Origin: Acetomicrobium hydrogeniformans
Lineage (GTDB): Bacteria; Synergistota; Synergistia; Synergistales; JAFGMB01
DNA length: 64,000 nucleotides
Reading direction: 5' to 3'
Assembly (NCBI GenBank): GCA_016841745.1
Contig: JAENYO010000003.1
Location: 62,001-126,000 of the forward strand
Shown: positions 1 through 64,000 of the stretch, one piece after another
How positions within the stretch are numbered: position 1 is the first letter of the stretch
Layout: each line of letters opens with the position of its first letter
Notes under the pieces: generated by a model
Seen by the model: the letters and a program-made list of their open reading frames with translations, nothing else
Database searches by the model: none
What the model was told of the DNA's origin: nothing
Made by a program: the position numbers and the translations under genes

Positions 1-80
1 TCCTGTTCCTATGCTTTACGGTAGTTATGAGAACGGGTTGTTTAACGTGATTTTAAGTTTGCAAGATACATACGTTTCAA

Positions 81-122
81 TTTGTCTATATTATGGAATA
101 TATATTCCATAATATAGACAAA
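81..122. promoter_or_regulatory. 42-bp perfect palindrome with RpiR-type operator core
   Basis: Bases 81-101 are the exact reverse complement of 102-122, with no loop. The centre at 94-107 reads GGAATATATATTCC, which matches the operator-like sites found in the divergent promoter of the RpiR-family gene at 6.65 kb. It lies beyond the terminator of the TAXI gene, so it probably serves the promoter of a gene outside the left edge. A role as operator is inference; the palindrome is seen directly. Confidence 0.6.
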
Positions 123-156
123 AAATAAAAGATCTTTTTTTCAGGATCCATTAAGG

Positions 157-183
157 AGGGAGGCTTTACATAAAAGCCTCCCT
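157..183 (-). terminator. Terminator-like hairpin after the TAXI gene
   Basis: An 11-bp perfect stem (157-167 with 173-183, loop ACATA) lies 17 bases past the stop codon of the TAXI binding-protein gene. On the minus strand no T-run follows directly, but an A/T-rich stretch lies about 20 bases on. It probably ends the acnX-prpD-TRAP operon. Confidence 0.55.
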
Positions 184-199
184 GATCGTTATTTCAGTG

Positions 200-1159
200 T
201 TATTTTAAAAGCCCTTTTTCTTTGTAGAATTTTACTGCTCCTGGATGAAGAGGTACATCTTTCAGACCGTCAAGAGCTGTTTCTACTGTAACATCCTTGC
301 CTCTTGTGTGAGCTTTGACCAACATATCATGATTATCAAAAATGGTTTTCAACATATTGTAGACAAATTCTTCAGAAAGGTCTGCCCTTCCTCCGAGAAC
401 TGCAGGAATGGCAACGGTAGTACAATCGTTATTCTGTCCTTTGTATGTACCTTTGGGGATAACCAGTTCCGTGCAAAAAGGCATTTTTTCAGTGAGGTGA
501 GTTATCTTTGCGGGATCAATTGAAACAAGTGAAATTTTATTCAATGAGGCTAGGTCCATGATCCCAGCGGTTGGTACTCCAGCCCAGATAAAACCAGCAA
601 CAATGGTTCTGTCTTTCAAGCCTGTTGAGGCTTCTCCAAAACCAAGAAAATCTTCATTGATATCATCATATGTAATGCCATCAAGGGCAAGAAGTTCTTT
701 AGCCATCAGTTCGGTCCCGCTTCCGAAGGCACCTACTGCAACTTTTTTATCTTTGAGATCTGCAATTGATTTGATACCTGAATCTGCAAGGGTCACTATC
801 TGAACTGCTTCGGGGTAAAGACTCATGATTCCGAGAACTTCCTTTACAGGTTTCCCGTCAAAAGCGCCTTTTCCATGTACTGCATCGAAGAATATGCTGG
901 ATGCGGACATTCCCAGCTGGGATTCTCCTTTCCTCATAAGGTTGATGTTTGCCACAGAACCACCAGTCGATTCCACGGAACAGTTAACACCATCCATCTC
1001 GGTGTTCATTATGGAAGCCATGCCTCCTCCCAAGGGATAATACACTCCAGAAACGCTTCCTGTACCCATGGATACAAAAGTTTTTTTCGCAAAACATGTT
1101 CCAGTCATAACAGTTAAAACGAATACAGCCATGATAAGGATCGCTATTCTTTTTTTCAT
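200..1159 (-). CDS. TAXI-family TRAP transporter solute-binding protein
   Basis: Predicted extracytoplasmic substrate-binding protein of a TAXI-type TRAP transporter, 319 aa. It starts with a Lys-rich signal peptide (about 24 residues, cleavage near TCFA-KK) and has the family signature near the mature N-terminus (F-V-S-M-G-T-G-S-V-S-G-V-Y-Y-P-L-G-G). I chose the start at 1159 because GAGGAGG lies 7 bases upstream; a longer in-frame extension to 1240 has no such site and would bury the signal peptide. It is the last gene of a five-gene operon after the fused TRAP permease and two predicted dehydratase genes, so its ligand is probably the hydroxy- or carboxylic acid those enzymes use. The ligand cannot be read from sequence. 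Confidence 0.93.
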   Translation of the reverse strand: MKKRIAILIMAVFVLTVMTGTCFAKKTFVSMGTGSVSGVYYPLGGGMASIMNTEMDGVNCSVESTGGSVANINLMRKGESQLGMSASSIFFDAVHGKGAFDGKPVKEVLGIMSLYPEAVQIVTLADSGIKSIADLKDKKVAVGAFGSGTELMAKELLALDGITYDDINEDFLGFGEASTGLKDRTIVAGFIWAGVPTAGIMDLASLNKISLVSIDPAKITHLTEKMPFCTELVIPKGTYKGQNNDCTTVAIPAVLGGRADLSEEFVYNMLKTIFDNHDMLVKAHTRGKDVTVETALDGLKDVPLHPGAVKFYKEKGLLK

Positions 1160-1253
1160 TACTTTACCTCCTCTTGAAATAAGAAATATAGTTGTTTTCC
1201 CATTCTGTGAATCCTGAAAACAAGAAATCCCCCTTTTCACCTCCTGTGTAAAC

Positions 1254-3209
1254 TTAATTTCTGACAGTTTCAGCTATCAATTCCCCTTTTCCAGATCTGT
1301 TTTTCTGGAGAAGATAAACACCCAGTAATATCCCCACGCCGAGAATATCCCCAAGCATTCCTACTGAAAGAAGAAGAAGAGAACCTGTAACAAGAGCTAC
1401 CCTTTCGTAGAGTCTGCAATGTGTGATGAAATATCCTCCCAGTCCCGCTCCAAGGGAGATAACACCTACAACTGCTGTGGCAAGGGCAAGCAGAAGGGTC
1501 GGAATAGTTACATCAATAAAAAGAAGAGTGGGAGAGTATACGAACAGGAATGGCAGGAGGAAACCTGCAAAGGAAAGCCTGAGTCCGGCAAAAGCAGTTT
1601 CCATACCTGGAGCCTTTGCTACGGCTGCACCAGCATAGGATGTCAATGCTACTGGTGGTGTAACTTCTGCAATTATGCCGTAATACAGAATAAAAAGATG
1701 AGCAGCGATCATTGGAACGCCTATCTGCATCAAGGCGGGAGCGGCTATAGTTGACAGAACAATATATTTGGCAGTGGTTGGAAGTCCCATACCAAGAATG
1801 ATGGAAGCTATCATTGTAAGGAATAAGGTAAAAAAGAGTTTGCCTCCAGAAATGAGAAGTATGATCTGTGCCATCTTGAGACCCAGCCCGGTAAGGGTGA
1901 TAATTCCTGTTACGACTCCACATACAGCACAGGCAGCGGTTACAGCTACTGAATTAAGCGCTGATTTTTCAAGGCACATAATGAACTTTTTAGGTGTCAA
2001 TCTGGTTTCCTTGGACATGAAAGAAGTCAGGATCATGACTCCTGTTGAATAGTATGCTGCTTTGAGAGGTGTATAACCGGAAACCAGCATGTAAATGATG
2101 CAGGCCACAGGTACAAGAAGAGGGATGCTCTTTTTCAGAGCATCTGATACCAGGGGGAGGTTTTCTGCTGGAGTGGGTTTAAGGCCGAGTCTTCTGGCTT
2201 CAAAATGGACCATAACGTAGATGGAAAAGAAATATAATATAGCTGGAATTGTTGCTGCAATACAAATCTTGAGATAGGGAATACCAGTCATTTCTGCCAT
2301 TATGAAAGCTGCTGCTCCCATGACAGGAGGCATCAATTGCCCTCCTGATGATGCGGCGGCCTCGACTCCACCTGCGAAGGATGGTTTGTAACCCACCTTC
2401 TTCATTAATGGTATTGTAAAACTCCCTGTTGTGACGACATTTGCGAGAGAGCTGCCCGATATGGTGCCCATCATGCCGCTAGCAAGAACAGCAGTCTTTG
2501 CAGGTCCGCCGGGACTTCTTCCAGCAAGGGCATAGGCCAGGTTAATGAAAAGTTTTGCGCCACCTGTAACTTCCAGGAAAGAACCAAACAAAATAAATGC
2601 GAAAACAAAGGTTGTCATTACGGAAATGGGGATACTGAAAATGCCCTCGAGGTCCATGTACATGTGGCCCGCTATTCGTGATATCGAATACCCTTTATGT
2701 CCCATTAATCCGGGGAAGTAAGGCCCAAAATAACCGTAAAGAAGGAAAAAAGTAGCAACCAGGGTTAGAGGCAATCCAACAGCCCTTCTTGTTGCTTCAA
2801 GTATGATCAGGGTAAAGATTGACCCAAGGATTATATCGGTGGTATTGGGGTCTCCGCCTCTAAATACCATTACCTTGAATTGTGTCCACAGGTATGCAAC
2901 ACATATGATGGCCATAACGATTATGACCAGATCGTAGAACGGTACCCGTTTTTTATTTGTTTTTTTGGTTATACCATATCCGAGAAACGTTAAAATAAGC
3001 GCAAAAATAACTGTAGTCGATCGTTGAAGCATAGCTGGGAAAAGCCCGAAAAGGCCGGTATAGAGCTGGAATATGGACCAGATAACTGCAATGATAGTTA
3101 TTAGTAATCTGGGGTTTCTGGATAATTCCTCTATCCTACAATAAGAACCAAACTCATCAGGAAGATCAGATGTTTCTTTGCTCTGTTTCTTCTTGTTAAA
3201 AATATTCAA
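1254..3209 (-). CDS. TRAP transporter permease, fused 4TM/12TM subunits
   Basis: Fused small (DctQ-like) and large (DctM-like) TRAP permease, 651 aa, inner membrane, sodium- or proton-coupled uptake with the TAXI protein encoded 94 bases downstream. Many hydrophobic segments cover residues 40 to 640; DctM-type conserved stretches are seen, for example G-M-M-G-T-I-S-G-S-S-L-A-N-V near residue 250 and G-M-G-L-P-T-T-A-K-Y near residue 485. I place the start at a TTG at 3209, preceded by AAAGGAG with 8-base spacing; an upstream ATG at 3236 has no ribosome site. Length fits the fused family. Its paralog at 18997-20979 has the same layout. Confidence 0.92.
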   Translation of the reverse strand: MNIFNKKKQSKETSDLPDEFGSYCRIEELSRNPRLLITIIAVIWSIFQLYTGLFGLFPAMLQRSTTVIFALILTFLGYGITKKTNKKRVPFYDLVIIVMAIICVAYLWTQFKVMVFRGGDPNTTDIILGSIFTLIILEATRRAVGLPLTLVATFFLLYGYFGPYFPGLMGHKGYSISRIAGHMYMDLEGIFSIPISVMTTFVFAFILFGSFLEVTGGAKLFINLAYALAGRSPGGPAKTAVLASGMMGTISGSSLANVVTTGSFTIPLMKKVGYKPSFAGGVEAAASSGGQLMPPVMGAAAFIMAEMTGIPYLKICIAATIPAILYFFSIYVMVHFEARRLGLKPTPAENLPLVSDALKKSIPLLVPVACIIYMLVSGYTPLKAAYYSTGVMILTSFMSKETRLTPKKFIMCLEKSALNSVAVTAACAVCGVVTGIITLTGLGLKMAQIILLISGGKLFFTLFLTMIASIILGMGLPTTAKYIVLSTIAAPALMQIGVPMIAAHLFILYYGIIAEVTPPVALTSYAGAAVAKAPGMETAFAGLRLSFAGFLLPFLFVYSPTLLFIDVTIPTLLLALATAVVGVISLGAGLGGYFITHCRLYERVALVTGSLLLLSVGMLGDILGVGILLGVYLLQKNRSGKGELIAETVRN

Positions 3210-3249
3210 CTCGTCTACTCCTTTCAGCAGGCGCAAAATAAATTGATAA

Positions 3250-4548
3250 CTAAATGATCAAATCTCTCAAATTCTGGTTTTCAAGATCATTCACAAAAGT
3301 CTCAAGAGATCTCTGTTTTTCGGAAGATATAATGTCATTGGAGAGATCGATGAATTTAGTGTGGAATTCTTCATCAGTAAAGGGTCTATCCCAGTCACCT
3401 TTTGCTTGAATTGGCCCTGCCTGAAGGGTTGAACCATCTTTCATTTTCAATGTTACTGAAGAAATGTTCTTTCCAGGGTACACAGCGTCCATATCAGGAT
3501 CATGGATCATTTTCACTTTTTGGGCAGTTTGTAGAATTTGTTTATTGCCCAGGTTGTCTGGAGTCATTTCACGGTGGGATAGCCTGTCATGAGTTAAAGC
3601 AACTGCTGCGGTAAAAGGGATACTGTATTGGGCGTGATAAATAGTTTGAGGTTCATAATTTGAAAGAGAAGTGGCTTTTTCATGAAGATTTACTCTAATT
3701 TCCAATACTTCTTCAGAATCGAACTTCTTTTCATCTTTCAACTGGAAGATAGCATCAAGCATTGGATGAGTCCATCTGCATGATGCGTAGCGTTTGAAAT
3801 ATATCTTGAGAATATAAGACTCTTCTCTCAATTCTGGTACAGTAGGATCTTCGAAAAGAATGCTTTCCACTCCCTTGAAACCGTTTTGTGCAAGATAGGA
3901 ACTTGAGAGGCCTGTTACTGAAGCCCATGCCATACTTTCCTTGACCATGGCACCAGTGGCGATGCTTTTCATTACAGGTGAAAATGGTGCGTGTGCTTCA
4001 GCAATGCCAAGAGAATCGAGATATTCTCTCGCGGGGTCCAGTTTTAACAGCCAGGAGCATGCAGCAGCAGCTCCGATAGTAGCCCATGTCCCTGCACCGA
4101 AAAACCTTTCAGTACTTTGTCGATAAAGAATCTCTCCAGCTCTGATCCCAAGTTCATAGCCAAGAACAATAGCTTTAATAAAATCTTTTCCCGAAATCTC
4201 AAGCTGCTGTGCCAAGGCTATTGTGGCAGGAAAGAGTACTCCTCCCTGATGACCTGACGCAGCTCTGGTTCCATCGTCAATATCAAGGTTTGTCGCACAT
4301 ACAGAATTATAAAAGCAAGCGCTCAAAGAACTTGTTTTTGTTTTTTTCCCGAATAGTGAAAAATACTCTTTCCCCGGAAAGAGTATTTTTGAAAATTTCC
4401 ATGCAGAGTTAGCTGCTTCTGATGTGCATCCCCCATATCCGCTGGCCAGATAATCCAGCAGAGCTGTTTTTACTATTTGTGTAACGTTTGAAGATAATTG
4501 TTCTTCCTCAAATTGAGAAAGGTACTTCACTAGATTTTCTTTATTCAT
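3250..4548 (-). CDS. MmgE/PrpD family protein
   Basis: Member of the MmgE/PrpD family (2-methylcitrate dehydratase, cis-aconitate decarboxylase, iminodisuccinate epimerase and others), 432 aa, about the usual length. Family features seen are the helical N-terminus ending in A-S-G-Y-G-G, the D-D-G-T-R-A-A-S-G-H-Q-G-G segment near residue 95 (family Asp/His motif), and A-S-C-R-W-T-H-P near residue 255. It lies between the small aconitase X subunit and the TRAP genes in one operon. The pairing with aconitase X suggests two sequential dehydration or isomerisation steps on an imported hydroxyacid. The substrate is unknown; methylcitrate is unlikely because no prpB/prpC neighbours are present. Confidence 0.88.
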   Translation of the reverse strand: MNKENLVKYLSQFEEEQLSSNVTQIVKTALLDYLASGYGGCTSEAANSAWKFSKILFPGKEYFSLFGKKTKTSSLSACFYNSVCATNLDIDDGTRAASGHQGGVLFPATIALAQQLEISGKDFIKAIVLGYELGIRAGEILYRQSTERFFGAGTWATIGAAAACSWLLKLDPAREYLDSLGIAEAHAPFSPVMKSIATGAMVKESMAWASVTGLSSSYLAQNGFKGVESILFEDPTVPELREESYILKIYFKRYASCRWTHPMLDAIFQLKDEKKFDSEEVLEIRVNLHEKATSLSNYEPQTIYHAQYSIPFTAAVALTHDRLSHREMTPDNLGNKQILQTAQKVKMIHDPDMDAVYPGKNISSVTLKMKDGSTLQAGPIQAKGDWDRPFTDEEFHTKFIDLSNDIISSEKQRSLETFVNDLENQNLRDLII

Positions 4549-4620
4549 TGAATTTAGTTCCCCTTTTCCCCTTTAAATTGATGGAGTGATGGTGTTCCTC
4601 TATATATAAAATAATGATTG

Positions 4621-5037
4621 CTAATTTTTTTGTACTATTTCTACAATTCCTTTGTCACCATCAATTCTCAATAGATCTCCGGTATTTATTTCCATAAAAG
4701 GATCTTTATCGAGATCTGTAACAACCGGGATATTAAGAACTGCAGCTGCTCCTGCTGTCCTTGAATCCATTTTGGGAAATATCATCGCAGCAGGACCCAC
4801 TCCGTTTATTGCTGCAGCATGAAGCCTGCAGGACCATCCAGTAGATCCTCTACCTCCTGCTAGAACGAGTATTGATCCCGCAAGGTTCTTTCCCTCAAGG
4901 ATATGTCCTTTCTGGACAATCTCTCCAGTTTCAAAGTTAATAGCACTGTCTCCCTGAAATGATTCCTTTGCTACAAGAGCTTCTCCTTCTGCTATACCCG
5001 AGATCGCTCCTCTGCCTTTGATAAAGATTATTGTCAT
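4621..5037 (-). CDS. Aconitase X small (swivel) subunit, DUF126
   Basis: Small subunit of split aconitase X, 138 aa, the DUF126 swivelling domain. It shows the family patterns G-R-G-A-I-S-G-I-A-E-G-E-A-L near the start, then G-G-R-G-S-T-G-W-S near residue 75, and a C-terminal V-V-T-D-L. The ATG at 5037 is preferred over a GTG at 5049, because GGAGAG lies 13 bases from the ATG but abuts the GTG. Start is two bases past the stop of the large subunit, so translation is probably coupled. Characterised aconitase X enzymes are cis-3-hydroxyproline dehydratases or, in archaea, phosphomevalonate dehydratase; the reaction here is not settled. Confidence 0.9.
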   Translation of the reverse strand: MTIIFIKGRGAISGIAEGEALVAKESFQGDSAINFETGEIVQKGHILEGKNLAGSILVLAGGRGSTGWSCRLHAAAINGVGPAAMIFPKMDSRTAGAAAVLNIPVVTDLDKDPFMEINTGDLLRIDGDKGIVEIVQKN

Positions 5038-5039
5038 GT

Positions 5040-6302
5040 TTAATCCCACTCTCCATTTATTGCAGCTTCAAGGCATTTTTCCATGGAGCCATAATAAAGA
5101 TTGGTTGAACCTGTGCGGGGTTTCATATAATTAGCCTGCTTAACTGAATCAAAGGCAATGCCAGAGGCATTTCTTGGCCATTTGTTAGTCAGGATCGGGC
5201 AACTTCCACAAACCAGTTTTCCTCCTGCTTTGAAAATGATGGAGGTGTACCCGCATTTATCTGCTATCGATTTGATGGGAGCTGCGGTCCAGATCTGTAA
5301 CTCTACTTCCTCATGAACTTTTTTATTTGAGAGGAAATCCGCTACTTTTTTGATCTGTTCTATTGAGTAATGAGGACAGCCAAGGCTCACAAACTGAATT
5401 TTCCCCAAATTCCCTGAGCAGAGGAAATCTTGTGCTTCTGAAATATCTTTTTCAGTTATCGTGATTGCATCTTTGGGGACTGTCCCCCCAAAAGCGTCAG
5501 ACAGGGTGATGGCTTCGGGTGTTAATCCAACGATATGGCAGAGTTCGATTCCTCCTGTTGTAGCCATGGATGCAAAAGAAGATCTCATTCTTTCAGAATC
5601 GGGTAATTCAAAACTTCCGTTAAGAACTGGAATGGAAAATGAGGGGATCTTTTTCCCAACGGTGAATCCCACTAAATCCCAGTCTGAAATCGTTTGAGGT
5701 TTAGACTCTATATGAAAGAGAATATTTCCTTTTCTGTTATCCATGATATGGTTGCCCCAGAGAGGAGTTCGCCCAGAAACCGCTGAACAGAATGCCGCTT
5801 CGATCCCGTCAGCATTGCCGCATGCTCCCCACAGAGAATTCATAAAAATAATGGCATGGGATTCGGTGGAAACATAATGCTCACCTCGTGTAGGGATAAA
5901 CCCAAGCATATATGGGATACATGATCCAACAAGATGGATCCCTGCTCTAAGATATCTGTCAAGATATTCCTGATTTTCTCTGGATTCTTCCTGTGTGAAA
6001 CCTAGAATTTCCCATTGATCGGGATCCATGGGGCCTGAGTCGGTCTGAGAGTAGCATGCGATATTTTTGATAGGAAGGGTTTCTTCAGAACAGAAGTGCA
6101 TGAGGGATATAGTATTATCTACATCGCGTTGAACTGTCCGGAGGTAACCATGAGCCCCGGCAAACAGGTGAGCTTTTGTTACTTTACATAATTTTTCAGC
6201 ATCCAGTACTTTTGCATAACGAACGATGAATTCAAGTGCTTTCTGCTTCAGTGTTCCTTCTTTTCCGTCCAGAATGGCTTTTTCCACATCCGTAAGGATC
6301 AT
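5040..6302 (-). CDS. Aconitase X catalytic subunit, DUF521
   Basis: Large subunit of split aconitase X, 420 aa. Seen: an N-terminal A-K-V-L-D-A-E-K-L segment, a T-E-S-H-A-I-I-F-M-N-S motif near residue 145, and the C-terminal G-K-L-V-C-G-S-C-P motif near residue 370, whose Cys residues are iron-sulfur ligands in the family. It is the first gene of the leftward operon and starts behind AGGGAGAG. The family catalyses dehydration with a labile iron-sulfur centre or mononuclear iron. Its own promoter (6375-6403) overlaps a predicted RpiR-type operator, so it is probably repressed until the substrate is present. Confidence 0.92.
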   Translation of the reverse strand: MILTDVEKAILDGKEGTLKQKALEFIVRYAKVLDAEKLCKVTKAHLFAGAHGYLRTVQRDVDNTISLMHFCSEETLPIKNIACYSQTDSGPMDPDQWEILGFTQEESRENQEYLDRYLRAGIHLVGSCIPYMLGFIPTRGEHYVSTESHAIIFMNSLWGACGNADGIEAAFCSAVSGRTPLWGNHIMDNRKGNILFHIESKPQTISDWDLVGFTVGKKIPSFSIPVLNGSFELPDSERMRSSFASMATTGGIELCHIVGLTPEAITLSDAFGGTVPKDAITITEKDISEAQDFLCSGNLGKIQFVSLGCPHYSIEQIKKVADFLSNKKVHEEVELQIWTAAPIKSIADKCGYTSIIFKAGGKLVCGSCPILTNKWPRNASGIAFDSVKQANYMKPRTGSTNLYYGSMEKCLEAAINGEWD

Positions 6303-6374
6303 GCCTTAATCTCTCCCTATATAACTGATAAGAACAGAAGTACGAAGAGTAATGTGAATTAAAAATTAATTTAA

Positions 6375-6403
6375 TATGTAACATACATTACTTTTTATAT
6401 CAA
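6375..6403 (-). promoter_or_regulatory. Predicted promoter of the acnX operon with operator in the spacer
   Basis: On the minus strand TTGATA (6403-6398), a 17-base spacer and TACATA (6380-6375) form a sigma-70-like promoter 72 bases upstream of the acnX start. The spacer contains an operator-like sequence (6378-6391, minus-strand reading GTAATGTATGTTAC). Confidence 0.5.
6378..6391. promoter_or_regulatory. RpiR-type operator-like site A
   Basis: GTAACATACATTAC; its reverse complement GTAATGTATGTTAC differs by one base in each outer half from the site at 6545-6558. It lies between the -35 and -10 boxes of the acnX promoter, as a repressor site would. Confidence 0.45.
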
Positions 6404-6408
6404 AATAC

Positions 6409-6422
6409 GGAATATATGTTAC
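6409..6422. promoter_or_regulatory. RpiR-type operator-like site B
   Basis: GGAATATATGTTAC, a near match to the GGAATRTATRTTCC pattern, 17 bases from site A in the same divergent promoter region. Confidence 0.42.
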
Positions 6423-6534
6423 ATATCTTATCGAGTATAGTCTTTGTAAATCTTGGTTGTCAAGCTTTGTAAAAAGATGTTGTTGGAAATGAATTCTCAA
6501 TATTCAGTTAAAAGTATTATTTGGTACATTTGAA

Positions 6535-6568
6535 CTCTTTATACGGAATGTATGTTCCATATAAAGAG
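6535..6568. promoter_or_regulatory. 34-bp inverted repeat with operator core, upstream of the RpiR gene
   Basis: A 14-bp arm (6535-6548) pairs with 6555-6568 with one mismatch. The centre 6545-6558 is GGAATGTATGTTCC. It lies about 80 bases before the regulator's start codon, suggesting autoregulation. Confidence 0.55.
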
Positions 6569-6649
6569 AGTTTCTATTATAATTCTGTTAATATGAAGTT
6601 TATAGCTCATCTTAACCGGGGTTATAAGTTTTTCAGGAAGGTGAAATAT

Positions 6650-7534
6650 ATGGAATACGAGAAAAATAATGGTAAATTAAGTGCTGGTTTTTTTGCAAAT
6701 CTAAGAAAAACACTCCTTTCAATGCCCAAGCAACAGAAGCAGGTTTGCGAATTCATACTTGCAAACTACCAGGAAGTAGCTTTTATGACTGTCAAGGTTC
6801 TTGCAGAACGAGCTGGAGTGAGCTCTGCAACTGTAATTAGAACAGCAAATAAACTTGGATATGATTCCTTTATTGAATTTCAACAACAAATCCATCAGAT
6901 CATGATTTCTACGAATACTTCTGTATGGTGGAAGATAGAGAAATCTCTTTCTGTAGATAAAAGTGAAAAAGGGGTACTGGAGCGTGTTGCTGAAGAGAAT
7001 ATAAGGGCAATAAGAGAATCTATCTCTCAGTTGAATATTGATACTTTTAACCGTTCAATTGGTCTTTTATCTTCTGCAAGGGATATTTACGTACTTGGTT
7101 TGAGGACTTCCAGTGCTCCTGCAGTCGCATTTTATTCTCTTACACATCAACTGTTACCCAATGTTAAAATGCCAGCAAGTATCGGAAGCGAAAATATATA
7201 TGAATACTTGATAGACATGAGGCATGAAGATGTTCTCCTGGCAATATCCCTGGGAGGACCACATTATGCGGTAAGAACCCAGGATGCAGTGGAATATGTT
7301 CATTCAAGGGGTGTTCCCGTTATCCTGATTACCGATGATCTTACCAACCGTTCAGTTCCCTATGCAGCAGAAGTCATATGTATAACTCCAACTTCCGATC
7401 ATTATTCCTTTATCCCTGCCCTTACTATCCTTGATGGTATGCTTGTTGAAATAGGAAAGAAAAAAAAGGATCAGGTTCTTGAAAGACTTCACTCACTGGA
7501 GCAACTTCTCATAAAACAGAAGATTAACAATTAG
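6650..7534 (+). CDS. MurR/RpiR family transcriptional regulator (HTH + SIS)
   Basis: Transcription factor of the RpiR family, 294 aa. An N-terminal helix-turn-helix domain (about residues 10-85; A-E-R-A-G-V-S-S-A-T-V-I-R-T-A-N-K-L-G at 48-66) is followed by a SIS domain (about 125-260; I-Y-V-L-G-L-R-T-S and L-L-A-I-S-L-G-G) that binds sugar phosphates or other anionic metabolites in this family. I placed the start at the ATG at 6650 behind AGGAAGGTG; an upstream TTG-initiated extension would overlap the operator at 6535-6568. It is divergent from the acnX operon and the intervening 347 bases hold three matching inverted repeats, so it most likely controls that operon and itself. Confidence 0.9.
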   Translation: MEYEKNNGKLSAGFFANLRKTLLSMPKQQKQVCEFILANYQEVAFMTVKVLAERAGVSSATVIRTANKLGYDSFIEFQQQIHQIMISTNTSVWWKIEKSLSVDKSEKGVLERVAEENIRAIRESISQLNIDTFNRSIGLLSSARDIYVLGLRTSSAPAVAFYSLTHQLLPNVKMPASIGSENIYEYLIDMRHEDVLLAISLGGPHYAVRTQDAVEYVHSRGVPVILITDDLTNRSVPYAAEVICITPTSDHYSFIPALTILDGMLVEIGKKKKDQVLERLHSLEQLLIKQKINN

Positions 7535-7539
7535 GTTTG

Positions 7540-7583
7540 GTAATAGAAGAGCCGGGGCAGAATTGCCCCGGCTCTTCTATTAC
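7540..7583. terminator. Bidirectional terminator, 20-bp perfect stem
   Basis: Bases 7540-7559 pair perfectly with 7564-7583 around a GAAT loop. It sits between the convergent rpiR-like gene and pxpA and can serve both, although no long T-run flanks it. Confidence 0.75.
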
Positions 7584-7619
7584 GTGAAAGTTTTGAAACA
7601 GGAGAACTCTTCAATAAAG

Positions 7620-8393
7620 CTATCCCAATACAATCTCTCTCAGAGGAACCACCTGTATCCCCTCCCGGATAAGAGCTTCCTTTACTGCCGCTGACATTTC
7701 CACCGCTTCGGGGGTATCGCCATGGAGGCAGATGGAATGGGGTTTCAGAGAAATTATCTTACCTGTAATGGTTTCAACAGTTCCTTCCTTTACCATTCTT
7801 ATGACCCGTTCTGCTGCGACCTGGCTGTCATGAAGAACAGCGCCCTTTATTTTCCTGGGAACAAGGGTTCCGTCTTCCTGGTATGCCCTGTCGGCGAAGG
7901 CTTCAGATGCGAAGGGGATTTCCATCTCCTTTGCTGCCTTCTCGAAAAGGGAGTTGGCCAGGCCCATAAGAATGAGATCTTCCCTGAAGTCCTTTACCGC
8001 CCTGGTTATTGCAAGGGCTATCTCAATGTCCTTTGCCGCAGTGTTGTATAAGGCCCCATGGGCTTTTACATGCTGTAATTCCATTCCTGCAGCCGTGCAG
8101 AAAGCTGAAAGTGCGCCGATCTGGTAAAGGGTGTCCGTATAGATGTCTTCGGGAGAACAGATCATTTTCCGCCTTCCGAAGCCCTGTAGGTCCGGATAGC
8201 CGGGATGGGCTCCTATTCCCACTCCTGCAGATATTGCCAGTTCGACAGTCTTTGCCATTACAAGAGGATCTCCTGCATGAAATCCACAGGCCACATTTGC
8301 TGATGTCACGCTCTTCATAACATCTTTGTCCTGTCCCATTTTCCAGGGGCCGAAGCTTTCTCCAAGATCGCTGTTCAGGTCTATTTTGAACAT
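7620..8393 (-). CDS. pxpA: 5-oxoprolinase subunit A (LamB/YcsF family)
   Basis: PxpA-type subunit of the three-part ATP-dependent 5-oxoprolinase, 257 aa, which turns cyclised glutamate (pyroglutamate) into glutamate. Family marks are D-L-N-S-D-L-G-E-S-F-G at residues 5-15, N-V-A-C-G-F-H-A-G-D-P near 33-43, H-P-G-Y-P-D near 63, V-K-A-H-G-A-L-Y-N near 108, and H-G-D-T-P-E-A-V near 227. It is the last gene of pxpB-pxpC-pxpA, 18 bases after pxpC. Function follows from the characterised Bacillus and E. coli systems and the complete gene set. Confidence 0.95.
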   Translation of the reverse strand: MFKIDLNSDLGESFGPWKMGQDKDVMKSVTSANVACGFHAGDPLVMAKTVELAISAGVGIGAHPGYPDLQGFGRRKMICSPEDIYTDTLYQIGALSAFCTAAGMELQHVKAHGALYNTAAKDIEIALAITRAVKDFREDLILMGLANSLFEKAAKEMEIPFASEAFADRAYQEDGTLVPRKIKGAVLHDSQVAAERVIRMVKEGTVETITGKIISLKPHSICLHGDTPEAVEMSAAVKEALIREGIQVVPLREIVLG

Positions 8394-8411
8394 AGTCTTT
8401 CCTCCCTTTTT

Positions 8412-9482
8412 CTATTTATCAAGAAGTTCCCAGTCGACTTTCCATATCCTGTCATTTATTTTCATGTTCATGGAACCTGAAGCAGGTTCTCTTTCTTCGG
8501 GGTGAAACATGGTGTGACCTGTTGAAAATGAAGCCCGGGCTATAATAAGTCTGTTAAGTTTCTCTTTAAAATGCCGCGCTTCCAGGATGGCTGAAGCCTG
8601 ATCCGTCCTTTCGAAACGTACCGTCTGTCCCGGAAGACGTTGCGCTAAAGTGCAGCGGGCCAGGGTAGTCAGAACGGCGAGCTTTGCATATCCTCCGGTT
8701 GTCTGTCCGTCAGAAAGCATTACAATGGGTTGGCCGTTTCCCGGAACTTGAACGGATCCTGGAGGGATGGCGTCGGAGATGATGTCGGCACTCCCCAGAT
8801 GCTCTACTAACGGTCCTTCAAGGCGGTAGCCCATTCTGTCAGCCGAAGTTGTGATGGTATATTCAGAGGAGAAAAAGATCTCCAGTCCCTTTTCCGTGAA
8901 CAGGTTATCCTGCGGTCCTGGCACAGCTTTCAGTCTTGTTACCGGTACATGGCCTGGTACAAGGTCCTCCGGGCATTCAAAGTCTTCGAATCTTTTCCAG
9001 AGCAGATGAGGTTCTCCTGTATGGATAACATCTCCTTTTGCAAGGGGCCTTCCATTAAAACCCCCCAGTTTTCCTCGGAGATATGTGGAACGGCTCCCCA
9101 TCACCGGGTCTACTTCTATGCCTCCGCTGAGGCACAGATAAGCACGGGATCCTCTGGCCGACGATCCTCTGAAGGAAAGGGTATCGCCTGATCTTATCAT
9201 GAAGCACTTCCAGGCCGGTTTTAATTTGCCATTTATGATGAGTCCCAGATCAGCCCCGGTAAGGACAGCCACAGCTTCTCCTGCAGTTACTGTAAGGGCA
9301 GGTCCCATAATGGTTATCTCCAGGGCGGCAGTATTTACAGGATTACCCACCATGATATTGCCCATTTTCAGGGCAGCAGGATCCATGGCACCTGCAAGGG
9401 GCATTCCCTTGCCAAGGTAACCCCATCTGCCCAGATCCTGTACGGTGGTTAGCATCCCGGGATTATCCACTTTGAAGTCCAT
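8412..9482 (-). CDS. pxpC: 5-oxoprolinase subunit C (biotin-dependent carboxyltransferase fold, KipA-like)
   Basis: PxpC/KipA-family subunit, 356 aa. It starts with the family motif V-D-N-P-G-M-L-T-T-V-Q-D-L-G-R and contains G-A-M-D-P-A-A-L and a later E-Y-T-I-T-T-S-A-D-R-M-G-Y-R-L-E-G segment. The start ATG overlaps the pxpB stop by one base (TGATG), so translation is coupled. With PxpB it forms the part that handles the activated 5-oxoproline in the complex. The older names KipA and allophanate hydrolase subunit 2 refer to the same fold. Confidence 0.93.
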   Translation of the reverse strand: MDFKVDNPGMLTTVQDLGRWGYLGKGMPLAGAMDPAALKMGNIMVGNPVNTAALEITIMGPALTVTAGEAVAVLTGADLGLIINGKLKPAWKCFMIRSGDTLSFRGSSARGSRAYLCLSGGIEVDPVMGSRSTYLRGKLGGFNGRPLAKGDVIHTGEPHLLWKRFEDFECPEDLVPGHVPVTRLKAVPGPQDNLFTEKGLEIFFSSEYTITTSADRMGYRLEGPLVEHLGSADIISDAIPPGSVQVPGNGQPIVMLSDGQTTGGYAKLAVLTTLARCTLAQRLPGQTVRFERTDQASAILEARHFKEKLNRLIIARASFSTGHTMFHPEEREPASGSMNMKINDRIWKVDWELLDK

Positions 9483-10312
9483 CAGGATCGCCTTCTTTCA
9501 AGGGTCTCCATATCCCAGTTCCCGGAATTGACCTTTTCCGAGATCTGTCGGTATGCTTCCTCTGAAACAGGTCTGAAGCGGATCCAGATACCCGATTCGA
9601 GGAGTATGGGAGGTTCTCTATGTGGATCAAAGAGTGTCAGGGGTGTTCGGCCGATAAGCTGCCAGCCCCCGGGGCTGTTGATGGGGTAGATGCCGGTCTG
9701 TGTGCCTGCGATGCCGACGCTGCCAGCTGGAATTATCTCCCTGGGGCTTTCCAGGCGCGGTGCGGATATGGATTCATCCATTCCTCCAAGATAGGGAAAA
9801 CCCGGGGTAAATCCCAGCATGTAGCAGTAGTAGTCCCTGGAAGAGTGTTTCTGGATAACCTCTTCACAGGTCAGTCCCTTGAAGGATGCCACTCTTTCCA
9901 GGTCCGGGCCGGATTTTCCGCCATAACATACGGGAATGACAACAGTTTTTGCTGTTTCATCCTGGAGGGATGCAGTACCGGGAATGATGTCTTCGAGCCT
10001 TTTTATGAATTTTTCCAGGTCCAGCAATATGGGATCGAAATATATGGCCAGTGACCGGTAGGTCGGCACAACTTCCCTTATCCCGGTAAGCTGTTCTGTT
10101 TCAATTTTTTTCTGTAATGCCTGCACTCTGCCGTTTATTTCAAGGCTTACCATGGATCCGAAATCTACAAAGATGCAGGATTCTCCTGCTGGAAGGATTC
10201 TGAAATCTTCTGATTTTTTCAAAGTTTGCTGCCCCCCGTCTATATGCCCAGGACCATTAGCTGATAATCTTCTTTTCAGGAGTTTTGCCTGATTTTCTTT
10301 AGTATAATCCAT
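9482..10312 (-). CDS. pxpB: 5-oxoprolinase subunit B (KipI-like)
   Basis: PxpB/KipI-family subunit, 276 aa. Motifs seen: P-V-C-Y-G-G near residue 155, the conserved G-F-T-P-G-F-P-Y-L-G-G near 195, and G-S-V-G-I-A-G-T-Q-T-G-I-Y-P near 225. It is about 35 residues longer at the N-terminus than usual; the start at 10312 lacks a good ribosome site, and a TTG in front of residues KKSEDF (near 10220) is a possible shorter start. First gene of pxpBCA. Promoter not identified with confidence in the 165-base gap that separates it from the divergent aromatic leader. Confidence 0.9.
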   Translation of the reverse strand: MDYTKENQAKLLKRRLSANGPGHIDGGQQTLKKSEDFRILPAGESCIFVDFGSMVSLEINGRVQALQKKIETEQLTGIREVVPTYRSLAIYFDPILLDLEKFIKRLEDIIPGTASLQDETAKTVVIPVCYGGKSGPDLERVASFKGLTCEEVIQKHSSRDYYCYMLGFTPGFPYLGGMDESISAPRLESPREIIPAGSVGIAGTQTGIYPINSPGGWQLIGRTPLTLFDPHREPPILLESGIWIRFRPVSEEAYRQISEKVNSGNWDMETLERRRS

Positions 10313-10393
10313 TTCAAAACACCCAGGGGAATATTTGAATTGTATGGGTGTACAGTTGAAAAAATATTCTTTGATATTTTATCAAGTTCCGTA

Positions 10394-10422
10394 TTGACAA
10401 ATGGGGATAAGGGGTATAGAAT
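10394..10422 (+). promoter_or_regulatory. Promoter of the first aromatic leader
   Basis: TTGACA (10394-10399), 17-base spacer, TAGAAT (10417-10422). It lies 55 bases upstream of the leader-peptide start and matches the promoter style seen before tyrA and before the aro leader. Confidence 0.65.
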
Positions 10423-10477
10423 ATTCGCCAATAATTCTGAAAATTTAAACGAATTGACGAAGGCGAGGTGTGTCTCT

Positions 10478-10567
10478 GTGAAAAAGAATAGTTCTTTCAG
10501 TAACAGCTATTATTTTTATTACTGGTTTATCGACGGGGACTCACCTGAGGTGGTCGGCGTTTCATAG
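10478..10567 (+). CDS. Aromatic leader peptide (Tyr/Phe/Trp run)
   Basis: A 29-residue leader peptide with GTG start behind GCGAGGTG. Residues 11-17 are Y-Y-F-Y-Y-W-F. It is followed within 22 bases of its stop by a strong intrinsic terminator (10589-10626), and inverted segments between (for example CCTGAG 10543-10548 with CTCAGG 10584-10589, and GGTCGGCG with CGTTGACC) allow alternative folds. This is the classic layout of ribosome-mediated attenuation, where shortage of charged aromatic tRNA lets transcription proceed. The unusual point is that no aromatic biosynthesis or transport gene follows; the next ORFs are 55 and 35 codons long. Confidence 0.8.
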   Translation: MKKNSSFSNSYYFYYWFIDGDSPEVVGVS

Positions 10568-10588
10568 GCGTTGACCAGTAGATCTCAG

Positions 10589-10626
10589 GCCGGGTTCCCG
10601 AACTTTACGGGAACCCGGCTTTTTTT
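10589..10626 (+). terminator. Attenuator terminator of the first aromatic leader
   Basis: A 12-bp perfect GC-rich stem (10589-10600 with 10608-10619, loop AACTTTA) followed by seven T. The stem has the same GCCGG/CCGGC ends as the terminators of the Phe and Tyr leaders. Confidence 0.9.
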
Positions 10627-10654
10627 ATGGTCTTTGAGGAAAGGAGTGAGGGAG

Positions 10655-10822
10655 ATGGATGAAGAAAGCCTTTTCTGGCGCAGCATCCTGGAAAAGCAGG
10701 TGATGGATACACCTCTTTCAGGGTTCAGATATTCGCCCTTTCTTCCCGAGAACAAGCCTGGACCCTTTCAAAGAAAGGAAGAGGTAAAGAGTATTTCCAT
10801 TCCCCGATGGTGGAAATACTGA
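10655..10822 (+). CDS. Small ORF (55 aa) behind the aromatic attenuator
   Basis: ATG 29 bases after the attenuator T-run, with AGGAGTGAGGGAG upstream. The product has 55 residues, is rich in aromatic and Pro residues and ends R-W-W-K-Y. The last codons form one arm of a hairpin (GTATTTCCA with TGGAAATAC, 10791-10819). No family recognised, no signal peptide, no membrane segment. Good ribosome site and placement behind a regulated terminator favour real expression, but it could also be a second leader peptide or the remnant of a lost gene. Confidence 0.45.
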   Translation: MDEESLFWRSILEKQVMDTPLSGFRYSPFLPENKPGPFQRKEEVKSISIPRWWKY

Positions 10823-10862
10823 AAGCAGATATAAAAGAAAAATATCAGGGAGGTCTATAAAA

Positions 10863-10970
10863 ATGGCACAGATCAAAGATAAAAAAAAGAAAACAGGAAA
10901 AAAGAAAGAAGCAGGAGCAAGGGAACTCTCTTTCCCCAATACCCCCCCATATCTTCCCTGTCTTCGATAG
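10863..10970 (+). CDS. Lys-rich micro-ORF (35 aa)
   Basis: ATG behind GGGAGG with ideal spacing, 40 bases after the 55-codon ORF. The N-terminal half is very basic (K-D-K-K-K-K-T-G-K-K-K-E), the C-terminal half has T-P-P-Y-L-P-C-L-R. Its stop codon lies in the loop of a TTCCCT/AGGGAA hairpin. Not recognised. It may be a small RNA-binding peptide or only a spacer translated for regulation; the strong ribosome site is the main support. Confidence 0.4.
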   Translation: MAQIKDKKKKTGKKKEAGARELSFPNTPPYLPCLR

Positions 10971-11129
10971 GGAAGGGAGAAAAGAGTTCTTTACCCCCTA
11001 TGTACGGTGATATTGTCGAAGCCTTCCCCTCCGGGAGTTACCTGAAGTTTCAGGTTTTTGACAATATCCCCTGATTTTCGCTGTATATACGTCAAAGGGG
11101 GTTTCTTTACAAAAAAGCCAAAAAACTAG
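10971..11129 (+). other. Non-coding stretch with closing stem 11009-11068
   Basis: No credible ORF. GATATTGTC (11009-11017) pairs with GACAATATC (11060-11068) around an interior holding a C-run and the small hairpin CCTGA-AGTT-TCAGG (11041-11054); CCCCT (11068-11072) can pair with AGGGG (11096-11100). Looks like the 3' structured part of the transcript begun at 10.4 kb. Confidence 0.4.
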
Positions 11130-11158
11130 TTGACAAAATTATATATGCAGTATAAAGT
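11130..11158 (+). promoter_or_regulatory. Strong promoter P1 in the hairpin-rich region
   Basis: TTGACA (11130-11135), 17 bases, TAAAGT (11153-11158), or TATAAA at 15 bases. No protein gene follows, so it most likely starts a non-coding RNA. Confidence 0.6.
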
Positions 11159-11164
11159 ATACAT

Positions 11165-11510
11165 CAACAAAGAACGAGCTTTGGAAATATTCGAAGCAAA
11201 CCCAAATAACGTTTGGTTCCCCCTTACGTTATTTGGGTTTCAAGGTTTACTTTAAGAGGTTATTACCGCCAAGGATTCGGCCTTTTTCCCCGAAGGTTAC
11301 CCGGATCTGCCTCCTGGGGCATGCGAATTCCCCCTTTCCTTTTGTTAAAAACAGGGTAATAACCTCTTTCCTTGACCCGTTAATTTTGCCGATAACGCCA
11401 TTATCGCGATCATGCCTCTACTTCTTATCAGAGTTCGAAGACTGGACCTTTTTCTTACTGTTCCACGGTATGAAACTATAAGTCTGATAGTACCAGAATA
11501 AACTAATAAA
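11165..11510 (+). ncRNA. Candidate structured RNA 1 with C-run loops
   Basis: Transcript predicted from promoter P1. First hairpin: 15-bp perfect stem 11198-11212 with 11226-11240, loop TTGGTTCCCCCTT. Second: 14-bp perfect closing stem 11254-11267 with 11355-11368, whose interior of 87 bases has smaller hairpins and the C-runs TTCCCCG and ATTCCCCCTTT. Further on, GATAA-CGCCA-TTATC and a TATCAGA/TCTGATA pair. No open frame with a ribosome site fits. The 3' end is not clear; bounds are approximate. I do not recognise a known RNA family. Confidence 0.45.
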
Positions 11511-11526
11511 TATGCAAAAGCTAAAC

Positions 11527-11555
11527 TTGACAAAATACGCATACACGTATAAAAT
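11527..11555 (+). promoter_or_regulatory. Strong promoter P2 in the hairpin-rich region
   Basis: TTGACA (11527-11532), 17 bases, TAAAAT (11550-11555). The -35, spacing and TATAAA core are the same as in P1, which suggests the two units share ancestry or regulation. Confidence 0.65.
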
Positions 11556-11561
11556 CCCTAC

Positions 11562-11832
11562 ATTATTCGTTCGGTCTGCTTATGCAGACTAGAGTGTCGA
11601 GAAAATGTTGCTATTTTTCTATTACTGCGGTTCCCCCCCTCTAATAGAATGGATCTTGTCTTACAGTGGTATTTTTATAAAACTTTTCCGGAGTATATAC
11701 CCCCACCTCCGGGCACGCAAAAATCTTATAAAAATGTCTTCTGGTCAGGGTTCCATAAAAAGGATAATTCAGCTTTTCCCGACCTCGAAACCAAGGGAAT
11801 CCCACCCCCCTTTTAGGGATTCCCTTTTATCT
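11562..11832 (+). ncRNA. Candidate structured RNA 2 with C-run loops
   Basis: About 270 nt from promoter P2 to a terminator-like hairpin. Hairpins in order: GTCTGC-TTAT-GCAGAC (11574-11589); TTCTATTA (11617-11624) with TAATAGAA (11642-11649), loop with seven C; ATTTTTATAA (11671-11680) with TTATAAAAAT (11726-11735) enclosing CCGGAG/CTCCGG (11688-11712) with five C in the loop; GGTCAGGG with CCCGACC; and AAGGGAATCCC (11793-11803) with GGGATTCCCTT (11816-11826), loop with six C, followed by a T-rich tail. C-run loops are known in some small RNAs to pair with G-rich Shine-Dalgarno sites; that role here is inference. Confidence 0.55.
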
Positions 11833-11852
11833 TGTCTTCATAACCTCAAAAT

Positions 11853-11886
11853 AAAAAAGGACTGCCTCCAAAGGCAGTCCTTTTTT
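11853..11886. terminator. Bidirectional intrinsic terminator
   Basis: AAAAAAGGACTGCCT (11853-11867) pairs with AGGCAGTCCTTTTTT (11872-11886) around CCAA. It ends the leftward ferredoxin gene and would also stop rightward read-through from the hairpin region. Confidence 0.9.
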
Positions 11887-11911
11887 ATATCTAACTTGCC
11901 GAGAGTCTACG

Positions 11912-12079
11912 TTATACAGAAATAGCCTCTACGGGGCAAACAGAAACACAGGCGCCGCATTCGACGCAGCTGTCGTTAACTTCAGCTTTGCCATCAACCA
12001 TTGAAATAGCCTCTACGGGGCAGGTTCCAACACAGGTTTCGCAACCTACGCATGTATCTTTGTCGATCTTTGCTGCCAT
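11912..12079 (-). CDS. 2[4Fe-4S] ferredoxin
   Basis: Clostridial-type ferredoxin, 55 aa, soluble electron carrier with two cubane clusters. Both C-x2-C-x2-C-x3-C-P motifs are complete (Cys 10, 13, 16, 20 and Cys 38, 41, 44, 48) with the internal repeat P-V-E-A-I-S. The start at 12079 follows CTAGGAGGG; an in-frame ATG at 12118 has no site and would add 13 residues not typical of the family. Monocistronic, with a strong terminator downstream. In fermentative anaerobes it links oxidoreductases of amino acid catabolism to hydrogenase or Rnf-type complexes. Confidence 0.95.
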   Translation of the reverse strand: MAAKIDKDTCVGCETCVGTCPVEAISMVDGKAEVNDSCVECGACVSVCPVEAISV

Positions 12080-12273
12080 AAAAAATTCCCTCCTAGTCAA
12101 GAAAAATTGTTTCATCAAGTATTAACTGCAATCGACCGGATTATACAATATGCAGGGATGGCATGCAACATTTGAGATCCCTGCACATTGGAAGGATTCC
12201 TTTTCGAAGGGCCAGACCAGCATAGAGCCCTGCAGCATGGCTATCTTTTAAACAGTATTCCTGATGGGGAAAT

Positions 12274-14910
12274 TTATTTTTTCCCGTTGAGCAGAAATAT
12301 AGGAGCCATAAACAGAAGAGTAGCGGGACTTGATCCGATATTGCACCCTCCACCGCCGCTGGCCGGGGGTGGACCTTCTTCTCCTGTACTTATGCTGTAG
12401 ACGCTGCTTTCCGCAGAGCCTGCAGTACCTTCACTACCAGTTGTTACGACCTTCCAGAAGTAGGTCTGATTCTCTTCAATCTGGCTGGCTGGGATGAGAT
12501 AGGATGTTCCATTTGTTTCACCGGCTCTGAGACTCGGGTCGCATGCTTCAACTGTAGCCTGGTCTGTTCCGAAGTATACGGTTGTAATTCCTTCGGTAAG
12601 ATCGGAGTCCCATGTCAGGAGAAGATCTTCAGCCGGGTCTACACCATCGGTTTGGGATGTTGTAATTTTAAATGTTCCCCTGGTGGTGAAACTCCAGACT
12701 TCTCCGTAGTAATCCATTGATTCTGTATGGGATACCACCTGCCAGTAGTAGGTTGTTTCTTTTTCAAGCTCCCGGGAGGAAATACTCTGGCCTGCAAGAT
12801 CTTCATTCGATAAAGATGTTTCAGAACTGCCAAGGTCATTGGAACTAGTGCCCAAATTTATGCTCCAGCCATTGATATCCGGATCATTTTCCTGCGTCCA
12901 TGTAAGGGTTATGTTGCGTTCCACGTCTATTGCGCCGTCTTGCGGTTCAGGATCCGAAACGGAATAAGCCTCAATGCCCGCGTCCTAAAGGGAGAGAGAG
13001 GGGTCTCCGTAGATGTTGAAGTCTGTAGCGTTATGCCAGGTTTCCGCAGTGAAAGGGCCCCCTGGAACCTGTTTGGCATTTCCTAAAGCTTCTCCCGCCG
13101 TTTCCCCTGGCACAAGATGGGTCATGAACTGGTATCCCAGCCCGGCATTACTTCCCCAATTATTTGTATGAAAATCTTCCATCCCTAAGAAATACCATGA
13201 AACCCGGGTCGCTCCTATGGTTGCAACGGAAGTATTTTTGAGCATGGAGTAGGTCAGGTTGGCAGGTTCTTCGGGATATGCATTAAGGCATGAAACCTAA
13301 AATGCCACGCTTCTTGGGGAGTATGGCAGAAGTGAAGTCGTATCGCTGTCCATGAGTTTCCAGGCAAAGGTATCACTTCCGTGGGTCCACCATATGGCTG
13401 CACCAGGTTCTTCCCGGAACCAGTTCTCTGCAACGCTATATTCAGAAATAACTTCCCGTTCAGGATCGGGAAGTTATCCGGCTATGTTCTCGACCATTTC
13501 ATATATTCTGAACATTTTCCAATCGCCCTCCGGGTCGGTGACATATTCTTTAAGTTCCTCCCCCAGGGGCCATCCGGCTGTAACAGACACACCATTATCT
13601 CCATCAGCAAGGTTGCTTGCTACCATTGCTGCCAGCATCTTTTTTCTGGACAGGAAAGCTCCCGAATTGACGGGGGTATCCTGGTAGTCCATTATTGCCC
13701 TCAGGATGCTGTCAAGGTCGGATATATTATCGTTGTAGACAGGTATCCTGCCCACCACAATCTCTGCATTTGTACCGGCACCTCCGAGGCCGGTGTCACC
13801 TGATTCTACTTCTCCATCGAATTCTCCGTAGTAGCCATCGCCATCGAGGTCCCAGTTGCCGTCCAGTTCTGCATAGTAGAGGTCAGTGGGGCAGTCTTTG
13901 TAATCCGTATAATAATCACAGTTATTCCTTGGATAGGTCATCTTCATGGGAACATTCCCTGATTCAGGGGCAGGGTTACCTATGAGAAGTACACAGGTTA
14001 TGTTTTCCGTTACATAGTTATTCTGCAGCCAGGAGCGGATATTTTCCGATGCTTCATCCCCTGTGCCGCCTCCCCAGTCGGATTCTGTAACTTCCAGCAC
14101 ATTCCAGCCCAGGTTGGTTTTGTGGGCTTCGAACTCAGACAGGGCATCACTGTTCGATGCGATGTAATCTGTTGTTATTATGGCGTAGGTGCCCATTTCC
14201 TCATCCTGAGGAAGGGCTGAAGACGATTCAAGATCCTGGTCGTACTGTCCTATCATGTCGTCGTAGTTGAGGGCATCCTTGATTTTGTCAGCGCCGAAAT
14301 TGCTCGTTTCAGGTGAAGCGGATGAAGGACTCATAGCATCTCCATATTCCACTTCCAGGGTGCAGGATGTTACCTTGAGGATCTCTCCGCTGACTGGATT
14401 AAAAAGGAATAGGGGAACATATATATCGACAAACTTCCATTTTCTTATCCCGCCAGCACTTACGAGAGCTAATGTTCCTTCGGGTTCGCATGGGTAGAAG
14501 TTATCTTCCTCGTAGATCAGTATGTTCCTGCTGTCCACTATCTCCGAACCTGCAGGCCACGAAACAAGCACCTTTCCGTCCATGTATGTTGCCAGGGGTG
14601 CTGCAGGGGAGACACCCCAACCTTTTGCGACGGGGATAGTTCTCGTGATGACCGCATTGGCCGAAATGGTAGCAAGGGGGGTGTTCGGGGGTAAGAGTAT
14701 TCTTGTCCTCTTCCAGGGTATATTTGGACCCCCGGCCTTTGATGAGAAGGCAAGATCGGTCCCTTAAAACGTTGCAATTCCATTTTCAAGGGAAAGATCC
14801 ACTTCTTCGGGAATAAAAGAGAGGGAAATCTGACCTGCCGTGGCTGTTCCTGCGAAGATCAACAGAACCAGTATCATAAGTCCAGCTTTAAGGGGTGTTT
14901 TTTTCTGCAT
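12274..14910 (-). pseudogene. C25 (gingipain-like) cysteine peptidase with four in-frame stop codons
   Basis: One frame runs from ATG 14910 (behind GGAGG) to TAA 12274, 878 codons, with no frameshift but four internal stops: TAA at 14764-14766, TAA at 13474-13476, TAG at 13297-13299, TAG at 12985-12987. Segments in order: signal peptide ending T-A-T-A; pro-region; peptidase domain with catalytic-His motif W-W-T-H-G and catalytic-Cys motif V-S-C-L-N, then I-G-A-T-R-V-S-W-Y; two fibronectin-like repeats; Gly-rich stretch with G-G-G-G-C, a hydrophobic helix and K-K end, resembling the Synergist-CTERM surface-sorting signal. Every stop is one C-to-T change from a Gln codon, and Gln or Asn is expected before V-S-C at the third. 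Most likely a young pseudogene of a secreted, surface-bound protease. Confidence 0.8.
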
Positions 14911-15224
14911 TGTTTATCCTCCATGTCTGATGTATTTAAAGTCTAATGAAGTCCTGGTCTCATTCGGGTCAGATGGAGAAGGGCTGTCATTCCTTTTGAT
15001 ATGGTGAATTATGTTCAGGCTTCTGTCTCTACATATTGGTCCGGTCCTTTTAGAAATACAAAGCTGCAACTGCAACTGTCAGAAAAGGATCTTTTTTGGT
15101 CCTTCAGAATTTTCTGTTTTCTGGATCCCCTGGGCAGGATAGACATTTCAGTTTTTATCCAACTCCTGGTAATTGGTAATGATTTTAACATCCTTTAATC
15201 TGGTATGGAAAGAACTCCTTTAAA
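14911..15224. other. Intergenic, nothing recognised
   Basis: About 310 bases between the peptidase relic start and the terminator of the next gene. It holds the ribosome site of the relic (GGAGG near 14920) and A/T-rich sequence. A short open frame at 15001-15198 on the plus strand has no ribosome site or family resemblance. Confidence 0.4.
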
Positions 15225-15261
15225 TAAAAAAGGGGCTATTCCAAAGTTGGAAAAGCCCCTT
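15225..15261 (-). terminator. Terminator of the CoA-disulfide reductase gene
   Basis: AAGGGGCT (15230-15237) pairs with AGCCCCTT (15254-15261), continued by TTCCA/TGGAA; on the minus strand it is followed by a T-run (15231-15226). Confidence 0.85.
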
Positions 15262-15281
15262 ATGTTCTTTCAATAAGTCAA

Positions 15282-16970
15282 CTATTTCTTTTCAAAGGGC
15301 CAGCCGAGAATTCCGCCCTCGAGCAAGGCGATCTTTTTGAATCCAAGTCTTTTCAGGATGGAATAGGCATCCCATCCCCTGACGGAAATCTTGCAGTAAG
15401 TCACAATTTCCTTGTCCAGGGGAAGTGCCGGAGCTTTTTCCCAGAATTTTCCAAGGGGAATGTTGACCACCTCATCGTAAGGCAGCTGTCCATGGGCCTC
15501 TATCTCAGGAGGAGTTCTCAGATCCACGAGAACCACCTCTTCTCTTCTTTCCATTTTCTCCTTGAGCTGTGTTGCCGAATATGTCCTGAGCAGTCCGTCC
15601 ATCTTGTTCTTCAGGGCATTCGCTGCATGAGTTACCGGATCGAGAGCAGTGGTGAAGGGCGGAGTGTAAGCTATATCCAGGTCAGCCAGATCGTCAATGG
15701 TAAGGCCTCCGCTGACGGCCCCTACAAGAACATCCAGTCTCTTGTCTATCTTGCCTGTCCCGAAGGACTGGGCACCAAGGACCTTTCGTGTCCACCTGTC
15801 AGCAACAAGTTTGATCATAACTATGCCGCCCTGGGGCATGAAGTGGGGTTTGTCGGGGTCTACAACTGTTATTGAAACGGCGTCAAAACCGTTTTCCGCT
15901 GCCTGCTCTTCTGTCAGTCCCGTTTTACCAACGGTATATTCGAAGAGTTTCATTATGGCAGTACTCTGAACTCCTTTGAAGGAGGTTTCTTTTCCCGAGA
16001 TATTGTCGGCAATGACCCTTCCCTGGCGGTTTGCTGTAGAACCCATGGGCTGCCAGCATGGCTTTCCGGTTACTATATGACGGCCTACGGTGCAGTCTCC
16101 GCCGGCGTAGATATTGGGGTCGCTTGTTCGCATGCGGGAATTTACCGCGATGGCGCCACTTTCTCCAAGTTCTAAACCGGCCTCTTTTGCCAGGATTGTA
16201 TTGGGCCTGACTCCTATGGCCATAAGTATCATATCGGCCTCGATCTCTCTCTTGTCTGTCTTTACCCCGGTGACGCAGGAATTCTCTCCCATGATCTCCA
16301 AAACCTTTTCTCCTCCATAGAAGTTTATTCCCTTGCACTTCAGTACACAATTAACCCTGTTTCCGAACTCATTATCCACCAGAGCAGGAAGAGGATGGGA
16401 AAGAAAATCTACAACAGATACTTCGATGCCCCTGCCATGAAGGGCCTCTACTACTTCCATACCGATAAGACCGGCTCCTACCACAACTGCCTTTTTAATT
16501 TTTCCGCTATCAACGGCCGCCCTCATACCTAGAGCGTCTGGCATAGTCCACAGAGTGAAGACCCTGTTCAGGTCAGCCCCGGGAATGGGAGGTTTAACGG
16601 GACTGGCTCCAGTGGCCAGAACGAGTTTGTCATAGGGAAAGACCTTTTCCTCTCCACTGGCAAGATCAAGGGCGGTTACTTCTTTCTTTTCCCTGTCGAT
16701 CTTTGTTGCCATGTTTTTTGTTTTTACTTCCACGTGTTTGACATTCCGGAAGTAGTTCTCATCCCTGACAACGCCTATGGCTGTGGAAAGAAGGTCCTTG
16801 TATTCGTTAACTACTCCTCCTACATAATAGGGAAGTCCACAGCCTGCATAGCTGAGATATTCACCTTTCTCCAGCATGATAACTTCAGCTTCGGGGTCTA
16901 TCCTCATAAGCCTTGCAGCTGTTTTTCCTCCGCAGGCTACTCCTCCAACGATAAGAATTTTTTTGCTCAT
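15282..16970 (-). CDS. CoA-disulfide reductase-like flavoprotein with C-terminal rhodanese domain
   Basis: FAD- and NAD(P)H-dependent pyridine nucleotide-disulfide oxidoreductase of the single-Cys type fused to a rhodanese domain, 562 aa. N-terminal FAD motif G-G-V-A-C-G-G at 9-15; redox Cys44 in S-Y-A-G-C-G-L-P-Y-Y; second NAD motif G-A-G-L-I-G-M-E near 155; a dimerisation domain at about 330-450; then rhodanese (about 460-562) with active-site loop Y-C-K-I-S-V-R-G and C-terminal G-G-I-L-G-W-P. Start at 16970 is behind GAGGAGGAG. Relatives reduce CoA-disulfide, CoA-persulfide or polysulfide, so roles in sulfur reduction or oxidative defence are likely; which one is not decided by sequence. 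Confidence 0.92.
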   Translation of the reverse strand: MSKKILIVGGVACGGKTAARLMRIDPEAEVIMLEKGEYLSYAGCGLPYYVGGVVNEYKDLLSTAIGVVRDENYFRNVKHVEVKTKNMATKIDREKKEVTALDLASGEEKVFPYDKLVLATGASPVKPPIPGADLNRVFTLWTMPDALGMRAAVDSGKIKKAVVVGAGLIGMEVVEALHGRGIEVSVVDFLSHPLPALVDNEFGNRVNCVLKCKGINFYGGEKVLEIMGENSCVTGVKTDKREIEADMILMAIGVRPNTILAKEAGLELGESGAIAVNSRMRTSDPNIYAGGDCTVGRHIVTGKPCWQPMGSTANRQGRVIADNISGKETSFKGVQSTAIMKLFEYTVGKTGLTEEQAAENGFDAVSITVVDPDKPHFMPQGGIVMIKLVADRWTRKVLGAQSFGTGKIDKRLDVLVGAVSGGLTIDDLADLDIAYTPPFTTALDPVTHAANALKNKMDGLLRTYSATQLKEKMERREEVVLVDLRTPPEIEAHGQLPYDEVVNIPLGKFWEKAPALPLDKEIVTYCKISVRGWDAYSILKRLGFKKIALLEGGILGWPFEKK

Positions 16971-17172
16971 TACTTCTCCTCCTCTAATTGGCCACATACT
17001 ATATGTGAACCTTATAACTTATTGAAAGAAAATACCCTACACCCTAGAGGTATAATGCGAGCCGATAATTTTTGTCAATAGCAAGTTTTAAAACTGATTT
17101 CCGGGATAGAGTTTACGGGAAGGTTGAAAGATGCAGGATCTGACAAACATGCATACTTATCAATAGCTGATA

Positions 17173-18291
17173 TTAATCCAGGTCTTCCACTATGTTTTCA
17201 ATGATGGTATCTGAGGCAAAGGGGCAGGCATTTTTCAGGCAGTTTGTCTTCATTGTTTCGAGCATGTGGGGATTGAAGTAAAGTTTTTCTATTATCTCCA
17301 TGATCTCCACTTCGTTGTTTGCAAGAACTCCTGCACCTATTTCTTCAACGTGTGATGCGTTATTGATTTCCTGGTAGGGGATAGGCCTGAACATGAGGAG
17401 CGGTAATCCGCTGCTGAGTGCTTCACTTACCGTAAGTCCTCCCGGTTTCGTTATCAGAAGGTCGGAAATCGACATGAGTTCGTCCATGTTGTCGATGAAT
17501 TCATACTTGCGAAAGGTGATGCCGTTCTGGGAATGATAGGTAGCAAGACTGGAAAAAAGATCCCTGTTTCGGCCTGTAACGACAAGGATGTTCATTTCCA
17601 TATCTGAAAGATATAGGTTATCCAGTACCCTGAGTGCCACGCTGTCAGATATGGAGCTGGTAATGAAAAGGAGGGTAAATTTCCGCCCGTCCAGGTTGTT
17701 CTCCCCAAGGATCTTTTCAGGGTCTTCAATGTTGCTGAACCGTCTGGAAATAGGTATTCCTGAAAGGATTATGCGGTTTTCTTCCGTGCCCATCTCCATC
17801 AGCCCCTCCTTTACCGAATCACTGGCCACAAAGTACCTGTCGATTCCCTCCATGTACCACATTCTGTGAAATCCATAATCGGTTATGTTCACATAGATCT
17901 TTCCATTATATGTTCCTTCGGTTTTAAGTTTAGAGAGAACATAGGCGGGGAAAAAATGAGTGCATATGGAAGATGCAAGGGGATTGTCCCTTATGTATTC
18001 AAGAAAGCCTTCCACGTTCCTGGTGTTGAACTCTTCCAGGAACTGGATGAGGTTGCTCGAGTCCCTGTCCTGGTTGGTCAGTCTATAAAGGCCCTTAAGT
18101 GCTATCTGGGCATGTTCACTGGCAAATTCATAACCATTGCTGTAGGTCCATTTGAAAAGTTTGTTGGAAAAGGAAAGTATATCCAGAAGGACGCTGGGTA
18201 TACCTCTTTCATCAAGGGATTCCCTCAGCGCACCTGCAGCTGATCTGTGTCCGCTTCCTGCAGTGATATAGAAAAGATTGACCGGTCTCAT
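17173..18291 (-). CDS. MGDG-synthase/UgtP-type glycosyltransferase, copy 1
   Basis: Family GT28-like glycosyltransferase, 372 aa, with an N-terminal MGDG-synthase domain (Y-I-T-A-G-S-G-H-R-S-A-A-G-A-L-R-E at 8-24, lipid acceptor side) and a C-terminal nucleotide-sugar site (D-L-L-I-T-K-P-G-G-L-T-V-S-E-A near 282-296, then R-P-I-P-Y-Q-E). Members attach hexoses to diacylglycerol; a role in membrane or outer-membrane glycolipid synthesis is likely, sugar unknown. A close paralog lies at 43397-44530. It faces away from a small membrane-protein gene across 110 bases. Confidence 0.88.
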   Translation of the reverse strand: MRPVNLFYITAGSGHRSAAGALRESLDERGIPSVLLDILSFSNKLFKWTYSNGYEFASEHAQIALKGLYRLTNQDRDSSNLIQFLEEFNTRNVEGFLEYIRDNPLASSICTHFFPAYVLSKLKTEGTYNGKIYVNITDYGFHRMWYMEGIDRYFVASDSVKEGLMEMGTEENRIILSGIPISRRFSNIEDPEKILGENNLDGRKFTLLFITSSISDSVALRVLDNLYLSDMEMNILVVTGRNRDLFSSLATYHSQNGITFRKYEFIDNMDELMSISDLLITKPGGLTVSEALSSGLPLLMFRPIPYQEINNASHVEEIGAGVLANNEVEIMEIIEKLYFNPHMLETMKTNCLKNACPFASDTIIENIVEDLD

Positions 18292-18404
18292 ATTATCGCC
18301 ATCCTTCTTCTCTCCGCTCTAGAAGACTTTATCTGCTCTTTTTTATTATACTGAATTATATTAATATTGAAACACGTAGAAACCTTATTTACTGGAGGTA
18401 TATC

Positions 18405-18977
18405 ATGACCCCGGTCCTTTCGTGGATCATCTGGCTTGCTATGTTATCCTGCGGGATCCTGTCCTGGATATGCGCCATATTCCTTTTCCTGTCCATAAGG
18501 GAAAGTCCCCGCCTTTTGTCGGCGAGGACTGATAATCTGCTGATAGAACCCGAAAAAGCGCTCAAGGAGATATCCCTGCGTCTGCCTGAAAATTTTCCCG
18601 TCACCAGGACGGTGGACGGAGCCCTTGTGATAAAGATAGGCCTGTCCCGTCTTCAGATGAGTATCGAAAACAGGGATGGTGGTTCCAGACTTGCCTCTGT
18701 TCTTGATATGACAGGGCTAAACAGGGTTATGGTTACAATAATGGCGGTTCTTGTCCTTGTAGTGGAACCTCTTTTTATATTCGGCATCTCCCTGATCGTA
18801 TGGTTTTTTGCCCTCTCAAGCAGCGTGCCGGCCGTGAGATGGCAGACCCTTCAGGTCCTTCAGATGATCCACGTTCTATGGCCGCCCTTTCTGGTCTATT
18901 TTCTTTTTACAAGATTCAGGAGAGGAGCAAAGGAAACTGTTCAAAGCTTCCATACCCTCTTTGAAATGATGGGGTAG
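18405..18977 (+). CDS. Hypothetical membrane protein, 190 aa
   Basis: ATG behind ACTGGAGG. One transmembrane helix at about 5-30, a cytosolic or periplasmic section of about 70 residues with charged and polar residues, then two hydrophobic segments at about 105-135 and 155-170, and a basic tail (T-R-F-R-R-G-A-K). No family recognised. It ends 19 bases before the convergent TRAP permease. Divergent from the glycosyltransferase gene, so a link to envelope lipid work is possible but unproven. Confidence 0.75.
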   Translation: MTPVLSWIIWLAMLSCGILSWICAIFLFLSIRESPRLLSARTDNLLIEPEKALKEISLRLPENFPVTRTVDGALVIKIGLSRLQMSIENRDGGSRLASVLDMTGLNRVMVTIMAVLVLVVEPLFIFGISLIVWFFALSSSVPAVRWQTLQVLQMIHVLWPPFLVYFLFTRFRRGAKETVQSFHTLFEMMG

Positions 18978-18996
18978 CCTTTTCGCAGTAAGGCAG

Positions 18997-20979
18997 CTAT
19001 CCCTCCTGTAATTCGAGTTCAGCTTCCCGGCTTGACCACTTTTTCAGAATAATGAAGAGAATTCCCATTAACATGGTGGCCCCGACCTTGAAAGCAGTTC
19101 CTGGTAGAAATGCAGATATGGAACTGCAGAGGAAAATAAGCCTGATCATGGAATTCAATCTTATGAACATCCATCCCTGAAGAGCTGCTGCGAGTCCTAT
19201 AACTCCTGTAAAGGCCGAAACAACAAGGATAGTAAGGGGTACGATAGCTGGATTTTCAAGGAGGATCATGGGGCTGTAGATAAATGTGTAGGGTATCAGA
19301 TAGGCTACCATGGCTATCCTGGTTGCGTTAAAACCGGTTTGGCTCGGATTCCCTCCCGCTATTCCGGCACCTGTAAATGCTGCAAGGCATACGGGGGGTG
19401 TAAGGTCAGCCATTATCCCGAAATAAAAGACGAAGAGATGTGCTGCCAGTGGAAGAACACTCATCTTGATAAGGGCAGGGGCTATCATGGTGCTGGTGAC
19501 AATGTAGTTGGCTGTTGTGGGAAGACCCATTCCCAGAACCAGGCACGCCACCATTGCAAGTATCAGAGTAAGAAGCAGTCTTCCTCCTGCTATTTCTATA
19601 ATGTTGTTGGAAATGGTAAGGCCCAGAGCTGTCAGAGAGGAGGTTCCTACCACAAAACCCACAAGGGCACAGGCCAGGGCAACTCCCAGGGCACCCCTGG
19701 CTCCTTCTTCCATGGCCTCAAATAAAGATCTGAAACCCATCCTGGTATGCTGCCTGATCTGGGCTACTCCCAGCACAGAAATGATTCCCCAGAAAGCGGC
19801 TGCAAGGGGGGTATATTTCCTTAACAGCATGAAAATGATTACGGCCAGCGGAATAAGCAGGTGTCCATCCTTTGCCATGACTTCCTTGATCCTTGGTAGC
19901 GATTCCCGGGGGAGTCCCTCAAGTTTTTTGTCTTTAGCCCGTATATGTACGGCAATGAAAAGGGCAGAGTAGTACAGGATGGCAGGGATTATTGCCGCTG
20001 CTGCTATCCTCAGGTAGGAAATACCGAGGAACTCGCTCATGATGAAAGCTCCAGCCCCCATTATTGGCGGCATAAACTGTCCTCCGGTGGAGGCACACGC
20101 CTCTACCGCTCCGGCAAACTCGGGCTTGTATCCCACCTTTTTCATCAGCGGGATGGTAAAGGCACCTGTGGTTGCAACGTTGGCCACGGAGGATCCGTTT
20201 ATGGTTCCCAGCATTCCTGATGCAACTATGGCCACCTTTGCTGGTCCTCCTGGAGAATGGCCGGCTACAGCGAGGGAAAGCTCGTTGAAGAATCTAGCCC
20301 CTCCGCTTTTACTGAGGAAGGCTCCGAAAAGAATAAACATAAAGACAAAAGTACTCGAAACTCCAAGAGCTACTCCGAATATTCCTTCCTGTGTAAGGTA
20401 CATATGCTGGATTATTCTGGCAATGGAGTATCCCCGGTGCATGAACATATCAGGCATATATCTTCCAAAGAAACAGTAAAGCAGAAAAAGGACGCTCAGG
20501 CATGGAAGGACATTTCCAACCACCCTTCTTCCTGCTTCGAGGACAAGGAGAATGGTCATTATGCCCAGCCAGATCTCATGAGGCTGAACATGTGCTCCTC
20601 TTTCGGCGATCACGTTAAAGAAAAGAGCTATGTAGGCCGTTCCTATGCCTGCAAAAAGAGCCAGGATCCAGTCATACCAAGGGATGGTCTTTCTGCTCAG
20701 GGTCATTTTCGCAGGGTATAGAAGAAAGACCGCAACTATAGCGAAGGTCAGGTGTACTGCCCTGTGAATGGAAGTAGGCAGAAGGCCTATTCCCGCTGTA
20801 TACATGTGAAAACAGGACATGGCCACCAGCCACAGCGAAACTATTGTTCCCTGTGGTCCAACAAGACGTCTGTAACGGCTTTCCACATCATATTGTTCTA
20901 CCAGATGCTGTATATCCTCTTCTTCAAAAGTTTCTTTTTCAACGATAAGAGTATCATCCGGCTTGTCTATTTTTCCCAT
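18997..20979 (-). CDS. TRAP transporter permease, fused 4TM/12TM subunits (second system)
   Basis: Fused TRAP permease, 660 aa, inner membrane, paralog of the one at 1254-3209 (shared stretches G-M-L-G-T-I-N-G-S-S-V-A-N-V and G-M-G-L-P-T-T-A-N-Y-I-V). The start ATG at 20979 follows AAAGGGG with 8-base spacing; the GTG at 20988 would touch that site. It is preceded by its TAXI binding-protein gene and a hairpin in the 80-base gap that probably lowers permease expression relative to the binding protein. Substrate unknown. Confidence 0.92.
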   Translation of the reverse strand: MGKIDKPDDTLIVEKETFEEEDIQHLVEQYDVESRYRRLVGPQGTIVSLWLVAMSCFHMYTAGIGLLPTSIHRAVHLTFAIVAVFLLYPAKMTLSRKTIPWYDWILALFAGIGTAYIALFFNVIAERGAHVQPHEIWLGIMTILLVLEAGRRVVGNVLPCLSVLFLLYCFFGRYMPDMFMHRGYSIARIIQHMYLTQEGIFGVALGVSSTFVFMFILFGAFLSKSGGARFFNELSLAVAGHSPGGPAKVAIVASGMLGTINGSSVANVATTGAFTIPLMKKVGYKPEFAGAVEACASTGGQFMPPIMGAGAFIMSEFLGISYLRIAAAAIIPAILYYSALFIAVHIRAKDKKLEGLPRESLPRIKEVMAKDGHLLIPLAVIIFMLLRKYTPLAAAFWGIISVLGVAQIRQHTRMGFRSLFEAMEEGARGALGVALACALVGFVVGTSSLTALGLTISNNIIEIAGGRLLLTLILAMVACLVLGMGLPTTANYIVTSTMIAPALIKMSVLPLAAHLFVFYFGIMADLTPPVCLAAFTGAGIAGGNPSQTGFNATRIAMVAYLIPYTFIYSPMILLENPAIVPLTILVVSAFTGVIGLAAALQGWMFIRLNSMIRLIFLCSSISAFLPGTAFKVGATMLMGILFIILKKWSSREAELELQEG

Positions 20980-21011
20980 TAACTGCACCCCTTTATCGGT
21001 AAGGCACTAAA

Positions 21012-21043
21012 AAGGGGATAGATCTTATTGGATCTACCCCCTT
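21012..21043 (-). terminator. Intercistronic hairpin between TAXI and permease genes
   Basis: AAGGGG-A-TAGATC (21012-21024) pairs with GATCTA-CCCCCTT (21031-21043). It lies 16 bases past the binding-protein stop, a position typical for partial termination or mRNA protection in transporter operons. Confidence 0.6.
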
Positions 21044-21059
21044 GGAATATTCTTTCTTC

Positions 21060-22013
21060 CTAGTTAAGAACACCTATTTCCTTATAATACTTTTCTGCTC
21101 CCTCGTGGAGAGGAACAAGAATGTACTTGATGTTCTCTTGAGTCATTGTTTCCATTTTTGCTCTTACTGCAAGGAGATCTTCCTTACATTCAAAGAGTGA
21201 TTTTGTCATATTGTAGACAAGTTCGGCATCCATTGCTTCGTTGATGGCTATAATATTCCAGCTTGCGTAAGTCTTTACGGGGTTGGTCTGTCCCTTGTAG
21301 TAGTTTGCGGGGATGTCGAAGGGAACCCAGTAGGGTGTTTCGTTAATGACCTTGTCCATGACATCCTGGGGCACATCGATAAAATCAACCAGTCCCAGTG
21401 TCGTTACTTCTACCACTCCCGCCATGCCGAGGGATCCGACCATGACCGCTGCATCAATGCGCTTGTCGCCGAATGCTTTGGCAGTATCGCCTACTCCAAG
21501 ATTTTCAGCTTTGATATCCTTATCAGGATCTATTCCGGCAGCTCTTAGTATCTGTTTTGCAGTGACCTCTGTTCCGCTGGCAACTGCACCTATGGAAACT
21601 TTTTTGCCCTTGAAATCAGCAAGGGTTTTAATTCCGCTGCCCTTGGCGACCATAAGCTGGGTTGGTTCGGGATAGAGAGGTACCATTGCCCTTATGAATT
21701 TCTGAGGATTGTTGTCGTACTTTCCTTTGCCAAGATAGGCATAATAATAGAGTCCGTCCATAAAAGCAGCATCAGCCTCTTTGCTTGCCATAAGTTCGAT
21801 ATTGTTCACAGTTCCCCCAGTGGACTGTGCACTTGCCTTGATGCCATCGATGTGGTCGTTCCATATCTTAGCCATGGTGGCTCCCAGCGGATAGTACGAA
21901 CCTCCGGTACTTCCCGTTCCTATGTTGACAAATGTTACTGCCCCTGCGGAGCAAACCATTAATCCGATCAGTGCTGCAGCGCAAAAAGCGATAGTAAAAC
22001 CTTTCTTGAACAT
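21060..22013 (-). CDS. TAXI-family TRAP transporter solute-binding protein (second system)
   Basis: Secreted TAXI binding protein, 317 aa, with signal peptide cleaved near S-A-G-A-V and the N-terminal signature F-V-N-I-G-T-G-S-T-G-G-S-Y-Y-P-L-G. The start at 22013 has AGGGGGG upstream; an extension to 22049 has none. First gene of a two-gene operon with the fused permease. About 30% or more of residues visibly match the protein at 200-1159 in the signature regions, but the two differ enough to expect different ligands. Confidence 0.93.
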   Translation of the reverse strand: MFKKGFTIAFCAAALIGLMVCSAGAVTFVNIGTGSTGGSYYPLGATMAKIWNDHIDGIKASAQSTGGTVNNIELMASKEADAAFMDGLYYYAYLGKGKYDNNPQKFIRAMVPLYPEPTQLMVAKGSGIKTLADFKGKKVSIGAVASGTEVTAKQILRAAGIDPDKDIKAENLGVGDTAKAFGDKRIDAAVMVGSLGMAGVVEVTTLGLVDFIDVPQDVMDKVINETPYWVPFDIPANYYKGQTNPVKTYASWNIIAINEAMDAELVYNMTKSLFECKEDLLAVRAKMETMTQENIKYILVPLHEGAEKYYKEIGVLN

Positions 22014-22218
22014 CAAATTCCCCCCTAAAATTATGTTAAAACATTGCAAGGAACAGTGTATAAGATTGTAACTGTTTTAGCAATGCTTTTTTTTCGCAAT
22101 ATTTAGATAATACCCTGCTCATGTATGGTGTGCAATCATTGCATTTAGCCTTTCCTGTAAAAAGTTAGGTTATAATATTGACAGCCCGGCAAAATGCCGT
22201 TACTGGAGGGACTCTTCC

Positions 22219-23202
22219 ATGTTACCAAGAGTATTTGTTGCGACTAACATTCCCGATATAGGTCTCGATATGCTTCTGACAAAGGCTAATTTCGAGATAT
22301 GGAGAGACATAGAGCCGCCTGTAAGGGAGTATTTTCTTGAACAGATCTCCATTGCCGATGGAGTGGTAGCCATTCCTGGAGCGACAACTAAAATGGATCG
22401 GGAAGCAATTGATGCCGGTAAGAATCTGAGGATCATAAGCAGCTACAGCGTGGGTTATGACCATATCGATGTGGAATATGCAACAGAGAAGGGAATCCTT
22501 GTTACGAATACCCCCGGAGTTCTCACTGATGCAACAGCAGACCTGGCCTTTGGACTTCTTCTTATGGCAGCCAGAAGGATGAGCGAAGGAGAAAGGCTCA
22601 TGCGTTCCGGAGGCTGGAGGTACTGGGGTCCCAGAATGCTTCTGGGCCAGCAGGTGGCCGGATCCTCCCTTGGAATAATCGGCCTTGGCCGGATAGGCCA
22701 GGCCATGGCAAAGAGGGCCAGGGGTTTTGATATGAAGCTTTACTACACCGGAAGAAACAGAAGACCGGAACTGGAAAAAGAACTGGGAATATCATTCCTT
22801 TCCTTTGAGAATATCCTGGGGACCTGTGATTTTATTTCCATTCACTGCCCCCTCTCTCCGGAGACGAGGAGTCTCATCGGAGAAAAGGAACTGAAGATGA
22901 TGAAGGACACGGCCATTCTTATTAATACAAGCAGGGGCCCTGTCGTTGATCAGAAGGCCCTTGCCAGAGCCTTGAAGGAGGAGTGGATCGCCGGGGCAGG
23001 ACTGGATGTCTTCGAGAAGGAACCCATGGATCCCGAAGACCCCCTTCTGCAGCTTGATAACATTGCCATGACGCCCCACCTTGGAAGCGCAAGCGTCAAG
23101 ACCAGGGAGGATATGGCCACTATGGCTGTAACCAACCTTCTTGCAGGACTGGAAGGAAAGGTCCCGCCCAATCTTCTCAATCCCGAAGTTCTGAAAAAAT
23201 AA
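22219..23202 (+). CDS. D-isomer 2-hydroxyacid dehydrogenase (glyoxylate/hydroxypyruvate reductase-like)
   Basis: NAD(P)-dependent 2-hydroxyacid dehydrogenase, 327 aa, usual length. Nucleotide motif G-L-G-R-I-G-Q-A near 154-161; catalytic Arg in N-T-S-R-G-P near 235; Glu in D-V-F-E-K-E-P near 265; His in M-T-P-H-L-G-S-A near 285. The pattern fits glyoxylate reductase (GyaR) best; D-lactate or phosphoglycerate-type substrates are possible. Start behind GGAGGG, divergent from the TAXI/TRAP operon across about 205 bases with a TATAAT near 22172. It could reduce or oxidise the acid taken up by that transporter, but this is inference. Confidence 0.9.
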   Translation: MLPRVFVATNIPDIGLDMLLTKANFEIWRDIEPPVREYFLEQISIADGVVAIPGATTKMDREAIDAGKNLRIISSYSVGYDHIDVEYATEKGILVTNTPGVLTDATADLAFGLLLMAARRMSEGERLMRSGGWRYWGPRMLLGQQVAGSSLGIIGLGRIGQAMAKRARGFDMKLYYTGRNRRPELEKELGISFLSFENILGTCDFISIHCPLSPETRSLIGEKELKMMKDTAILINTSRGPVVDQKALARALKEEWIAGAGLDVFEKEPMDPEDPLLQLDNIAMTPHLGSASVKTREDMATMAVTNLLAGLEGKVPPNLLNPEVLKK

Positions 23203-23701
23203 TCCAACACCAGACAGATAACTGAAAAAACAGGAATAATAAGGCCGGACAGAATTAATGTCCGGCCTGTGTCTTCAGGCCAACTCAGAGATAATGTCAT
23301 GTTTTCGAAGTAGGTGTCAAATAGATAATCATTTCGATTTCCTCCGCAGTTCTCAGATTTACTTCAATAGTAAAGCGATTTTAAATTTTCTCTGCGAAAC
23401 CTCTGCTTGGACTCGAAGAGTCCCTGCGGTTAATCGATTTTAGAATTTGGATTTTCGATTATACCCATAGAAAACCTCTGCGGTTTACTGTGGGGTTTAT
23501 ACGTAAAAATGCATTCCTCCGTGCTTACAGTCCGCCTTAACGTTTTTGTATGATTGCCTACGGTCCGGCCCTCAATGCTTTTGTTAGTGGTTCTCGACGG
23601 ATTTGCGGCGGATTCCTCAGATCTTCTTCCGTGCTCTCAGTGGTAGAAAAGGGTTTTGGCTAGAGTTCGTGCGGTTTTTCCCGGTTCGCTCCATGTTTAC
23701 C
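23203..23701. other. Intergenic region with terminator and decayed repeat
   Basis: After the terminator at 23242-23268 there is about 430 bases without a credible gene. Short C/T- and G-rich phrases such as CCTCTGCGG recur, and 23595-23610 (CGACGGATTTGCGG) matches the core of the dispersed repeat at 40068 and 51100. Confidence 0.4.
23242..23268 (+). terminator. Terminator after the hydroxyacid dehydrogenase
   Basis: AGGCCGGACA (23242-23251) pairs perfectly with TGTCCGGCCT (23259-23268), loop GAATTAA, 40 bases after the stop codon. No long T-run follows. Confidence 0.7.
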
Positions 23702-23730
23702 TTGACACAATAGACCCTCAAGTTTATGAT
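23702..23730 (+). promoter_or_regulatory. Promoter of tyrA
   Basis: TTGACA (23702-23707), 17-base spacer, TATGAT (23725-23730), 36 bases before the tyrA start. Confidence 0.75.
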
Positions 23731-23765
23731 TCCCGACAATTACACTGAAAAGAAGATGAGAAAAT

Positions 23766-24632
23766 ATGGCATTATCAGACCTTAACGTTGGAATAGCAGG
23801 ACTTGGTCTTATAGGAGGCTCCCTTGCGGCGTCCCTTGGAAAATCGGGAGCGGCAAAGCAGGTTTTTGGATGGAACCGAAACCCTGAAGCTCTTAGAACT
23901 GCCCTTGGTATGGGCTTTGTGTTCGAGCCCTGCTACGCTGCCGCGGAATTTGCAGACACCATTGATGTACTGATCCTGGCAGTGCCCCTCCGCAACATGG
24001 AGGCGGTAAGTCTCAAACTAAAGCCCTTTTTTAAAAAAGAACCCCTTGCGGTTATGGATGTTGGGAGTACTAAAAAGGAAATAGGGGAAACCCTCTCACG
24101 GATCTGGGGAGGAGCCTATGTAGGACTCCATCCAATGGCAGGAAAGGAGTACAGCGGAATTGAAAATGCATCTCCTGACCTGTTCAGGAAGGCTGACTGT
24201 GCTATTGTTCCTCATGGTCTGACCGATCCTGGGGCTATGGAACTGGCTGCAGAAATAGTTTCCTCCATAGGTTCAAATGCTGTCTATCTGGATCCGGATG
24301 AGCATGACAGGATACTTGCCTGTGTGAGTCATATCCCGACCATACTTGCTTCTTCCCTTGCATTACTTGCGCATGAACAGAAAAAGAAGTATCCCAACCT
24401 GCCCAGAATGGTAGGAGGGGGTTTCAGGGATACATCCAGGGTGGCTTCAGGTCCAGCCTGGCTTGCCGCTGATATGTGGGCTACAAATCATGAAAAGATG
24501 GATGTTCTCCTTGACAGATTGATAGAAATATTGCAAAATTTCAAAAACTGTTCTCCCGAGAAATTTGAAGTGATGGCTGAAGAGGGCAGGATCTCCCGTG
24601 AGGCTATTCTCAGGGAAATAGTAGTGAAATAG
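23766..24632 (+). CDS. tyrA: Prephenate (or arogenate) dehydrogenase
   Basis: TyrA-family enzyme, 288 aa, NAD(P)-dependent oxidative decarboxylation of prephenate or arogenate in tyrosine synthesis. N-terminal dinucleotide motif G-L-G-L-I-G-G-S at 11-18, D-V-G-S-T-K near 100, H-P-M-A-G-K-E-Y-S-G near 124, and H-D-R-I-L-A-C-V-S-H-I-P near 182 with the catalytic and substrate-binding His/Arg. No ACT or chorismate mutase domain. Weak ribosome site (AAGAAGATGAGAAA). It opens the aromatic block and is followed by the Phe leader, so read-through from its promoter meets the Phe attenuator before pheC. Confidence 0.93.
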   Translation: MALSDLNVGIAGLGLIGGSLAASLGKSGAAKQVFGWNRNPEALRTALGMGFVFEPCYAAAEFADTIDVLILAVPLRNMEAVSLKLKPFFKKEPLAVMDVGSTKKEIGETLSRIWGGAYVGLHPMAGKEYSGIENASPDLFRKADCAIVPHGLTDPGAMELAAEIVSSIGSNAVYLDPDEHDRILACVSHIPTILASSLALLAHEQKKKYPNLPRMVGGGFRDTSRVASGPAWLAADMWATNHEKMDVLLDRLIEILQNFKNCSPEKFEVMAEEGRISREAILREIVVK

Positions 24633-24667
24633 CGTATAAAATCAGATTTCATCAGGAGGTGAAACCC

Positions 24668-24760
24668 GTGAAACTCCATAACATGTTTAATAATGTATCT
24701 TTCTTTTTTAGCTTCTTTTTTAGCTGCGGGTCCCCTCCTGGAGCTCTGGATGCTATTTGA
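24668..24760 (+). CDS. Phenylalanine leader peptide
   Basis: GTG behind AGGAGGTG encodes a 30-residue peptide with F-F-F-S-F-F-F-S at residues 12-19 and Phe 7, closely like the enterobacterial pheA leader design though not homologous by visible sequence. GGGTCCC at 24728-24734, inside the leader frame, can pair with GGGACCC (24779-24785) of the terminator, giving an antiterminator when a ribosome stalls on Phe codons. A competing hairpin AGCTCTGG/CCAGAAGCT (24742-24772) overlaps the stop codon. Downstream gene is the prephenate dehydratase-type pheC, which fits Phe control exactly. Confidence 0.92.
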   Translation: MKLHNMFNNVSFFFSFFFSCGSPPGALDAI

Positions 24761-24774
24761 CCAGAAGCTTTTCA

Positions 24775-24809
24775 GGCCGGGACCCTTTTCAGGGTCCCGG
24801 CCTTTTTTT
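24775..24809 (+). terminator. Attenuator terminator upstream of pheC
   Basis: 11-bp perfect stem GGCCGGGACCC (24775-24785) with GGGTCCCGGCC (24792-24802), loop TTTTCA, then seven T. Confidence 0.95.
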
Positions 24810-24843
24810 ATTTTAAGGCTGTTAGAGAGAGGGAGGAATAAGA

Positions 24844-25653
24844 ATGATCCAGGCAAAACCAGGAGGTAAAACTGAACCTTTCTATCCACCTATTCACTGG
24901 AAATATGGAGAGATGGCAAAGATTCGGAGAAACCGTGAGAAGATGTCCGTTCTGGAGGAGATCAAAGATTTCCCTGTTCTCAGGGTTGGAACTCCCGCTG
25001 ATTATCTTCCCTTCAGTTACGATAACGGAGAGCGTCTCGAGGGTATAGATATCGATACGGCAGAGAACTTTGCCCGTTTCCTCGGAATTGGCATTAAGTT
25101 CATCCCGACCACATGGGGAGATCTCATGGACGATCTTCTGTCAAAGAAATTTCACATTGCCGTGGGAGGTATTGCCATTTCGAAGGAGCGTAGAAAAAAA
25201 GCCCTTTTCAGTGCCACCTATTTCCGGACAGGAAAGGCTCCTATCGCCTCCAGGGAGAGGGCCCGCCTCTTTGGCAACCTGGGAGACATAGACCGTCCCG
25301 GGGTGAGAGTGATCGTCAATCCGGGAGGGACCAATGAAGCCTTTGCCAGGAAAAAACTCAGTAGAGCCACCATTACGGTCCACAAGGACAATATGACCGT
25401 TTTTGACATGATAATCAGGGGAGAGGCTGATATTATGATAACTGATGCCATTGAGGCCATGGTCTGGGAAAAACGATGCCCGCTGCTCAAGGCCATTAAC
25501 CCCCACCGGCCCTTTACCTGTGCCAGATTTGCCTTTATGCTGGGTCCGGAGGAATATGATTTCAAGAAAGTAATTGACAGATGGATCATAGAACATAGTG
25601 CCCGGGGAGGCATAAAGAAAGCCCTTTCCAGATGGACCGACAGGACCTTTTAG
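24844..25653 (+). CDS. pheC: Cyclohexadienyl (prephenate/arogenate) dehydratase, PheC-like
   Basis: Periplasmic-binding-protein-fold dehydratase, 269 aa, which converts prephenate to phenylpyruvate or arogenate to phenylalanine. Features: L-R-V-G-T-P-A-D-Y-L-P-F-S-Y near residue 45, G-I-D-I-D-T-A-E-N-F-A near 67, V-G-G-I-A-I-S-K-E-R near 107, V-I-V-N-P-G-G-T-N-E near 157, I-M-I-T-D-A-I-E near 200. Unlike Pseudomonas PheC there is no signal peptide, so it acts in the cytosol. Start is behind GGGAGG. Placement directly after the Phe attenuator is strong independent support, since a plain amino acid binding protein would not be expected there. Confidence 0.88.
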   Translation: MIQAKPGGKTEPFYPPIHWKYGEMAKIRRNREKMSVLEEIKDFPVLRVGTPADYLPFSYDNGERLEGIDIDTAENFARFLGIGIKFIPTTWGDLMDDLLSKKFHIAVGGIAISKERRKKALFSATYFRTGKAPIASRERARLFGNLGDIDRPGVRVIVNPGGTNEAFARKKLSRATITVHKDNMTVFDMIIRGEADIMITDAIEAMVWEKRCPLLKAINPHRPFTCARFAFMLGPEEYDFKKVIDRWIIEHSARGGIKKALSRWTDRTF

Positions 25654-25672
25654 CCTTTTTTTCATAATAGCC

Positions 25673-25701
25673 TTGACAAAAGGCTTTGAGGGCTTTATCA
25701 T
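25673..25701 (+). promoter_or_regulatory. Promoter of the aro operon leader
   Basis: TTGACA (25673-25678), 17 bases, TATCAT (25696-25701), 64 bases before the leader peptide. It overlaps an AGCCTTTT/AAAAGGCT inverted repeat that may end pheC transcription. Confidence 0.7.
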
Positions 25702-25764
25702 GACCCGCAATATATTCTAAAAAGTCAGACAAAAACTTTTTAAGGAAAGGAGACACGTTCGATA

Positions 25765-25920
25765 ATGATGCACGTACCTGGTAAGACCATCGATAGTTCT
25801 TTTGCATACTATTATTTCTACTTTACCAGTGACCAGTGGCTTTATTCCTATGCCAGTGGTCTTTCAGTACGTGAAAATCGGTTATCGGCTTGTCTTGATG
25901 ATCCTGGCATTCAGCTGTAA
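25765..25920 (+). CDS. Tyrosine/phenylalanine leader peptide of the aro operon
   Basis: A 51-residue leader peptide (two ATG in a row; GGAG 12 bases upstream) with Y-Y-Y-F-Y-F at residues 15-20 and W-L-Y-S-Y at 25-29. A stable hairpin with one G-G mismatch forms between 25831-25840 and 25852-25861. CGGTTATCGGC (25879-25889) can pair with the terminator's 5' arm GCCGGAACCCG at 9 of 11 positions, a good antiterminator. Downstream is DAHP synthase, the first enzyme of the pathway, so control by Tyr and Phe supply makes sense. Confidence 0.88.
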   Translation: MMHVPGKTIDSSFAYYYFYFTSDQWLYSYASGLSVRENRLSACLDDPGIQL

Positions 25921-25952
25921 AAAGCAATGAGCTAAAAATCAGACATTATTAG

Positions 25953-25989
25953 GCCGGAACCCGGTTTTCATCGGGTTCCGGCTTTTTTT
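25953..25989 (+). terminator. Attenuator terminator upstream of aroF
   Basis: GCCGGAACCCG (25953-25963) pairs perfectly with CGGGTTCCGGC (25972-25982), followed by seven T. Confidence 0.95.
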
Positions 25990-26038
25990 ATATCCTTTAT
26001 GAAAATTTATTAAACAGATATCAGGGAGGTAAGTAAAA

Positions 26039-27103
26039 ATGGGAAATAAGCGAACGATCATCAAAATGCAGAACAGTACATCCAACGTCAATGTGGCCAA
26101 CGTGTTTCAGAAAGTTGAAAAGGAAGGCTGCAAGGCTCGCTTTATTCCCTATTACGACGGATGCCTGGTAATGGTCGAAGGAACAATGAAAAGAGAACTG
26201 GCCCTGCAGGGACTTCCGGGAGTGATGGAAGTAATTACTACAGACAGTCTTTTCCCCCTTGCCGGCAAAGAACTTACCGGGGGAAAGAGCAGTATCGTTA
26301 AGATAGCACCGGGTGTGACCATAGGCGGCGGTAACAGGGTTGTCATGGCCGGACCCTGTGCGGTCGAGAACAGGCAGCAGATCAGAGATGCCGCCCTGGC
26401 CGTTAAAAAGGCTGGAGCATCAGTTCTTCGTGGCGGAGCCTTCAAACCCCGTTCAAATCCCTACGCATTTCAGGGCCTTGGAAGCGAAGGCATTGCTCTT
26501 CTTCGTGAAGCTAAAGAGGAAACCGGCCTTCCCATAGTGACGGAAGTCATGACCATTGAAGCCATAGAATGGCTGGAACCCCATATTGATATCTTTCAGG
26601 TGGGAGCCCGGAATATGCAGAACTTTCCCCTTCTTAAGGCCCTGGGAAAGGTTGACAAGCCAGTACTCCTTAAAAGAGGGGCCATGTCAACAGTAGATGA
26701 ATGGCTTCAGGCGGCGGAATACATACTCTGTGGAGGTAATTTCAATGTTATTCTCTGCGAGCGTGGCATCAGGAGTTTTGAGACAAGAACAAGGAACACT
26801 CTGGATCTCAATATAGTACCCCTTGTAAAATCCCTGTCCCACTTGCCGGTGATAGTTGACCCAAGCCACGGAACGGGCATTCGCAGCCTTGTCACACCCA
26901 TGAGCATGGCTTCCCTGGCCGCCGGTGCCGATGGGCTGATAATAGAAGTCCATCCACGGTCTGAAGAAGCTTTGTGCGATGGAGCCCAGTCTCTATCCTG
27001 CGGTGAATTCTCGCAGCTCATGGATATGATATCCCGTCTTATACCGGCTCTTCCTGTTCAGGAGGAGACTGAAAAGATCTGCGGCGCCATTCCAGTGATC
27101 TAG
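26039..27103 (+). CDS. aroF: DAHP synthase (3-deoxy-7-phosphoheptulonate synthase), Thermotoga type
   Basis: First enzyme of the shikimate pathway, 354 aa: PEP plus erythrose 4-phosphate to DAHP. Residues 1-75 form the ferredoxin-like regulatory domain seen in Thermotoga-type enzymes, where Tyr and Phe inhibit. The TIM barrel has A-G-P-C-A-V-E near 100, K-P-R-S near 134, L-K-R-G near 210, C-E-R-G-I-R near 242, D-P-S-H-G-T-G near 275 and E-V-H-P near 305, all metal- or substrate-binding motifs. Start follows GGGAGG. It thus has two layers of control, leader attenuation and probable feedback inhibition by the same amino acids. Confidence 0.95.
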   Translation: MGNKRTIIKMQNSTSNVNVANVFQKVEKEGCKARFIPYYDGCLVMVEGTMKRELALQGLPGVMEVITTDSLFPLAGKELTGGKSSIVKIAPGVTIGGGNRVVMAGPCAVENRQQIRDAALAVKKAGASVLRGGAFKPRSNPYAFQGLGSEGIALLREAKEETGLPIVTEVMTIEAIEWLEPHIDIFQVGARNMQNFPLLKALGKVDKPVLLKRGAMSTVDEWLQAAEYILCGGNFNVILCERGIRSFETRTRNTLDLNIVPLVKSLSHLPVIVDPSHGTGIRSLVTPMSMASLAAGADGLIIEVHPRSEEALCDGAQSLSCGEFSQLMDMISRLIPALPVQEETEKICGAIPVI

Positions 27104-27122
27104 GAAAGTAGAGGGAGAGGCC

Positions 27123-28412
27123 ATGAGGACCATCGATAGAATGGGGAAAATAGCAGGAACCATAACCCTTCCGGGGGATAAATCCATTTCACACCGGGCA
27201 GCCTTTCTCGGCGCTCTTTCCCGGGAGGGGGTCAGAGTTGATAATTTTTCTTCAGGAGCAGACTGTGCCAGCACATTGAAATGCCTCTCCCAGTTTGGCT
27301 GTCGTGTTGTCCGGGAGGACGGCATGGTGAGTATAAGCGGTGGAGAGGAATTTCTTGACCCCCGGGGAGTACTGGATGCAGGAAATTCAGGGACAACAGC
27401 CCGTCTGATGACGGGACTTCTTGCCGGGATACCCGGTTTCTTTGCCGTGATTTCAGGAGATGAAAGCCTGCGCCTGCGCCCCATGGCGAGAGTAGTCCGT
27501 CCCCTTCAGGCTATGGGGGCAAGGATCGACGGCTGTGAAGGCGGAGAAAGATTGCCCCTTGCCATAAGAGGTGCCCGGCTTTCGGGAGGGGAGCACTCTC
27601 CCTCCGTTGCCAGCGCCCAGGTAAAGACGGCCCTCCTTCTTGCGGGGCTTTCTGCTTCAGGGAGTACTACCGTCAACGAAAGAAGGCTTACCCGGGACCA
27701 TACTGAGATAATGCTGGACTTCCTCGAAGTGCCCCATCACAGGGAAGATCTTTCCATTACGGTATATCCCTGCAATCAGGTACCAGGAGGAAACTGGACT
27801 ATCCCCGGAGATTTCTCTGCAGCTTCATTCTGGATAGTTGCAGGAGCCCTCTGTTCTGAAAGAGGTCTCAAAATAGAGGATACAGGAATGAACCCCACCC
27901 GGACTGGAGCCCTCAGGGTTCTGGAGAGGATGGGTCTCAATCCCGAGGTCCGCAATCTCAGGACATGGGGTGGAGAGAATGTGGCTGATCTTTTTGTCAG
28001 AACATCTCTCCTGAGAGGAACTGTCATAGAAGCAGAAGAGATACCCTCCCTGGTGGACGAACTTCCCATTCTTGCCCTTGCCGCAACACAGGCGCAGGGA
28101 ATTACAGAAGTAAGGGGAGCCAGGGAACTGAGGTTCAAGGAGTGTGACCGTATCCATGCTGTTGCGGAAGGCCTTTCCGCCCTCGGTGCTGATATCCGGG
28201 AACAGGATGACGGCTGGATCATCAAGGGTCCCTGCCGTCTACATGGAGCAAAGGTGCGTAGTTACGACGACCACAGGATCGTAATGACCCTATCCATAGC
28301 CTCCCTTGTTTCTGAAGGGGAGATCACTATCGACGACACCTCATCAGTAGCAATATCCGATCCCGGATTCTTTGAAAATATCGAGAAGGTCAAGGGGAGG
28401 CATGCTGCATGA
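27123..28412 (+). CDS. aroA: 3-phosphoshikimate 1-carboxyvinyltransferase (EPSP synthase)
   Basis: Sixth step of the shikimate pathway, 429 aa, normal length. Motifs: L-P-G-D-K-S-I-S-H-R near 17-26, D-A-G-N-S-G-T-T-A-R near 88-97, R-L-R-P-M near 120, and K-E-C-D-R-I near 338-343. The G-N-S-G-T-T-A-R loop differs from E. coli G-N-A-G-T-A-M-R at the position after Asn (Ser for Ala), as in several class II-like enzymes. Starts behind AGAGGGAGAG, 20 bases after aroF; its end overlaps aroE by ATGA. Confidence 0.96.
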   Translation: MRTIDRMGKIAGTITLPGDKSISHRAAFLGALSREGVRVDNFSSGADCASTLKCLSQFGCRVVREDGMVSISGGEEFLDPRGVLDAGNSGTTARLMTGLLAGIPGFFAVISGDESLRLRPMARVVRPLQAMGARIDGCEGGERLPLAIRGARLSGGEHSPSVASAQVKTALLLAGLSASGSTTVNERRLTRDHTEIMLDFLEVPHHREDLSITVYPCNQVPGGNWTIPGDFSAASFWIVAGALCSERGLKIEDTGMNPTRTGALRVLERMGLNPEVRNLRTWGGENVADLFVRTSLLRGTVIEAEEIPSLVDELPILALAATQAQGITEVRGARELRFKECDRIHAVAEGLSALGADIREQDDGWIIKGPCRLHGAKVRSYDDHRIVMTLSIASLVSEGEITIDDTSSVAISDPGFFENIEKVKGRHAA

Positions 28413-29257
28413 GAACCAATACCAACCGCCTCGTAGGTCTCCTCGGTAGTCCGATAGCCCACAGTCTTTCCCCTGCCATGCACAACGCTGCCATGAACCA
28501 CCTGGATCTTGACATGCACTATATGGCTTTTGATGTAAAGGGGGAAAAACTTGTTTCCGCCCTGGAAGGCATGGCGTCCCTTGGAGCGGTGGGAACCAAT
28601 ATAACAGTTCCTCACAAGGAAGGGGCCTTTCAATGGGTTGATGAGCTTGCGCCATCAGCGGAGAAGGCTGGTGCTGTAAACACGGTTCTTTTCAGGGAAG
28701 GAAAGAACATAGGGCACAATACGGACATTACCGGAGTAAGAGAGGTACTGTCCCGTTTCAGACCCGATGGAAAGAGGGCCATGGTCCTTGGTGGGGGAGG
28801 TGCCGCCAGGGGAGTTGTCTGTGCCCTGGGAGAAGAAGGATTTTCTCCCATAATCCTGACCAACAGGACCCTTTCCAGGGCCTGTTCCCTTAAGAAAGAC
28901 CTGCTTCCCCTGATGGGGGAAACGGAAATAGAGATCATACCATGGGGAGCAGTCCCGGAAGGGGAAATTGACATTCTTGTAAATGCCACATCCCTTGGTC
29001 TTGAGGATAATACCTGGTCCGGTCCTTTCCTTGAAGATATCCTTGCTGCTGCAGGCAGAGGAAAGGTTCTGGATATGGTTTACTGCAGAGAAGGCAGGAC
29101 CCCTCTCGTGGCTGCTGCTTCAGAAAGAGGCATTCCTGCAGTTGGAGGAGAAGAAGTCCTTCTCTTCCAGGGAGTTGCCGCTTTTGAACTTTTCACAGGA
29201 AGAAAGGCTCCAGTGGAAGTCATGCGTAATGCCCTTGTCCAGAGGGAGAGGAACTGA
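28409..29257 (+). CDS. aroE: Shikimate dehydrogenase
   Basis: NADPH-dependent reduction of 3-dehydroshikimate, 282 aa. Seen: G-S-P-I-A-H-S-L-S-P near 12-21, T-V-P-H-K-E near 66, N-T-D near 90, the nucleotide motif G-G-G-G-A-A-R-G near 130, and N-A-T-S-L-G near 192. The catalytic Lys (P-H-K) and Asp (N-T-D) are present. The ATG overlaps the aroA stop, so the two are translationally coupled. Confidence 0.95.
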   Translation: MRTNTNRLVGLLGSPIAHSLSPAMHNAAMNHLDLDMHYMAFDVKGEKLVSALEGMASLGAVGTNITVPHKEGAFQWVDELAPSAEKAGAVNTVLFREGKNIGHNTDITGVREVLSRFRPDGKRAMVLGGGGAARGVVCALGEEGFSPIILTNRTLSRACSLKKDLLPLMGETEIEIIPWGAVPEGEIDILVNATSLGLEDNTWSGPFLEDILAAAGRGKVLDMVYCREGRTPLVAAASERGIPAVGGEEVLLFQGVAAFELFTGRKAPVEVMRNALVQRERN

Positions 29258-29259
29258 TA

Positions 29260-30429
29260 ATGACCCTTCGTTTTCTTTCCAGCGGAGAATCCCATGGCAG
29301 AGGTCTCCTGATTATTCTTGAGGGTCTGCCCTCTCATCTGAAAATAAAGGAAGAGAGAATAGCCGGCGAGCTGTCCCGGCGCCGCAGAGGCTATGGCCGC
29401 GGCCCCAGGATGAAGCTCGAAAAGGACAGGCTCACTGCCTGGAGCGGGCTGCGAAACGGTTTTACAACCGGTTCTCCCCTCAGTTTCTCCCTGGAGAATA
29501 CTGAATGGGACAAGTGGAAGTCCCTTCTGGATCCATGGAAAGCTGAGGAGGAAACAGTCTCGCTGAAGAGGGTTACCAGACCCAGACCTGGTCATGCGGA
29601 TCTTCCCGGAGCTGTCAAATACGGTCATGATGATATACGCAACGTTCTGGAAAGGGCCAGTGCGAGATCCACAGCCGCCTGGACCGTAGCGGGGACAATA
29701 GCCCGCCTGCTTCTTCAGGAACTGGGGGTGACTATTCGAAGCGCCGTGACATCCATTGGAGGAGTAGATGTTGCTCTGCCTGAAGGTCCGTCTGAGTGGG
29801 ACCATGCGGCAGCTTCGGACCTCGGATGTCCCAGAATGGAAGACGAGCAAAGGCTTATGGAAAGGATCAGGAAATGCGGGGAAGAGGGTGACACCCTTGG
29901 AGGGACCTTTCTCCTGTCTGCCACGGGACTGCTTCCCGGTATAGGCTCCCATGTCGAATGGGACCGCCGTCTGGACGGCCGGCTGGCCGGGGCTATAATG
30001 TCCATACCCGCAATTAAGGGAGTGGAGATGGGCAGGGGTTTTGAACTTGCCCGCATACAGGGCAGCAGAGCCCATGATGAGATCCTTCCCCATGGAAAGG
30101 GCTGGCAGAGACTTACAAACAATGCTGGCGGTCTTGAGGGTGGAATGACCAATGGAGAGGAACTGCTTCTCTCTGCGGCGATGAAACCCATTCCGACCCT
30201 TAAGAAATCCCTCAGGTCAATAGACATTAACAGCGGTCTGGAAACGGAAGCAGCCTTCGAACGAAGCGATGTCTGCGCCCTTCCTGCCGCGTGTATTGTT
30301 GGAGAGGCCATGTTCTCCTGGGTTCTTGCCGGGGCTGTTATGGAACAGTTCGGTGGAGATACCCTTGAAGACCTCAGGGAACGCTGGAAAAGCTATGAAA
30401 AAAGAGTGGGGTGTTTTATCCATGGCTAG
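29260..30429 (+). CDS. aroC: Chorismate synthase
   Basis: Last step to chorismate, 389 aa, needs reduced FMN. Motifs: S-G-E-S-H-G-R-G near 7-14, R-R-R-G-Y-G-R-G near 41-48, R-P-G-H-A-D near 110, R-N-V-L-E-R-A-S-A-R-S-T-A-A near 128-141, and G-G-L-E-G-G-M-T-N-G-E near 292. Starts 2 bases after the aroE stop. The signature R-A-S-A-R is complete. It ends inside the start of the aroKB fusion gene (8-base overlap). Confidence 0.96.
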   Translation: MTLRFLSSGESHGRGLLIILEGLPSHLKIKEERIAGELSRRRRGYGRGPRMKLEKDRLTAWSGLRNGFTTGSPLSFSLENTEWDKWKSLLDPWKAEEETVSLKRVTRPRPGHADLPGAVKYGHDDIRNVLERASARSTAAWTVAGTIARLLLQELGVTIRSAVTSIGGVDVALPEGPSEWDHAAASDLGCPRMEDEQRLMERIRKCGEEGDTLGGTFLLSATGLLPGIGSHVEWDRRLDGRLAGAIMSIPAIKGVEMGRGFELARIQGSRAHDEILPHGKGWQRLTNNAGGLEGGMTNGEELLLSAAMKPIPTLKKSLRSIDINSGLETEAAFERSDVCALPAACIVGEAMFSWVLAGAVMEQFGGDTLEDLRERWKSYEKRVGCFIHG

Positions 30430-32032
30430 AAAGAATGTTTTTCTCGGCGGTTTCATGGCGGCAGGAAAGACTTCCGTAGGAAAGGACCTTGCCGTAAAGA
30501 CAGGAAGACCTTTTGTCGATACGGATCAGATAATTGAGCAGAGAGCCGGAATGAGCGTCGCCCGGATCTTTGCTGCTTCGGGAGAATCAGTTTTCCGCCT
30601 GATGGAACAACAGGTTGTACGGGAACTCTGTGAACTCCAGGGAATGATCATAGCCCTTGGCGGAGGTATCCTTGCCAATCCGGAACTGAAGGAAACCATC
30701 ATGGGAAAGGGGATCCTTGTTGTTTTGTCCGTACTTCCAGAAACGGCTCTGAAAAGAGCCGCCGCGGAAAAGGGTAAACGTCCGCTCCTTGACCCCTTGA
30801 ATGTAAATGCCCTGTGGAAAAAGAGAATCCCCGCCTATTCAAATGGTCATCTGATCATAGAGACAGACCAGCTGACAGTCGAGGAAGAGGTGGAGCGGAT
30901 CATGGAAGGGCTAAGCCTTCAGCCTCTGGCTGAAAATCCTGAAGGGGTAGTTCTCCAGGGACGTACCGGAGGAAATTCCTATCCCGTATTCATAGGCAGC
31001 GGACTCCTCTCCTCTATGGGAGATCTGCTCCCCGGTTCCGACAGACTTCCTGTTGTGGTTGCCGATGAGATAACAGGCCCGCTTTACGCAGAGAAGGTCC
31101 TGTCGGAAAAAAGGCTGAGCCTTCTTCCCAGGGGAGAGGAAGCCAAGACCCTTACACAGCTTCAGAATATCTTCACTCAGCTTCAGGAGGCGGGTGAGGA
31201 CCGATCAGGATGTATCCTTGCCCTTGGAGGAGGTACTGTAGGAGATGTAGCCGGTTTTGCCGCTGCTTCATGGATGAGGGGTATACGCTTTATACAGTGT
31301 CCCACCACTCTCCTTGCCCAGGTGGACAGCGCTCTTGGAGGTAAAACGGGAATTAACCTGCCGGGGGGCAAAAATATGGTTGGAGCCTTTCATCAGCCCA
31401 TGGCGGTCTTTTCCGACGTGGATTGCCTTGTTTCTCTTTCCGGCGTCGAATTCCGGCAGGGCCTTGCCGAAGTGACCAAGTACGGTCTTGGCCATGACAG
31501 GGATCTATTTTCCTGGCTCAATCTCCATGCCGGACTCATTCTCTCCCGCCAGAAGGATGTTCTGGTGCAGATGGTGGAATGGTGTACCAGGATCAAGCTG
31601 GAAATAGTCGAAAGAGATGAAAAAGAACAGAAGGGGGAGCGGGCAAGACTTAATCTTGGCCATACCATCGGACATGCCCTCGAGGCAGCCTCCGGTTACA
31701 GGAACTGGAAACATGGAGATTCTGTGGCAGTGGGAATGATGGTGGCATCACTCATCTCCGTGGGAAGGGGAAATATGAGTATCCTCGAATTCGAGGAACT
31801 CCATGGTCTGCTGAAGACCTTTGGTCTTCCTGTCAGATCTGATATTCCCTGGGAAGAGATACTTCCCTATATAAAACGGGACAAAAAATTCATTTCCCGT
31901 CAGCCGCGACTGGTTATTCCCCAGGGGATAGGGAACAGCCTTCTTGTCGATGATGCAGGACTTGAGGATCTTGAAAATGCTTACAGGGAGGTGATGCTCT
32001 ATGGAGAAAAAACCGGTCTTTCTTGTGGTTAA
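30422..32032 (+). CDS. aroKB: Shikimate kinase - 3-dehydroquinate synthase fusion
   Basis: Bifunctional protein, 536 aa. Residues 1-165: shikimate kinase with Walker A G-F-M-A-A-G-K-T-S near 10-18, shikimate-binding D-T-D near 34, and G-G-G near 79. Residues about 180-536: 3-dehydroquinate synthase with G-G-G-T-V-G-D-V-A-G near 267, P-T-T-L-L-A-Q-V-D-S near 293, G-G-K near 306, zinc ligands E (near 352) and H-T-I-G-H-A near 418. I chose ATG 30422, overlapping aroC by 8 bases; an ATG at 30395 is a possible alternative. The two reactions are not consecutive in the pathway, so the fusion is about co-expression rather than channelling. Similar fusions are known in some Gram-negative anaerobes. 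Confidence 0.94.
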   Translation: MARKNVFLGGFMAAGKTSVGKDLAVKTGRPFVDTDQIIEQRAGMSVARIFAASGESVFRLMEQQVVRELCELQGMIIALGGGILANPELKETIMGKGILVVLSVLPETALKRAAAEKGKRPLLDPLNVNALWKKRIPAYSNGHLIIETDQLTVEEEVERIMEGLSLQPLAENPEGVVLQGRTGGNSYPVFIGSGLLSSMGDLLPGSDRLPVVVADEITGPLYAEKVLSEKRLSLLPRGEEAKTLTQLQNIFTQLQEAGEDRSGCILALGGGTVGDVAGFAAASWMRGIRFIQCPTTLLAQVDSALGGKTGINLPGGKNMVGAFHQPMAVFSDVDCLVSLSGVEFRQGLAEVTKYGLGHDRDLFSWLNLHAGLILSRQKDVLVQMVEWCTRIKLEIVERDEKEQKGERARLNLGHTIGHALEAASGYRNWKHGDSVAVGMMVASLISVGRGNMSILEFEELHGLLKTFGLPVRSDIPWEEILPYIKRDKKFISRQPRLVIPQGIGNSLLVDDAGLEDLENAYREVMLYGEKTGLSCG

Positions 32033-32459
32033 CGGTCCCAATCTGAACCTTCTGGGTGAACGTGAACCCTCTGTCTATGGACATGAAACCCTGGAAGACC
32101 TGGAAGAGAAGTGCCGTAACTGGGGAGACAGCAAGGGAATCGAGGTCAGGTGTTCCCAGAGCAATTCCGAAGGAGTCCTTATCGATATACTGCAGGAAAA
32201 TCGAAAGGAGGCCCGGGGAGCTGTTATCAATGCAGGAGCCTATACCCATTATAGTTACGCTTTGAGGGACTGCATAACAGCCCTTGCCATTCCTGTAATA
32301 GAAGTTCATATATCCAATCCGGAGGCCCGGGAGGAATTTCGCCATAAAAGCGTCATAGCTCCCGTTGTAAGGGGCCGAATAGCAGGATTTGGAAGCCATG
32401 GCTATATCCTGGCCCTGGAAGCTCTTCGGAATATTATTCTGCAGGGCCTTTCTAAATAA
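32001..32459 (+). CDS. aroQ: Type II 3-dehydroquinate dehydratase
   Basis: Small dodecameric dehydratase, 152 aa. N-terminal V-N-G-P-N-L-N-L-L-G at 10-19, catalytic Tyr in E-P-S-V-Y-G near 26, Q-S-N-S-E-G near 53-58, N-A-G-A-Y-T-H-Y-S near 77-85 and catalytic His in E-V-H-I-S-N near 102. Start overlaps the end of aroKB by 32 bases in another frame, behind GGGAGGTG. Confidence 0.95.
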   Translation: MEKKPVFLVVNGPNLNLLGEREPSVYGHETLEDLEEKCRNWGDSKGIEVRCSQSNSEGVLIDILQENRKEARGAVINAGAYTHYSYALRDCITALAIPVIEVHISNPEAREEFRHKSVIAPVVRGRIAGFGSHGYILALEALRNIILQGLSK

Positions 32460-32490
32460 AGAGATCTATAACCGAAGGAAGTGTAATTCC

Positions 32491-32760
32491 ATGAATGAAA
32501 CCAGGTTGAAGGAACTCAGGCTGAAGATAGATTCCATCGATAATTCAATAATAAAGATGCTTCGGGAAAGGGTGGCCGTGGCCAGGGAGATAGGAGAAGC
32601 CAAGGGCAGCAGACCGGTTTATGACCCGGAAAGGGAAATGGCAGTTATAAGAAGACTTCAGGATCTTGCCCCTGATATAGATGGAGAAGCCCTGGCGTCT
32701 GTTTATACAGAGATCATTGCTTTGTGCCGTTCAGTCCAGTGGGAGAAAACGGTTTTCTGA
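32491..32760 (+). CDS. Chorismate mutase (AroQ-type)
   Basis: Stand-alone helical chorismate mutase, 89 aa, making prephenate for TyrA and PheC encoded upstream. Residues aligned with E. coli numbering are kept: Arg11-like (L-R-L-K), Arg28-like (R-E-R-V-A-V-A-R), Lys39 (G-E-A-K), Asp48, Arg51 and Glu52 (Y-D-P-E-R-E). The start at 32491 has GAAGGAAG upstream; an open extension to 32389 overlaps aroQ and lacks a site. Last gene of the aro operon, followed by a strong terminator. Confidence 0.92.
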   Translation: MNETRLKELRLKIDSIDNSIIKMLRERVAVAREIGEAKGSRPVYDPEREMAVIRRLQDLAPDIDGEALASVYTEIIALCRSVQWEKTVF

Positions 32761-32790
32761 GTTTCAGTTAAAATTAATAATCAAAATTTA

Positions 32791-32837
32791 TTAAGGGGAA
32801 TTCTGCTTTTGTTAGCAGGATTCCCCTTAACTTTTTA
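32791..32837. terminator. Bidirectional terminator between two chorismate mutase genes
   Basis: TTAAGGGGAATTCTGCT (32791-32807) pairs with 32814-32830 with one G-T pair; T-rich on the plus side, A-rich on the other, so it serves both converging genes. Confidence 0.9.
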
Positions 32838-33092
32838 TTCTTTATAGACAGCCCTGCACATTTTCATTATCTCGTCGTAAATGGCAGTCAGGGCCTTGTT
32901 GTCCATTTCGGGGAATTGTTCATGGAGTCTTTTAAGGATAGTTTTCTGTCTGACCTGGTCAAAAACAGGTTTTTTCCAGTCAACCAGGGCTATCTGTCTC
33001 GCTACCTCAAGACGCTTTTCAAGAAGAGCTACTATGGAATCATCGATCCTGTCAATTTCTGAGCGTAGAATTTCAAGCCTTGTTTCTTCCAT
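32835..33092 (-). CDS. Chorismate-mutase-like protein with altered active site
   Basis: 85 aa AroQ-fold protein, clearly paralogous to the protein at 32491-32760 (shared E-T-R-L, I-D-x-I-D-x-S-I, R-L). Compared with E. coli numbering, Arg28, Asp48 and Arg51 are kept, but Lys39 is Asp (A-L-V-D) and Glu52 is Gln (V-R-Q). Both are catalytic, so activity is doubtful; a regulatory or different pericyclic-lyase role is possible. It starts one base after the stop of the ArsM-like gene (TGATATG), behind GAAGGGG, so the two are coupled. Overlaps the terminator by a few bases at its end. Confidence 0.85.
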   Translation of the reverse strand: MEETRLEILRSEIDRIDDSIVALLEKRLEVARQIALVDWKKPVFDQVRQKTILKRLHEQFPEMDNKALTAIYDEIMKMCRAVYKE

Positions 33093-33093
33093 A

Positions 33094-33888
33094 TCAACAA
33101 CCCCTTCTTCGACGGTCTAATTCTGATAATGTCTTTTCACAGGGTTTTTTCCCCCTGAAATACATTGCTGCAGTTTCTGCAGAACTCTCGAAACCTCTCT
33201 TTTCAATAGCTTCAACTTCGGTAAAACCGGTTTTTTTCATCATTACCAGGAAATCCATTCCCGGAATAGTCCCGCCCTTTCAGCCAGCCCAATTTTCAAC
33301 CCGGTCTTCCATATCAAAGGAATATATATCCTTTTGTACCTGATCGGAGATCATAAATCTACCCCCGGGTTTCAACACTCTTATGGTTTCTTTCAGACCC
33401 TGTTCCTTATTCATTATAAGATTAAAGACTCCATTCGAAATGATAATATCAAAGGAATTTTCTTTAAATGGAAGATTTTCAGCCGAACCGTGGAAGAACC
33501 TTACGTTCATGAGGCCAGAAAGCCTGAGATTGCAGCAGGCTCTCTCGTACATGGACTCAACCATTTCTATACCCACAGCCCTGCCATCCGGTCCCGCCAG
33601 GAGGGCAGCAATAAGCGTATCCACACCCGCACCGCATCCAATGTCCAGAACCCTGTCACCCCATCTTATTTTGCCCAGGGAGAAAGGATTTCCTACCCCG
33701 CAGAAGAACCTGGTAATCTCGGGATCGAGCTTATTGACAAGGTCCATATCATAATCAAGCGCTTTCAGCCCGTCCCGGCCCACTGGATAGGGAAATAATC
33801 CCCTCGGACTCAGAGCTACCTTATCGTATTTTTCCTCCAGTTTCTCCTTTATATATTCCAGATCGCTATTTTCCAGGTCCCTGTTCAT
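33094..33888 (-). CDS. ArsM-like SAM methyltransferase with probable selenocysteine (UGA at 33280-33282)
   Basis: Class I SAM-dependent methyltransferase, 264 aa if UGA is read as Sec203. SAM motif V-L-D-I-G-C-G-A-G near 88, I-I-S-N-G-V-F-N-L near 151, K-P-G-G-R near 175. Then V-E-N-W-A-G-(UGA)-K-G-G-T-I-P-G-M-D-F. In the ArsM paralog at 54029 the same place reads Y-S-S-C-I-A-G-A-I-S-E-T-D-Y, so UGA replaces the conserved Cys that binds arsenic in characterised enzymes. After UGA the frame stays open for 61 codons that fit the family C-terminus (R-G-K-K-P-C), and a small hairpin with GG in its loop follows. Start at 33888 chosen over a TTG at 33912 without a site. Coupled to the chorismate-mutase-like gene. 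Confidence 0.82.
33255..33282 (-). promoter_or_regulatory. Candidate bacterial SECIS hairpin
   Basis: Reading the minus strand, UGA (33282-33280) is followed after 10 bases by stem CUAUUC (33269-33264), loop CGG, and GAAUGG (33260-33255); one U-G pair. The loop GG lies 18-19 bases past UGA, within the spacing known for bacterial SECIS elements. Confidence 0.55.
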
Positions 33889-34260
33889 TTCTATAAACTC
33901 TCTCTTTCTCAATACTATTTCAGGTAGTAAGGAGCGATTGGTCTCTCTGAAGTATTTTACTCCAGACAGGAATACATATCATCCAGAAAATGGCCTAGTT
34001 AAGAATCTTGGATTTGATAAAAGCAAAGAATAGTTCCTGGCTTTTTCTTATGCCGCATCTTTGATTTCTCTAAACCGATAATGCTGTGAGATTGATATAG
34101 TTCCCAAGACCTATTCTCTATCCTACCTGATGCCCATACCCGATCATGCAAAAGTCCCACCACTAATCATCTGAAAGGCTCTGAATTAACTCGGTAAAAA
34201 GGGTATGATTTCTAACGTGTTACTTTATTTGGTTAGTTGACACATTATCAATATCTGAAT
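33889..34260. other. Intergenic upstream of the riboswitch
   Basis: About 370 bases without a credible gene. A TTGACA at 34237-34242 lies close to the riboswitch, but its spacing would put the start inside the aptamer, so the true promoter is probably further left (TATGAT at 34204-34209 is a candidate -10). No tRNA or repeat seen. Confidence 0.35.
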
Positions 34261-34335
34261 AAAGGCAAAACCGCTGAAAGGCGGTGACGCAAAGCTACGG
34301 GTCTAAAGCTTGAAGCCATGACAGCCGGGTTGCCG
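34261..34335 (+). ncRNA. Class I cyclic-di-GMP riboswitch (GEMM-I)
   Basis: Aptamer features in order: P1 arm GGCAAAACC (34264 on), P2 with the GAAA tetraloop-like CCGC-TGAAAG-GCGG, the GGTGACGCAAAGC core, the tetraloop-receptor and P3 segment GGGTCTAAAGCTTGAAGCC, then AGCCGGGTTGCCG closing P1 (TTGCC 34330-34334 with GGCAA 34264-34268). These match the Vc2-type consensus closely. An intrinsic terminator follows 26 bases later, before the histidine kinase gene, so ligand binding probably sets transcription read-through. Whether c-di-GMP turns it on or off cannot be read from the sequence. Confidence 0.93.
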
Positions 34336-34360
34336 AAAAATGGTTGTATTGCAGATTTCT

Positions 34361-34396
34361 GGTGCCCTCGTTTTTTGTCGAGGGCACCATTTTTTT
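34361..34396 (+). terminator. Riboswitch expression-platform terminator
   Basis: GGTGCCCTCG (34361-34370) pairs perfectly with CGAGGGCACC (34379-34388), followed by A and seven T. Confidence 0.92.
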
Positions 34397-34446
34397 GTCA
34401 GATTGCTAAACTTGGAAAAACGATTACGGAAGGGAGTTCCTCCTTG

Positions 34447-37400
34447 ATGAAAACATCAACAGCTCAAAAGTGTGCCATTAACAAGAAGGATAAAGATTTG
34501 CAGGTATTCTTTGATCTTATGGGAGAATTTATTTTTATTCTGGATCTCTCCGGAAAAATCCTTTTTGCGAATAAGACAGTTGAGGAGAGATTGGGTTACC
34601 CCCGTCATGAGCTTTTGGAGATGAATGTTCTCGAAGTTCATCCTTCCGACAGGAGGGATGAGGCTGGGTTAATAGTCAGGGAAATGGTGGAGGGGAAAAG
34701 GGATATATGCCCCATACCTCTTTTGACCCGGTCTGGAGTTCACATCCCTGTTGAGACAAAGATCACCTTTGGCTGCTGGAAGGATAGAGAAGTTCTCTTC
34801 GGTATAAGCCGGGACATTTCGAACGATATAAGTGCCAGGAAAGAAGAATCGAACTACAGGCGGGATCTGGAAAAGATGGTTCAGGAAAGAACTGTGCAGT
34901 TGACCCTTCAAAACAAGGAGATAGAGAAAGAACTTGTTCTGAGGAGGAAATCTGAAGAAGAGACAAGGCGCAGATTGGACTTTGAACAGATGCTTTCTGA
35001 TCTGGCTTCCCGTTTTGTTCTAGATGAAGATCTGGACGAAGCAATTGATCATGCCCTGAAGGAACTGGGACTATTCACCAGTAGTTCCCGTTGTTATCTT
35101 TTTCAGATAGGTAGTCGGTCCCTTACTATGAGTAATACTCATGAGTGGTGCGCACAGGGAGTTCAACCTCAAAGGGAAGAACTGCAGGATCTTCCCCTTG
35201 GTACATTTCAGTGGTGGATTGAAACCCTGGAAAAGGAAGGGCAGATAGATATCCCGGATATTTCTGAAATGCTTCCTTCTGCAAAGGCGGAACGGGAGCT
35301 GCTTGAAAGGCAGGGTATAAAATCTCTCCATGTCTTTGCAGTATATGTGAAAGGAAAGATCGGAGGTTTCGTAGGTTTTGACAATTGTATAAATACGGGT
35401 AGCTGGAGTAAAGAAGACCTGGTATTGCTTAATATGTTCGCCTCTCTTCTGGGAACCTCCCTCACAAAGGGATTGCATCTCAGGGAGGTTGTCCAGAGCG
35501 GTTCCAGGTACCATGCTATTGTAGAGGACAAATCCCATTTTTTTGCAAGGCTTGAACCGGATATGACCATTACTTTCACAAATTCTGCTTTGACAGAACT
35601 TTTCGGGTTGGATAAGGATGGATTTCGGGGGAAGAATCTTTTCAATGTTATGGGGCCAGAAAAGACTCAGTCCCTGAGTAAAAGTTTTAAACCTGAAGCC
35701 TTGAAGGAATCCTGGTTCGACTGGGAAGAGAAAGTGATTTCTGCAGAACGAAGAGATATCTGGATTCAATGGCGTTTCAGCGGAATATGGGGAATTGATG
35801 GCGAACTGGAAGAGATCCAGGCTGTAGGAAGCGATATCACAGATGCAAGATCTGCCTCCGATAAAATAGAGAAAGCTCTTGAATTTAACAGAAGGATCCT
35901 TGATTCCTCGACCATGGGTATCCTAACCTATCATTCCAGTGGAGAATGCCTGCAGGCTAATGAGACTGCGGCAAAGATCCTTGGTACAACAATAGAAACA
36001 CTTATGGGATATGATTTCAGGAAGGACCCATTCTGGGAAAGAACAGGATTGAAAGAGGCTGCAGAGAAAGCTTTTATAACAGGGGAACCTCAATATTGCG
36101 GGGTGGAGGGAGAAGATCCATTTGGAGAAGAGATAGACCTTTACTGTCATCTTATTCCTTTTTTTTCAGATGAGGGAAAACATATTCTTGTCATGTTCGA
36201 AGACTTGACTGCTGTCAGGTTCGCTACCAGAGAAAAAGCCCGGGCAGATACAACTTCTGCCGTCATAGAAGCCATGAGCGTGGGAATTCTTGTTCATGAC
36301 ATGGAAGGAACCATTATTGCTACAAATTCATTCTTTGAAAAAGGGCTTGGAATCTCAAAGGATAGACTGATCGGGGCAAAATTTCAAGAACTTATCCTGG
36401 CCAATTCTATGCCTCATGAACGATTGCATCTCCTTAAACATGATGAACTCTCTCGAAAGGGTCAAACCTTTGATCCCGTTCAGTTTCATCTTGAAACAGA
36501 AGGAAGATCAGTGCGTTGTTATGAGTGTTCTGTTTCTTTTCTGAAAAATTCTGAAAATAAAAAGGTACAGGTAGTCAAAACCTTCAAGGATATTACTCAC
36601 ATTCTCGAGTCCGAAAAGAAAATTAATGAGACCAGGGCTATGTCTCAGGCGATATTAACTGCGTCCACCGATGGTATTTTGCTTATTGATAACAATTATA
36701 TAATTAAGATGGCAAATACAGCTTTTTCATCAAGATTTGGTATGGAGTCAGGTGAAATTTGCAATAGAAACATTTTACATCTGATCCCCGAAGAATTAAG
36801 AGGAAAAATTCAAAATATTGCCGAAGGAGTGTTTCATTCGGGAAGATCAGCTCAATATGAATACAAGAGAGCAGATCTTTATTTACATAATGCAGGCTTT
36901 CCCATGTTTGATGAAATGAATAATATCAAAGGAATGGCTATTATTTCCAGGGATCTGACTGAACATCATTTGATGGAAGAAAAGCTCAAAGAACAAACAT
37001 TTCAGCTTGAGCGTTCCAACGCTGAGCTTCAGCAGTTTGCCTATGTTGCCTCCCATGATCTTCAGGAGCCGCTGAGAATGGTTTCGAGTTTCCTTCAGCT
37101 TCTTTCTAAAAAATACCAGGGGCATATTGATGAAAATGCAGATACTTACATTAATTTTGCCGTTGATGGGGCAACCCGCATGCAGATCCTTATTCAGGAT
37201 CTTTTGTCCTATTCAAGGATCGAATCCCGGGGTAGGGAATTTACCAGGGTGGACTGCAATTTTGTGTTTCAGGAGATCCTTTCCGATCTGCGGATTTTTA
37301 TCAATGATAACAATGCATCAGTGACAAGTGAAGAACTGCCCGTTATCTGGGCAGATGAAGGGCAGATCTACAGCCTTCTTTTGAACCTCATTCAGAATGG

Positions 37401-37704
37401 TTTAAAATATTCGAAAGAACATTCTCCCAGGGTTCATGTTACAGCCTTCCTTAGAGAACTTAAATGGGAATTTTCTGTAGAGGATAATGGCATTGGAATA
37501 GATTCGCAGTTCCATGAACGGATATTCAAAATATTTCAGAGGCTTCACGGGAAGGATGAATATTCCGGTACCGGAATAGGCCTTGCTATATGCAAGAGGA
37601 TAGTTGATCGTCATAAAGGGGAGATATGGCTTGATTCTGAGTCAGGCAGGGGAAGCAGGTTTTATTTCACCATACCATGTAGAAAGGAGGTAAGTTCTCT
37701 TTGA
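34447..37704 (+). CDS. Multi-PAS/GAF hybrid-type sensor histidine kinase
   Basis: Sensor kinase of 1085 aa without obvious membrane segments. Domains in order: PAS at about 20-125, coiled coil 130-175, GAF 178-335, PAS 350-465, PAS 478-595, PAS 605-725, PAS 735-845, coiled coil, HisKA with phospho-acceptor His870 in V-A-S-H-D-L-Q-E-P-L-R, and HATPase about 960-1080 (N-G-L-K-Y-S, D-N-G-I-G-I, G-T-G-I-G-L). The HisKA type resembles phytochrome-like kinases that pair with small Rcp1-type receivers, and two such receivers follow. The start at ATG 34447 follows GGAAGGGAG; the open frame before it includes the riboswitch and is not coding. Expression is predicted to depend on c-di-GMP. Confidence 0.93.
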   Translation: MKTSTAQKCAINKKDKDLQVFFDLMGEFIFILDLSGKILFANKTVEERLGYPRHELLEMNVLEVHPSDRRDEAGLIVREMVEGKRDICPIPLLTRSGVHIPVETKITFGCWKDREVLFGISRDISNDISARKEESNYRRDLEKMVQERTVQLTLQNKEIEKELVLRRKSEEETRRRLDFEQMLSDLASRFVLDEDLDEAIDHALKELGLFTSSSRCYLFQIGSRSLTMSNTHEWCAQGVQPQREELQDLPLGTFQWWIETLEKEGQIDIPDISEMLPSAKAERELLERQGIKSLHVFAVYVKGKIGGFVGFDNCINTGSWSKEDLVLLNMFASLLGTSLTKGLHLREVVQSGSRYHAIVEDKSHFFARLEPDMTITFTNSALTELFGLDKDGFRGKNLFNVMGPEKTQSLSKSFKPEALKESWFDWEEKVISAERRDIWIQWRFSGIWGIDGELEEIQAVGSDITDARSASDKIEKALEFNRRILDSSTMGILTYHSSGECLQANETAAKILGTTIETLMGYDFRKDPFWERTGLKEAAEKAFITGEPQYCGVEGEDPFGEEIDLYCHLIPFFSDEGKHILVMFEDLTAVRFATREKARADTTSAVIEAMSVGILVHDMEGTIIATNSFFEKGLGISKDRLIGAKFQELILANSMPHERLHLLKHDELSRKGQTFDPVQFHLETEGRSVRCYECSVSFLKNSENKKVQVVKTFKDITHILESEKKINETRAMSQAILTASTDGILLIDNNYIIKMANTAFSSRFGMESGEICNRNILHLIPEELRGKIQNIAEGVFHSGRSAQYEYKRADLYLHNAGFPMFDEMNNIKGMAIISRDLTEHHLMEEKLKEQTFQLERSNAELQQFAYVASHDLQEPLRMVSSFLQLLSKKYQGHIDENADTYINFAVDGATRMQILIQDLLSYSRIESRGREFTRVDCNFVFQEILSDLRIFINDNNASVTSEELPVIWADEGQIYSLLLNLIQNGLKYSKEHSPRVHVTAFLRELKWEFSVEDNGIGIDSQFHERIFKIFQRLHGKDEYSGTGIGLAICKRIVDRHKGEIWLDSESGRGSRFYFTIPCRKEVSSL

Positions 37705-38141
37705 TCAGCCGAAGTAACGTCCGTAGAAAAAGGATACTGGTTGTGGAAGATAATCCGGGGGACGTGGCCCTTATGAGAGAGGCCATAGTGGAAGGGGAAT
37801 TTCATTATCACCTTTCAATAGCAAAAAATGGGGATAATGCCATATCTTATCTCAGGAATCTGGCAGATGATACCTGTAGTTCCCTTCCGGATCTGATCCT
37901 TCTGGATCTGAATCTTCCCGGCAAGAATGGGCATGAGGTATTGCAGGAAATAAAAGAGGATTCCAGGATGAAATTAATTCCTGTAGTGATCCTTTCCTCT
38001 TCAGATAACGAAAGGGATGTATCCAGGAGCTATGAATTGAATGCAAACAGTCATGTAAGAAAACCGGGCAATCTTATGGAATTCGCCAACGTTTTGAAGG
38101 TTATTGAAACTTTCTGGCTCAAAACAGCGGAGCTTCCTTAA
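37701..38141 (+). CDS. Single-domain response regulator (Rcp1-like)
   Basis: CheY-like receiver, 146 aa, no output domain. Acidic pocket V-V-E-D-N-P-G-D near 14-21, phospho-acceptor Asp in L-L-D-L-N-L-P near 68, and Lys in R-K-P-G near 120. The TTG start overlaps the kinase stop codon and has AAAGGAGG 9 bases upstream. The E-D-N-P-G-D variant is typical of Rcp1-type receivers that partner phytochrome-like kinases, so the upstream kinase is the likely donor. Confidence 0.92.
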   Translation: MISRSNVRRKRILVVEDNPGDVALMREAIVEGEFHYHLSIAKNGDNAISYLRNLADDTCSSLPDLILLDLNLPGKNGHEVLQEIKEDSRMKLIPVVILSSSDNERDVSRSYELNANSHVRKPGNLMEFANVLKVIETFWLKTAELP

Positions 38142-38166
38142 ATATTCTGAACACCCTGTATTTGAT

Positions 38167-38234
38167 CGTATCTCCAATATCATTGTATCTCCAATATCAT
38201 TGTATCTCCAATATCATCGCATCGACAATATCAT
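38167..38234. repeat. 17-bp tandem repeat, four copies
   Basis: Unit TGTATCTCCAATATCAT; copies at 38167-38183, 38184-38200, 38201-38217 (near-identical) and 38218-38234 (four differences). It lies in the 139-base gap between two receiver genes. Copy number may vary between strains. Confidence 0.9.
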
Positions 38235-38280
38235 CGCAGATTTCAATTCACTTCTGATCACCTAAAGGAGAGATGGAAAG

Positions 38281-38730
38281 ATGAAAAACAGTTTATCAGC
38301 AAGACCTGTAGAGATCCTTTTAGTTGAGGATAATCCCGGAGATATCCTTCTTACTCGGGAAGCCTTAAAGGACAGCAAGATAATAAACTGTCTGCATGTA
38401 GTGAAAAATGGTGTAGAGGCTTTGGAGTTTCTACGGAAAGAAGGGTCTTTCAGTGAGGCTGTCCGACCTGATCTTATTCTTCTTGATCTGAACCTTCCCA
38501 AAAAAGATGGACGGGAGGTTCTTGGAGAGATCAAGGAAGATGAAAAATTGAAAACAATTCCGGTGGTAGTAATGACAACCTCAAGGGCTGAAGCGGATGT
38601 CCTTAAGAGCTATGAGCTTCATGCCAACTCTTATGTCAGCAAACCCCTGGATTTTGAGGAATTTATATCCGTTGTAAATAACATTGAACATTTCTGGTTC
38701 AGCATAGTCACCCTTCCACCCAGAGAATGA
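38281..38730 (+). CDS. Single-domain response regulator (Rcp1-like), second copy
   Basis: CheY-like receiver, 149 aa, paralog of the one at 37701-38141: L-L-V-E-D-N-P-G-D near 12-20, L-L-D-L-N-L-P near 64 with the phospho-acceptor Asp, and S-K-P-L near 120. ATG behind AAAGGAGAG. Its stop overlaps the start of the next gene (ATGA), so the receiver and the HD-GYP protein are translated together. Confidence 0.92.
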
Positions 38731-39800
38731 TAAGAGAAAAGATGAGTACAGGAGACCAGAAATTAAGGATCCTTGTTATCGAAGATAACCCGGGAGATGT
38801 GTTTCTCTTGAAAGAAATGTTGAGAGAACAGCATGATTTCTCCTTCAGCCTGGAGTCGTTCAATTGCCTGTCGGAGGGATTGGCATGTCTGGCAGAGGGC
38901 CAACTGGACATTATTCTCCTCGACTTGTCTTTGCCGGATAGCCATGGCATCGAAACTTTCAGAAAACTGAAAGCTCTGGATATTCCCATGCCAGTTATTA
39001 TCCTGACAGGCTCGCATGATCTTGAACTACCCATGAAGGCTCTTCAGGAGGGGGCTCAGGACTACCTTATAAAGGGAACCGTAACATCTTCGCTCCTGGC
39101 AAGAGCCATAACCTATTCCCTGGAACGCTGGAGCCTTCTTCATAAGATGCATGATTTCAACATGAAACTTGAACGAAAAGTTGAAGAACGGACTAAAGAA
39201 CTCAGCCATACCCTGGAAAGAATGACCAAGGCTATGCATGGCACTGTTTCTGCCATGTCCAAAATGGTTGAGATGAGGGATCCTTACACTGCCGGTCATC
39301 AGGAAAGGGTGGCACAGCTTGCCCGGGCAATTGGAGAGGAGCTGAAACTTTCTGAGACAAGATTATCAGGTCTTGAGATCGCGGGGCTTTTGCATGATGT
39401 TGGAAAGATCAATATCCCTGCTGAAGTATTGAATAAACCAGGGAGATTGACTGAAATAGAATTCCAGTTGATAAAGAGCCATTCTCAGGCAGGTTTTGAG
39501 ATCCTGGAGAGCGTCGATTTTCAATGGCCGGTAGCTGAAATAGTATATCAGCATCATGAAAGGCTTGACGGTTCGGGTTATCCAAGAGGCCTCAAAGATG
39601 GAGAGATCCTTCTTGAGTCCAGGATACTTGCAGTTGCAGATACAGTTGAGGCTGTAGCTTCTCACAGGCCCTACCGTCATGCCCTTGGAATGGATAAGGC
39701 TCTGAATATTGTCCGAGAAGGAAAGGGACAGCTTTATGATTCAGAAATCGTTGAGATCTGTATAAAAGTTATTAAAGGAAAAGAATTTTCATTCAGTTGA
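38727..39800 (+). CDS. Response regulator with HD-GYP domain (predicted c-di-GMP phosphodiesterase)
   Basis: 357 aa: receiver at about 14-135 (V-I-E-D-N-P-G-D; Asp in L-L-D-L-S-L-P), a coiled linker about 140-180, and an HD-GYP domain about 180-350 with [16 protein letters not shown] and [11 protein letters not shown] intact. Such domains hydrolyse c-di-GMP. Start at 38727 overlaps the previous stop; ATG 38742 is an alternative. Because the operon is preceded by a c-di-GMP riboswitch, the product probably acts on the same second messenger that controls its synthesis. Confidence 0.93.
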
Positions 39801-40185
39801 AAAGGCTTCTTGCTTCTTTAGATGAATTACATATCAAGGATAATCTATATTTTTGCCCTGTTTAACTCATTTTACCGGGCTAAAGCACTGCCTGCGATAT
39901 TTTGTCGTTAAATAACTCAAACAAGGCCTGGGGGTTTGGGAGCAATTGAGTTCCCATAAGGTAGTGATGCTTTTAAATCCAGGTTTGAGGCAAATTTCAC
40001 TCTTGTAATTCCTAGTGGTTTTCATGTTTTATGGGTTTATGTTTTCCTCAGCATACCCGCGAAGCTTCCGGCCGTCCCCGGTTTATTTAAAGAATTCTGA
40101 CGGATCTGCGGTCTTTGCGGTAAAACAGGTCTTTAAGTTTTGGGTTTTGTTTTATGTCTTTTAATCCAAAATCCGCAATCTGAAA
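39801..40185. other. Intergenic with dispersed repeat copy
   Basis: About 385 bases with no gene. It holds one copy of the dispersed repeat (40068-40121). No clear terminator for the HD-GYP gene was seen. Confidence 0.4.
40068..40121. repeat. Dispersed intergenic repeat, copy 1
   Basis: The stretch from CCGTCCCCGGTTTATT through GACGGATCTGCGGTCTTTGCGG recurs at 51100-51152 with a few changes, and its core CGACGGATTTGCGG also at 23595-23610. Confidence 0.6.
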
Positions 40186-40977
40186 TTATATGGGTTTTTT
40201 CTGCTCCGTTATCTTCTCCCAGCTTACATCCGGATGATGGTATCTTCTTCTATCCTCGGTCTTCTTGCCGAACTGTATTGCCTCAACAGGGCAGGCATGT
40301 ATGCAGGCCAGGCACTCCTGGCAATGGTGAAGCCAGACAGGCCTGCCATTGACCATCCTGATATTATCAACAGGGCAGACTCTTGAACATAGTTCGCAGG
40401 AAGTACAGTTCTGCTTCAGGGAGAAAAGCACGTCCTTTCTATGTACTTTCTGTTTCCACCTGGAGTGGATTATGCTCGACATGGCCTTCAGGAAAACCCC
40501 TTCCGGGTCAACTTCATCCCGGCCCTCCAGGATCATTTCGGCTATTTTATGCAGTTTATTAGAGGCCTTTTCAAGCTGTTGTCTTTGTTTTTCTTCGGAA
40601 CCGACATCGTACATGGGAATATAGTTTCCAGGCATTGTCAGATAGAAACCTGCATTAAGGCTGGTGTTTTTTTCAGACAGGATCTTTTCCATATCATCAA
40701 AGACCTTGCCCTTGGACCCTCCTCTTGTTACGATTGCAAAAATATAACTGCATTTCTCCAGGTTGAATTCTGCCAGGAATCTTTCAACGATCTCGGGAAG
40801 CCCCCAGTAATACAGGGGAAACACAAAGCCAGCCACTTCTTTATTGCAGGCAGGCTCGCCATTCTGCAATGCTCCGGCCATTGGAATTATTTCTGAAATA
40901 TCCAGTAGTGAAGCCAGTTCTTCAGCTGCAGCCAGGGAGTTTCCTGTACCCGTAAAATAAAAAATGCTTCCATTCAT
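40186..40977 (-). CDS. EFR1-family flavodoxin-ferredoxin protein
   Basis: 263 aa protein with an N-terminal flavodoxin-like domain (F-Y-F-T-G-T-G-N-S at 6-14, FMN phosphate loop) and a C-terminal 2[4Fe-4S] ferredoxin domain with C-T-S-C-E-L-C-S-R-V-C-P and C-Q-E-C-L-A-C-I-H-A-C-P. A cytosolic electron-transfer protein; partner unknown. ATG at 40977 follows GGGGAGG with 7-base spacing; a GTG at 40986 overlaps that site. Single gene. Confidence 0.92.
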   Translation of the reverse strand: MNGSIFYFTGTGNSLAAAEELASLLDISEIIPMAGALQNGEPACNKEVAGFVFPLYYWGLPEIVERFLAEFNLEKCSYIFAIVTRGGSKGKVFDDMEKILSEKNTSLNAGFYLTMPGNYIPMYDVGSEEKQRQQLEKASNKLHKIAEMILEGRDEVDPEGVFLKAMSSIIHSRWKQKVHRKDVLFSLKQNCTSCELCSRVCPVDNIRMVNGRPVWLHHCQECLACIHACPVEAIQFGKKTEDRRRYHHPDVSWEKITEQKKPI

Positions 40978-41285
40978 TTTATCCACCTCCCCCTATTTCT
41001 TTCACATATAATATATTAACAGTAAATAGCATTAAGGTAAAAAGATAAATCGAAAAAGTGAAATAAGAATCAATACAGGAACCACCTTTTACGATGAAAG
41101 AGAGTAAATATCAGGGGTTTGAACTGATCAAAGGGAATTTCCCCGAAGATTACGAGCAATATAGCCCTTCCATTTCTTTTATAATATGAATTAAAATGGT
41201 TTTGACCGGGTTTTTCTGTGACGTTGTCCATTACTCCATATTTAACCAGGGATTTTCCCGGATCTTTTTCATGGGAGGATTGCAC
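40978..41285. other. Intergenic; short ORF MKESKY... at 41094-41189 possible
   Basis: About 300 bases. A 31-codon frame at 41094 (M-K-E-S-K-Y-Q-G-F-E-L-I-K-G) reads like protein but has only a weak ribosome site and may be a gene fragment. TATAATATATT near 41008 is a promoter-like patch for the leftward gene. Confidence 0.3.
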
Positions 41286-41906
41286 ATGAGTCTTATGGAC
41301 AAGATCTTTGAGCAGAGCAGGAAACCGGCAGGATTCTGGGGAAATGTAATGGGAAGGCTGATGAACCTGGCCCACGTGCCATTTTATCAGTTGTTCCTGA
41401 AGCAGGTTCCCATAGGACCTGGTGACCGTATTCTGGATATAGGGTGCGGTGCCGGAAGATCCCTGTCCATTTTGGCTCAAAAGGTTCCGGAGGGGAAGGT
41501 TTTCGGAATGGACTATTCTCCCGAAATGGTCAGGATGGCCTCCAAAGTTAATCAGAAACTTATCACCCAGGGCTGGGTTGAAGTGATCCAGGCTTCTGTT
41601 TCCTCGATGCCCTTCGAAGATTCCTTTTTTGACCTGGTAGTAGCGAGCGAGACCATCCATTTCTGGCCGGAAATACCCAAAGACCTTTGTGAGGTGTACA
41701 GGGTCATTAAGCCTTCGGGACATCTTGTGATAGTCAACAAGTATGCCAGGAATGAGCAGGAATCGGCAAAACTGGAAAAATACTTTCATATTCATTCTCC
41801 CGAAGATTTCAGGAAGGCCCTTGAAGGTGCAGGTTTTACCATTGACAAGCTTGAGCTAATGCAGGAGAAGGGCCAGATCGTTATGGTGGGCCGAAAGCCG
41901 GGTTGA
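41286..41906 (+). CDS. Class I SAM-dependent methyltransferase
   Basis: 206 aa methyltransferase of the UbiE/COQ5-like (Methyltransf_11) type. SAM motif I-L-D-I-G-C-G-A-G-R near 48-57, acidic D-Y-S-P-E-M near 78, M-P-F-E-D-S-F-F-D near 113, and I-K-P-S-G-H near 145. Substrate unknown. Start at ATG 41286 behind GGGAGG; a longer frame to 41196 has no site. No operon partners. Confidence 0.85.
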   Translation: MSLMDKIFEQSRKPAGFWGNVMGRLMNLAHVPFYQLFLKQVPIGPGDRILDIGCGAGRSLSILAQKVPEGKVFGMDYSPEMVRMASKVNQKLITQGWVEVIQASVSSMPFEDSFFDLVVASETIHFWPEIPKDLCEVYRVIKPSGHLVIVNKYARNEQESAKLEKYFHIHSPEDFRKALEGAGFTIDKLELMQEKGQIVMVGRKPG

Positions 41907-42047
41907 TCGCACATATACATCTAAAAATAACAGGATCATCTATTTTAGCCGGATCATCCAGAAATCCTGCTTCATATAGTTCCTGAGACCTATATATTTT
42001 AGATCTTAGGGTTCAAAGCCTTTCCTTCTCTGGAAATATATCCTACC

Positions 42048-42398
42048 TTGAAAAGTCTGTATTCTATAAAAGAGAGTATTAACTTGAAAGACTTCAATCC
42101 AGAGGTGGGGCATCTCATAATGTTTACAGGCTCAGAGTTCCGTATCAGTGATCTTTCATCAAGTTCAGAAGGTCCCTTTATCCATTGTCAGGGCACTATT
42201 GTCAATCGATCCGGCAGGGATTATTCCTTTCTCAGATTTCAGGTCAAAGTATATGATGATTCAGGTCAATGCTGTAATTTCTTCAATGTAGTCTGTAACG
42301 ATCTCCCATCAGGGGGTGAAGTGTCCTTTCATGAAAGCTTCTGCACCAGATCTTCAGAAGACTTGAGATATTCCCTTCATTTTCAGGAGGGATACTAG
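42048..42398 (+). CDS. Hypothetical protein, FxLYD-like domain
   Basis: Up to 116 aa. The part after residue 25 resembles the FxLYD-type beta-sandwich (G-T-I-V-N-R-S-G-R-D-Y-S-F-L-R-F-Q-V-K-V-Y-D-D-S-G), a domain in secreted or membrane proteins. The start is uncertain: TTG 42048 has a weak site, while ATG 42120 has GAGGTGGGG upstream and would give a 92-residue protein. No signal peptide in either form. Confidence 0.6.
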   Translation: MKSLYSIKESINLKDFNPEVGHLIMFTGSEFRISDLSSSSEGPFIHCQGTIVNRSGRDYSFLRFQVKVYDDSGQCCNFFNVVCNDLPSGGEVSFHESFCTRSSEDLRYSLHFQEGY

Positions 42399-42600
42399 CA
42401 ACAGAGTATAAAATTCAAGGAACAATCCGTTATTTTTTCTTATTGACTTGTTAAACAAGTGATATTAATATTTAGCGAAAGAATCACATCATCCTTCTCT
42501 TTTCTTTTTCCATGGAACTTCCCCTTTAACCTCTTTAATCTCATCACAACTGGCAAACCCTGTGTAATGAACAATATTCCTCGTAGAGGAGGTATTAAAC

Positions 42601-43335
42601 ATGTTCAGAGAGCATTTTGAAAGAAATTTTCTCTTTTGGGGAATCCTGTTAACCTTTTTCTTTCTATCAACTTCGCCGGTCTTACCTCTACCAGAAGAGC
42701 TCTCATCACCTGAACAGGGAGTTCTCTGTAATCTGAATGAACAGATATGTTATGACAAGTATGGTCCCAGCATCGCCTTTACAGAAATGTTTCTGGGAGA
42801 GGATGCAGGTAAGTCCCTTCTGGGTAGATTAAGAAACAGAGCTGCAGAGGAAATATTCGGGTATCGTGTAGACCTTTCTTCCCATATCTATTTTCTGAAA
42901 ATGGAAGAAACCTGTTTCAGGAACGGCGAAGGAGACAGGGAGCTGACGGAAATACTCTTTGGAAAGGATGCAGGGGAGAGAATAAACAGTAAGATAACCC
43001 CGGAAAAGGAGTCTCTCTGGAAATGGCAGGAAACTATTTACTACAACGAGGATAAAGGAGTACCAGGTGATCCCGAAAATTACACCCTGAGGTTCCTGTC
43101 CGATGGCAGTATAAAAATCAAGGCCGACTGCAATAATGCCGGAGGGATATTTACAGTCAGGGGTAACAGGCTGGAGATCGTTATAACCCATTCAACTCTT
43201 GCCTGGTGTCTGTCTCAATCCCTGTACGATAAATTTCTCAAGGATTTGAGTGAAGTGAAGGCCTTTGACATAGAGGGAAGTTATCTCTACCTTGACCTTG
43301 GAGATAATTCAGCCGTAATGAAGTTTAAAAGATAA
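42601..43335 (+). CDS. Secreted META/HslJ-domain protein
   Basis: 244 aa. N-terminal signal peptide (hydrophobic core F-W-G-I-L-L-T-F-F-F-L, then polar region). The C-terminal third fits the META domain (HslJ-like): Y-T-L-R-F-L-S-D-G-S-I-K-I-K-A-D-C-N-N-A-G-G near 160-181, and a later T-L-A-W-C with L-Y-L-D-L-G. The middle part has two similar blocks (L-G-E-D-A-G-K and F-G-K-D-A-G-E), perhaps a duplication. Start behind GAGGAGG. Such domains are found in envelope stress and heat-shock related lipoproteins; no lipobox here. Confidence 0.8.
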   Translation: MFREHFERNFLFWGILLTFFFLSTSPVLPLPEELSSPEQGVLCNLNEQICYDKYGPSIAFTEMFLGEDAGKSLLGRLRNRAAEEIFGYRVDLSSHIYFLKMEETCFRNGEGDRELTEILFGKDAGERINSKITPEKESLWKWQETIYYNEDKGVPGDPENYTLRFLSDGSIKIKADCNNAGGIFTVRGNRLEIVITHSTLAWCLSQSLYDKFLKDLSEVKAFDIEGSYLYLDLGDNSAVMKFKR

Positions 43336-43396
43336 CACCAGATGCTTTCGAGATATTTATGTTTCTCATGGAGTTATCCGGACCAGAAAGAACTGT

Positions 43397-44530
43397 TTAT
43401 TTAAGCTGACAAGATGTCTCCTCAGACAGAATTGTACGAATAATCGTCTCTGAGGATTTGGGGAAGGCTATGTTCCTGGTGTTATGGGCCATCTGTTTCA
43501 ATTTCGAAGGGCCGGAATAAAGGAGTTGTATTTTTTCCAGAAGATCCTCTTCGGATATGGCCAGCAGCCCGGCTCCGCTCTTTTCAATATATTCCGCGTT
43601 GTTGGTCTCCTGGTAAGGAATGGGTCTGTACATCAGAAGGGGAACCCCCATCGCAAGGGCTTCACTGGATGTCAACCCGCCTGGCTTGGTTATCATAAGA
43701 TCGCTGATGGCCATAAGTTCATCCATATTGTCAATAAAACCGTATTTTCTGATCGTAAGATCTCCCCTTGAGTTGATTCCGGATAGTTTTTCCTTTATTG
43801 ACATATTTCTTCCCGATACTATGAGAAGGTTAAGGTCCGGTTCCCAAATACATAGCCTGTCAAGTATTTCCAGCACATCCGCATCAGGGATGGAGCTTGT
43901 GACAAAGAGCAGGGTGAATTTGCCTTTTTTCAGACCCTCACGGTTCTGGATCCCGGTTTTATCCTTTGGCAGGCTGAATACTTTCTTTATGGGAATACCC
44001 GTCAGAGATATTCTTTCTTCCCTTACCCCCAGGTCCAGAAGACTGTCCTTTACTGTAGCGCTTCCAACAAAGAATCGGTCAACCCCTTCGGTGAACCACA
44101 TTTTATGAAAACCGTAATCCGTTATGCAGACATAGATCTTACCTTTATATTTTCCCTCTTCTTTGAGTCTTGACAGGACGGTGGAAGGGAAAAAATGAGT
44201 ACATACAGCGGCTATGTCCGGATTATCTGTTATATAGTGCTCAAATCCAGGCACGTTCATCTGGCTCAGAAGATCTACCATATGCAGAACGCTGCTTGAT
44301 TTCCTGTCCTGGTCGGTAAGCCGGTACATGCCTTTGAGGGCGGTCTGTACGTGCTCGCTGATAAATTCATATCCGCTGCTGTAGGTCCATTTAAATATCC
44401 TGTTTGAGAAATCCAGCAGATCTATCATAATGTTCAGCCTGCCCAGTCCGGCGAGGGATTCCCTGAGTGCAAGGGCAGCTGACCTGTGACCCCCTCCGGC
44501 AGTTACATAAAAAATATCTATAAGATTCAT
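43397..44530 (-). CDS. MGDG-synthase/UgtP-type glycosyltransferase, copy 2
   Basis: 377 aa paralog of the protein at 17173-18291: F-Y-V-T-A-G-G-G-H-R-S-A-A near 7-19, D-L-M-I-T-K-P-G-G-L-T-S-S-E-A near 284-298 and Y-R-P-I-P-Y-Q-E-T-N-N. ATG 44530 follows GGGGAGG. Predicted to transfer a hexose to diacylglycerol or a related lipid. It faces away from the DedA-PAP2 fusion gene, itself a lipid-linked membrane protein, so both may serve membrane lipid turnover. Confidence 0.88.
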   Translation of the reverse strand: MNLIDIFYVTAGGGHRSAALALRESLAGLGRLNIMIDLLDFSNRIFKWTYSSGYEFISEHVQTALKGMYRLTDQDRKSSSVLHMVDLLSQMNVPGFEHYITDNPDIAAVCTHFFPSTVLSRLKEEGKYKGKIYVCITDYGFHKMWFTEGVDRFFVGSATVKDSLLDLGVREERISLTGIPIKKVFSLPKDKTGIQNREGLKKGKFTLLFVTSSIPDADVLEILDRLCIWEPDLNLLIVSGRNMSIKEKLSGINSRGDLTIRKYGFIDNMDELMAISDLMITKPGGLTSSEALAMGVPLLMYRPIPYQETNNAEYIEKSGAGLLAISEEDLLEKIQLLYSGPSKLKQMAHNTRNIAFPKSSETIIRTILSEETSCQLK

Positions 44531-44669
44531 GGTTATTTTCCTCCCCGGGGAAAACAGTTTCGTGATACATAAACAATAGGGATACCTCAACTATTCGTTT
44601 CAGTCAGTTATAGTGATATTATATTACAACGGTTAGAAATTATGTTTAAGCCAATGAAAAGAGGATTAT

Positions 44670-46811
44670 ATGAAGACCATGGATCTGCTCTTACCGGCTC
44701 TTGAACATTTCCGGATCCCTGGGTACTGGTTAATACTGCTTGTGTGTATGGCAGATGCCATAGCATTTGCAGGAATTGCGGTCCCGGGCAGTATCATTGT
44801 AGTTTTTGCCGGTTTCCTTTCTTCCCGGGGGTTTTTTGACATGGGGGATCTCATATGGTTTGCCGCCATTGGGGCCATGATGGGAGATGGCATCAGCTTT
44901 TATCTTGGAAGAAAAGGTAGCAGGTTTTTTAAACCCGAAAGCAGTATCTTCAAGTCAGCCCTTTATAAAAGAGGAGTGGAGTATTTTGGAAAAAAAGGAG
45001 GACTAAGTCTCCTCCTTGCCAGATTCATAGGACCACTTAGACCATTTATCCCGTTTATTGCTGGAATTTCCGACATGAATCCCGGACGTTACCTCCCCTG
45101 GAATATCATCGGGGCTTTTCTCTGGGCCATTTTTTACCTCTCCATGGGATATTTCTTCGGTAGAACCTGGCAGATCATTGAGATCTGGACTACAAGGGCC
45201 GGACTGGCAGCAGGTATCTTTATCCTTTTATTCAGCGTAGTGTATTTTGCAAAGGTTTTTGTCTCCAGGTATGGTCCCCAGATCTTTTCCCTTCTCGCAG
45301 ACATTTCCCGAGCGGTAAGGGAAGCTTTCTGGAAAAATGAGGGTATCCGGGTTTTAGTAAGAAAGCACCCCCGGCTTGTGATGTTTGTCCGGAAACGTCT
45401 GGACAGGACCCGTTTTACTGGAATGCCTGTAACCCTCCTTATCATAACCTTCATATATGTTCTTTCCCTGCTTTTTGGCTTAATAGGAGACCTGCTCATG
45501 GCTGATCCTGTTGTTGCCGCTGATATAAGAATAGAAAATCTCATTTCTGTATTTCGACACCCAACGACCATAAGGGTCTTTCTATGGATAACCCTCTTGG
45601 GAAAGTCATGGATTATTCTGTTTTTCGCAATTTCCGTATCTGTTCTTTTCAGGATCTGGGGGAAGGGGAGCTATATTTTGCCCCTCTGGGGAGCAATTGC
45701 CGGCAGTCAGCTTTTTACCCAGGTAGGCAAACTGGCCTTTCATAGACCCAGGCCTGAGGTTGCCTTCTACCTTGAAAATACTTTCTCCTTTCCCAGTGGT
45801 CATGCATCAGTAGCTGTGGCTTTCTATGGTTTTATTACCTATTTCCTGGTACGCAATATTCATGGCTGGAGCAGGAAGGTAAACCTTTTCTTCGGTGGTT
45901 CCGTTATCATCTTTGCTTTAGGATTAAGCAGGCTTTACCTTGGAGTTCATTACCTCAGCGATGTCCTGGCTGGATACCTCCTCGGGATGCTCTGGCTTAT
46001 TGTTGCGGTAAGTTTTCAGGAATGGGGGGAAGCGTCAGAAAAGAAGGAACAGCGAGCTCTTCCACCAACTGATCCTTCCCTTGTTAAAGTTATTACCGGG
46101 GTAATTCTGGTATCGCAGCTGATATTTTACGGGATCTATGGAATGGGTTATAAACCTGTAGAAATGGTTCATCAGACTCCCGTAGTCCAGATCGCCGGGC
46201 CGGATATAGCGAGTCTTTTCCAGGAAGGAAAGCTTCCTGCTCATACCGAGTCTCTGACGGGTTCACCCCAGGAACCCATAAGCATGGTCTTGTTAGTAAA
46301 TAACAGCCAGGAAGTGATAGATATCTTTAAAAGATCCGGGTGGTTCATGGCAGATGAAGTATCATTTTCATCACTCTCGCGGGCTGCCCGGGCTGCAATT
46401 TTAAATAGAGGTTATAACAATGCACCCATGACACCTTCCTTCTGGAATGATAAGGTTCAGGAGTTTGGTTTTCAGAAGCCTACCGAGGAGGTCAGCATAA
46501 GAAAACGCCATCATTGCAGAGTCTGGGGAACGGGAATGAAAAGTGATGAAGGGCAGGATATTCTCGTGATGACAGTCAGTTTCGACAGTGGCATAAAATG
46601 GGCGGTAACCCACAGGATAGGGCCTGATCTGGACACCGAAAGGGAGCTCCTTTTTTCAGACCTACAGAAAAGCGGCTCTGTAAAAAATTTTTCCAGGGTA
46701 CAGCTTTCCTCTCCGGGATTGGGTAAAAACTTTGCAGGAGATCCCTTCTTTTCGGACGGAAAGGCATATATAGTCGAGCTTTCCGGTAATTTCAAAACTG
46801 AAGACATTTGA
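44670..46811 (+). CDS. DedA - PAP2 phosphatase - LssY-like fusion protein
   Basis: 713 aa polytopic membrane protein. Residues 1-200: DedA/SNARE-associated domain (F-A-G-I-A-V-P-G-S near 30-38, R-F-I-G-P-L-R-P-F near 121-129). About 250-440: PAP2 phosphatase with K-L-A-F-H-R-P-R-P, P-S-G-H-A-S-V-A and S-R-L-Y-L-G-V-H-Y-L-S-D, so all three catalytic motifs are present. About 470-713: soluble domain like the C-terminus of LssY. DedA proteins include lipid (undecaprenyl phosphate) flippases and PAP2 enzymes remove phosphate from lipid pyrophosphates, so a combined carrier-lipid recycling role is plausible. This fusion type is known in other bacteria. Confidence 0.9.
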   Translation: MKTMDLLLPALEHFRIPGYWLILLVCMADAIAFAGIAVPGSIIVVFAGFLSSRGFFDMGDLIWFAAIGAMMGDGISFYLGRKGSRFFKPESSIFKSALYKRGVEYFGKKGGLSLLLARFIGPLRPFIPFIAGISDMNPGRYLPWNIIGAFLWAIFYLSMGYFFGRTWQIIEIWTTRAGLAAGIFILLFSVVYFAKVFVSRYGPQIFSLLADISRAVREAFWKNEGIRVLVRKHPRLVMFVRKRLDRTRFTGMPVTLLIITFIYVLSLLFGLIGDLLMADPVVAADIRIENLISVFRHPTTIRVFLWITLLGKSWIILFFAISVSVLFRIWGKGSYILPLWGAIAGSQLFTQVGKLAFHRPRPEVAFYLENTFSFPSGHASVAVAFYGFITYFLVRNIHGWSRKVNLFFGGSVIIFALGLSRLYLGVHYLSDVLAGYLLGMLWLIVAVSFQEWGEASEKKEQRALPPTDPSLVKVITGVILVSQLIFYGIYGMGYKPVEMVHQTPVVQIAGPDIASLFQEGKLPAHTESLTGSPQEPISMVLLVNNSQEVIDIFKRSGWFMADEVSFSSLSRAARAAILNRGYNNAPMTPSFWNDKVQEFGFQKPTEEVSIRKRHHCRVWGTGMKSDEGQDILVMTVSFDSGIKWAVTHRIGPDLDTERELLFSDLQKSGSVKNFSRVQLSSPGLGKNFAGDPFFSDGKAYIVELSGNFKTEDI

Positions 46812-46827
46812 TTACATGAAGTCCTTG

Positions 46828-47634
46828 TTATTCTACTTTTTTCACAGTGCACGTGATCCCGTCATTCCTTATGTCTACCCTTATGTAGTGGTAAAAGAAA
46901 TTTTCAGGTGATGAACCGTAAAGAGGAGCACCTCCGCCTCCGGTTATGGTGAAGGGAGTCTTTCCCCAGGAACCTTCGTAATAGCCATGGATGTGGGAGG
47001 CGAAAATATGGGTTATACCGCCTTTATCAAAAAGAGACTGGAGCCGCCATGCAAAAAAGGGGTCCTTTATATCGTGATTCTTTCCATTCCTGGGATCATG
47101 AAGGGGCTTGTGCATCAGGATAAAACGGTAGGTATATGCTCCTGCTTTTTCAATCTCTTCCTCCAGCCAGGAGATCTGGGGTTCACCGAAGTTACCGCCC
47201 ATACTGTTATCAAGGGCAACAAAATAACAGTCCCCCAGACTGAATGAATAATAGAGAGGCCCAAAATGACGTTTATACCAGGATCCGTAGAGATCATCGG
47301 TCTTCTCGTGGTTTCCCGGAACCACTAGAAGTGGAATGTTATATCCTTTGAGGGGTGTGAAAAAATATCTTTGATACTGTTTTCCCTTTCCTCTGTTGAC
47401 AATATCTCCCAAGATTACAGTAAAGGCTAGATCCTTTTCTTCTTTCATTTTTTCAAGGACCTTATTGAATCTGCTGCCAGGTCCCCTGGTGTCTCCCAGT
47501 ATGAGGAAAGAAAAATTGCCTGGATCTGTTTCTATTCGGGAAAGGTTTGCGGCGTTCCAGTTCTCTTCCGGGAAAACAGGGGAAATGAAGATGAGAAATA
47601 AAAGAAGGGAAAGGATAAGGCTTCTGGGCTTCAT
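46828..47634 (-). CDS. Secreted calcineurin-like metallophosphoesterase
   Basis: 268 aa with signal peptide (L-I-L-S-L-L-L-F-L-I-F). Metal-binding motifs: L-G-D-T-R near 47, L-G-D-I-V-N-R near 76, G-N-H-E near 107, L-M-H-K-P near 171, and H-I-H-G near 219. ATG 47634 lies 8 bases after GGAGG; a start at 47649 would include that site. Substrate unknown; exported enzymes of this family act on nucleotides, phospholipids or proteins. Confidence 0.9.
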   Translation of the reverse strand: MKPRSLILSLLLFLIFISPVFPEENWNAANLSRIETDPGNFSFLILGDTRGPGSRFNKVLEKMKEEKDLAFTVILGDIVNRGKGKQYQRYFFTPLKGYNIPLLVVPGNHEKTDDLYGSWYKRHFGPLYYSFSLGDCYFVALDNSMGGNFGEPQISWLEEEIEKAGAYTYRFILMHKPLHDPRNGKNHDIKDPFFAWRLQSLFDKGGITHIFASHIHGYYEGSWGKTPFTITGGGGAPLYGSSPENFFYHYIRVDIRNDGITCTVKKVE

Positions 47635-47794
47635 TAGCCGAACCTCCATAAATATTTTCTCTTACATTCTCAGAAAGACCCTTCCATTTTACTCTTTCTA
47701 CAGGGAAGATATATTGATATAAAAAAATAAAATTGAACAGATAACCTGCATCAATGAACCCTTTGATACTTTCACAAGAAAAAGGAGAATAGAA

Positions 47795-48247
47795 ATGGAA
47801 GACTATGAAGATTTTCTGAAAATATTGGGGCCATGCGGACTGAACTGCGGAAAGTGCCTGGCCTTTGAAGGAGGAGATATACAGAGAACGGCAGAAAATC
47901 TGAAACATTTACTTGGGGATAACTTTACCGCCTATGCTTCCAGGTTCTCTGCTATGGATCCTGTTTTCGCAAATTACCCTGCCTTTTCTGAACTTCTGGA
48001 TCATCTTACTGGCGGAACATGCAAAGGCTGCCGCAACGGGGAGTGCCTTTTTAAGGCTTGTCAGGTCAAAGACTGTATCAAGGAAAAGGAAGTGGACTTC
48101 TGTTTTCAGTGTGATCAGTTCCCCTGTGATAGACACGGTTTTCCGGAGGGATTGAAAAATCGCTGGCAAAAGAACAACCGGATGATGAAGGAGCTGGGTT
48201 TGAAAGTCTACTATGAACACATAAAGGATGAACCAAGATATCCCTGA
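47795..48247 (+). CDS. DUF3795 Cys-rich protein
   Basis: 150 aa with the DUF3795 pattern: G-P-C-G-L-N-C-G-K-C near the start, G-T-C-K-G-C-R-N-G-E-C near 75, C-Q-V-K-D-C, and F-C-F-Q-C-D-Q-F-P-C near 107, which may bind iron-sulfur or zinc. ATG behind AAAAGGAG. Function unknown; common in anaerobes. Confidence 0.85.
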   Translation: MEDYEDFLKILGPCGLNCGKCLAFEGGDIQRTAENLKHLLGDNFTAYASRFSAMDPVFANYPAFSELLDHLTGGTCKGCRNGECLFKACQVKDCIKEKEVDFCFQCDQFPCDRHGFPEGLKNRWQKNNRMMKELGLKVYYEHIKDEPRYP

Positions 48248-48328
48248 GAATGATATACTGAATAATTATCTGGATAGAGAAATAGCTCATATTCTGTGGG
48301 ACATTATTAGTAGAAGGGGAGATGACAT

Positions 48329-48931
48329 TTGCTTTCAGAAAAATACCTGAAGGCCTTTGAATATGCCTTCATAAAACATAAGGATCAGACCCGTAAAGGA
48401 TCCAGTACCCCTTATATTTCCCATCTGATGGCTGTTTCCGGCCTTGTCATCGAACATGGAGGGGATGAGGATGAAGCCATTGCAGCTCTCCTTCATGATG
48501 TGGTGGAGGATCAGGGTGGGGAAAAGGCCCTTGAAGAGATTCGTAGCCTTTTCGGCGACAGGGTTGCCGAAATTGTCGACCACTGCACGGATGCCTACAC
48601 CAATCCCAAACCTCCCTGGGAGCCAAGGAAAACCCGGTACATAGAGGATATGCGGACAGCAGACCCTTCTGTTCTGCTGGTGTCTCTCTCTGACAAGCTT
48701 CACAATGCAAGGTGTACCCTCCTGGACCTTCAGCACACCAGCAGCTTTGAAGACTTCTGGAAGCGATTCAGTGCTCCTCCCGAAAAACAGCTCTGGTACT
48801 ATAAAAGCCTTCTCGAGATCTATGATTCCTGTCAGCAGTGTCACAGATCCCTGGTAAATGAACTTCGAAGGGTAGTAGCCGAACTTGAAGATCTGGTCGA
48901 GGAGAACGGCAGCCTTTCCGAATTGACATGA
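48329..48931 (+). CDS. HD-domain protein like small alarmone hydrolase (MESH1/SpoT-type)
   Basis: 200 aa HD hydrolase. The RelA/SpoT-type HD pattern is seen: F-I-K-H-K-D-Q-T-R-K-G-S-S-T-P-Y near 14-29, I-S-H-L-M-A-V near 30, A-L-L-H-D-V-V-E-D near 54-62, and S-L-S-D-K-L-H-N-A-R near 118-127. No synthetase or TGS/ACT domain, so a stand-alone (p)ppGpp hydrolase is the best guess. TTG start at 48329 behind GGGGAG. Confidence 0.85.
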   Translation: MLSEKYLKAFEYAFIKHKDQTRKGSSTPYISHLMAVSGLVIEHGGDEDEAIAALLHDVVEDQGGEKALEEIRSLFGDRVAEIVDHCTDAYTNPKPPWEPRKTRYIEDMRTADPSVLLVSLSDKLHNARCTLLDLQHTSSFEDFWKRFSAPPEKQLWYYKSLLEIYDSCQQCHRSLVNELRRVVAELEDLVEENGSLSELT

Positions 48932-49133
48932 TCCAGTAATTCTCCGAATTTTTTGGCCTGGTATTTCCTTATCATGCCAGCGATTTCAGGGGTCAGGATC
49001 TGTTCCTCATTAAACTTGTTCAGGTAAGCCCATGATAGGATCACAAGCGTGTTTGACCTATGCTGAAGTGATATGATCTGAAAATAAGATCTATTGGTAA
49101 AATCCAGAGAAAAGATCTTACAGGAGGAAATGA

Positions 49134-50291
49134 ATGAAAGCCTTTATAAATGCAAGGATAGAAACGATTTCAGGAGGGTCCATAGAGGACGGAGTTATTC
49201 TTGAGCAGAATGGAAGGATCGAAGTCGTTGGCAGAGACATAACCATTCCATCGGATGCTGAGATAATTGATGCAGAAGGCCGCTTTATAACACCAGGCCT
49301 TATCGATGCCCATACCCATATCGGGGCCTTTGAGCAGGGGATCCCGGAATCCTTTACTGACGGCAATGAGATGACATCTCCCATAACCCCTCAATTGAGG
49401 ATAATAGATTCCTTCACACCTCAGGATACAGCTTTTCAGGATGCTCTTTCGGGAGGGGTGACCTGTGTTCAGACCCTTCCCGGAAGTGCCAATGTCATAG
49501 GCGGGCAGGGCGCCGTCATCAAAACCCATGGCACCATTGTGGATGAGATGGTCATACTCGCCCCTTCTTCAATGAAAGCCGCCCTGGGATAAAATCCCAT
49601 AGGGGTCTATAAGGAAAAGAAGGTCCTTCCAACCACCAGAATGGGAAATGCTGCCTGTATGAGAGATGCCCTCATAAAGGTTCAGAACTATATGAGTAAA
49701 GAAGCGGAAGCATCGGAAAAGGAAACCTTCCATAACCGGGATCTCAAATGGGAATCCCTGGTGCCGGTAATTAAAGGAGAACTTCCCCTGAGTATCCATG
49801 CCCACAGGGCCGATGATATAGCAACGGCCATAAGGATCTGCGAGGAGTTTGGTGTGAAATATACCATTGAACACTGTACGGAAGGTCATATCATTGCTGG
49901 ATACCTGGGAAAGAAAAAAGTAATGGCCGCGGTGGGTCCCACCATGTCCAGCAGATCGAAACTGGAATTGAAGAACAAGAGCTGGGAAACCATGAAAAAA
50001 CTTCTTGATGCAGGATGCCACGTGTGCATGATCACAGATCATCCCGTTATCCCCATCGAACATCTTTCTTTGTGTGCTTCCCTTGCCTTCCGGGCAGGCC
50101 TTTCAAGGGAAGATGCATTGAAATGTATAACCCTTTATGGAGCCGAACACCTTGGAATAGATGATAGGGTGGGAAGTATTGAAAAGGGAAAGGATGCCGA
50201 CCTCGTAATGTGGGATGGTGATCCCCTGGACAGCAGATCCAGCGCTCTTCTGACAATGATCGACGGAGTAGTGGCCTACAGAAAAGATTAA
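49134..50291 (+). pseudogene. Amidohydrolase (imidazolonepropionase-like) interrupted by one in-frame TAA
   Basis: One frame of 385 codons with a single TAA at 49590-49592 (after M-K-A-A-L-G, where the family usually reads G-E-N-P). No frameshift. Before it: start behind CAGGAGG, metal motif D-A-H-T-H-I-G near 60; after it: T-T-R-M-G, H-A-H-R-A-D near 222, I-E-H-C-T-E near 243 and I-T-D-H-P near 300, all metal-site residues. GAA to TAA would be enough. Either a recent pseudogene, a sequencing error, or two polypeptides; the second half has an ATG at 49641 but no good ribosome site. Confidence 0.82.
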
Positions 50292-50599
50292 AGAAAACAG
50301 GGGGTAACTGATGCTATGCCGTCAATTACCCCTTTGAAAATATTTCTATCTTCTATACGAACTGGTAGGATGGCGCTTCAGCCCATCAAAATCAATATTA
50401 GAATCCTTTCAGTAGGTTAAAACCCACCCAACGTTCCTGGTTTTCCTCGTGAAAATAGAAACTCGTAGTCATAATGAACGTAGCCGGCCTAACGGTCTAT
50501 GAAAGGCGCATTCGGCTCCGGTTATTGTGGTGTAATGTCCCCACGGCATGACTGCCAGATTGAGATTCGATTCTCAACGGATGTGGAGATGGTCCTAAA
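50292..50599. other. Intergenic, terminator then nothing recognised
   Basis: A terminator-like hairpin GGGGTAA (50301-50307) with TTACCCC (50326-50332) follows the amidohydrolase. The rest has no gene-like frame. Confidence 0.5.
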
Positions 50600-50842
50600 T
50601 TGAAGAAGTGGCAGGCCTGCTTATTGATTTTGGTTGGCGGTTTTAGTGTGGTTTCAGGTGGTGCATTTATATTTATGTATGTATGGGAGGCGATCATCTC
50701 CCGAATAGGAGAGCCCGATCAATCCCTTCTCTTCTGGTACCTGCCTATATTGTTCCTGGGTCTAGGTGCTGGTGGTGGATGTTTGTTTTTGCTATCTTTG
50801 GGCATCAATCACATAAAAGCCATCAAGAGTGGCCACTCTTGA
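50600..50842 (+). CDS. Small two-helix membrane protein
   Basis: 80 aa, TTG start with GGAG 10 bases upstream. Two hydrophobic helices at about 6-32 and 44-68 with a short polar loop. No family recognised. Flanked by non-coding DNA on both sides; may be real but weakly supported. Confidence 0.45.
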   Translation: MKKWQACLLILVGGFSVVSGGAFIFMYVWEAIISRIGEPDQSLLFWYLPILFLGLGAGGGCLFLLSLGINHIKAIKSGHS

Positions 50843-51167
50843 TCGAGCATAAACAGGCACATAGGGCTTAGCCTCCGGATCGAAATCTTTACCTGGCACA
50901 AATCTCCGATTTTGTGACATCCATCAACCTTGATCATAGGGTGTGCTTTAGCGCACCGATAGCCGACTCTTTTTCCGTACCCCCTCTGCCCATCCCTGCG
51001 ACCTCCGTGGTGTCGCAATTTTAGATTTTTGATTTTATCGTGCAAAATTGGTCCATTATTTTGCGCAGCATAACAAGGAGTGTTAAGGGCTGAAGGTCCG
51101 ACCGTCCCCGGTTTATTGAGTGGTTTTTGGCGGATTTGCGTTCTTTGCGACTTCGCGGTGAGACTGG
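50843..51167. other. Intergenic with dispersed repeat copy
   Basis: No gene-like frame in about 325 bases; the second dispersed repeat copy lies at 51100-51152. Confidence 0.4.
51100..51152. repeat. Dispersed intergenic repeat, copy 2
   Basis: ACCGTCCCCGGTTTATT, then GGCGGATTTGCGTTCTTTGCG; same order and spacing as at 40068-40121. Confidence 0.6.
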
Positions 51168-52403
51168 TTATTCAAAAAGATTTCCAGTCTGATAAACTTC
51201 CTTTTTCTTCTCATTTTCTGTCCTTTGCGGAAGAATGAAAGCCTTCAGCGGAGGGAATCCGTTGAAGTTTATAGAACAGTAGCTCGTGGTATAGGCTCCG
51301 GTGGTAAAGATGTACATCCTGTCTCCCTCTTCCATTGTATCGGGAACGGTGTACTTGAAGTTTTCATAAAGTATATCCATGCTGTCGCACGTTGGTCCTG
51401 CAATTATGGCCTCGATAGCTTCGCCTTCCTTATCAACGAAGATTGGATATTTTATGGCCTCATCCAGGGTTTCGATGAGCCCTCCGAATTTCCCCGTATC
51501 AAGGTAGACCCATACATACTGGTTATACTCGGCTTTTTTCGAAATGAGGACTACTTCGGAGACAAGAATACCTGCGTCTCCTGTAAGAGACCGGCCTGGT
51601 TCTATTATTATCTCGGGTAAGTCATCTCCAAAATCATCGTCCAGGTAACGAGTTATTTCCGATCGGTACACCTCGAAATCCGTGTTAGGATCCAGATAAT
51701 TTGCTGGGAACCCGCCGCCCATATTTATCATTTTAAGATTAATGCCGATCTCTTTTGCCCAGTCAAAGACGTATCTGCATGCTGCAATAGCATTGTCCCA
51801 CTGGCCGATATCTCTCTGCTGAGAACCGACATGAAAGGAAACTCCATAGGGTTCAACATTGAGCTTTGAAGCCAGTTCGATCAAGCTTATTATAACGTCC
51901 TGGTGGGCTCCGAACTTTCTTGAAAGGGGCCAGTCTGCACCGCTTCCGTCAGTCAGAAGCCGGAAGAGCACCTTTGACTCCGGTGCGTTTTCGGAGATTT
52001 TTCTGAGATCGTGCTCAGAGTCTGTTGCAAAAAGCCTTACACCTCTGCTATAGGCGTAGGCAATATCTTTGGCCTTCTTGATGGTATTCCCATAGCTCAG
52101 TCTGTCAGGAGTTACACCGAGACCCATTATCTGGTCCAGTTCGTAAGGAGAGGCGAAGTCAAAACAGGAACCCCGTTCGGCGAGGAGTTTAAGAACTTCG
52201 TCGTGAGGATTGGCCTTGATGGCATAATAAACCCTGGAAAATGGAAAGGCAGCAGTAAGTGCATCGTATCTTTCTTCCACCTTTTCCAGGTCCAATACCA
52301 GAAAGGGAGTCTGCTTATCGGAAGAGAATTCCTTTATTCTATCGAAATCCTCCCTGGACATGAATCTTTCCAGATCAAAGCTGTATCCGTCAAGCTGAAC
52401 CAT
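51168..52403 (-). CDS. PLP-dependent amino acid decarboxylase, fold type III (ornithine decarboxylase-like)
   Basis: 411 aa, alanine-racemase-fold decarboxylase of the ODC/DAPDC group. PLP Lys in Y-Y-A-I-K-A-N-P near 59-66, F-H-V-G-S-Q near 190, G-G-G-F-P near 230, E-P-G-R-S near 270, and catalytic Cys in G-P-T-C-D-S near 340. The C-D-S motif and lack of the DAPDC-specific H-E-G pattern favour ornithine (or lysine) decarboxylase, hence polyamine synthesis. Start behind AAGGAGG. Confidence 0.9.
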   Translation of the reverse strand: MVQLDGYSFDLERFMSREDFDRIKEFSSDKQTPFLVLDLEKVEERYDALTAAFPFSRVYYAIKANPHDEVLKLLAERGSCFDFASPYELDQIMGLGVTPDRLSYGNTIKKAKDIAYAYSRGVRLFATDSEHDLRKISENAPESKVLFRLLTDGSGADWPLSRKFGAHQDVIISLIELASKLNVEPYGVSFHVGSQQRDIGQWDNAIAACRYVFDWAKEIGINLKMINMGGGFPANYLDPNTDFEVYRSEITRYLDDDFGDDLPEIIIEPGRSLTGDAGILVSEVVLISKKAEYNQYVWVYLDTGKFGGLIETLDEAIKYPIFVDKEGEAIEAIIAGPTCDSMDILYENFKYTVPDTMEEGDRMYIFTTGAYTTSYCSINFNGFPPLKAFILPQRTENEKKKEVYQTGNLFE

Positions 52404-52861
52404 TTAACCATTTCCTCCTTAAGAAAAGAAATATTTTCAAGCGAGCGAATATTAACCTTTTGAAAAGCAAAATGCAATAGAAAAAGAGACAGGAACGAAA
52501 AATTGTTATATGCACCTGAATCATTATGATAACTTATCTTCGAGGGTGTAGATAGGGGTAACAAAAATATTATGTACGGGTTAGGAGAGGTTATATCTCC
52601 TAAGGTTTTATCAGGTTTTTTAGAAATCTTTGATATAATGATACAATAGTGATGTATTTGTTCCCATAGTTAAATAGATATAGAGCTTTTCACATAGGTG
52701 CAACCCTGATAAAAGTAACTGAACATGACAAGTAACCCATTTCCGTTTACCTCTTTTCCCATCCATAAAAGCGAAGTCTTTTTCTTGAAAGCTCTTTCAA
52801 TCAGGATCAGGTTTTAATTATATTTCATGTTACAGGATCCATGGATGGAGATGAGTAACAG
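52404..52861. other. Intergenic between divergent decarboxylase and acyltransferase genes
   Basis: A/T-rich, 458 bases. Holds a small hairpin AGGAG-AGGTTATAT-CTCCT near 52587 and a TATAAT at 52634-52639, possibly the -10 of the acyltransferase gene. No gene-like frame. Confidence 0.4.
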
Positions 52862-54022
52862 ATGCAGGGGGGAAATACCGGAAACGTAAAATCAGAATAT
52901 CCAAGGCGTTTTGATATCGACTGGTTGCGTATAATAGCGGTAATGCTGCTCTTTACCTTCCATAGCGCCCGGATCTTCGATATCTGGGAACGTTTTTATG
53001 CAAAAAGTCCTCAGGTTAGCACCCTCATCTCCCATATCTTTATCGGTTTAGTCGTTCCCTGGCATATGCCCCTGCTGTTTCTCCTGGCCGGGGTTTCCTC
53101 CTGGTTCTCTTTGCGATACCGCCGCAGTAGCGTTAAATATGTCAAAGAGAGGCTCAAGAGACTGTTATTGCCATTCTTCTTCGGCCTACTTGTGATCCTT
53201 CCACCCCAGTCTTATTTCGGGTTACGAACCTATTCCGGATATGTCGAAGGTTTCTGGAGATATTATCCCCAGTTTTTCAGAATAATCCCCGAGGATCTTG
53301 ACGGATATTTCCTGGGCGGTTTTACCCCGGGGCACCTCTGGTTCATTTTTTGCCTCTTTTTCTTTTCTATGTTTGCGCTTCCGGTTTTTCGCTTTTTTCA
53401 AGGTGAGACTGGAAAAAAGATTATTGTCATTATGGCAAAGCTGGCCCAAAGTCGGTGGGGGCTTTTGTGGTTTGCAATCCCGATTATAATTACGAACCGC
53501 TTGCCCAGTCCAGCGGGTTTAAATCTGGCTCTTTATTTCACAATATTCTTCTATGGTTATATACTCATGACAGACGAACTCTTTGAAAAAATGATAGACC
53601 GTGACAAAAGGGTAGGGCTTTTAATTGGTCCTGTGTTAATGTTCATCACGCGTTTAGCCATGATCTTCGGTCCACCTTCGCTCTTTCCTGTTATTGCAAG
53701 GTTATATTATTCCGGTATCTTTACCTGGTTCTGCCTTATTGCTCTTCTGGGCTACGGCAGAAGATACCTTAACTTCAACAACAAGCTGCTGGATTACCTT
53801 CGTGAAGCTTCATATCCTATATATATTCTCCACCAGACTGTAATAATCATGGTGGGATTCTATGTTGTTCGGTGGTCGACAGGTATATTTCCACAATTTG
53901 TGATCATTGTCTGTGCTTCAGTGGCTATTACCTTCCTTATCTATGACTTACTTGTTAAACGGACGAACCTTACCCGGTTCTTCTTCGGGATGAAGCCCAT
54001 AAAGGGCAACAGAAAAAACTGA
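52862..54022 (+). CDS. Acyltransferase family 3 membrane protein
   Basis: 386 aa with about ten hydrophobic segments. N-terminal family motif R-F-D-I-D-W-L-R-I-I-A-V and F-T-F-H-S-A-R near 38, the His and Arg of acyltransferase-3 proteins. These transfer acetyl or other acyl groups to envelope sugars or lipids. Weak ribosome site (GGAGATGAGTAAC). Convergent with arsM, 7 bases apart. Confidence 0.85.
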   Translation: MQGGNTGNVKSEYPRRFDIDWLRIIAVMLLFTFHSARIFDIWERFYAKSPQVSTLISHIFIGLVVPWHMPLLFLLAGVSSWFSLRYRRSSVKYVKERLKRLLLPFFFGLLVILPPQSYFGLRTYSGYVEGFWRYYPQFFRIIPEDLDGYFLGGFTPGHLWFIFCLFFFSMFALPVFRFFQGETGKKIIVIMAKLAQSRWGLLWFAIPIIITNRLPSPAGLNLALYFTIFFYGYILMTDELFEKMIDRDKRVGLLIGPVLMFITRLAMIFGPPSLFPVIARLYYSGIFTWFCLIALLGYGRRYLNFNNKLLDYLREASYPIYILHQTVIIMVGFYVVRWSTGIFPQFVIIVCASVAITFLIYDLLVKRTNLTRFFFGMKPIKGNRKN

Positions 54023-54028
54023 TCAGGA

Positions 54029-54877
54029 CTATGAGGGTTTTCTGGCATAAAACTGCACACTCAAGATCTTTCCCGAAAGGGTTTCGGCATAATGATCGGC
54101 GGCCTTAGCCCTGTCCATTCCCATTTCTTCAAATATCTCTGAAGGGATCTCGGCAGATGTCTTAACAAAAGCTTTGATATCTTCCATTCCGTATTCAGCC
54201 CTTTCTCTTACCTCCACATTTTCTAGACCTGCTTCTTCCAGGCCCCTTATATAATCTGTTTCGCTTATGGCACCAGCTATACAGCTGGAATAGAGCCGGT
54301 CACTGTTTCTTAGCCATCCCGGAAGATCCTCGGCAACCACATCGGAAACCAGCATTGCCCCCCCTGCTTTGAGGACCCTGTAGATCTCGTCAAAGACCTT
54401 CTTCTTTTCAGGAGAAAGGTTGATAACGCAATTGGAAATGACCCAGTTCACAGTTTCAGAGTCCACAGGCATCTCTTCAATGATGCCCTTTCGGACCTCC
54501 ACATTATTCATGCCCGTTCTTTCAATATTTTTTCTCGCCCTGGAGATCATTTCATCTGTCATGTCTATTCCTATGACTCTTCCCGATGGTCCCACCTTGC
54601 GGGCAGCTATAAGGAGATCCAGCCCGGCACCTGAACCCAGATCCAGAACAGTATCACCTTCCCGGACTTCACTGAAAGCCAGGGGATTACCGCAACCGAA
54701 TGAGATCAGCTCCGGATCAGATATGAGATCAAGTATTTCCTCGTCTGAGTACCCAAGCCCGGCAGAATTGCAGCAGGAGGACGAGCCTCCGCAGCAGCCT
54801 TTTCCTTCAGAAACGGCTCTGGCGTAGTTCCTGGAGACTTCTTCCCTTACTTCCTTTGCCTTTCTTTCTTCTTTCAT
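54029..54877 (-). CDS. arsM: Arsenite methyltransferase
   Basis: 282 aa SAM-dependent arsenite methyltransferase. N-terminal Cys cluster G-K-G-C-C-G-G-S-S-S-C-C near 26-37; SAM motif V-L-D-L-G-S-G-A-G near 82; D-M-T-D-E-M near 107; V-I-S-N-C-V-I-N-L near 146 with arsenic-binding Cys; S-S-C-I-A-G-A near 201 with the second. Start behind GGAGAG. Encoded 96 bases after arsR in the same direction, with a TTGCA-N6-TGCAA operator between. Detoxifies arsenite by methylation. Confidence 0.93.
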   Translation of the reverse strand: MKEERKAKEVREEVSRNYARAVSEGKGCCGGSSSCCNSAGLGYSDEEILDLISDPELISFGCGNPLAFSEVREGDTVLDLGSGAGLDLLIAARKVGPSGRVIGIDMTDEMISRARKNIERTGMNNVEVRKGIIEEMPVDSETVNWVISNCVINLSPEKKKVFDEIYRVLKAGGAMLVSDVVAEDLPGWLRNSDRLYSSCIAGAISETDYIRGLEEAGLENVEVRERAEYGMEDIKAFVKTSAEIPSEIFEEMGMDRAKAADHYAETLSGKILSVQFYARKPS

Positions 54878-54924
54878 TTTAATCTCTCCTTTTAAATGTG
54901 ATATACCTTAGTTTACTTGATCAT

Positions 54925-54940
54925 TTGCACAATAATGCAA
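54925..54940. promoter_or_regulatory. ArsR-type operator upstream of arsM
   Basis: TTGCA-CAATAA-TGCAA, the same TTGCA-N6-TGCAA arrangement as at the arsR start. Confidence 0.55.
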
Positions 54941-54973
54941 GTGATGGTTTAAAAAAACTTCCTTAAACTACAG

Positions 54974-55333
54974 CTATTCCTCTTCAGGGGGACAGCAGAC
55001 CTCTATTGCCCTGGCTATATCGCTGAACATCTTTGAAACGAAATGGTAATCCATTCGATAAAGAACTTCCTTACCTTGTTTTTCTGAGGTCAGGATGCCC
55101 TCTTCCCTTAGGGATGAAAGATGACGGGACACAACAGAAACATCTATGGGGAAATTCTCGGCAACCTCGGAGACCGTTATTGGTTCGCCCGTTTCAGCGA
55201 GGAAGGCCATGATCCTGAGGCGGGTGGGGTCGCTTAAAGCCTTGAAAAAGCGAGGATTGGGCATCCCTGGTATCCCGCAGCAGTTTGAGGGATTATGATT
55301 TCTCTTATCTTTATTATTCGTTTGCATATTCAT
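54974..55333 (-). CDS. arsR: ArsR-family repressor
   Basis: 119 aa winged-helix repressor: F-F-K-A-L-S-D-P-T-R-L-R-I near 29-41, V-S-E-V-A-E-N-F-P-I-D-V-S-V-V-S-R-H-L near 54-72 as recognition helix. Cys pairs at N-C-C-G near 18 and V-C-C-P near the C-terminus could sense As(III). The ATG at 55333 lies at the predicted transcription start, so the mRNA may be leaderless; no ribosome site is seen for it or for ATG 55327. Confidence 0.92.
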   Translation of the reverse strand: MNMQTNNKDKRNHNPSNCCGIPGMPNPRFFKALSDPTRLRIMAFLAETGEPITVSEVAENFPIDVSVVSRHLSSLREEGILTSEKQGKEVLYRMDYHFVSKMFSDIARAIEVCCPPEEE

Positions 55334-55338
55334 GCAAA
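55321..55338. promoter_or_regulatory. ArsR operator overlapping the arsR start codon
   Basis: TTTGCAT-ATTC-ATGCAAA, perfect arms; just downstream of the -10 box of the arsR promoter, so binding would block transcription. Confidence 0.65.
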
Positions 55339-55339
55339 T

Positions 55340-55368
55340 ATAATATTACCATGAAAAGATAAAGTCAA
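55340..55368 (-). promoter_or_regulatory. Promoter of arsR
   Basis: Minus strand TTGACT (55368-55363), 17 bases, TATTAT (55345-55340). Start of transcription predicted at about 55333-55331. Confidence 0.7.
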
Positions 55369-55416
55369 ATCGTTCTTATGAAAGTACAAAGGGAAAAATG
55401 TATCCTTGCCTGAAGT

Positions 55417-55827
55417 TTATTTTTTACGACTTATCAGTCGAACGACGATCCATAATGAGATCAGACCGGTAATGCTCAGCTGGATCAGGGGAGAAATCCC
55501 TATTCCGAGTATAGTGGGCATCTTCGGATTATAGCTCCATCGTTCATATATATAGACCGCACGGTATTCAATGATCGCAGCGATAACAAGCCCAAGGAAG
55601 AAGAAAGTAATTCCCGCCTTTCGTCCCATGGTTGTTATCCATAGGAAACTTCCGTAAAACCGCTCTCCTCCGTCCATGGTGGAAACATAATGAAGCATGG
55701 GGACATAAACTTCGGCAGGAACGTTATGTTCCGCGTAGAGATACACGGCATGAAAGGCTTCCCAGGAGAAGTTCATAAGATATGAAAAAAGAAATATCAA
55801 TGCCACCACAAATAGGATCTTCTTCAT
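55417..55827 (-). CDS. Hypothetical four-helix membrane protein
   Basis: 136 aa with hydrophobic segments at about 4-22, 60-90 and 105-130 and conserved-looking N-F-S-W-E-A-F-H-A near 19. ATG behind CAGGAG. Family not recognised. Upstream of arsR in the same direction but with its own spacing, link to arsenic unknown. Confidence 0.78.
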   Translation of the reverse strand: MKKILFVVALIFLFSYLMNFSWEAFHAVYLYAEHNVPAEVYVPMLHYVSTMDGGERFYGSFLWITTMGRKAGITFFFLGLVIAAIIEYRAVYIYERWSYNPKMPTILGIGISPLIQLSITGLISLWIVVRLISRKK

Positions 55828-55935
55828 TTCAGGCTCCTGATGAAACAGGATTCTTTCACAACAACAAATTTCTCTTGCTCTCAGAGCATATATAAATATC
55901 TATCTCCAGTCAACATGCTAACGAGACAGAATGAC

Positions 55936-55967
55936 ACCTTGACAAATTGCATGTGTCGAGGTATCAA
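55936..55967 (+). promoter_or_regulatory. Promoter with inverted repeat upstream of the GYD gene
   Basis: TTGACA (55939-55944), 17 bases, TATCAA (55962-55967). ACCTTGACA (55936-55944) and TGTCGAGGT (55954-55962) form an inverted repeat with one mismatch across the spacer, a likely operator. Confidence 0.5.
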
Positions 55968-56091
55968 AAGACTGTATGAATAACACTAATTTGCATTTAT
56001 GATTCCAATTCCCTTTACCATGCTTCATCTTTTTCCGCTGCCGAGTCCATTCTTTATTCGTGATCATCAAAAGAGGAAAGGAGGAATGAAA

Positions 56092-56385
56092 ATGCCCCTA
56101 TATATTTCCCTCATGAAATGGACATCAAAAGGAATTACTGAAGTACAGGAAAGTTATAAGCGGCTGGATAATGCAAAGGAACTCTTTAAAAAACACGGTG
56201 CAGAAATAAAAGAGTTTTATCTTACAACCGGCGAATACGACATGATAGTCATAAGCGAATGTCCCAACGACCAGGTCATGGCATCCCTCTGGCTGCACGT
56301 GGGTAAGGGCGGAGCAATCCGAAGCCAGACTTCCAGGATCTTCACCGAAGACGAATACCGGAACATCATAGATGCCATTTCATAG
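56092..56385 (+). CDS. GYD-domain protein
   Basis: 97 aa single-domain GYD protein (ferredoxin-like fold): M-P-L-Y-I-S-L-M-K-W-T near the start and T-T-G-E-Y-D near 45-50, the motif that names the family. ATG 56092 is 7 bases from AAAGGAGG; the ATG at 56086 touches it. Function unknown. Confidence 0.85.
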   Translation: MPLYISLMKWTSKGITEVQESYKRLDNAKELFKKHGAEIKEFYLTTGEYDMIVISECPNDQVMASLWLHVGKGGAIRSQTSRIFTEDEYRNIIDAIS

Positions 56386-56759
56386 GAATAACAGTAATGC
56401 AGTTAAGGTATATCTAAAAAGAAAAGGAATTAATGGTCCCTTTCATGATCCTGTGGAAGGGGCTTTTTATGGGATTGAGTTTTTTGATTTTAATACAGTA
56501 CCGGTAGTTCTGACACTCCAATCCATGGAAAGGAGAAGTGCATTCAGCATTTACTAATCATTGCAATAATAGTAAAATAAGTTAAATAGATAACTTGAAA
56601 ATGTTTATCATTAATATTTTTCAAAATAGTACATTCCCCGAAACCTGCATTTTCAGATACTTTTTCCTTGTTCTATCTTTTTACAATCCTACGAACAAAA
56701 GAATCAGGTAGTAATACCAGCATCGGTATCTCTCATTTTCTTAGAGGAGGTATAGGAGT
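56386..56759. other. Intergenic with weak terminator
   Basis: A C-C-C-T-T-T-C / G-G-A-A-G-G-G hairpin followed by TTTTT at about 56434-56470 ends the GYD gene. The rest is A/T-rich; no gene seen. The ribosome site of sat is at 56744. Confidence 0.45.
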
Positions 56760-57971
56760 TTGGAACCGCAAGCGAAGGTTGCTCCTTATTTTCATGTCCC
56801 CCCCCATGGAGGAGAACTGGTTTCTCTCCTTGTAAAAGGGAAAGAAAGGGATTCAGCCCTTGAACGATCCCGAAATCTGATAAGGGTTCCTCTTAACTCC
56901 CTTGAGAGATCTGACCTGGTCATGCTTGGTATTGGGGCATTCTCTCCCCTTAAAGGTTTCATGGGAGAGGATGATTATAAACACGTAGTTAGGGAGATGC
57001 GCCTACACAATGGAGTTCTCTGGCCCATCCCTATTACTCTTTCTGTAGGACCTTTCTTAGCCACAGATATTTCAGAAGGGATGGATATCGCTCTCTATGA
57101 TCCCGACAGGGATGAGATCGCAGGTCTAATGAGAGTTGAAGAAAAATATCAGGTTGAAAGGATCAATGAAGCAAAAAGTGTTTTTGGTACCCCTGATCCG
57201 GATCACCCGGGAGTTGCAAAGATCTTCAGTAAAGGGAATATCTGTCTTGGCGGTCCTGTACAGGTCCTTAGCGAAGGCAGTTATCCGGAAGATTATCCCG
57301 AATATGCCAGACCCCCCGAAACAAGGAAGATCTTTCTCGAAAAGGGCTGGAAAAGGGTCGTTGCCCTCCAGACCCGCAACCCCATGCACAGGTCCCATGA
57401 ATATCTGGCCAGAATTGCCCTTGAGGTAAGTGATGGTCTTTTCATCCATCCCATTGTCGGAAATCTCAAAAAAGGAGATATCCCGGCAGATGTAAGAATG
57501 AAATGCTACCGGGTGCTCATCGATAAATATCTGCCAAAGGACAGGGTTGTTCTAAAAGTCTATCCCATGGAAATGAGATATGGAGGTCCCAGGGAAGCCA
57601 TTCTTCATGCCATAATCCGGCAGAATTTTGGGTGTACTGACCTGATAATCGGCAGAGATCATGCAGGTGTAGGAAATTACTACGGTCCCTTTGATGCCCA
57701 GGAGATCTTTGACCAGCTTGGCCCGGATGACCTTTTTATCAGACCGTTAAAGATCGACTGGACCTTCTGGTGCAGTAAGTGTCAGTGTATGGCTTCCCTC
57801 AAAACGTGTCCCCATAGGGATAATGACCACCTTCTGATCAGCGGTACCCAATTACGAAAAATGCTTTCCAGGGGAGAGGAACCTCCTCCTCAGTTCAGCC
57901 GTCCGGAAGTAATAAAGATCCTAAGGGACTATTACGGGGAACTTAACAGTGAAGGGGGAAAAAAGTTATGA
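56760..57971 (+). CDS. sat: Sulfate adenylyltransferase (ATP sulfurylase, Sat type)
   Basis: 403 aa homomeric ATP sulfurylase: ATP plus sulfate to adenylyl sulfate (APS) and pyrophosphate, reversible. Q-T-R-N-P-M-H-R-S-H near 204-213, G-R-D-H-A-G-V near 297-303, and a zinc-type C-S-K-C-x-C...C-P-H near 338-357. TTG start behind GAGGAGG. It opens a cluster with two phosphatase-superfamily enzymes, a CysD-like protein and a TTT transporter. No aprAB or dsr genes here, so it need not serve sulfate respiration. Confidence 0.94.
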   Translation: MEPQAKVAPYFHVPPHGGELVSLLVKGKERDSALERSRNLIRVPLNSLERSDLVMLGIGAFSPLKGFMGEDDYKHVVREMRLHNGVLWPIPITLSVGPFLATDISEGMDIALYDPDRDEIAGLMRVEEKYQVERINEAKSVFGTPDPDHPGVAKIFSKGNICLGGPVQVLSEGSYPEDYPEYARPPETRKIFLEKGWKRVVALQTRNPMHRSHEYLARIALEVSDGLFIHPIVGNLKKGDIPADVRMKCYRVLIDKYLPKDRVVLKVYPMEMRYGGPREAILHAIIRQNFGCTDLIIGRDHAGVGNYYGPFDAQEIFDQLGPDDLFIRPLKIDWTFWCSKCQCMASLKTCPHRDNDHLLISGTQLRKMLSRGEEPPPQFSRPEVIKILRDYYGELNSEGGKKL

Positions 57972-59164
57972 AAAAGAATGTCATCCTCATCACAGTAGAT
58001 ACCCTCAGAAAAGATCGAGTTGTCTGTTATAACGATGAAAACAACTTTACTCCCTTTATCGGATCTATCCGTAAAAACCTGACTGTTTTCGAGAAGATGT
58101 TCTCTACCGGACCATATACTCAGGCTTCATTTCCTGCGATCCTTACTTCGACCTATTATCTGGATCACGGAAGAAGCAGGCATCTTTCGGAAGAAAAGAC
58201 CCTGGTCTCAGAGGTGTTGACTGCAAACGGTGTAACAACAGCCGCCTTCCATTCAAATGCCTATCTAAGCGAATTCTTTGGCTGGAATCGGGGGTGGAAT
58301 CATTTTTATGACTCAATGAACGAAAAAGTTTCGGATAAATTCCCCTATATCAGTGGAAAACAGGTTAATGAAAAGATCAGGAACTGGTTTGAGACAAGGG
58401 GAAAAGAGGAAAAACCTCTGTTCCTTTGGGTTCATTACATGGATGTTCATGAGCCATATATCCCCGCAAAGGAGTTTATTAAGAAGATAGATCCGGCCAT
58501 CAGCCTTTCGGAGGATGAGATGTTCTCCCTTTTTAAGGAGGTACTTCTGAAAAGGGATGTTTCTGATCCGGCCAGGGTAGACCTATTTAAAAAACTGGAC
58601 GCGGCTCTGATCCTGGAAGTTGATCAATATATTTCGGAACTTTTCGGAATCCTTGAAAAAACCGGTTATCTCGACAATTCCATTGTCATTATCACCTCCG
58701 ATCATGGTGATGAATTTGGTGAACATGGTTCCCTTTCCCATGATGGAAAAATGTACTCTGAACTGGTCCATGTACCCTTTCTGGTTTATGAACCCTCACA
58801 GCAGGAAGAGAAAAGGATAAATCTTCTGACCAGTACTATTGATATCTCTCCTACAATTGTCCATCTCTTTGGTCTTGAAAGGATCAGTTCTTTTAAGGGA
58901 AGGTCCCTCTATCCTCTCGAATTCTTTGAAGAGAGTGGTGTCTTCGGCGAAGCGATAGGCAAGACAGGCCATCAGGAAAAGGAAAGTGACAGACCGGTTT
59001 ATTACTACCTGGAGGGAAGCTTGAAGATCATGCTTAATTTGGATGATCGATTTGAACTCTACGACATTGAGAAAGATCCTGGTGAAAAAGAAGATCTTTT
59101 CGGAAAAGTTCCGGAAAGTGAGGAAATGAAAGAAAAACTATTCGCGAAGATCAAATCTCATTGA
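57968..59164 (+). CDS. Sulfatase-like (alkaline phosphatase superfamily) hydrolase 1
   Basis: 398 aa. Metal site V-D-T-L-R near 10-14 and T-S-D-H-G-D-E near 240. The formylglycine motif C-x-P-x-R is absent; the aligned place reads T-Q-A-S-F with Thr51 as probable nucleophile, as in phosphodiesterase/phosphotransferase members. So despite the sulfatase name, phosphate or sulfate transfer by Thr is likely. No signal peptide, hence cytosolic. ATG overlaps the sat stop (ATGA). Confidence 0.85.
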   Translation: MKKNVILITVDTLRKDRVVCYNDENNFTPFIGSIRKNLTVFEKMFSTGPYTQASFPAILTSTYYLDHGRSRHLSEEKTLVSEVLTANGVTTAAFHSNAYLSEFFGWNRGWNHFYDSMNEKVSDKFPYISGKQVNEKIRNWFETRGKEEKPLFLWVHYMDVHEPYIPAKEFIKKIDPAISLSEDEMFSLFKEVLLKRDVSDPARVDLFKKLDAALILEVDQYISELFGILEKTGYLDNSIVIITSDHGDEFGEHGSLSHDGKMYSELVHVPFLVYEPSQQEEKRINLLTSTIDISPTIVHLFGLERISSFKGRSLYPLEFFEESGVFGEAIGKTGHQEKESDRPVYYYLEGSLKIMLNLDDRFELYDIEKDPGEKEDLFGKVPESEEMKEKLFAKIKSH

Positions 59165-59178
59165 GGGGTGAATGATAA

Positions 59179-59997
59179 ATGGCTGATATTGAAATTCTCA
59201 AGAAGAAAATAGCTGACTCAAAGAATGTAATGCGTGACGCTTTTAAGCGTTTTGGCCCAGAAAAGGTCGGTGTCACCTGGACGGGGGGCAAGGATAGCAC
59301 TCTTAACCTGTGGATCCTCAGGCAGGTCTGCCTTGAGGACAATATTGATCTGCCAAGGGTTATGACAATTGATGAAGGAGATGCTTTTCCCGAAATAACG
59401 GCCTTTCTCATCGAAATTTCAGAAAAATGGAACATAGATCTTGAATGGTGCACGAATTTCGATGTCCTTGCCGCGTGCGGCAGCCAATTGGGAGAGAAGG
59501 TGATGGTGAAGGCCCTGAACGAAAGGAACCGGCAGGAGCTTGAAAGGATCGGATCCAATGTGGAGGAATTCCTTTTCGAGGCCGAGTCCTATCAGGGTAA
59601 CCACCTTATGAAAACGGTAGTTTTCAACCAGTTTCTCGAAAGGTACGATCTCAAGGCCATGATGGTGGCGCTGAGATGGGACGAGCATCCGGCCCGTTCT
59701 GATGACCAGTACTTCATGGAGAAAGATGGAGGTCCCCTTGTGCCGGCCCATACCAGGGTATGTCCCATTCTCCATTTTACCGAGAGGGACGTGTGGGACA
59801 CATATTTCACATTCCATATCCCCTATTGTCCCCTTTACAGCATAGGCTATCGATCCCTTGGTGCCCGGACCACAAGTAAACGGGAGAACGTTCTTCCCGC
59901 CTGGGAGCAGGATATTGAGAACACCTGTGAAAGAGGCGGCCGCAGGCAGGACAAGGAAGAGGCTATGGAACGTCTACGCAAACTGGGTTACATGTAG
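59179..59997 (+). CDS. CysD/PAPS-reductase-like adenine nucleotide alpha-hydrolase
   Basis: 272 aa PP-loop protein: T-W-T-G-G-K-D-S-T near 33-41 (PP-loop), R-W-D-E-H-P near 160, F-T-E-R-D-V-W-D near 195, and a C-terminus like CysD (R-S-L-G-A-R-T-T-S, then E-R-G-G-R-R-Q-D and L-G-Y-M). The CysD Cys after L-G is Ala, and neither the C-terminal E-C-G-I-H of PAPS reductase nor the C-C...C-x2-C of APS reductase is present, so reduction is unlikely. No CysN partner in view. Start behind GAGGGG. Confidence 0.82.
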   Translation: MADIEILKKKIADSKNVMRDAFKRFGPEKVGVTWTGGKDSTLNLWILRQVCLEDNIDLPRVMTIDEGDAFPEITAFLIEISEKWNIDLEWCTNFDVLAACGSQLGEKVMVKALNERNRQELERIGSNVEEFLFEAESYQGNHLMKTVVFNQFLERYDLKAMMVALRWDEHPARSDDQYFMEKDGGPLVPAHTRVCPILHFTERDVWDTYFTFHIPYCPLYSIGYRSLGARTTSKRENVLPAWEQDIENTCERGGRRQDKEEAMERLRKLGYM

Positions 59998-60027
59998 GGG
60001 TGCAAGATTGTTTAAGAGGTGATCAGG

Positions 60028-61299
60028 ATGGTTGAAAGGAACATAATTCTCATAAGTCTCGATGAGGTAAGGCCCGATCATCTGGGCTGCTACGGATATC
60101 AAAAGATAGAAACGCCCAATATCGATATGGTAGCTGAAAAAGGGACCCTTTTCCGGACCTGTATATCTTCGGCAGATTTTACTCCCGTGGCAATGGGTAC
60201 TGTCATCACGGGCAAGTATCCCTACAGGCACGGAATGAGGAATGCCTACTGCAGCATAACGGGTCCTTCCATAGGGGGGATCCTGAAGGAACACGGTTAC
60301 ACCACAGCCGGTTTCGTTGGCAACGGTCTTCTGGCGGACCGCCACGGATACAGGGTGGGTTTCGACCACTGGGATGAAACGTCCAAGGAGAAGAGCTGGC
60401 TTGAACTGGTTTATCCGGGCGGTGAATCAGATGAGATGTTCTACGAAGGCAATTACTGGGTCGATGAGATGTTCAAGTGGATCAGGGAGAATAGGGAGAA
60501 GAAGATCTTTGCATGGGGCCATCTCTACGAAACCCACGAAGGTTCGGAGAATGCCCTCCTTAGAAAGGGACTGATCAGGGAAGGTGAACTCAGTGATTTC
60601 TCCTATTACGATGCAAAGATCAAGATGGCTGATAGAAATCTAATAGGAGTTCTCATCCAGACCCTGAAAGAACAAGGTGTTTTTGAAAAGACAATCCTGG
60701 TGGTGATGAGCGATCATGGAACCAATCTGGGGGAGCACGATGTGAAGAATATTCCCTGGAGAGGTGGGAGGATCAAGTATCCCCAGCATACCACCATGTA
60801 TGACCATGACCTCAAAGTGGCCCTGATGATGATGGGGGAGGGTATACCCTCGGGACGGGTCATAGAAGAGGGGATGGTCCGCTCTGTTGATGTAACACCC
60901 ACTCTCCTGGATCTTGCAGGGGTATCCCTGGAGGGTCTTGGAATGGATGGTCAGAGCCTTGTACCTGTAATTGAGGCAGGCAAGTCGGACATAGGAGAAG
61001 TCTATTCGGAGGATGTCTTCGAGGCCAGGGGATACGGCATGCTCCAGGCCATCCGGACCAGGCGAAACAAGTTTATCCGCAACCTTACCCTTGGAACTGA
61101 AGAATTCTATGATCTGGAAAAAGATCCCGATGAAAAGAATAACATCATTTCCAGACAGGATCCCGAAGAGATGACAGTCATTCGTAAAAAGCTCAATCAT
61201 TATCTTTTCAATCGTGTTCCTTCAGGGAAAAAACAGTTTTCAGAGGATGAAAAGGAGGCTATTGATCAGAGATTGAGAGCCCTTGGTTACATTGAATAG
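60028..61299 (+). CDS. Sulfatase-like (alkaline phosphatase superfamily) hydrolase 2
   Basis: 423 aa. Metal ligands S-L-D-E-V-R-P-D-H near 10-18 and M-S-D-H-G-T-N near 228. In place of C-x-P-x-R it has T-P-V-A-M with Thr52 as probable nucleophile. ATG 60028 lies 7 bases after AAGAGGTG; GTG 60019 overlaps it. No signal peptide. Only distantly like the hydrolase at 57968, so the two likely act on different intermediates. Confidence 0.85.
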   Translation: MVERNIILISLDEVRPDHLGCYGYQKIETPNIDMVAEKGTLFRTCISSADFTPVAMGTVITGKYPYRHGMRNAYCSITGPSIGGILKEHGYTTAGFVGNGLLADRHGYRVGFDHWDETSKEKSWLELVYPGGESDEMFYEGNYWVDEMFKWIRENREKKIFAWGHLYETHEGSENALLRKGLIREGELSDFSYYDAKIKMADRNLIGVLIQTLKEQGVFEKTILVVMSDHGTNLGEHDVKNIPWRGGRIKYPQHTTMYDHDLKVALMMMGEGIPSGRVIEEGMVRSVDVTPTLLDLAGVSLEGLGMDGQSLVPVIEAGKSDIGEVYSEDVFEARGYGMLQAIRTRRNKFIRNLTLGTEEFYDLEKDPDEKNNIISRQDPEEMTVIRKKLNHYLFNRVPSGKKQFSEDEKEAIDQRLRALGYIE

Positions 61300-61378
61300 G
61301 GGTTATGAAGAGCAAAAGGGGGGTGAGAACAGACAGGAAAAACAAAGTGAACCGATCAATCTCAAGGAGGCGAGAGAA

Positions 61379-62338
61379 ATGAGAAAAGCTGGAGTTGTGT
61401 TGCTGGTGATCTGCCTTCTCTTTGGTGCTCTCGCGATACCTGCAGCGGCAAAATATCCGAACCGTCCTATCAAGTTATTCCTTCCTATTGCTCCGGGAGG
61501 GACCACTGATATTGTAGGCAGAATGCTGGCGAACAAGATGAGCGAGATCCTGGGTGAGGAAATCGTGGTTACCAATGTGACCGGTGCCAATGGTACCATC
61601 TGTGTTGCTCAGATGGCAGCCAGCAGGCCCGACGGCTACACTTTCTGCGCGGCTAACCTGCCCACGGTGACCACTCAGCCCCAGATGCGCAAGTTGCCCT
61701 ACGATCCGGATGAACTCATGTATATCGGAACACCCATACCTTATGAATATATGATCATCGTCAGAGAGGAATCTCCATGGAAAACCCTGGAGGAATTCGT
61801 GGAGTATGGAAAGGCGAATCCGGGTATGAAATATGGAGTCCCCGGGGCAGGTTCTACCAATCACCTTACCATGGCCTGGCTGGGAATGAAGGAAGGTATC
61901 AAATGGGATGCCGTACCTTTTAAGGGAAATGCGCCTTCCCTGGCAGCACTTCTGGGAGGCCATGTCGATGCCATCGACAGTTCCGTAGGAACGGTTCTCT
62001 CTGGAGTTCAGAAGGGGACCCTCAGGCCTCTGGTGGTATGTAGTGAAAACCGCCTGGGTTTCATTCCCGATGTGGAAACCCTTCGGGAGAAGGGGTACAA
62101 CTTCATGCAGTATTCCTGCATGGGATTCCTGCTTCCCAAGGGAACACCAGAAAATATCAGGAAGATCCTTGAAGATGCCCTGTATCAGTCCACCATGGCC
62201 GAGGATGTTCAGGCCAAGTTCAAGGAACTGTTTGTCACTACAGCCTGGCTGGATGGAGCTTCTTATAAAGCCAGGGTAATGCAGTATTACAAGATATGGG
62301 GAGATATTCTGGAAGAACTGGGGCTTAAGAAATACTAG
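61379..62338 (+). CDS. TTT transporter solute-binding protein (TctC/Bug family)
   Basis: 319 aa secreted binding protein: signal peptide ending A-I-P-A-A-A, then Y-P-N-R-P-I-K-L near 27-34, A-P-G-G-T-T-D near 42-48 (carboxylate-binding loop), and A-S-R-P-D-G-Y-T near 78. Start behind CAAGGAGG; a longer frame to 61283 overlaps the hydrolase gene. The loop binds carboxylates in known members, so the ligand is a carboxylic acid, perhaps with a sulfo or phospho group given the neighbours. Confidence 0.93.
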   Translation: MRKAGVVLLVICLLFGALAIPAAAKYPNRPIKLFLPIAPGGTTDIVGRMLANKMSEILGEEIVVTNVTGANGTICVAQMAASRPDGYTFCAANLPTVTTQPQMRKLPYDPDELMYIGTPIPYEYMIIVREESPWKTLEEFVEYGKANPGMKYGVPGAGSTNHLTMAWLGMKEGIKWDAVPFKGNAPSLAALLGGHVDAIDSSVGTVLSGVQKGTLRPLVVCSENRLGFIPDVETLREKGYNFMQYSCMGFLLPKGTPENIRKILEDALYQSTMAEDVQAKFKELFVTTAWLDGASYKARVMQYYKIWGDILEELGLKKY

Positions 62339-62420
62339 ATTCAAAGAACAGGAGGGGTCTGCCACATATGGAGACTCCTCCATATATATTCCAGTATATA
62401 GAGTAAGTGGGGGGTGTGGA

Positions 62421-62897
62421 ATGAAATTATCCAGGGACAGGATCATATCCATTATCTTCATCCTTTTCGGCCTGATAAATCTGTTCGTATTTATACCAAG
62501 GGAAATCCGGGCAACCGGAGCGGGGACCATGTTTCCCCAGTTTCTTACCCTTGTGATCCTAGTCCTGGGAGCTGTCATGTTCATACATACCGGCAGAAAG
62601 ATCATGGAAGGGAATCAGGAAAGGGGGCCGGAGAGCGACAGGGAAGGGGTCCAGCACATGCTCCTTCTAATGTTGTTCACCTTCTGTTACATCTTTCTCA
62701 TAGATCTGGTGGGTTTTTACATCTTAACCATTATTTTCCTTTTTCTTGCCATGACCGTTCTAGGTATCCAGGGTATGGTCGTGAAAAGCAGCATAGCCCT
62801 TTCCATGATAGGCGCGAGCTACGTCATATTCAAGATGTGGCTTGGAGCACCTCTGCCCCTGGGGAGGATACTTGAGATGATCCTTTTCGGAGACTGA
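62421..62897 (+). CDS. TTT transporter small permease subunit (TctB family)
   Basis: 158 aa with four hydrophobic segments (about 10-27, 40-57, 85-120 and 125-145), the TctB layout. ATG at 62421 behind GGGGGGTG. Between TctC and TctA genes. Confidence 0.9.
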   Translation: MKLSRDRIISIIFILFGLINLFVFIPREIRATGAGTMFPQFLTLVILVLGAVMFIHTGRKIMEGNQERGPESDREGVQHMLLLMLFTFCYIFLIDLVGFYILTIIFLFLAMTVLGIQGMVVKSSIALSMIGASYVIFKMWLGAPLPLGRILEMILFGD

Positions 62898-62917
62898 GCT
62901 GAAAGAGGGTGGAGGGG

Positions 62918-64000
62918 ATGATAAGTAATTTTTTAACAGGCCTTCAGCTTGCTATAAGTATTCCGAATCTGCTTGGTATAAGCTTCGGTTACTGTATCGG
63001 AGTTATCGTTGGAGCCATACCGGGATTGACGGCCACCATGGCCATTTCTCTTCTGGTGCCAATAACCTACCCTCTTGACCCCATCCTGAGCGTTTCCATG
63101 CTCATGGGCTGCTACGCAGGAGGAGTATACGGGGGTTCCATTTCGGCAATTTTGTTGAATACTCCAGGAGCTCCGGGATCAGCTGCCACCTCCCTGGATG
63201 GCTATCCGCTCTATTTACAGGGAAAAGGTAAAAAGGCACTTGGAATGGCCCTGACGGCTTCAGTTTTTGGAGGTCTTTTCAGTTCATTTGTTCTTCTCTT
63301 TCTTGCTGAACCTGTTGCCATGATAGCCCTGAAATTTGGACCTCCGGAGTTTGCGACCCTCATATTCCTTTCCCTGACCATCATTGCGTCAACTGTAGGA
63401 GATACGGTGATCTCCATACTCAAGGGACTGAATCTTGCCATGTTCGGGATCCTTGTTTCCATGGTTGGCCTGGATCCCATCACTGCAGGCAGGAGATACG
63501 TTTTCGGATTCACAATTCTTGATCGTGGATTACCCCTTATCCCGGTGCTGATAGGTATGCTTGCTCTTTCGGAGATCTTTATTCAGACCGAGCAAAGGCT
63601 TCACCATCTAGATACATCAACCATAACAACCAACGGAATACATGATGATAATCCCGAAAATGTCTGGGTTACGTGGAAAGAGGTCTGGTTTTACCGGGTT
63701 ACTCTGCTTAGATCTTCCCTAATAGGTACTCTCATGGGAGCCCTTCCGGGAATAGGAGCCACCACAGCGGCATTTCTCAGCTATGACCAGGCAAAAAAAT
63801 ACTCTAAAAGGGGAAAGAATTTCGGGAATGGAGAGCTGGAAGGCGTAGCGGCTCCCGAGGCGGGTAATAATGCAGTCTGTGCTGCCGCCCTTATACCTCT
63901 CATCACATTGGGCATTCCGGGAAGTGTTGCAGCGGCGGTCCTGGGGGGAGCTTTCCTCATTCATGGAATGATGCCCGGACCCATGCTCATGGTGGAACAT
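62918..64000 (+). CDS. TTT transporter large permease subunit (TctA family), partial
   Basis: First 361 residues; continues past the right edge. Typical TctA stretches: G-A-I-P-G-L-T-A-T-M near 32-41, G-G-V-Y-G-G-S-I-S-A-I-L-L-N-T-P-G near 68-84, and G-A-L-P-G-I-G-A-T-T-A near 275-285, the internal repeat of the family; A-P-E-A-G-N-N-A near 309. ATG at 62918 behind GGAGGGG. Confidence 0.93.
   Translation, partial: MISNFLTGLQLAISIPNLLGISFGYCIGVIVGAIPGLTATMAISLLVPITYPLDPILSVSMLMGCYAGGVYGGSISAILLNTPGAPGSAATSLDGYPLYLQGKGKKALGMALTASVFGGLFSSFVLLFLAEPVAMIALKFGPPEFATLIFLSLTIIASTVGDTVISILKGLNLAMFGILVSMVGLDPITAGRRYVFGFTILDRGLPLIPVLIGMLALSEIFIQTEQRLHHLDTSTITTNGIHDDNPENVWVTWKEVWFYRVTLLRSSLIGTLMGALPGIGATTAAFLSYDQAKKYSKRGKNFGNGELEGVAAPEAGNNAVCAAALIPLITLGIPGSVAAAVLGGAFLIHGMMPGPMLMVEH

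Follow-up and report, generated by a model that had tools for sequence, protein, structure and literature searches.

The ArsM-like methyltransferase encoded in the analysed stretch of Acetomicrobium hydrogeniformans DNA (64,000 nucleotides in length, hereafter the window) is very probably a genuine selenoprotein, in which selenocysteine (Sec) would be incorporated at the in-frame UGA of codon 203, and belongs, as a stand-alone form with a single Sec, to a selenoprotein group that is already known. The features of the window referred to in the text are the following:

33094..33888, minus strand: gene of a Sec-containing ArsM-like SAM methyltransferase (frame, NCBIfam and PDB relatives, AlphaFold2 pLDDT)
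33280..33282, minus strand: UGA codon 203, very probably read as Sec, equivalent to Cys224 of CmArsM (homologs, alignment to 4fr0)
33246..33264, minus strand: SECIS-type hairpin with CCGGGAA/UUCCUGG stem and UGGAU apical loop (comparative pairing)
33430..33432, minus strand: Gly153, invariant in the Sec clade, in place of the arsenic ligand Cys174 (residue alignment)
33700..33702, minus strand: Cys63, invariant in the Sec clade, at CmArsM position 70 (residue alignment)
32835..33092, minus strand: chorismate mutase type II gene (PF01817, 62.8 bits)
54029..54877, minus strand: canonical Cys-type arsM paralog (NF008823, 286.4 bits, cut-off 263)
54974..55333, minus strand: ArsR-family repressor gene, adjoining the canonical arsM

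Translation of positions 33094-33912 revealed a frame of 264 residues that runs from the ATG at 33888-33886 to a UGA stop at 33096-33094 and, with TGA read as Sec, gives the product MNRDLEN...ENWAG-U203-KGGTIPGMDFLVMMKKTGF...RRRRGC-stop. As claimed in an earlier note on this DNA, which gave no strand, the frame on the minus strand continues for 61 codons beyond the UGA before it stops, and apart from codon 203 the translated frame carries no TAA, TAG or TGA ahead of its stop. A gene caller that halts at UGA would be expected to report a 202-residue product. The terminal UGA was also considered as a second Sec codon in the manner of the UXPK-star proteins and was rejected, since reading on adds only YGRNKA before another UGA, yields no UXPK motif and meets the ATG of the chorismate mutase gene 1 base past the stop. 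Because of this 1-base spacing, the methyltransferase and the chorismate mutase are probably co-transcribed. The methyltransferase gene adjoins shikimate (aro) genes and lies outside any ars operon, a placement that speaks against an arsenic role. At the end of the shikimate cluster two chorismate mutase type II genes stand tail to tail (32473-32760, plus strand, and 32835-33092, minus strand), one of which follows the Sec methyltransferase, and a single long ORF at 30269-32032 (plus strand) apparently encodes a fusion of AroK (shikimate kinase) and AroB (3-dehydroquinate synthase).

The earlier note had regarded an absence of sel genes as fatal to its reading. The host genome (3.04 Mb, 99.6% complete) contains all four of them above the curated cut-offs: selA (556.1 bits, cut-off 268), which adjoins selB (361.8 bits, cut-off 242), selC coding for tRNA-Sec (77.9 bits, cut-off 47) and selD (327.6 bits, cut-off 125). 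The selD gene (L018, G000:C7:161485-162414) has an in-frame TGA of its own in the context SGUAAKIG, followed at about +13 by the hairpin GGUCC-GGC-GGACC, which has a 3-nt loop and lies nearer to the UGA than that of the methyltransferase gene. Since the two hairpins differ in layout, SelB of the host would have to tolerate two SECIS layouts, a point against the selenoprotein reading.

Comparison of homologs placed the UGA in a wider frame. A first search of 120 related genomes revealed two orthologs, L021 and L022, with identities of 48% and 41%, in both of which a single TGA stands in the column of codon 203 and the tail is conserved; a third ortholog found in a wider search of the phylum (L133) has UGA at this column as well. 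A scan of GTDB contigs with the three-sequence alignment yielded 168 relatives, and the best 80 were retained. These belong mostly to Desulfobacterota/'Deltaproteobacteria', the remainder coming from Nitrospirota, Nitrospinota, one Deferribacteres MAG and two Synergistota; the named Synergistota MAG loci are L119 (Dethiosulfovibrio) and L051 (Synergistaceae), whose sequences recur in loci of relatives from the order of the host. Among the best 80 of the 168 relatives, the column of codon 203 is occupied by UGA in 79 and by Gly in one, and Cys occurs in none of them, an outcome that answers the alignment of close homologs proposed in the earlier note. Neither of the patterns used for the search, [FY]CGVGNPF or P.GLF.YPV, covers the UGA region, hence the count of 79 is not circular. 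The exception, L095, has GGA with an intact SECIS stem, whereas its nearest relative L111 has TGA; its Gly codon represents either a recent loss or a sequence error. A pattern-free HMM search, run on 297 further genomes that partly overlap those of the contig scan, revealed 17 places with exactly one TGA each; U was readable in 15 of the 16 fetched regions (L173 not counted), and the GVGNP and SNG motifs were present wherever the regular expression matched.

The distribution of the UGA bears directly on the simplest rival explanation, a nonsense mutation in a decaying canonical ArsM that now ends at codon 202. UGA is formally a stop codon, and the enzyme could be redundant beside the canonical paralog of this genome. 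However, a chance mutation does not account for the same UGA in almost all of the retained homologs from several phyla with Cys in none, and other stops or frameshifts, which the earlier note had named as signs of decay, were looked for among the homologs and not found. Together with purifying selection and an ordered fold past the UGA and a SECIS conserved beyond amino-acid needs, both described below, the homolog alignment excludes in practice the nonsense mutation that the earlier note had left standing. Separately, an ArsM-like locus in a genome of the same family, L041 (G001:C223:18642-19166), carries an in-frame TAA and is possibly a pseudogene or an assembly error.

Just 3' of the UGA lies a SECIS-type hairpin with G in its apical loop. 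The earlier note had correctly recognised a hairpin with GG in the loop but had set its start 10 nt after the UGA and its stem at 6 bp; the conserved stem comprises 7 bp and extends from +16 to +34, with the loop GG at +24/+25. Taken alone the hairpin is weak evidence, as the same note had conceded: with the outer pairs included it reaches an MFE of -11.0 kcal/mol, and its fold is not unusual (z = -1.19). It becomes compelling through comparison, as all 7 pairs are intact in 71 of 71 distinct homologs, a set that comprises the homologs minus an eight-sequence Nitrospirota-type group. The comparative pair count is the informative test, while single-sequence folding and the per-sequence MFE set against synonymous variants are weak ones. 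The general form in homologs is CCGGGAA-nGGnn-UUCCUGG or a fully paired variant of it, and in the variants CCAGAAA/UUUCUGG, CCGGAAA/UUUCUGG, CCAGGGA/UCCCUGG and UCGGGAA/UUCCUGA both sides have changed with the pairing kept. The compensatory double changes replace G-C by A-U and C-G by U-A, and RNAalifold, run with no structure supplied, recovered the identical stem. In 500 trials of synonymous codon resampling all 7 pairs were kept in 9.5% of sequences (maximum 21%), hence the stem is under selection over and above that on the encoded P-G-x-x-F-L peptide. An Rfam search of the gene returned no SECIS or other credible family, apart from one sub-threshold snoRNA match (E 0.54) that carries no weight. 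The eight Nitrospirota-type members (L109, L122, L123, L125-L129) carry, in the roughly 50 bases that follow the UGA, another, likewise covarying stem of GAUCCC...GGGAUC types, about 4-5 nt closer to the UGA than the common one. Within a single family of homologous proteins the SECIS has therefore changed its position.

The sequence past the UGA bears the marks of a coding region. Amino-acid identity between the Sec203 protein and six relatives amounts to 33-47% after the UGA and 44-53% before it, and third codon positions are the most variable in every comparison, with a weaker excess past the UGA. The AlphaFold2 model, built from a 31-row alignment of the Sec203 protein and locus proteins, has a mean pLDDT of 93.3 and places two core-sheet strands (223-228 and 239-247) after Sec203. 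ArsM/AS3MT chains fill the top 13 places among the PDB fold matches, and the fold is that of a class I SAM methyltransferase related to ArsM.

One could also imagine that the UGA acts as a programmed switch, which at low selenium would give a functional short form of 202 residues and, by Sec read-through, the long form. Any UGA codon allows some termination, which gives this explanation a foothold but is not specific to the gene studied here. The short form would lack the strands that complete the methyltransferase sheet, together with the residue equivalent to Cys224, and such a switch appears highly improbable. We retain the reading of a full-length selenoprotein, in which SelB and tRNA-Sec would decode the in-frame UGA as Sec203 and the hairpin 16 nt downstream would serve as SECIS.

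The function of the enzyme is less certain than its Sec. Arsenic is bound in CmArsM by Cys72, Cys174 and Cys224; the C174A and C224A variants are inactive on both iAs and MMA, while C72A is inactive on iAs only (PMC3877260). In the HMMER alignment to CmArsM (4fr0), with the equivalences counted from the coordinates printed in the alignment, Sec203 corresponds to Cys224, Gly153 to Cys174, Val65 to Cys72 and Cys63 to position 70. The replacements hold for the whole Sec clade: in 84 clade proteins position 174 is Gly in all 84 and position 224 is Sec in 83 and Gly in one, while Val at 72 and Cys at 70 likewise occur in 84 of 84. The search pattern in part dictates the counts at 72 and 70, but not those at 174 and 224. 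Hence, of the three arsenic ligands only the one at 224 is retained, and in the form of Sec. In contrast, all 25 canonical Synergistota ArsMs, including the paralog of the window, have Cys at both 72 and 174, and position 224 is Cys in 19 and Sec in six. The paralog carries Cys at all three positions, the last within SSCIAGA as the earlier note had reported, and forms with its arsR a canonical pair 20 kb from the Sec203 methyltransferase. The BLASTP alignment has a gap near the Cys63/Cys72 region, and a two-residue insertion may place Cys63 at the Cys72 site. Judged by aligned residues, the Sec clade thus departs from an arsenite methyltransferase at 174 and probably at 72. Of the earlier proposal of a Cys-to-Sec exchange at the arsenic-binding site, the part concerning Cys224 stands, but the other two ligands have been replaced throughout the clade, so that it would be unsafe to presume arsenite methyltransferase function.

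With two of the three arsenic-ligand positions replaced, the substrate of the Sec clade is uncertain. That the protein is a genuine selenoprotein but no arsenite methyltransferase, with Cys63/Sec203 binding, e.g., selenium, antimony, mercury or a thiol/selenol compound, is a serious possibility, if somewhat short of an even chance. It would fit the clade-wide replacement of Cys174 by Gly and of Cys72 by Val with a new invariant Cys at position 70, the scores of all eight scored members and the fused L065 under the NF008823 cut-off, and the fusions to AhpD, DUF2284/MbdU-like domains and UXPK tails. Neighbouring genes, which were named from sequence by eye, vary between loci, with thioredoxin-like and other proteins recurring among them. 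On the other hand, the nearest structures are all ArsM/AS3MT, ArsR-family genes lie near 13 of the best 80 of the 168 relatives, always on the same strand, and ArsMs with fewer Cys are known, such as Thermus TtArsM with one Cys (PMC8649762), so the clade may have arsenic activity. An arsenical as substrate of the Sec203 enzyme stands, in our estimate, at roughly even chances. In the mechanism that we favour, Sec203 and the invariant Cys63 would hold a soft, thiol/selenol-reactive substrate beside SAM, and the methyl group would be transferred by SN2 attack of the substrate lone pair. The likeliest substrates are trivalent arsenicals, such as methylarsenite or a thiolated arsenic species, and metalloids of similar character.

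In a quick, midpoint-rooted tree a branch with SH-aLRT 100 sets the Sec clade apart from the remaining sequences. The Sec-bearing canonical ArsMs of Synergistota, six in all, make up a separate group (SH-aLRT 99) nested among Cys forms; the most parsimonious reading of the tree is that Sec was gained at this column at least twice, with an independent origin in the canonical enzymes. These six (L034, L042, L044, L046, L047 and L049) keep Cys72 and Cys174, have UGA at Cys224 and carry their own hairpin of the CUCUUCC-GGC-GGAAGAG type. Within the Sec clade, the members from Synergistota are scattered in several places among Desulfobacterota, with modest supports, which suggests repeated transfer. 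The Sec203 gene itself sits on a long branch with low placement support and points to no precise donor lineage. We tentatively consider, at slightly less than even probability, that the whole Sec-only clade, stand-alone and fused, might constitute a separate class of methyltransferases rather than arsenite methyltransferases, in which an obligate Cys/Sec pair would replace the three-Cys arsenic site, act on another substrate, a soft metal(loid) or a chalcogen, and have spread horizontally from Desulfobacterota to Synergistota.

A gene shortened by ordinary calling at UGA thus becomes a complete selenoenzyme that no NCBIfam model places above its cut-off. The group now named 'arsenite methyltransferase' is widespread, and the label should not be taken at face value, as the clade has invariantly lost two of the three ligands and Cys is never seen in place of Sec. 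With a canonical ArsM lineage in the same phylum that apparently acquired Sec independently at the same position, what selenium contributes to the chemistry there is open to direct testing.

Among known systems, the closest fold match is CmArsM (PDB 4fr0, 6cx6; E 8e-18, TM 0.69, 28% identity); unlike it, the Sec203 protein has no C-terminal domain, and an equivalent of C44 was not found. C72, C174 and C224 correspond here to V65 (with C63 two residues earlier), G153 and Sec203. With ArsM of NF008823/PRK11873 it has in common the fold, the SAM motif and a Cys or Sec at the place of C224, but it scores 172 bits against a cut-off of 263, with C72 and C174 replaced. The N-terminal Sec methyltransferase domain of three NCBIfam selenoprotein families is recovered in residues 1-256 at 290-329 bits. 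Residues 1-252 match the methyltransferase part of NF041537 (ArsM_AhpD_UU, arsenite methyltransferase/AhpD domain selenoprotein) end to end with 329 bits (cut-off 510), the AhpD domain and its further Sec being absent. NF041536 (ArsM_DUF2284_UU) shares the same domain at 323 bits (cut-off 575) but adds a DUF2284/metal-binding part. NF047649 (MTase_UXPK_star double selenoprotein), of nearly equal length, matches with 290 bits (1-257/283, cut-off 460) and differs in its C-terminal UXPK tail and second Sec, the Sec203 protein ending in RRRRGC. Thus, the second, Sec-bearing C-terminal domain or tail of all three families is missing from it. Seven other stand-alone or domain-only members score likewise below every NCBIfam cut-off. 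Automatic sorting of architectures filed some UXPK-tailed members as 'standalone', and no firm number of stand-alone members follows from it. The fused L065 of the same clade is a true NF041536 member (829.6 bits, cut-off 575) and has the UGA, G174 and V72 in common with the Sec203 protein. The three fused families and arsenite methyltransferase are listed among selenoproteins in a review (PMC13188914), which credits Fomenko et al. 2007 for the latter; Sec forms of ArsM are described there and in PMC9312934 (WP_011987699; Fomenko et al. 2007), and the GOS paper names arsM as a selenoprotein as well. Since this domain already figures in three NCBIfam selenoprotein families and arsenite methyltransferase is listed as a selenoprotein in the literature, the 'probable new selenoprotein' of the earlier note is new only as a member and not as a kind, whereas its standing as a selenoprotein is upheld by the sel genes, the UGA in 79 of 80 homologs, the covarying SECIS and the coding constraint.
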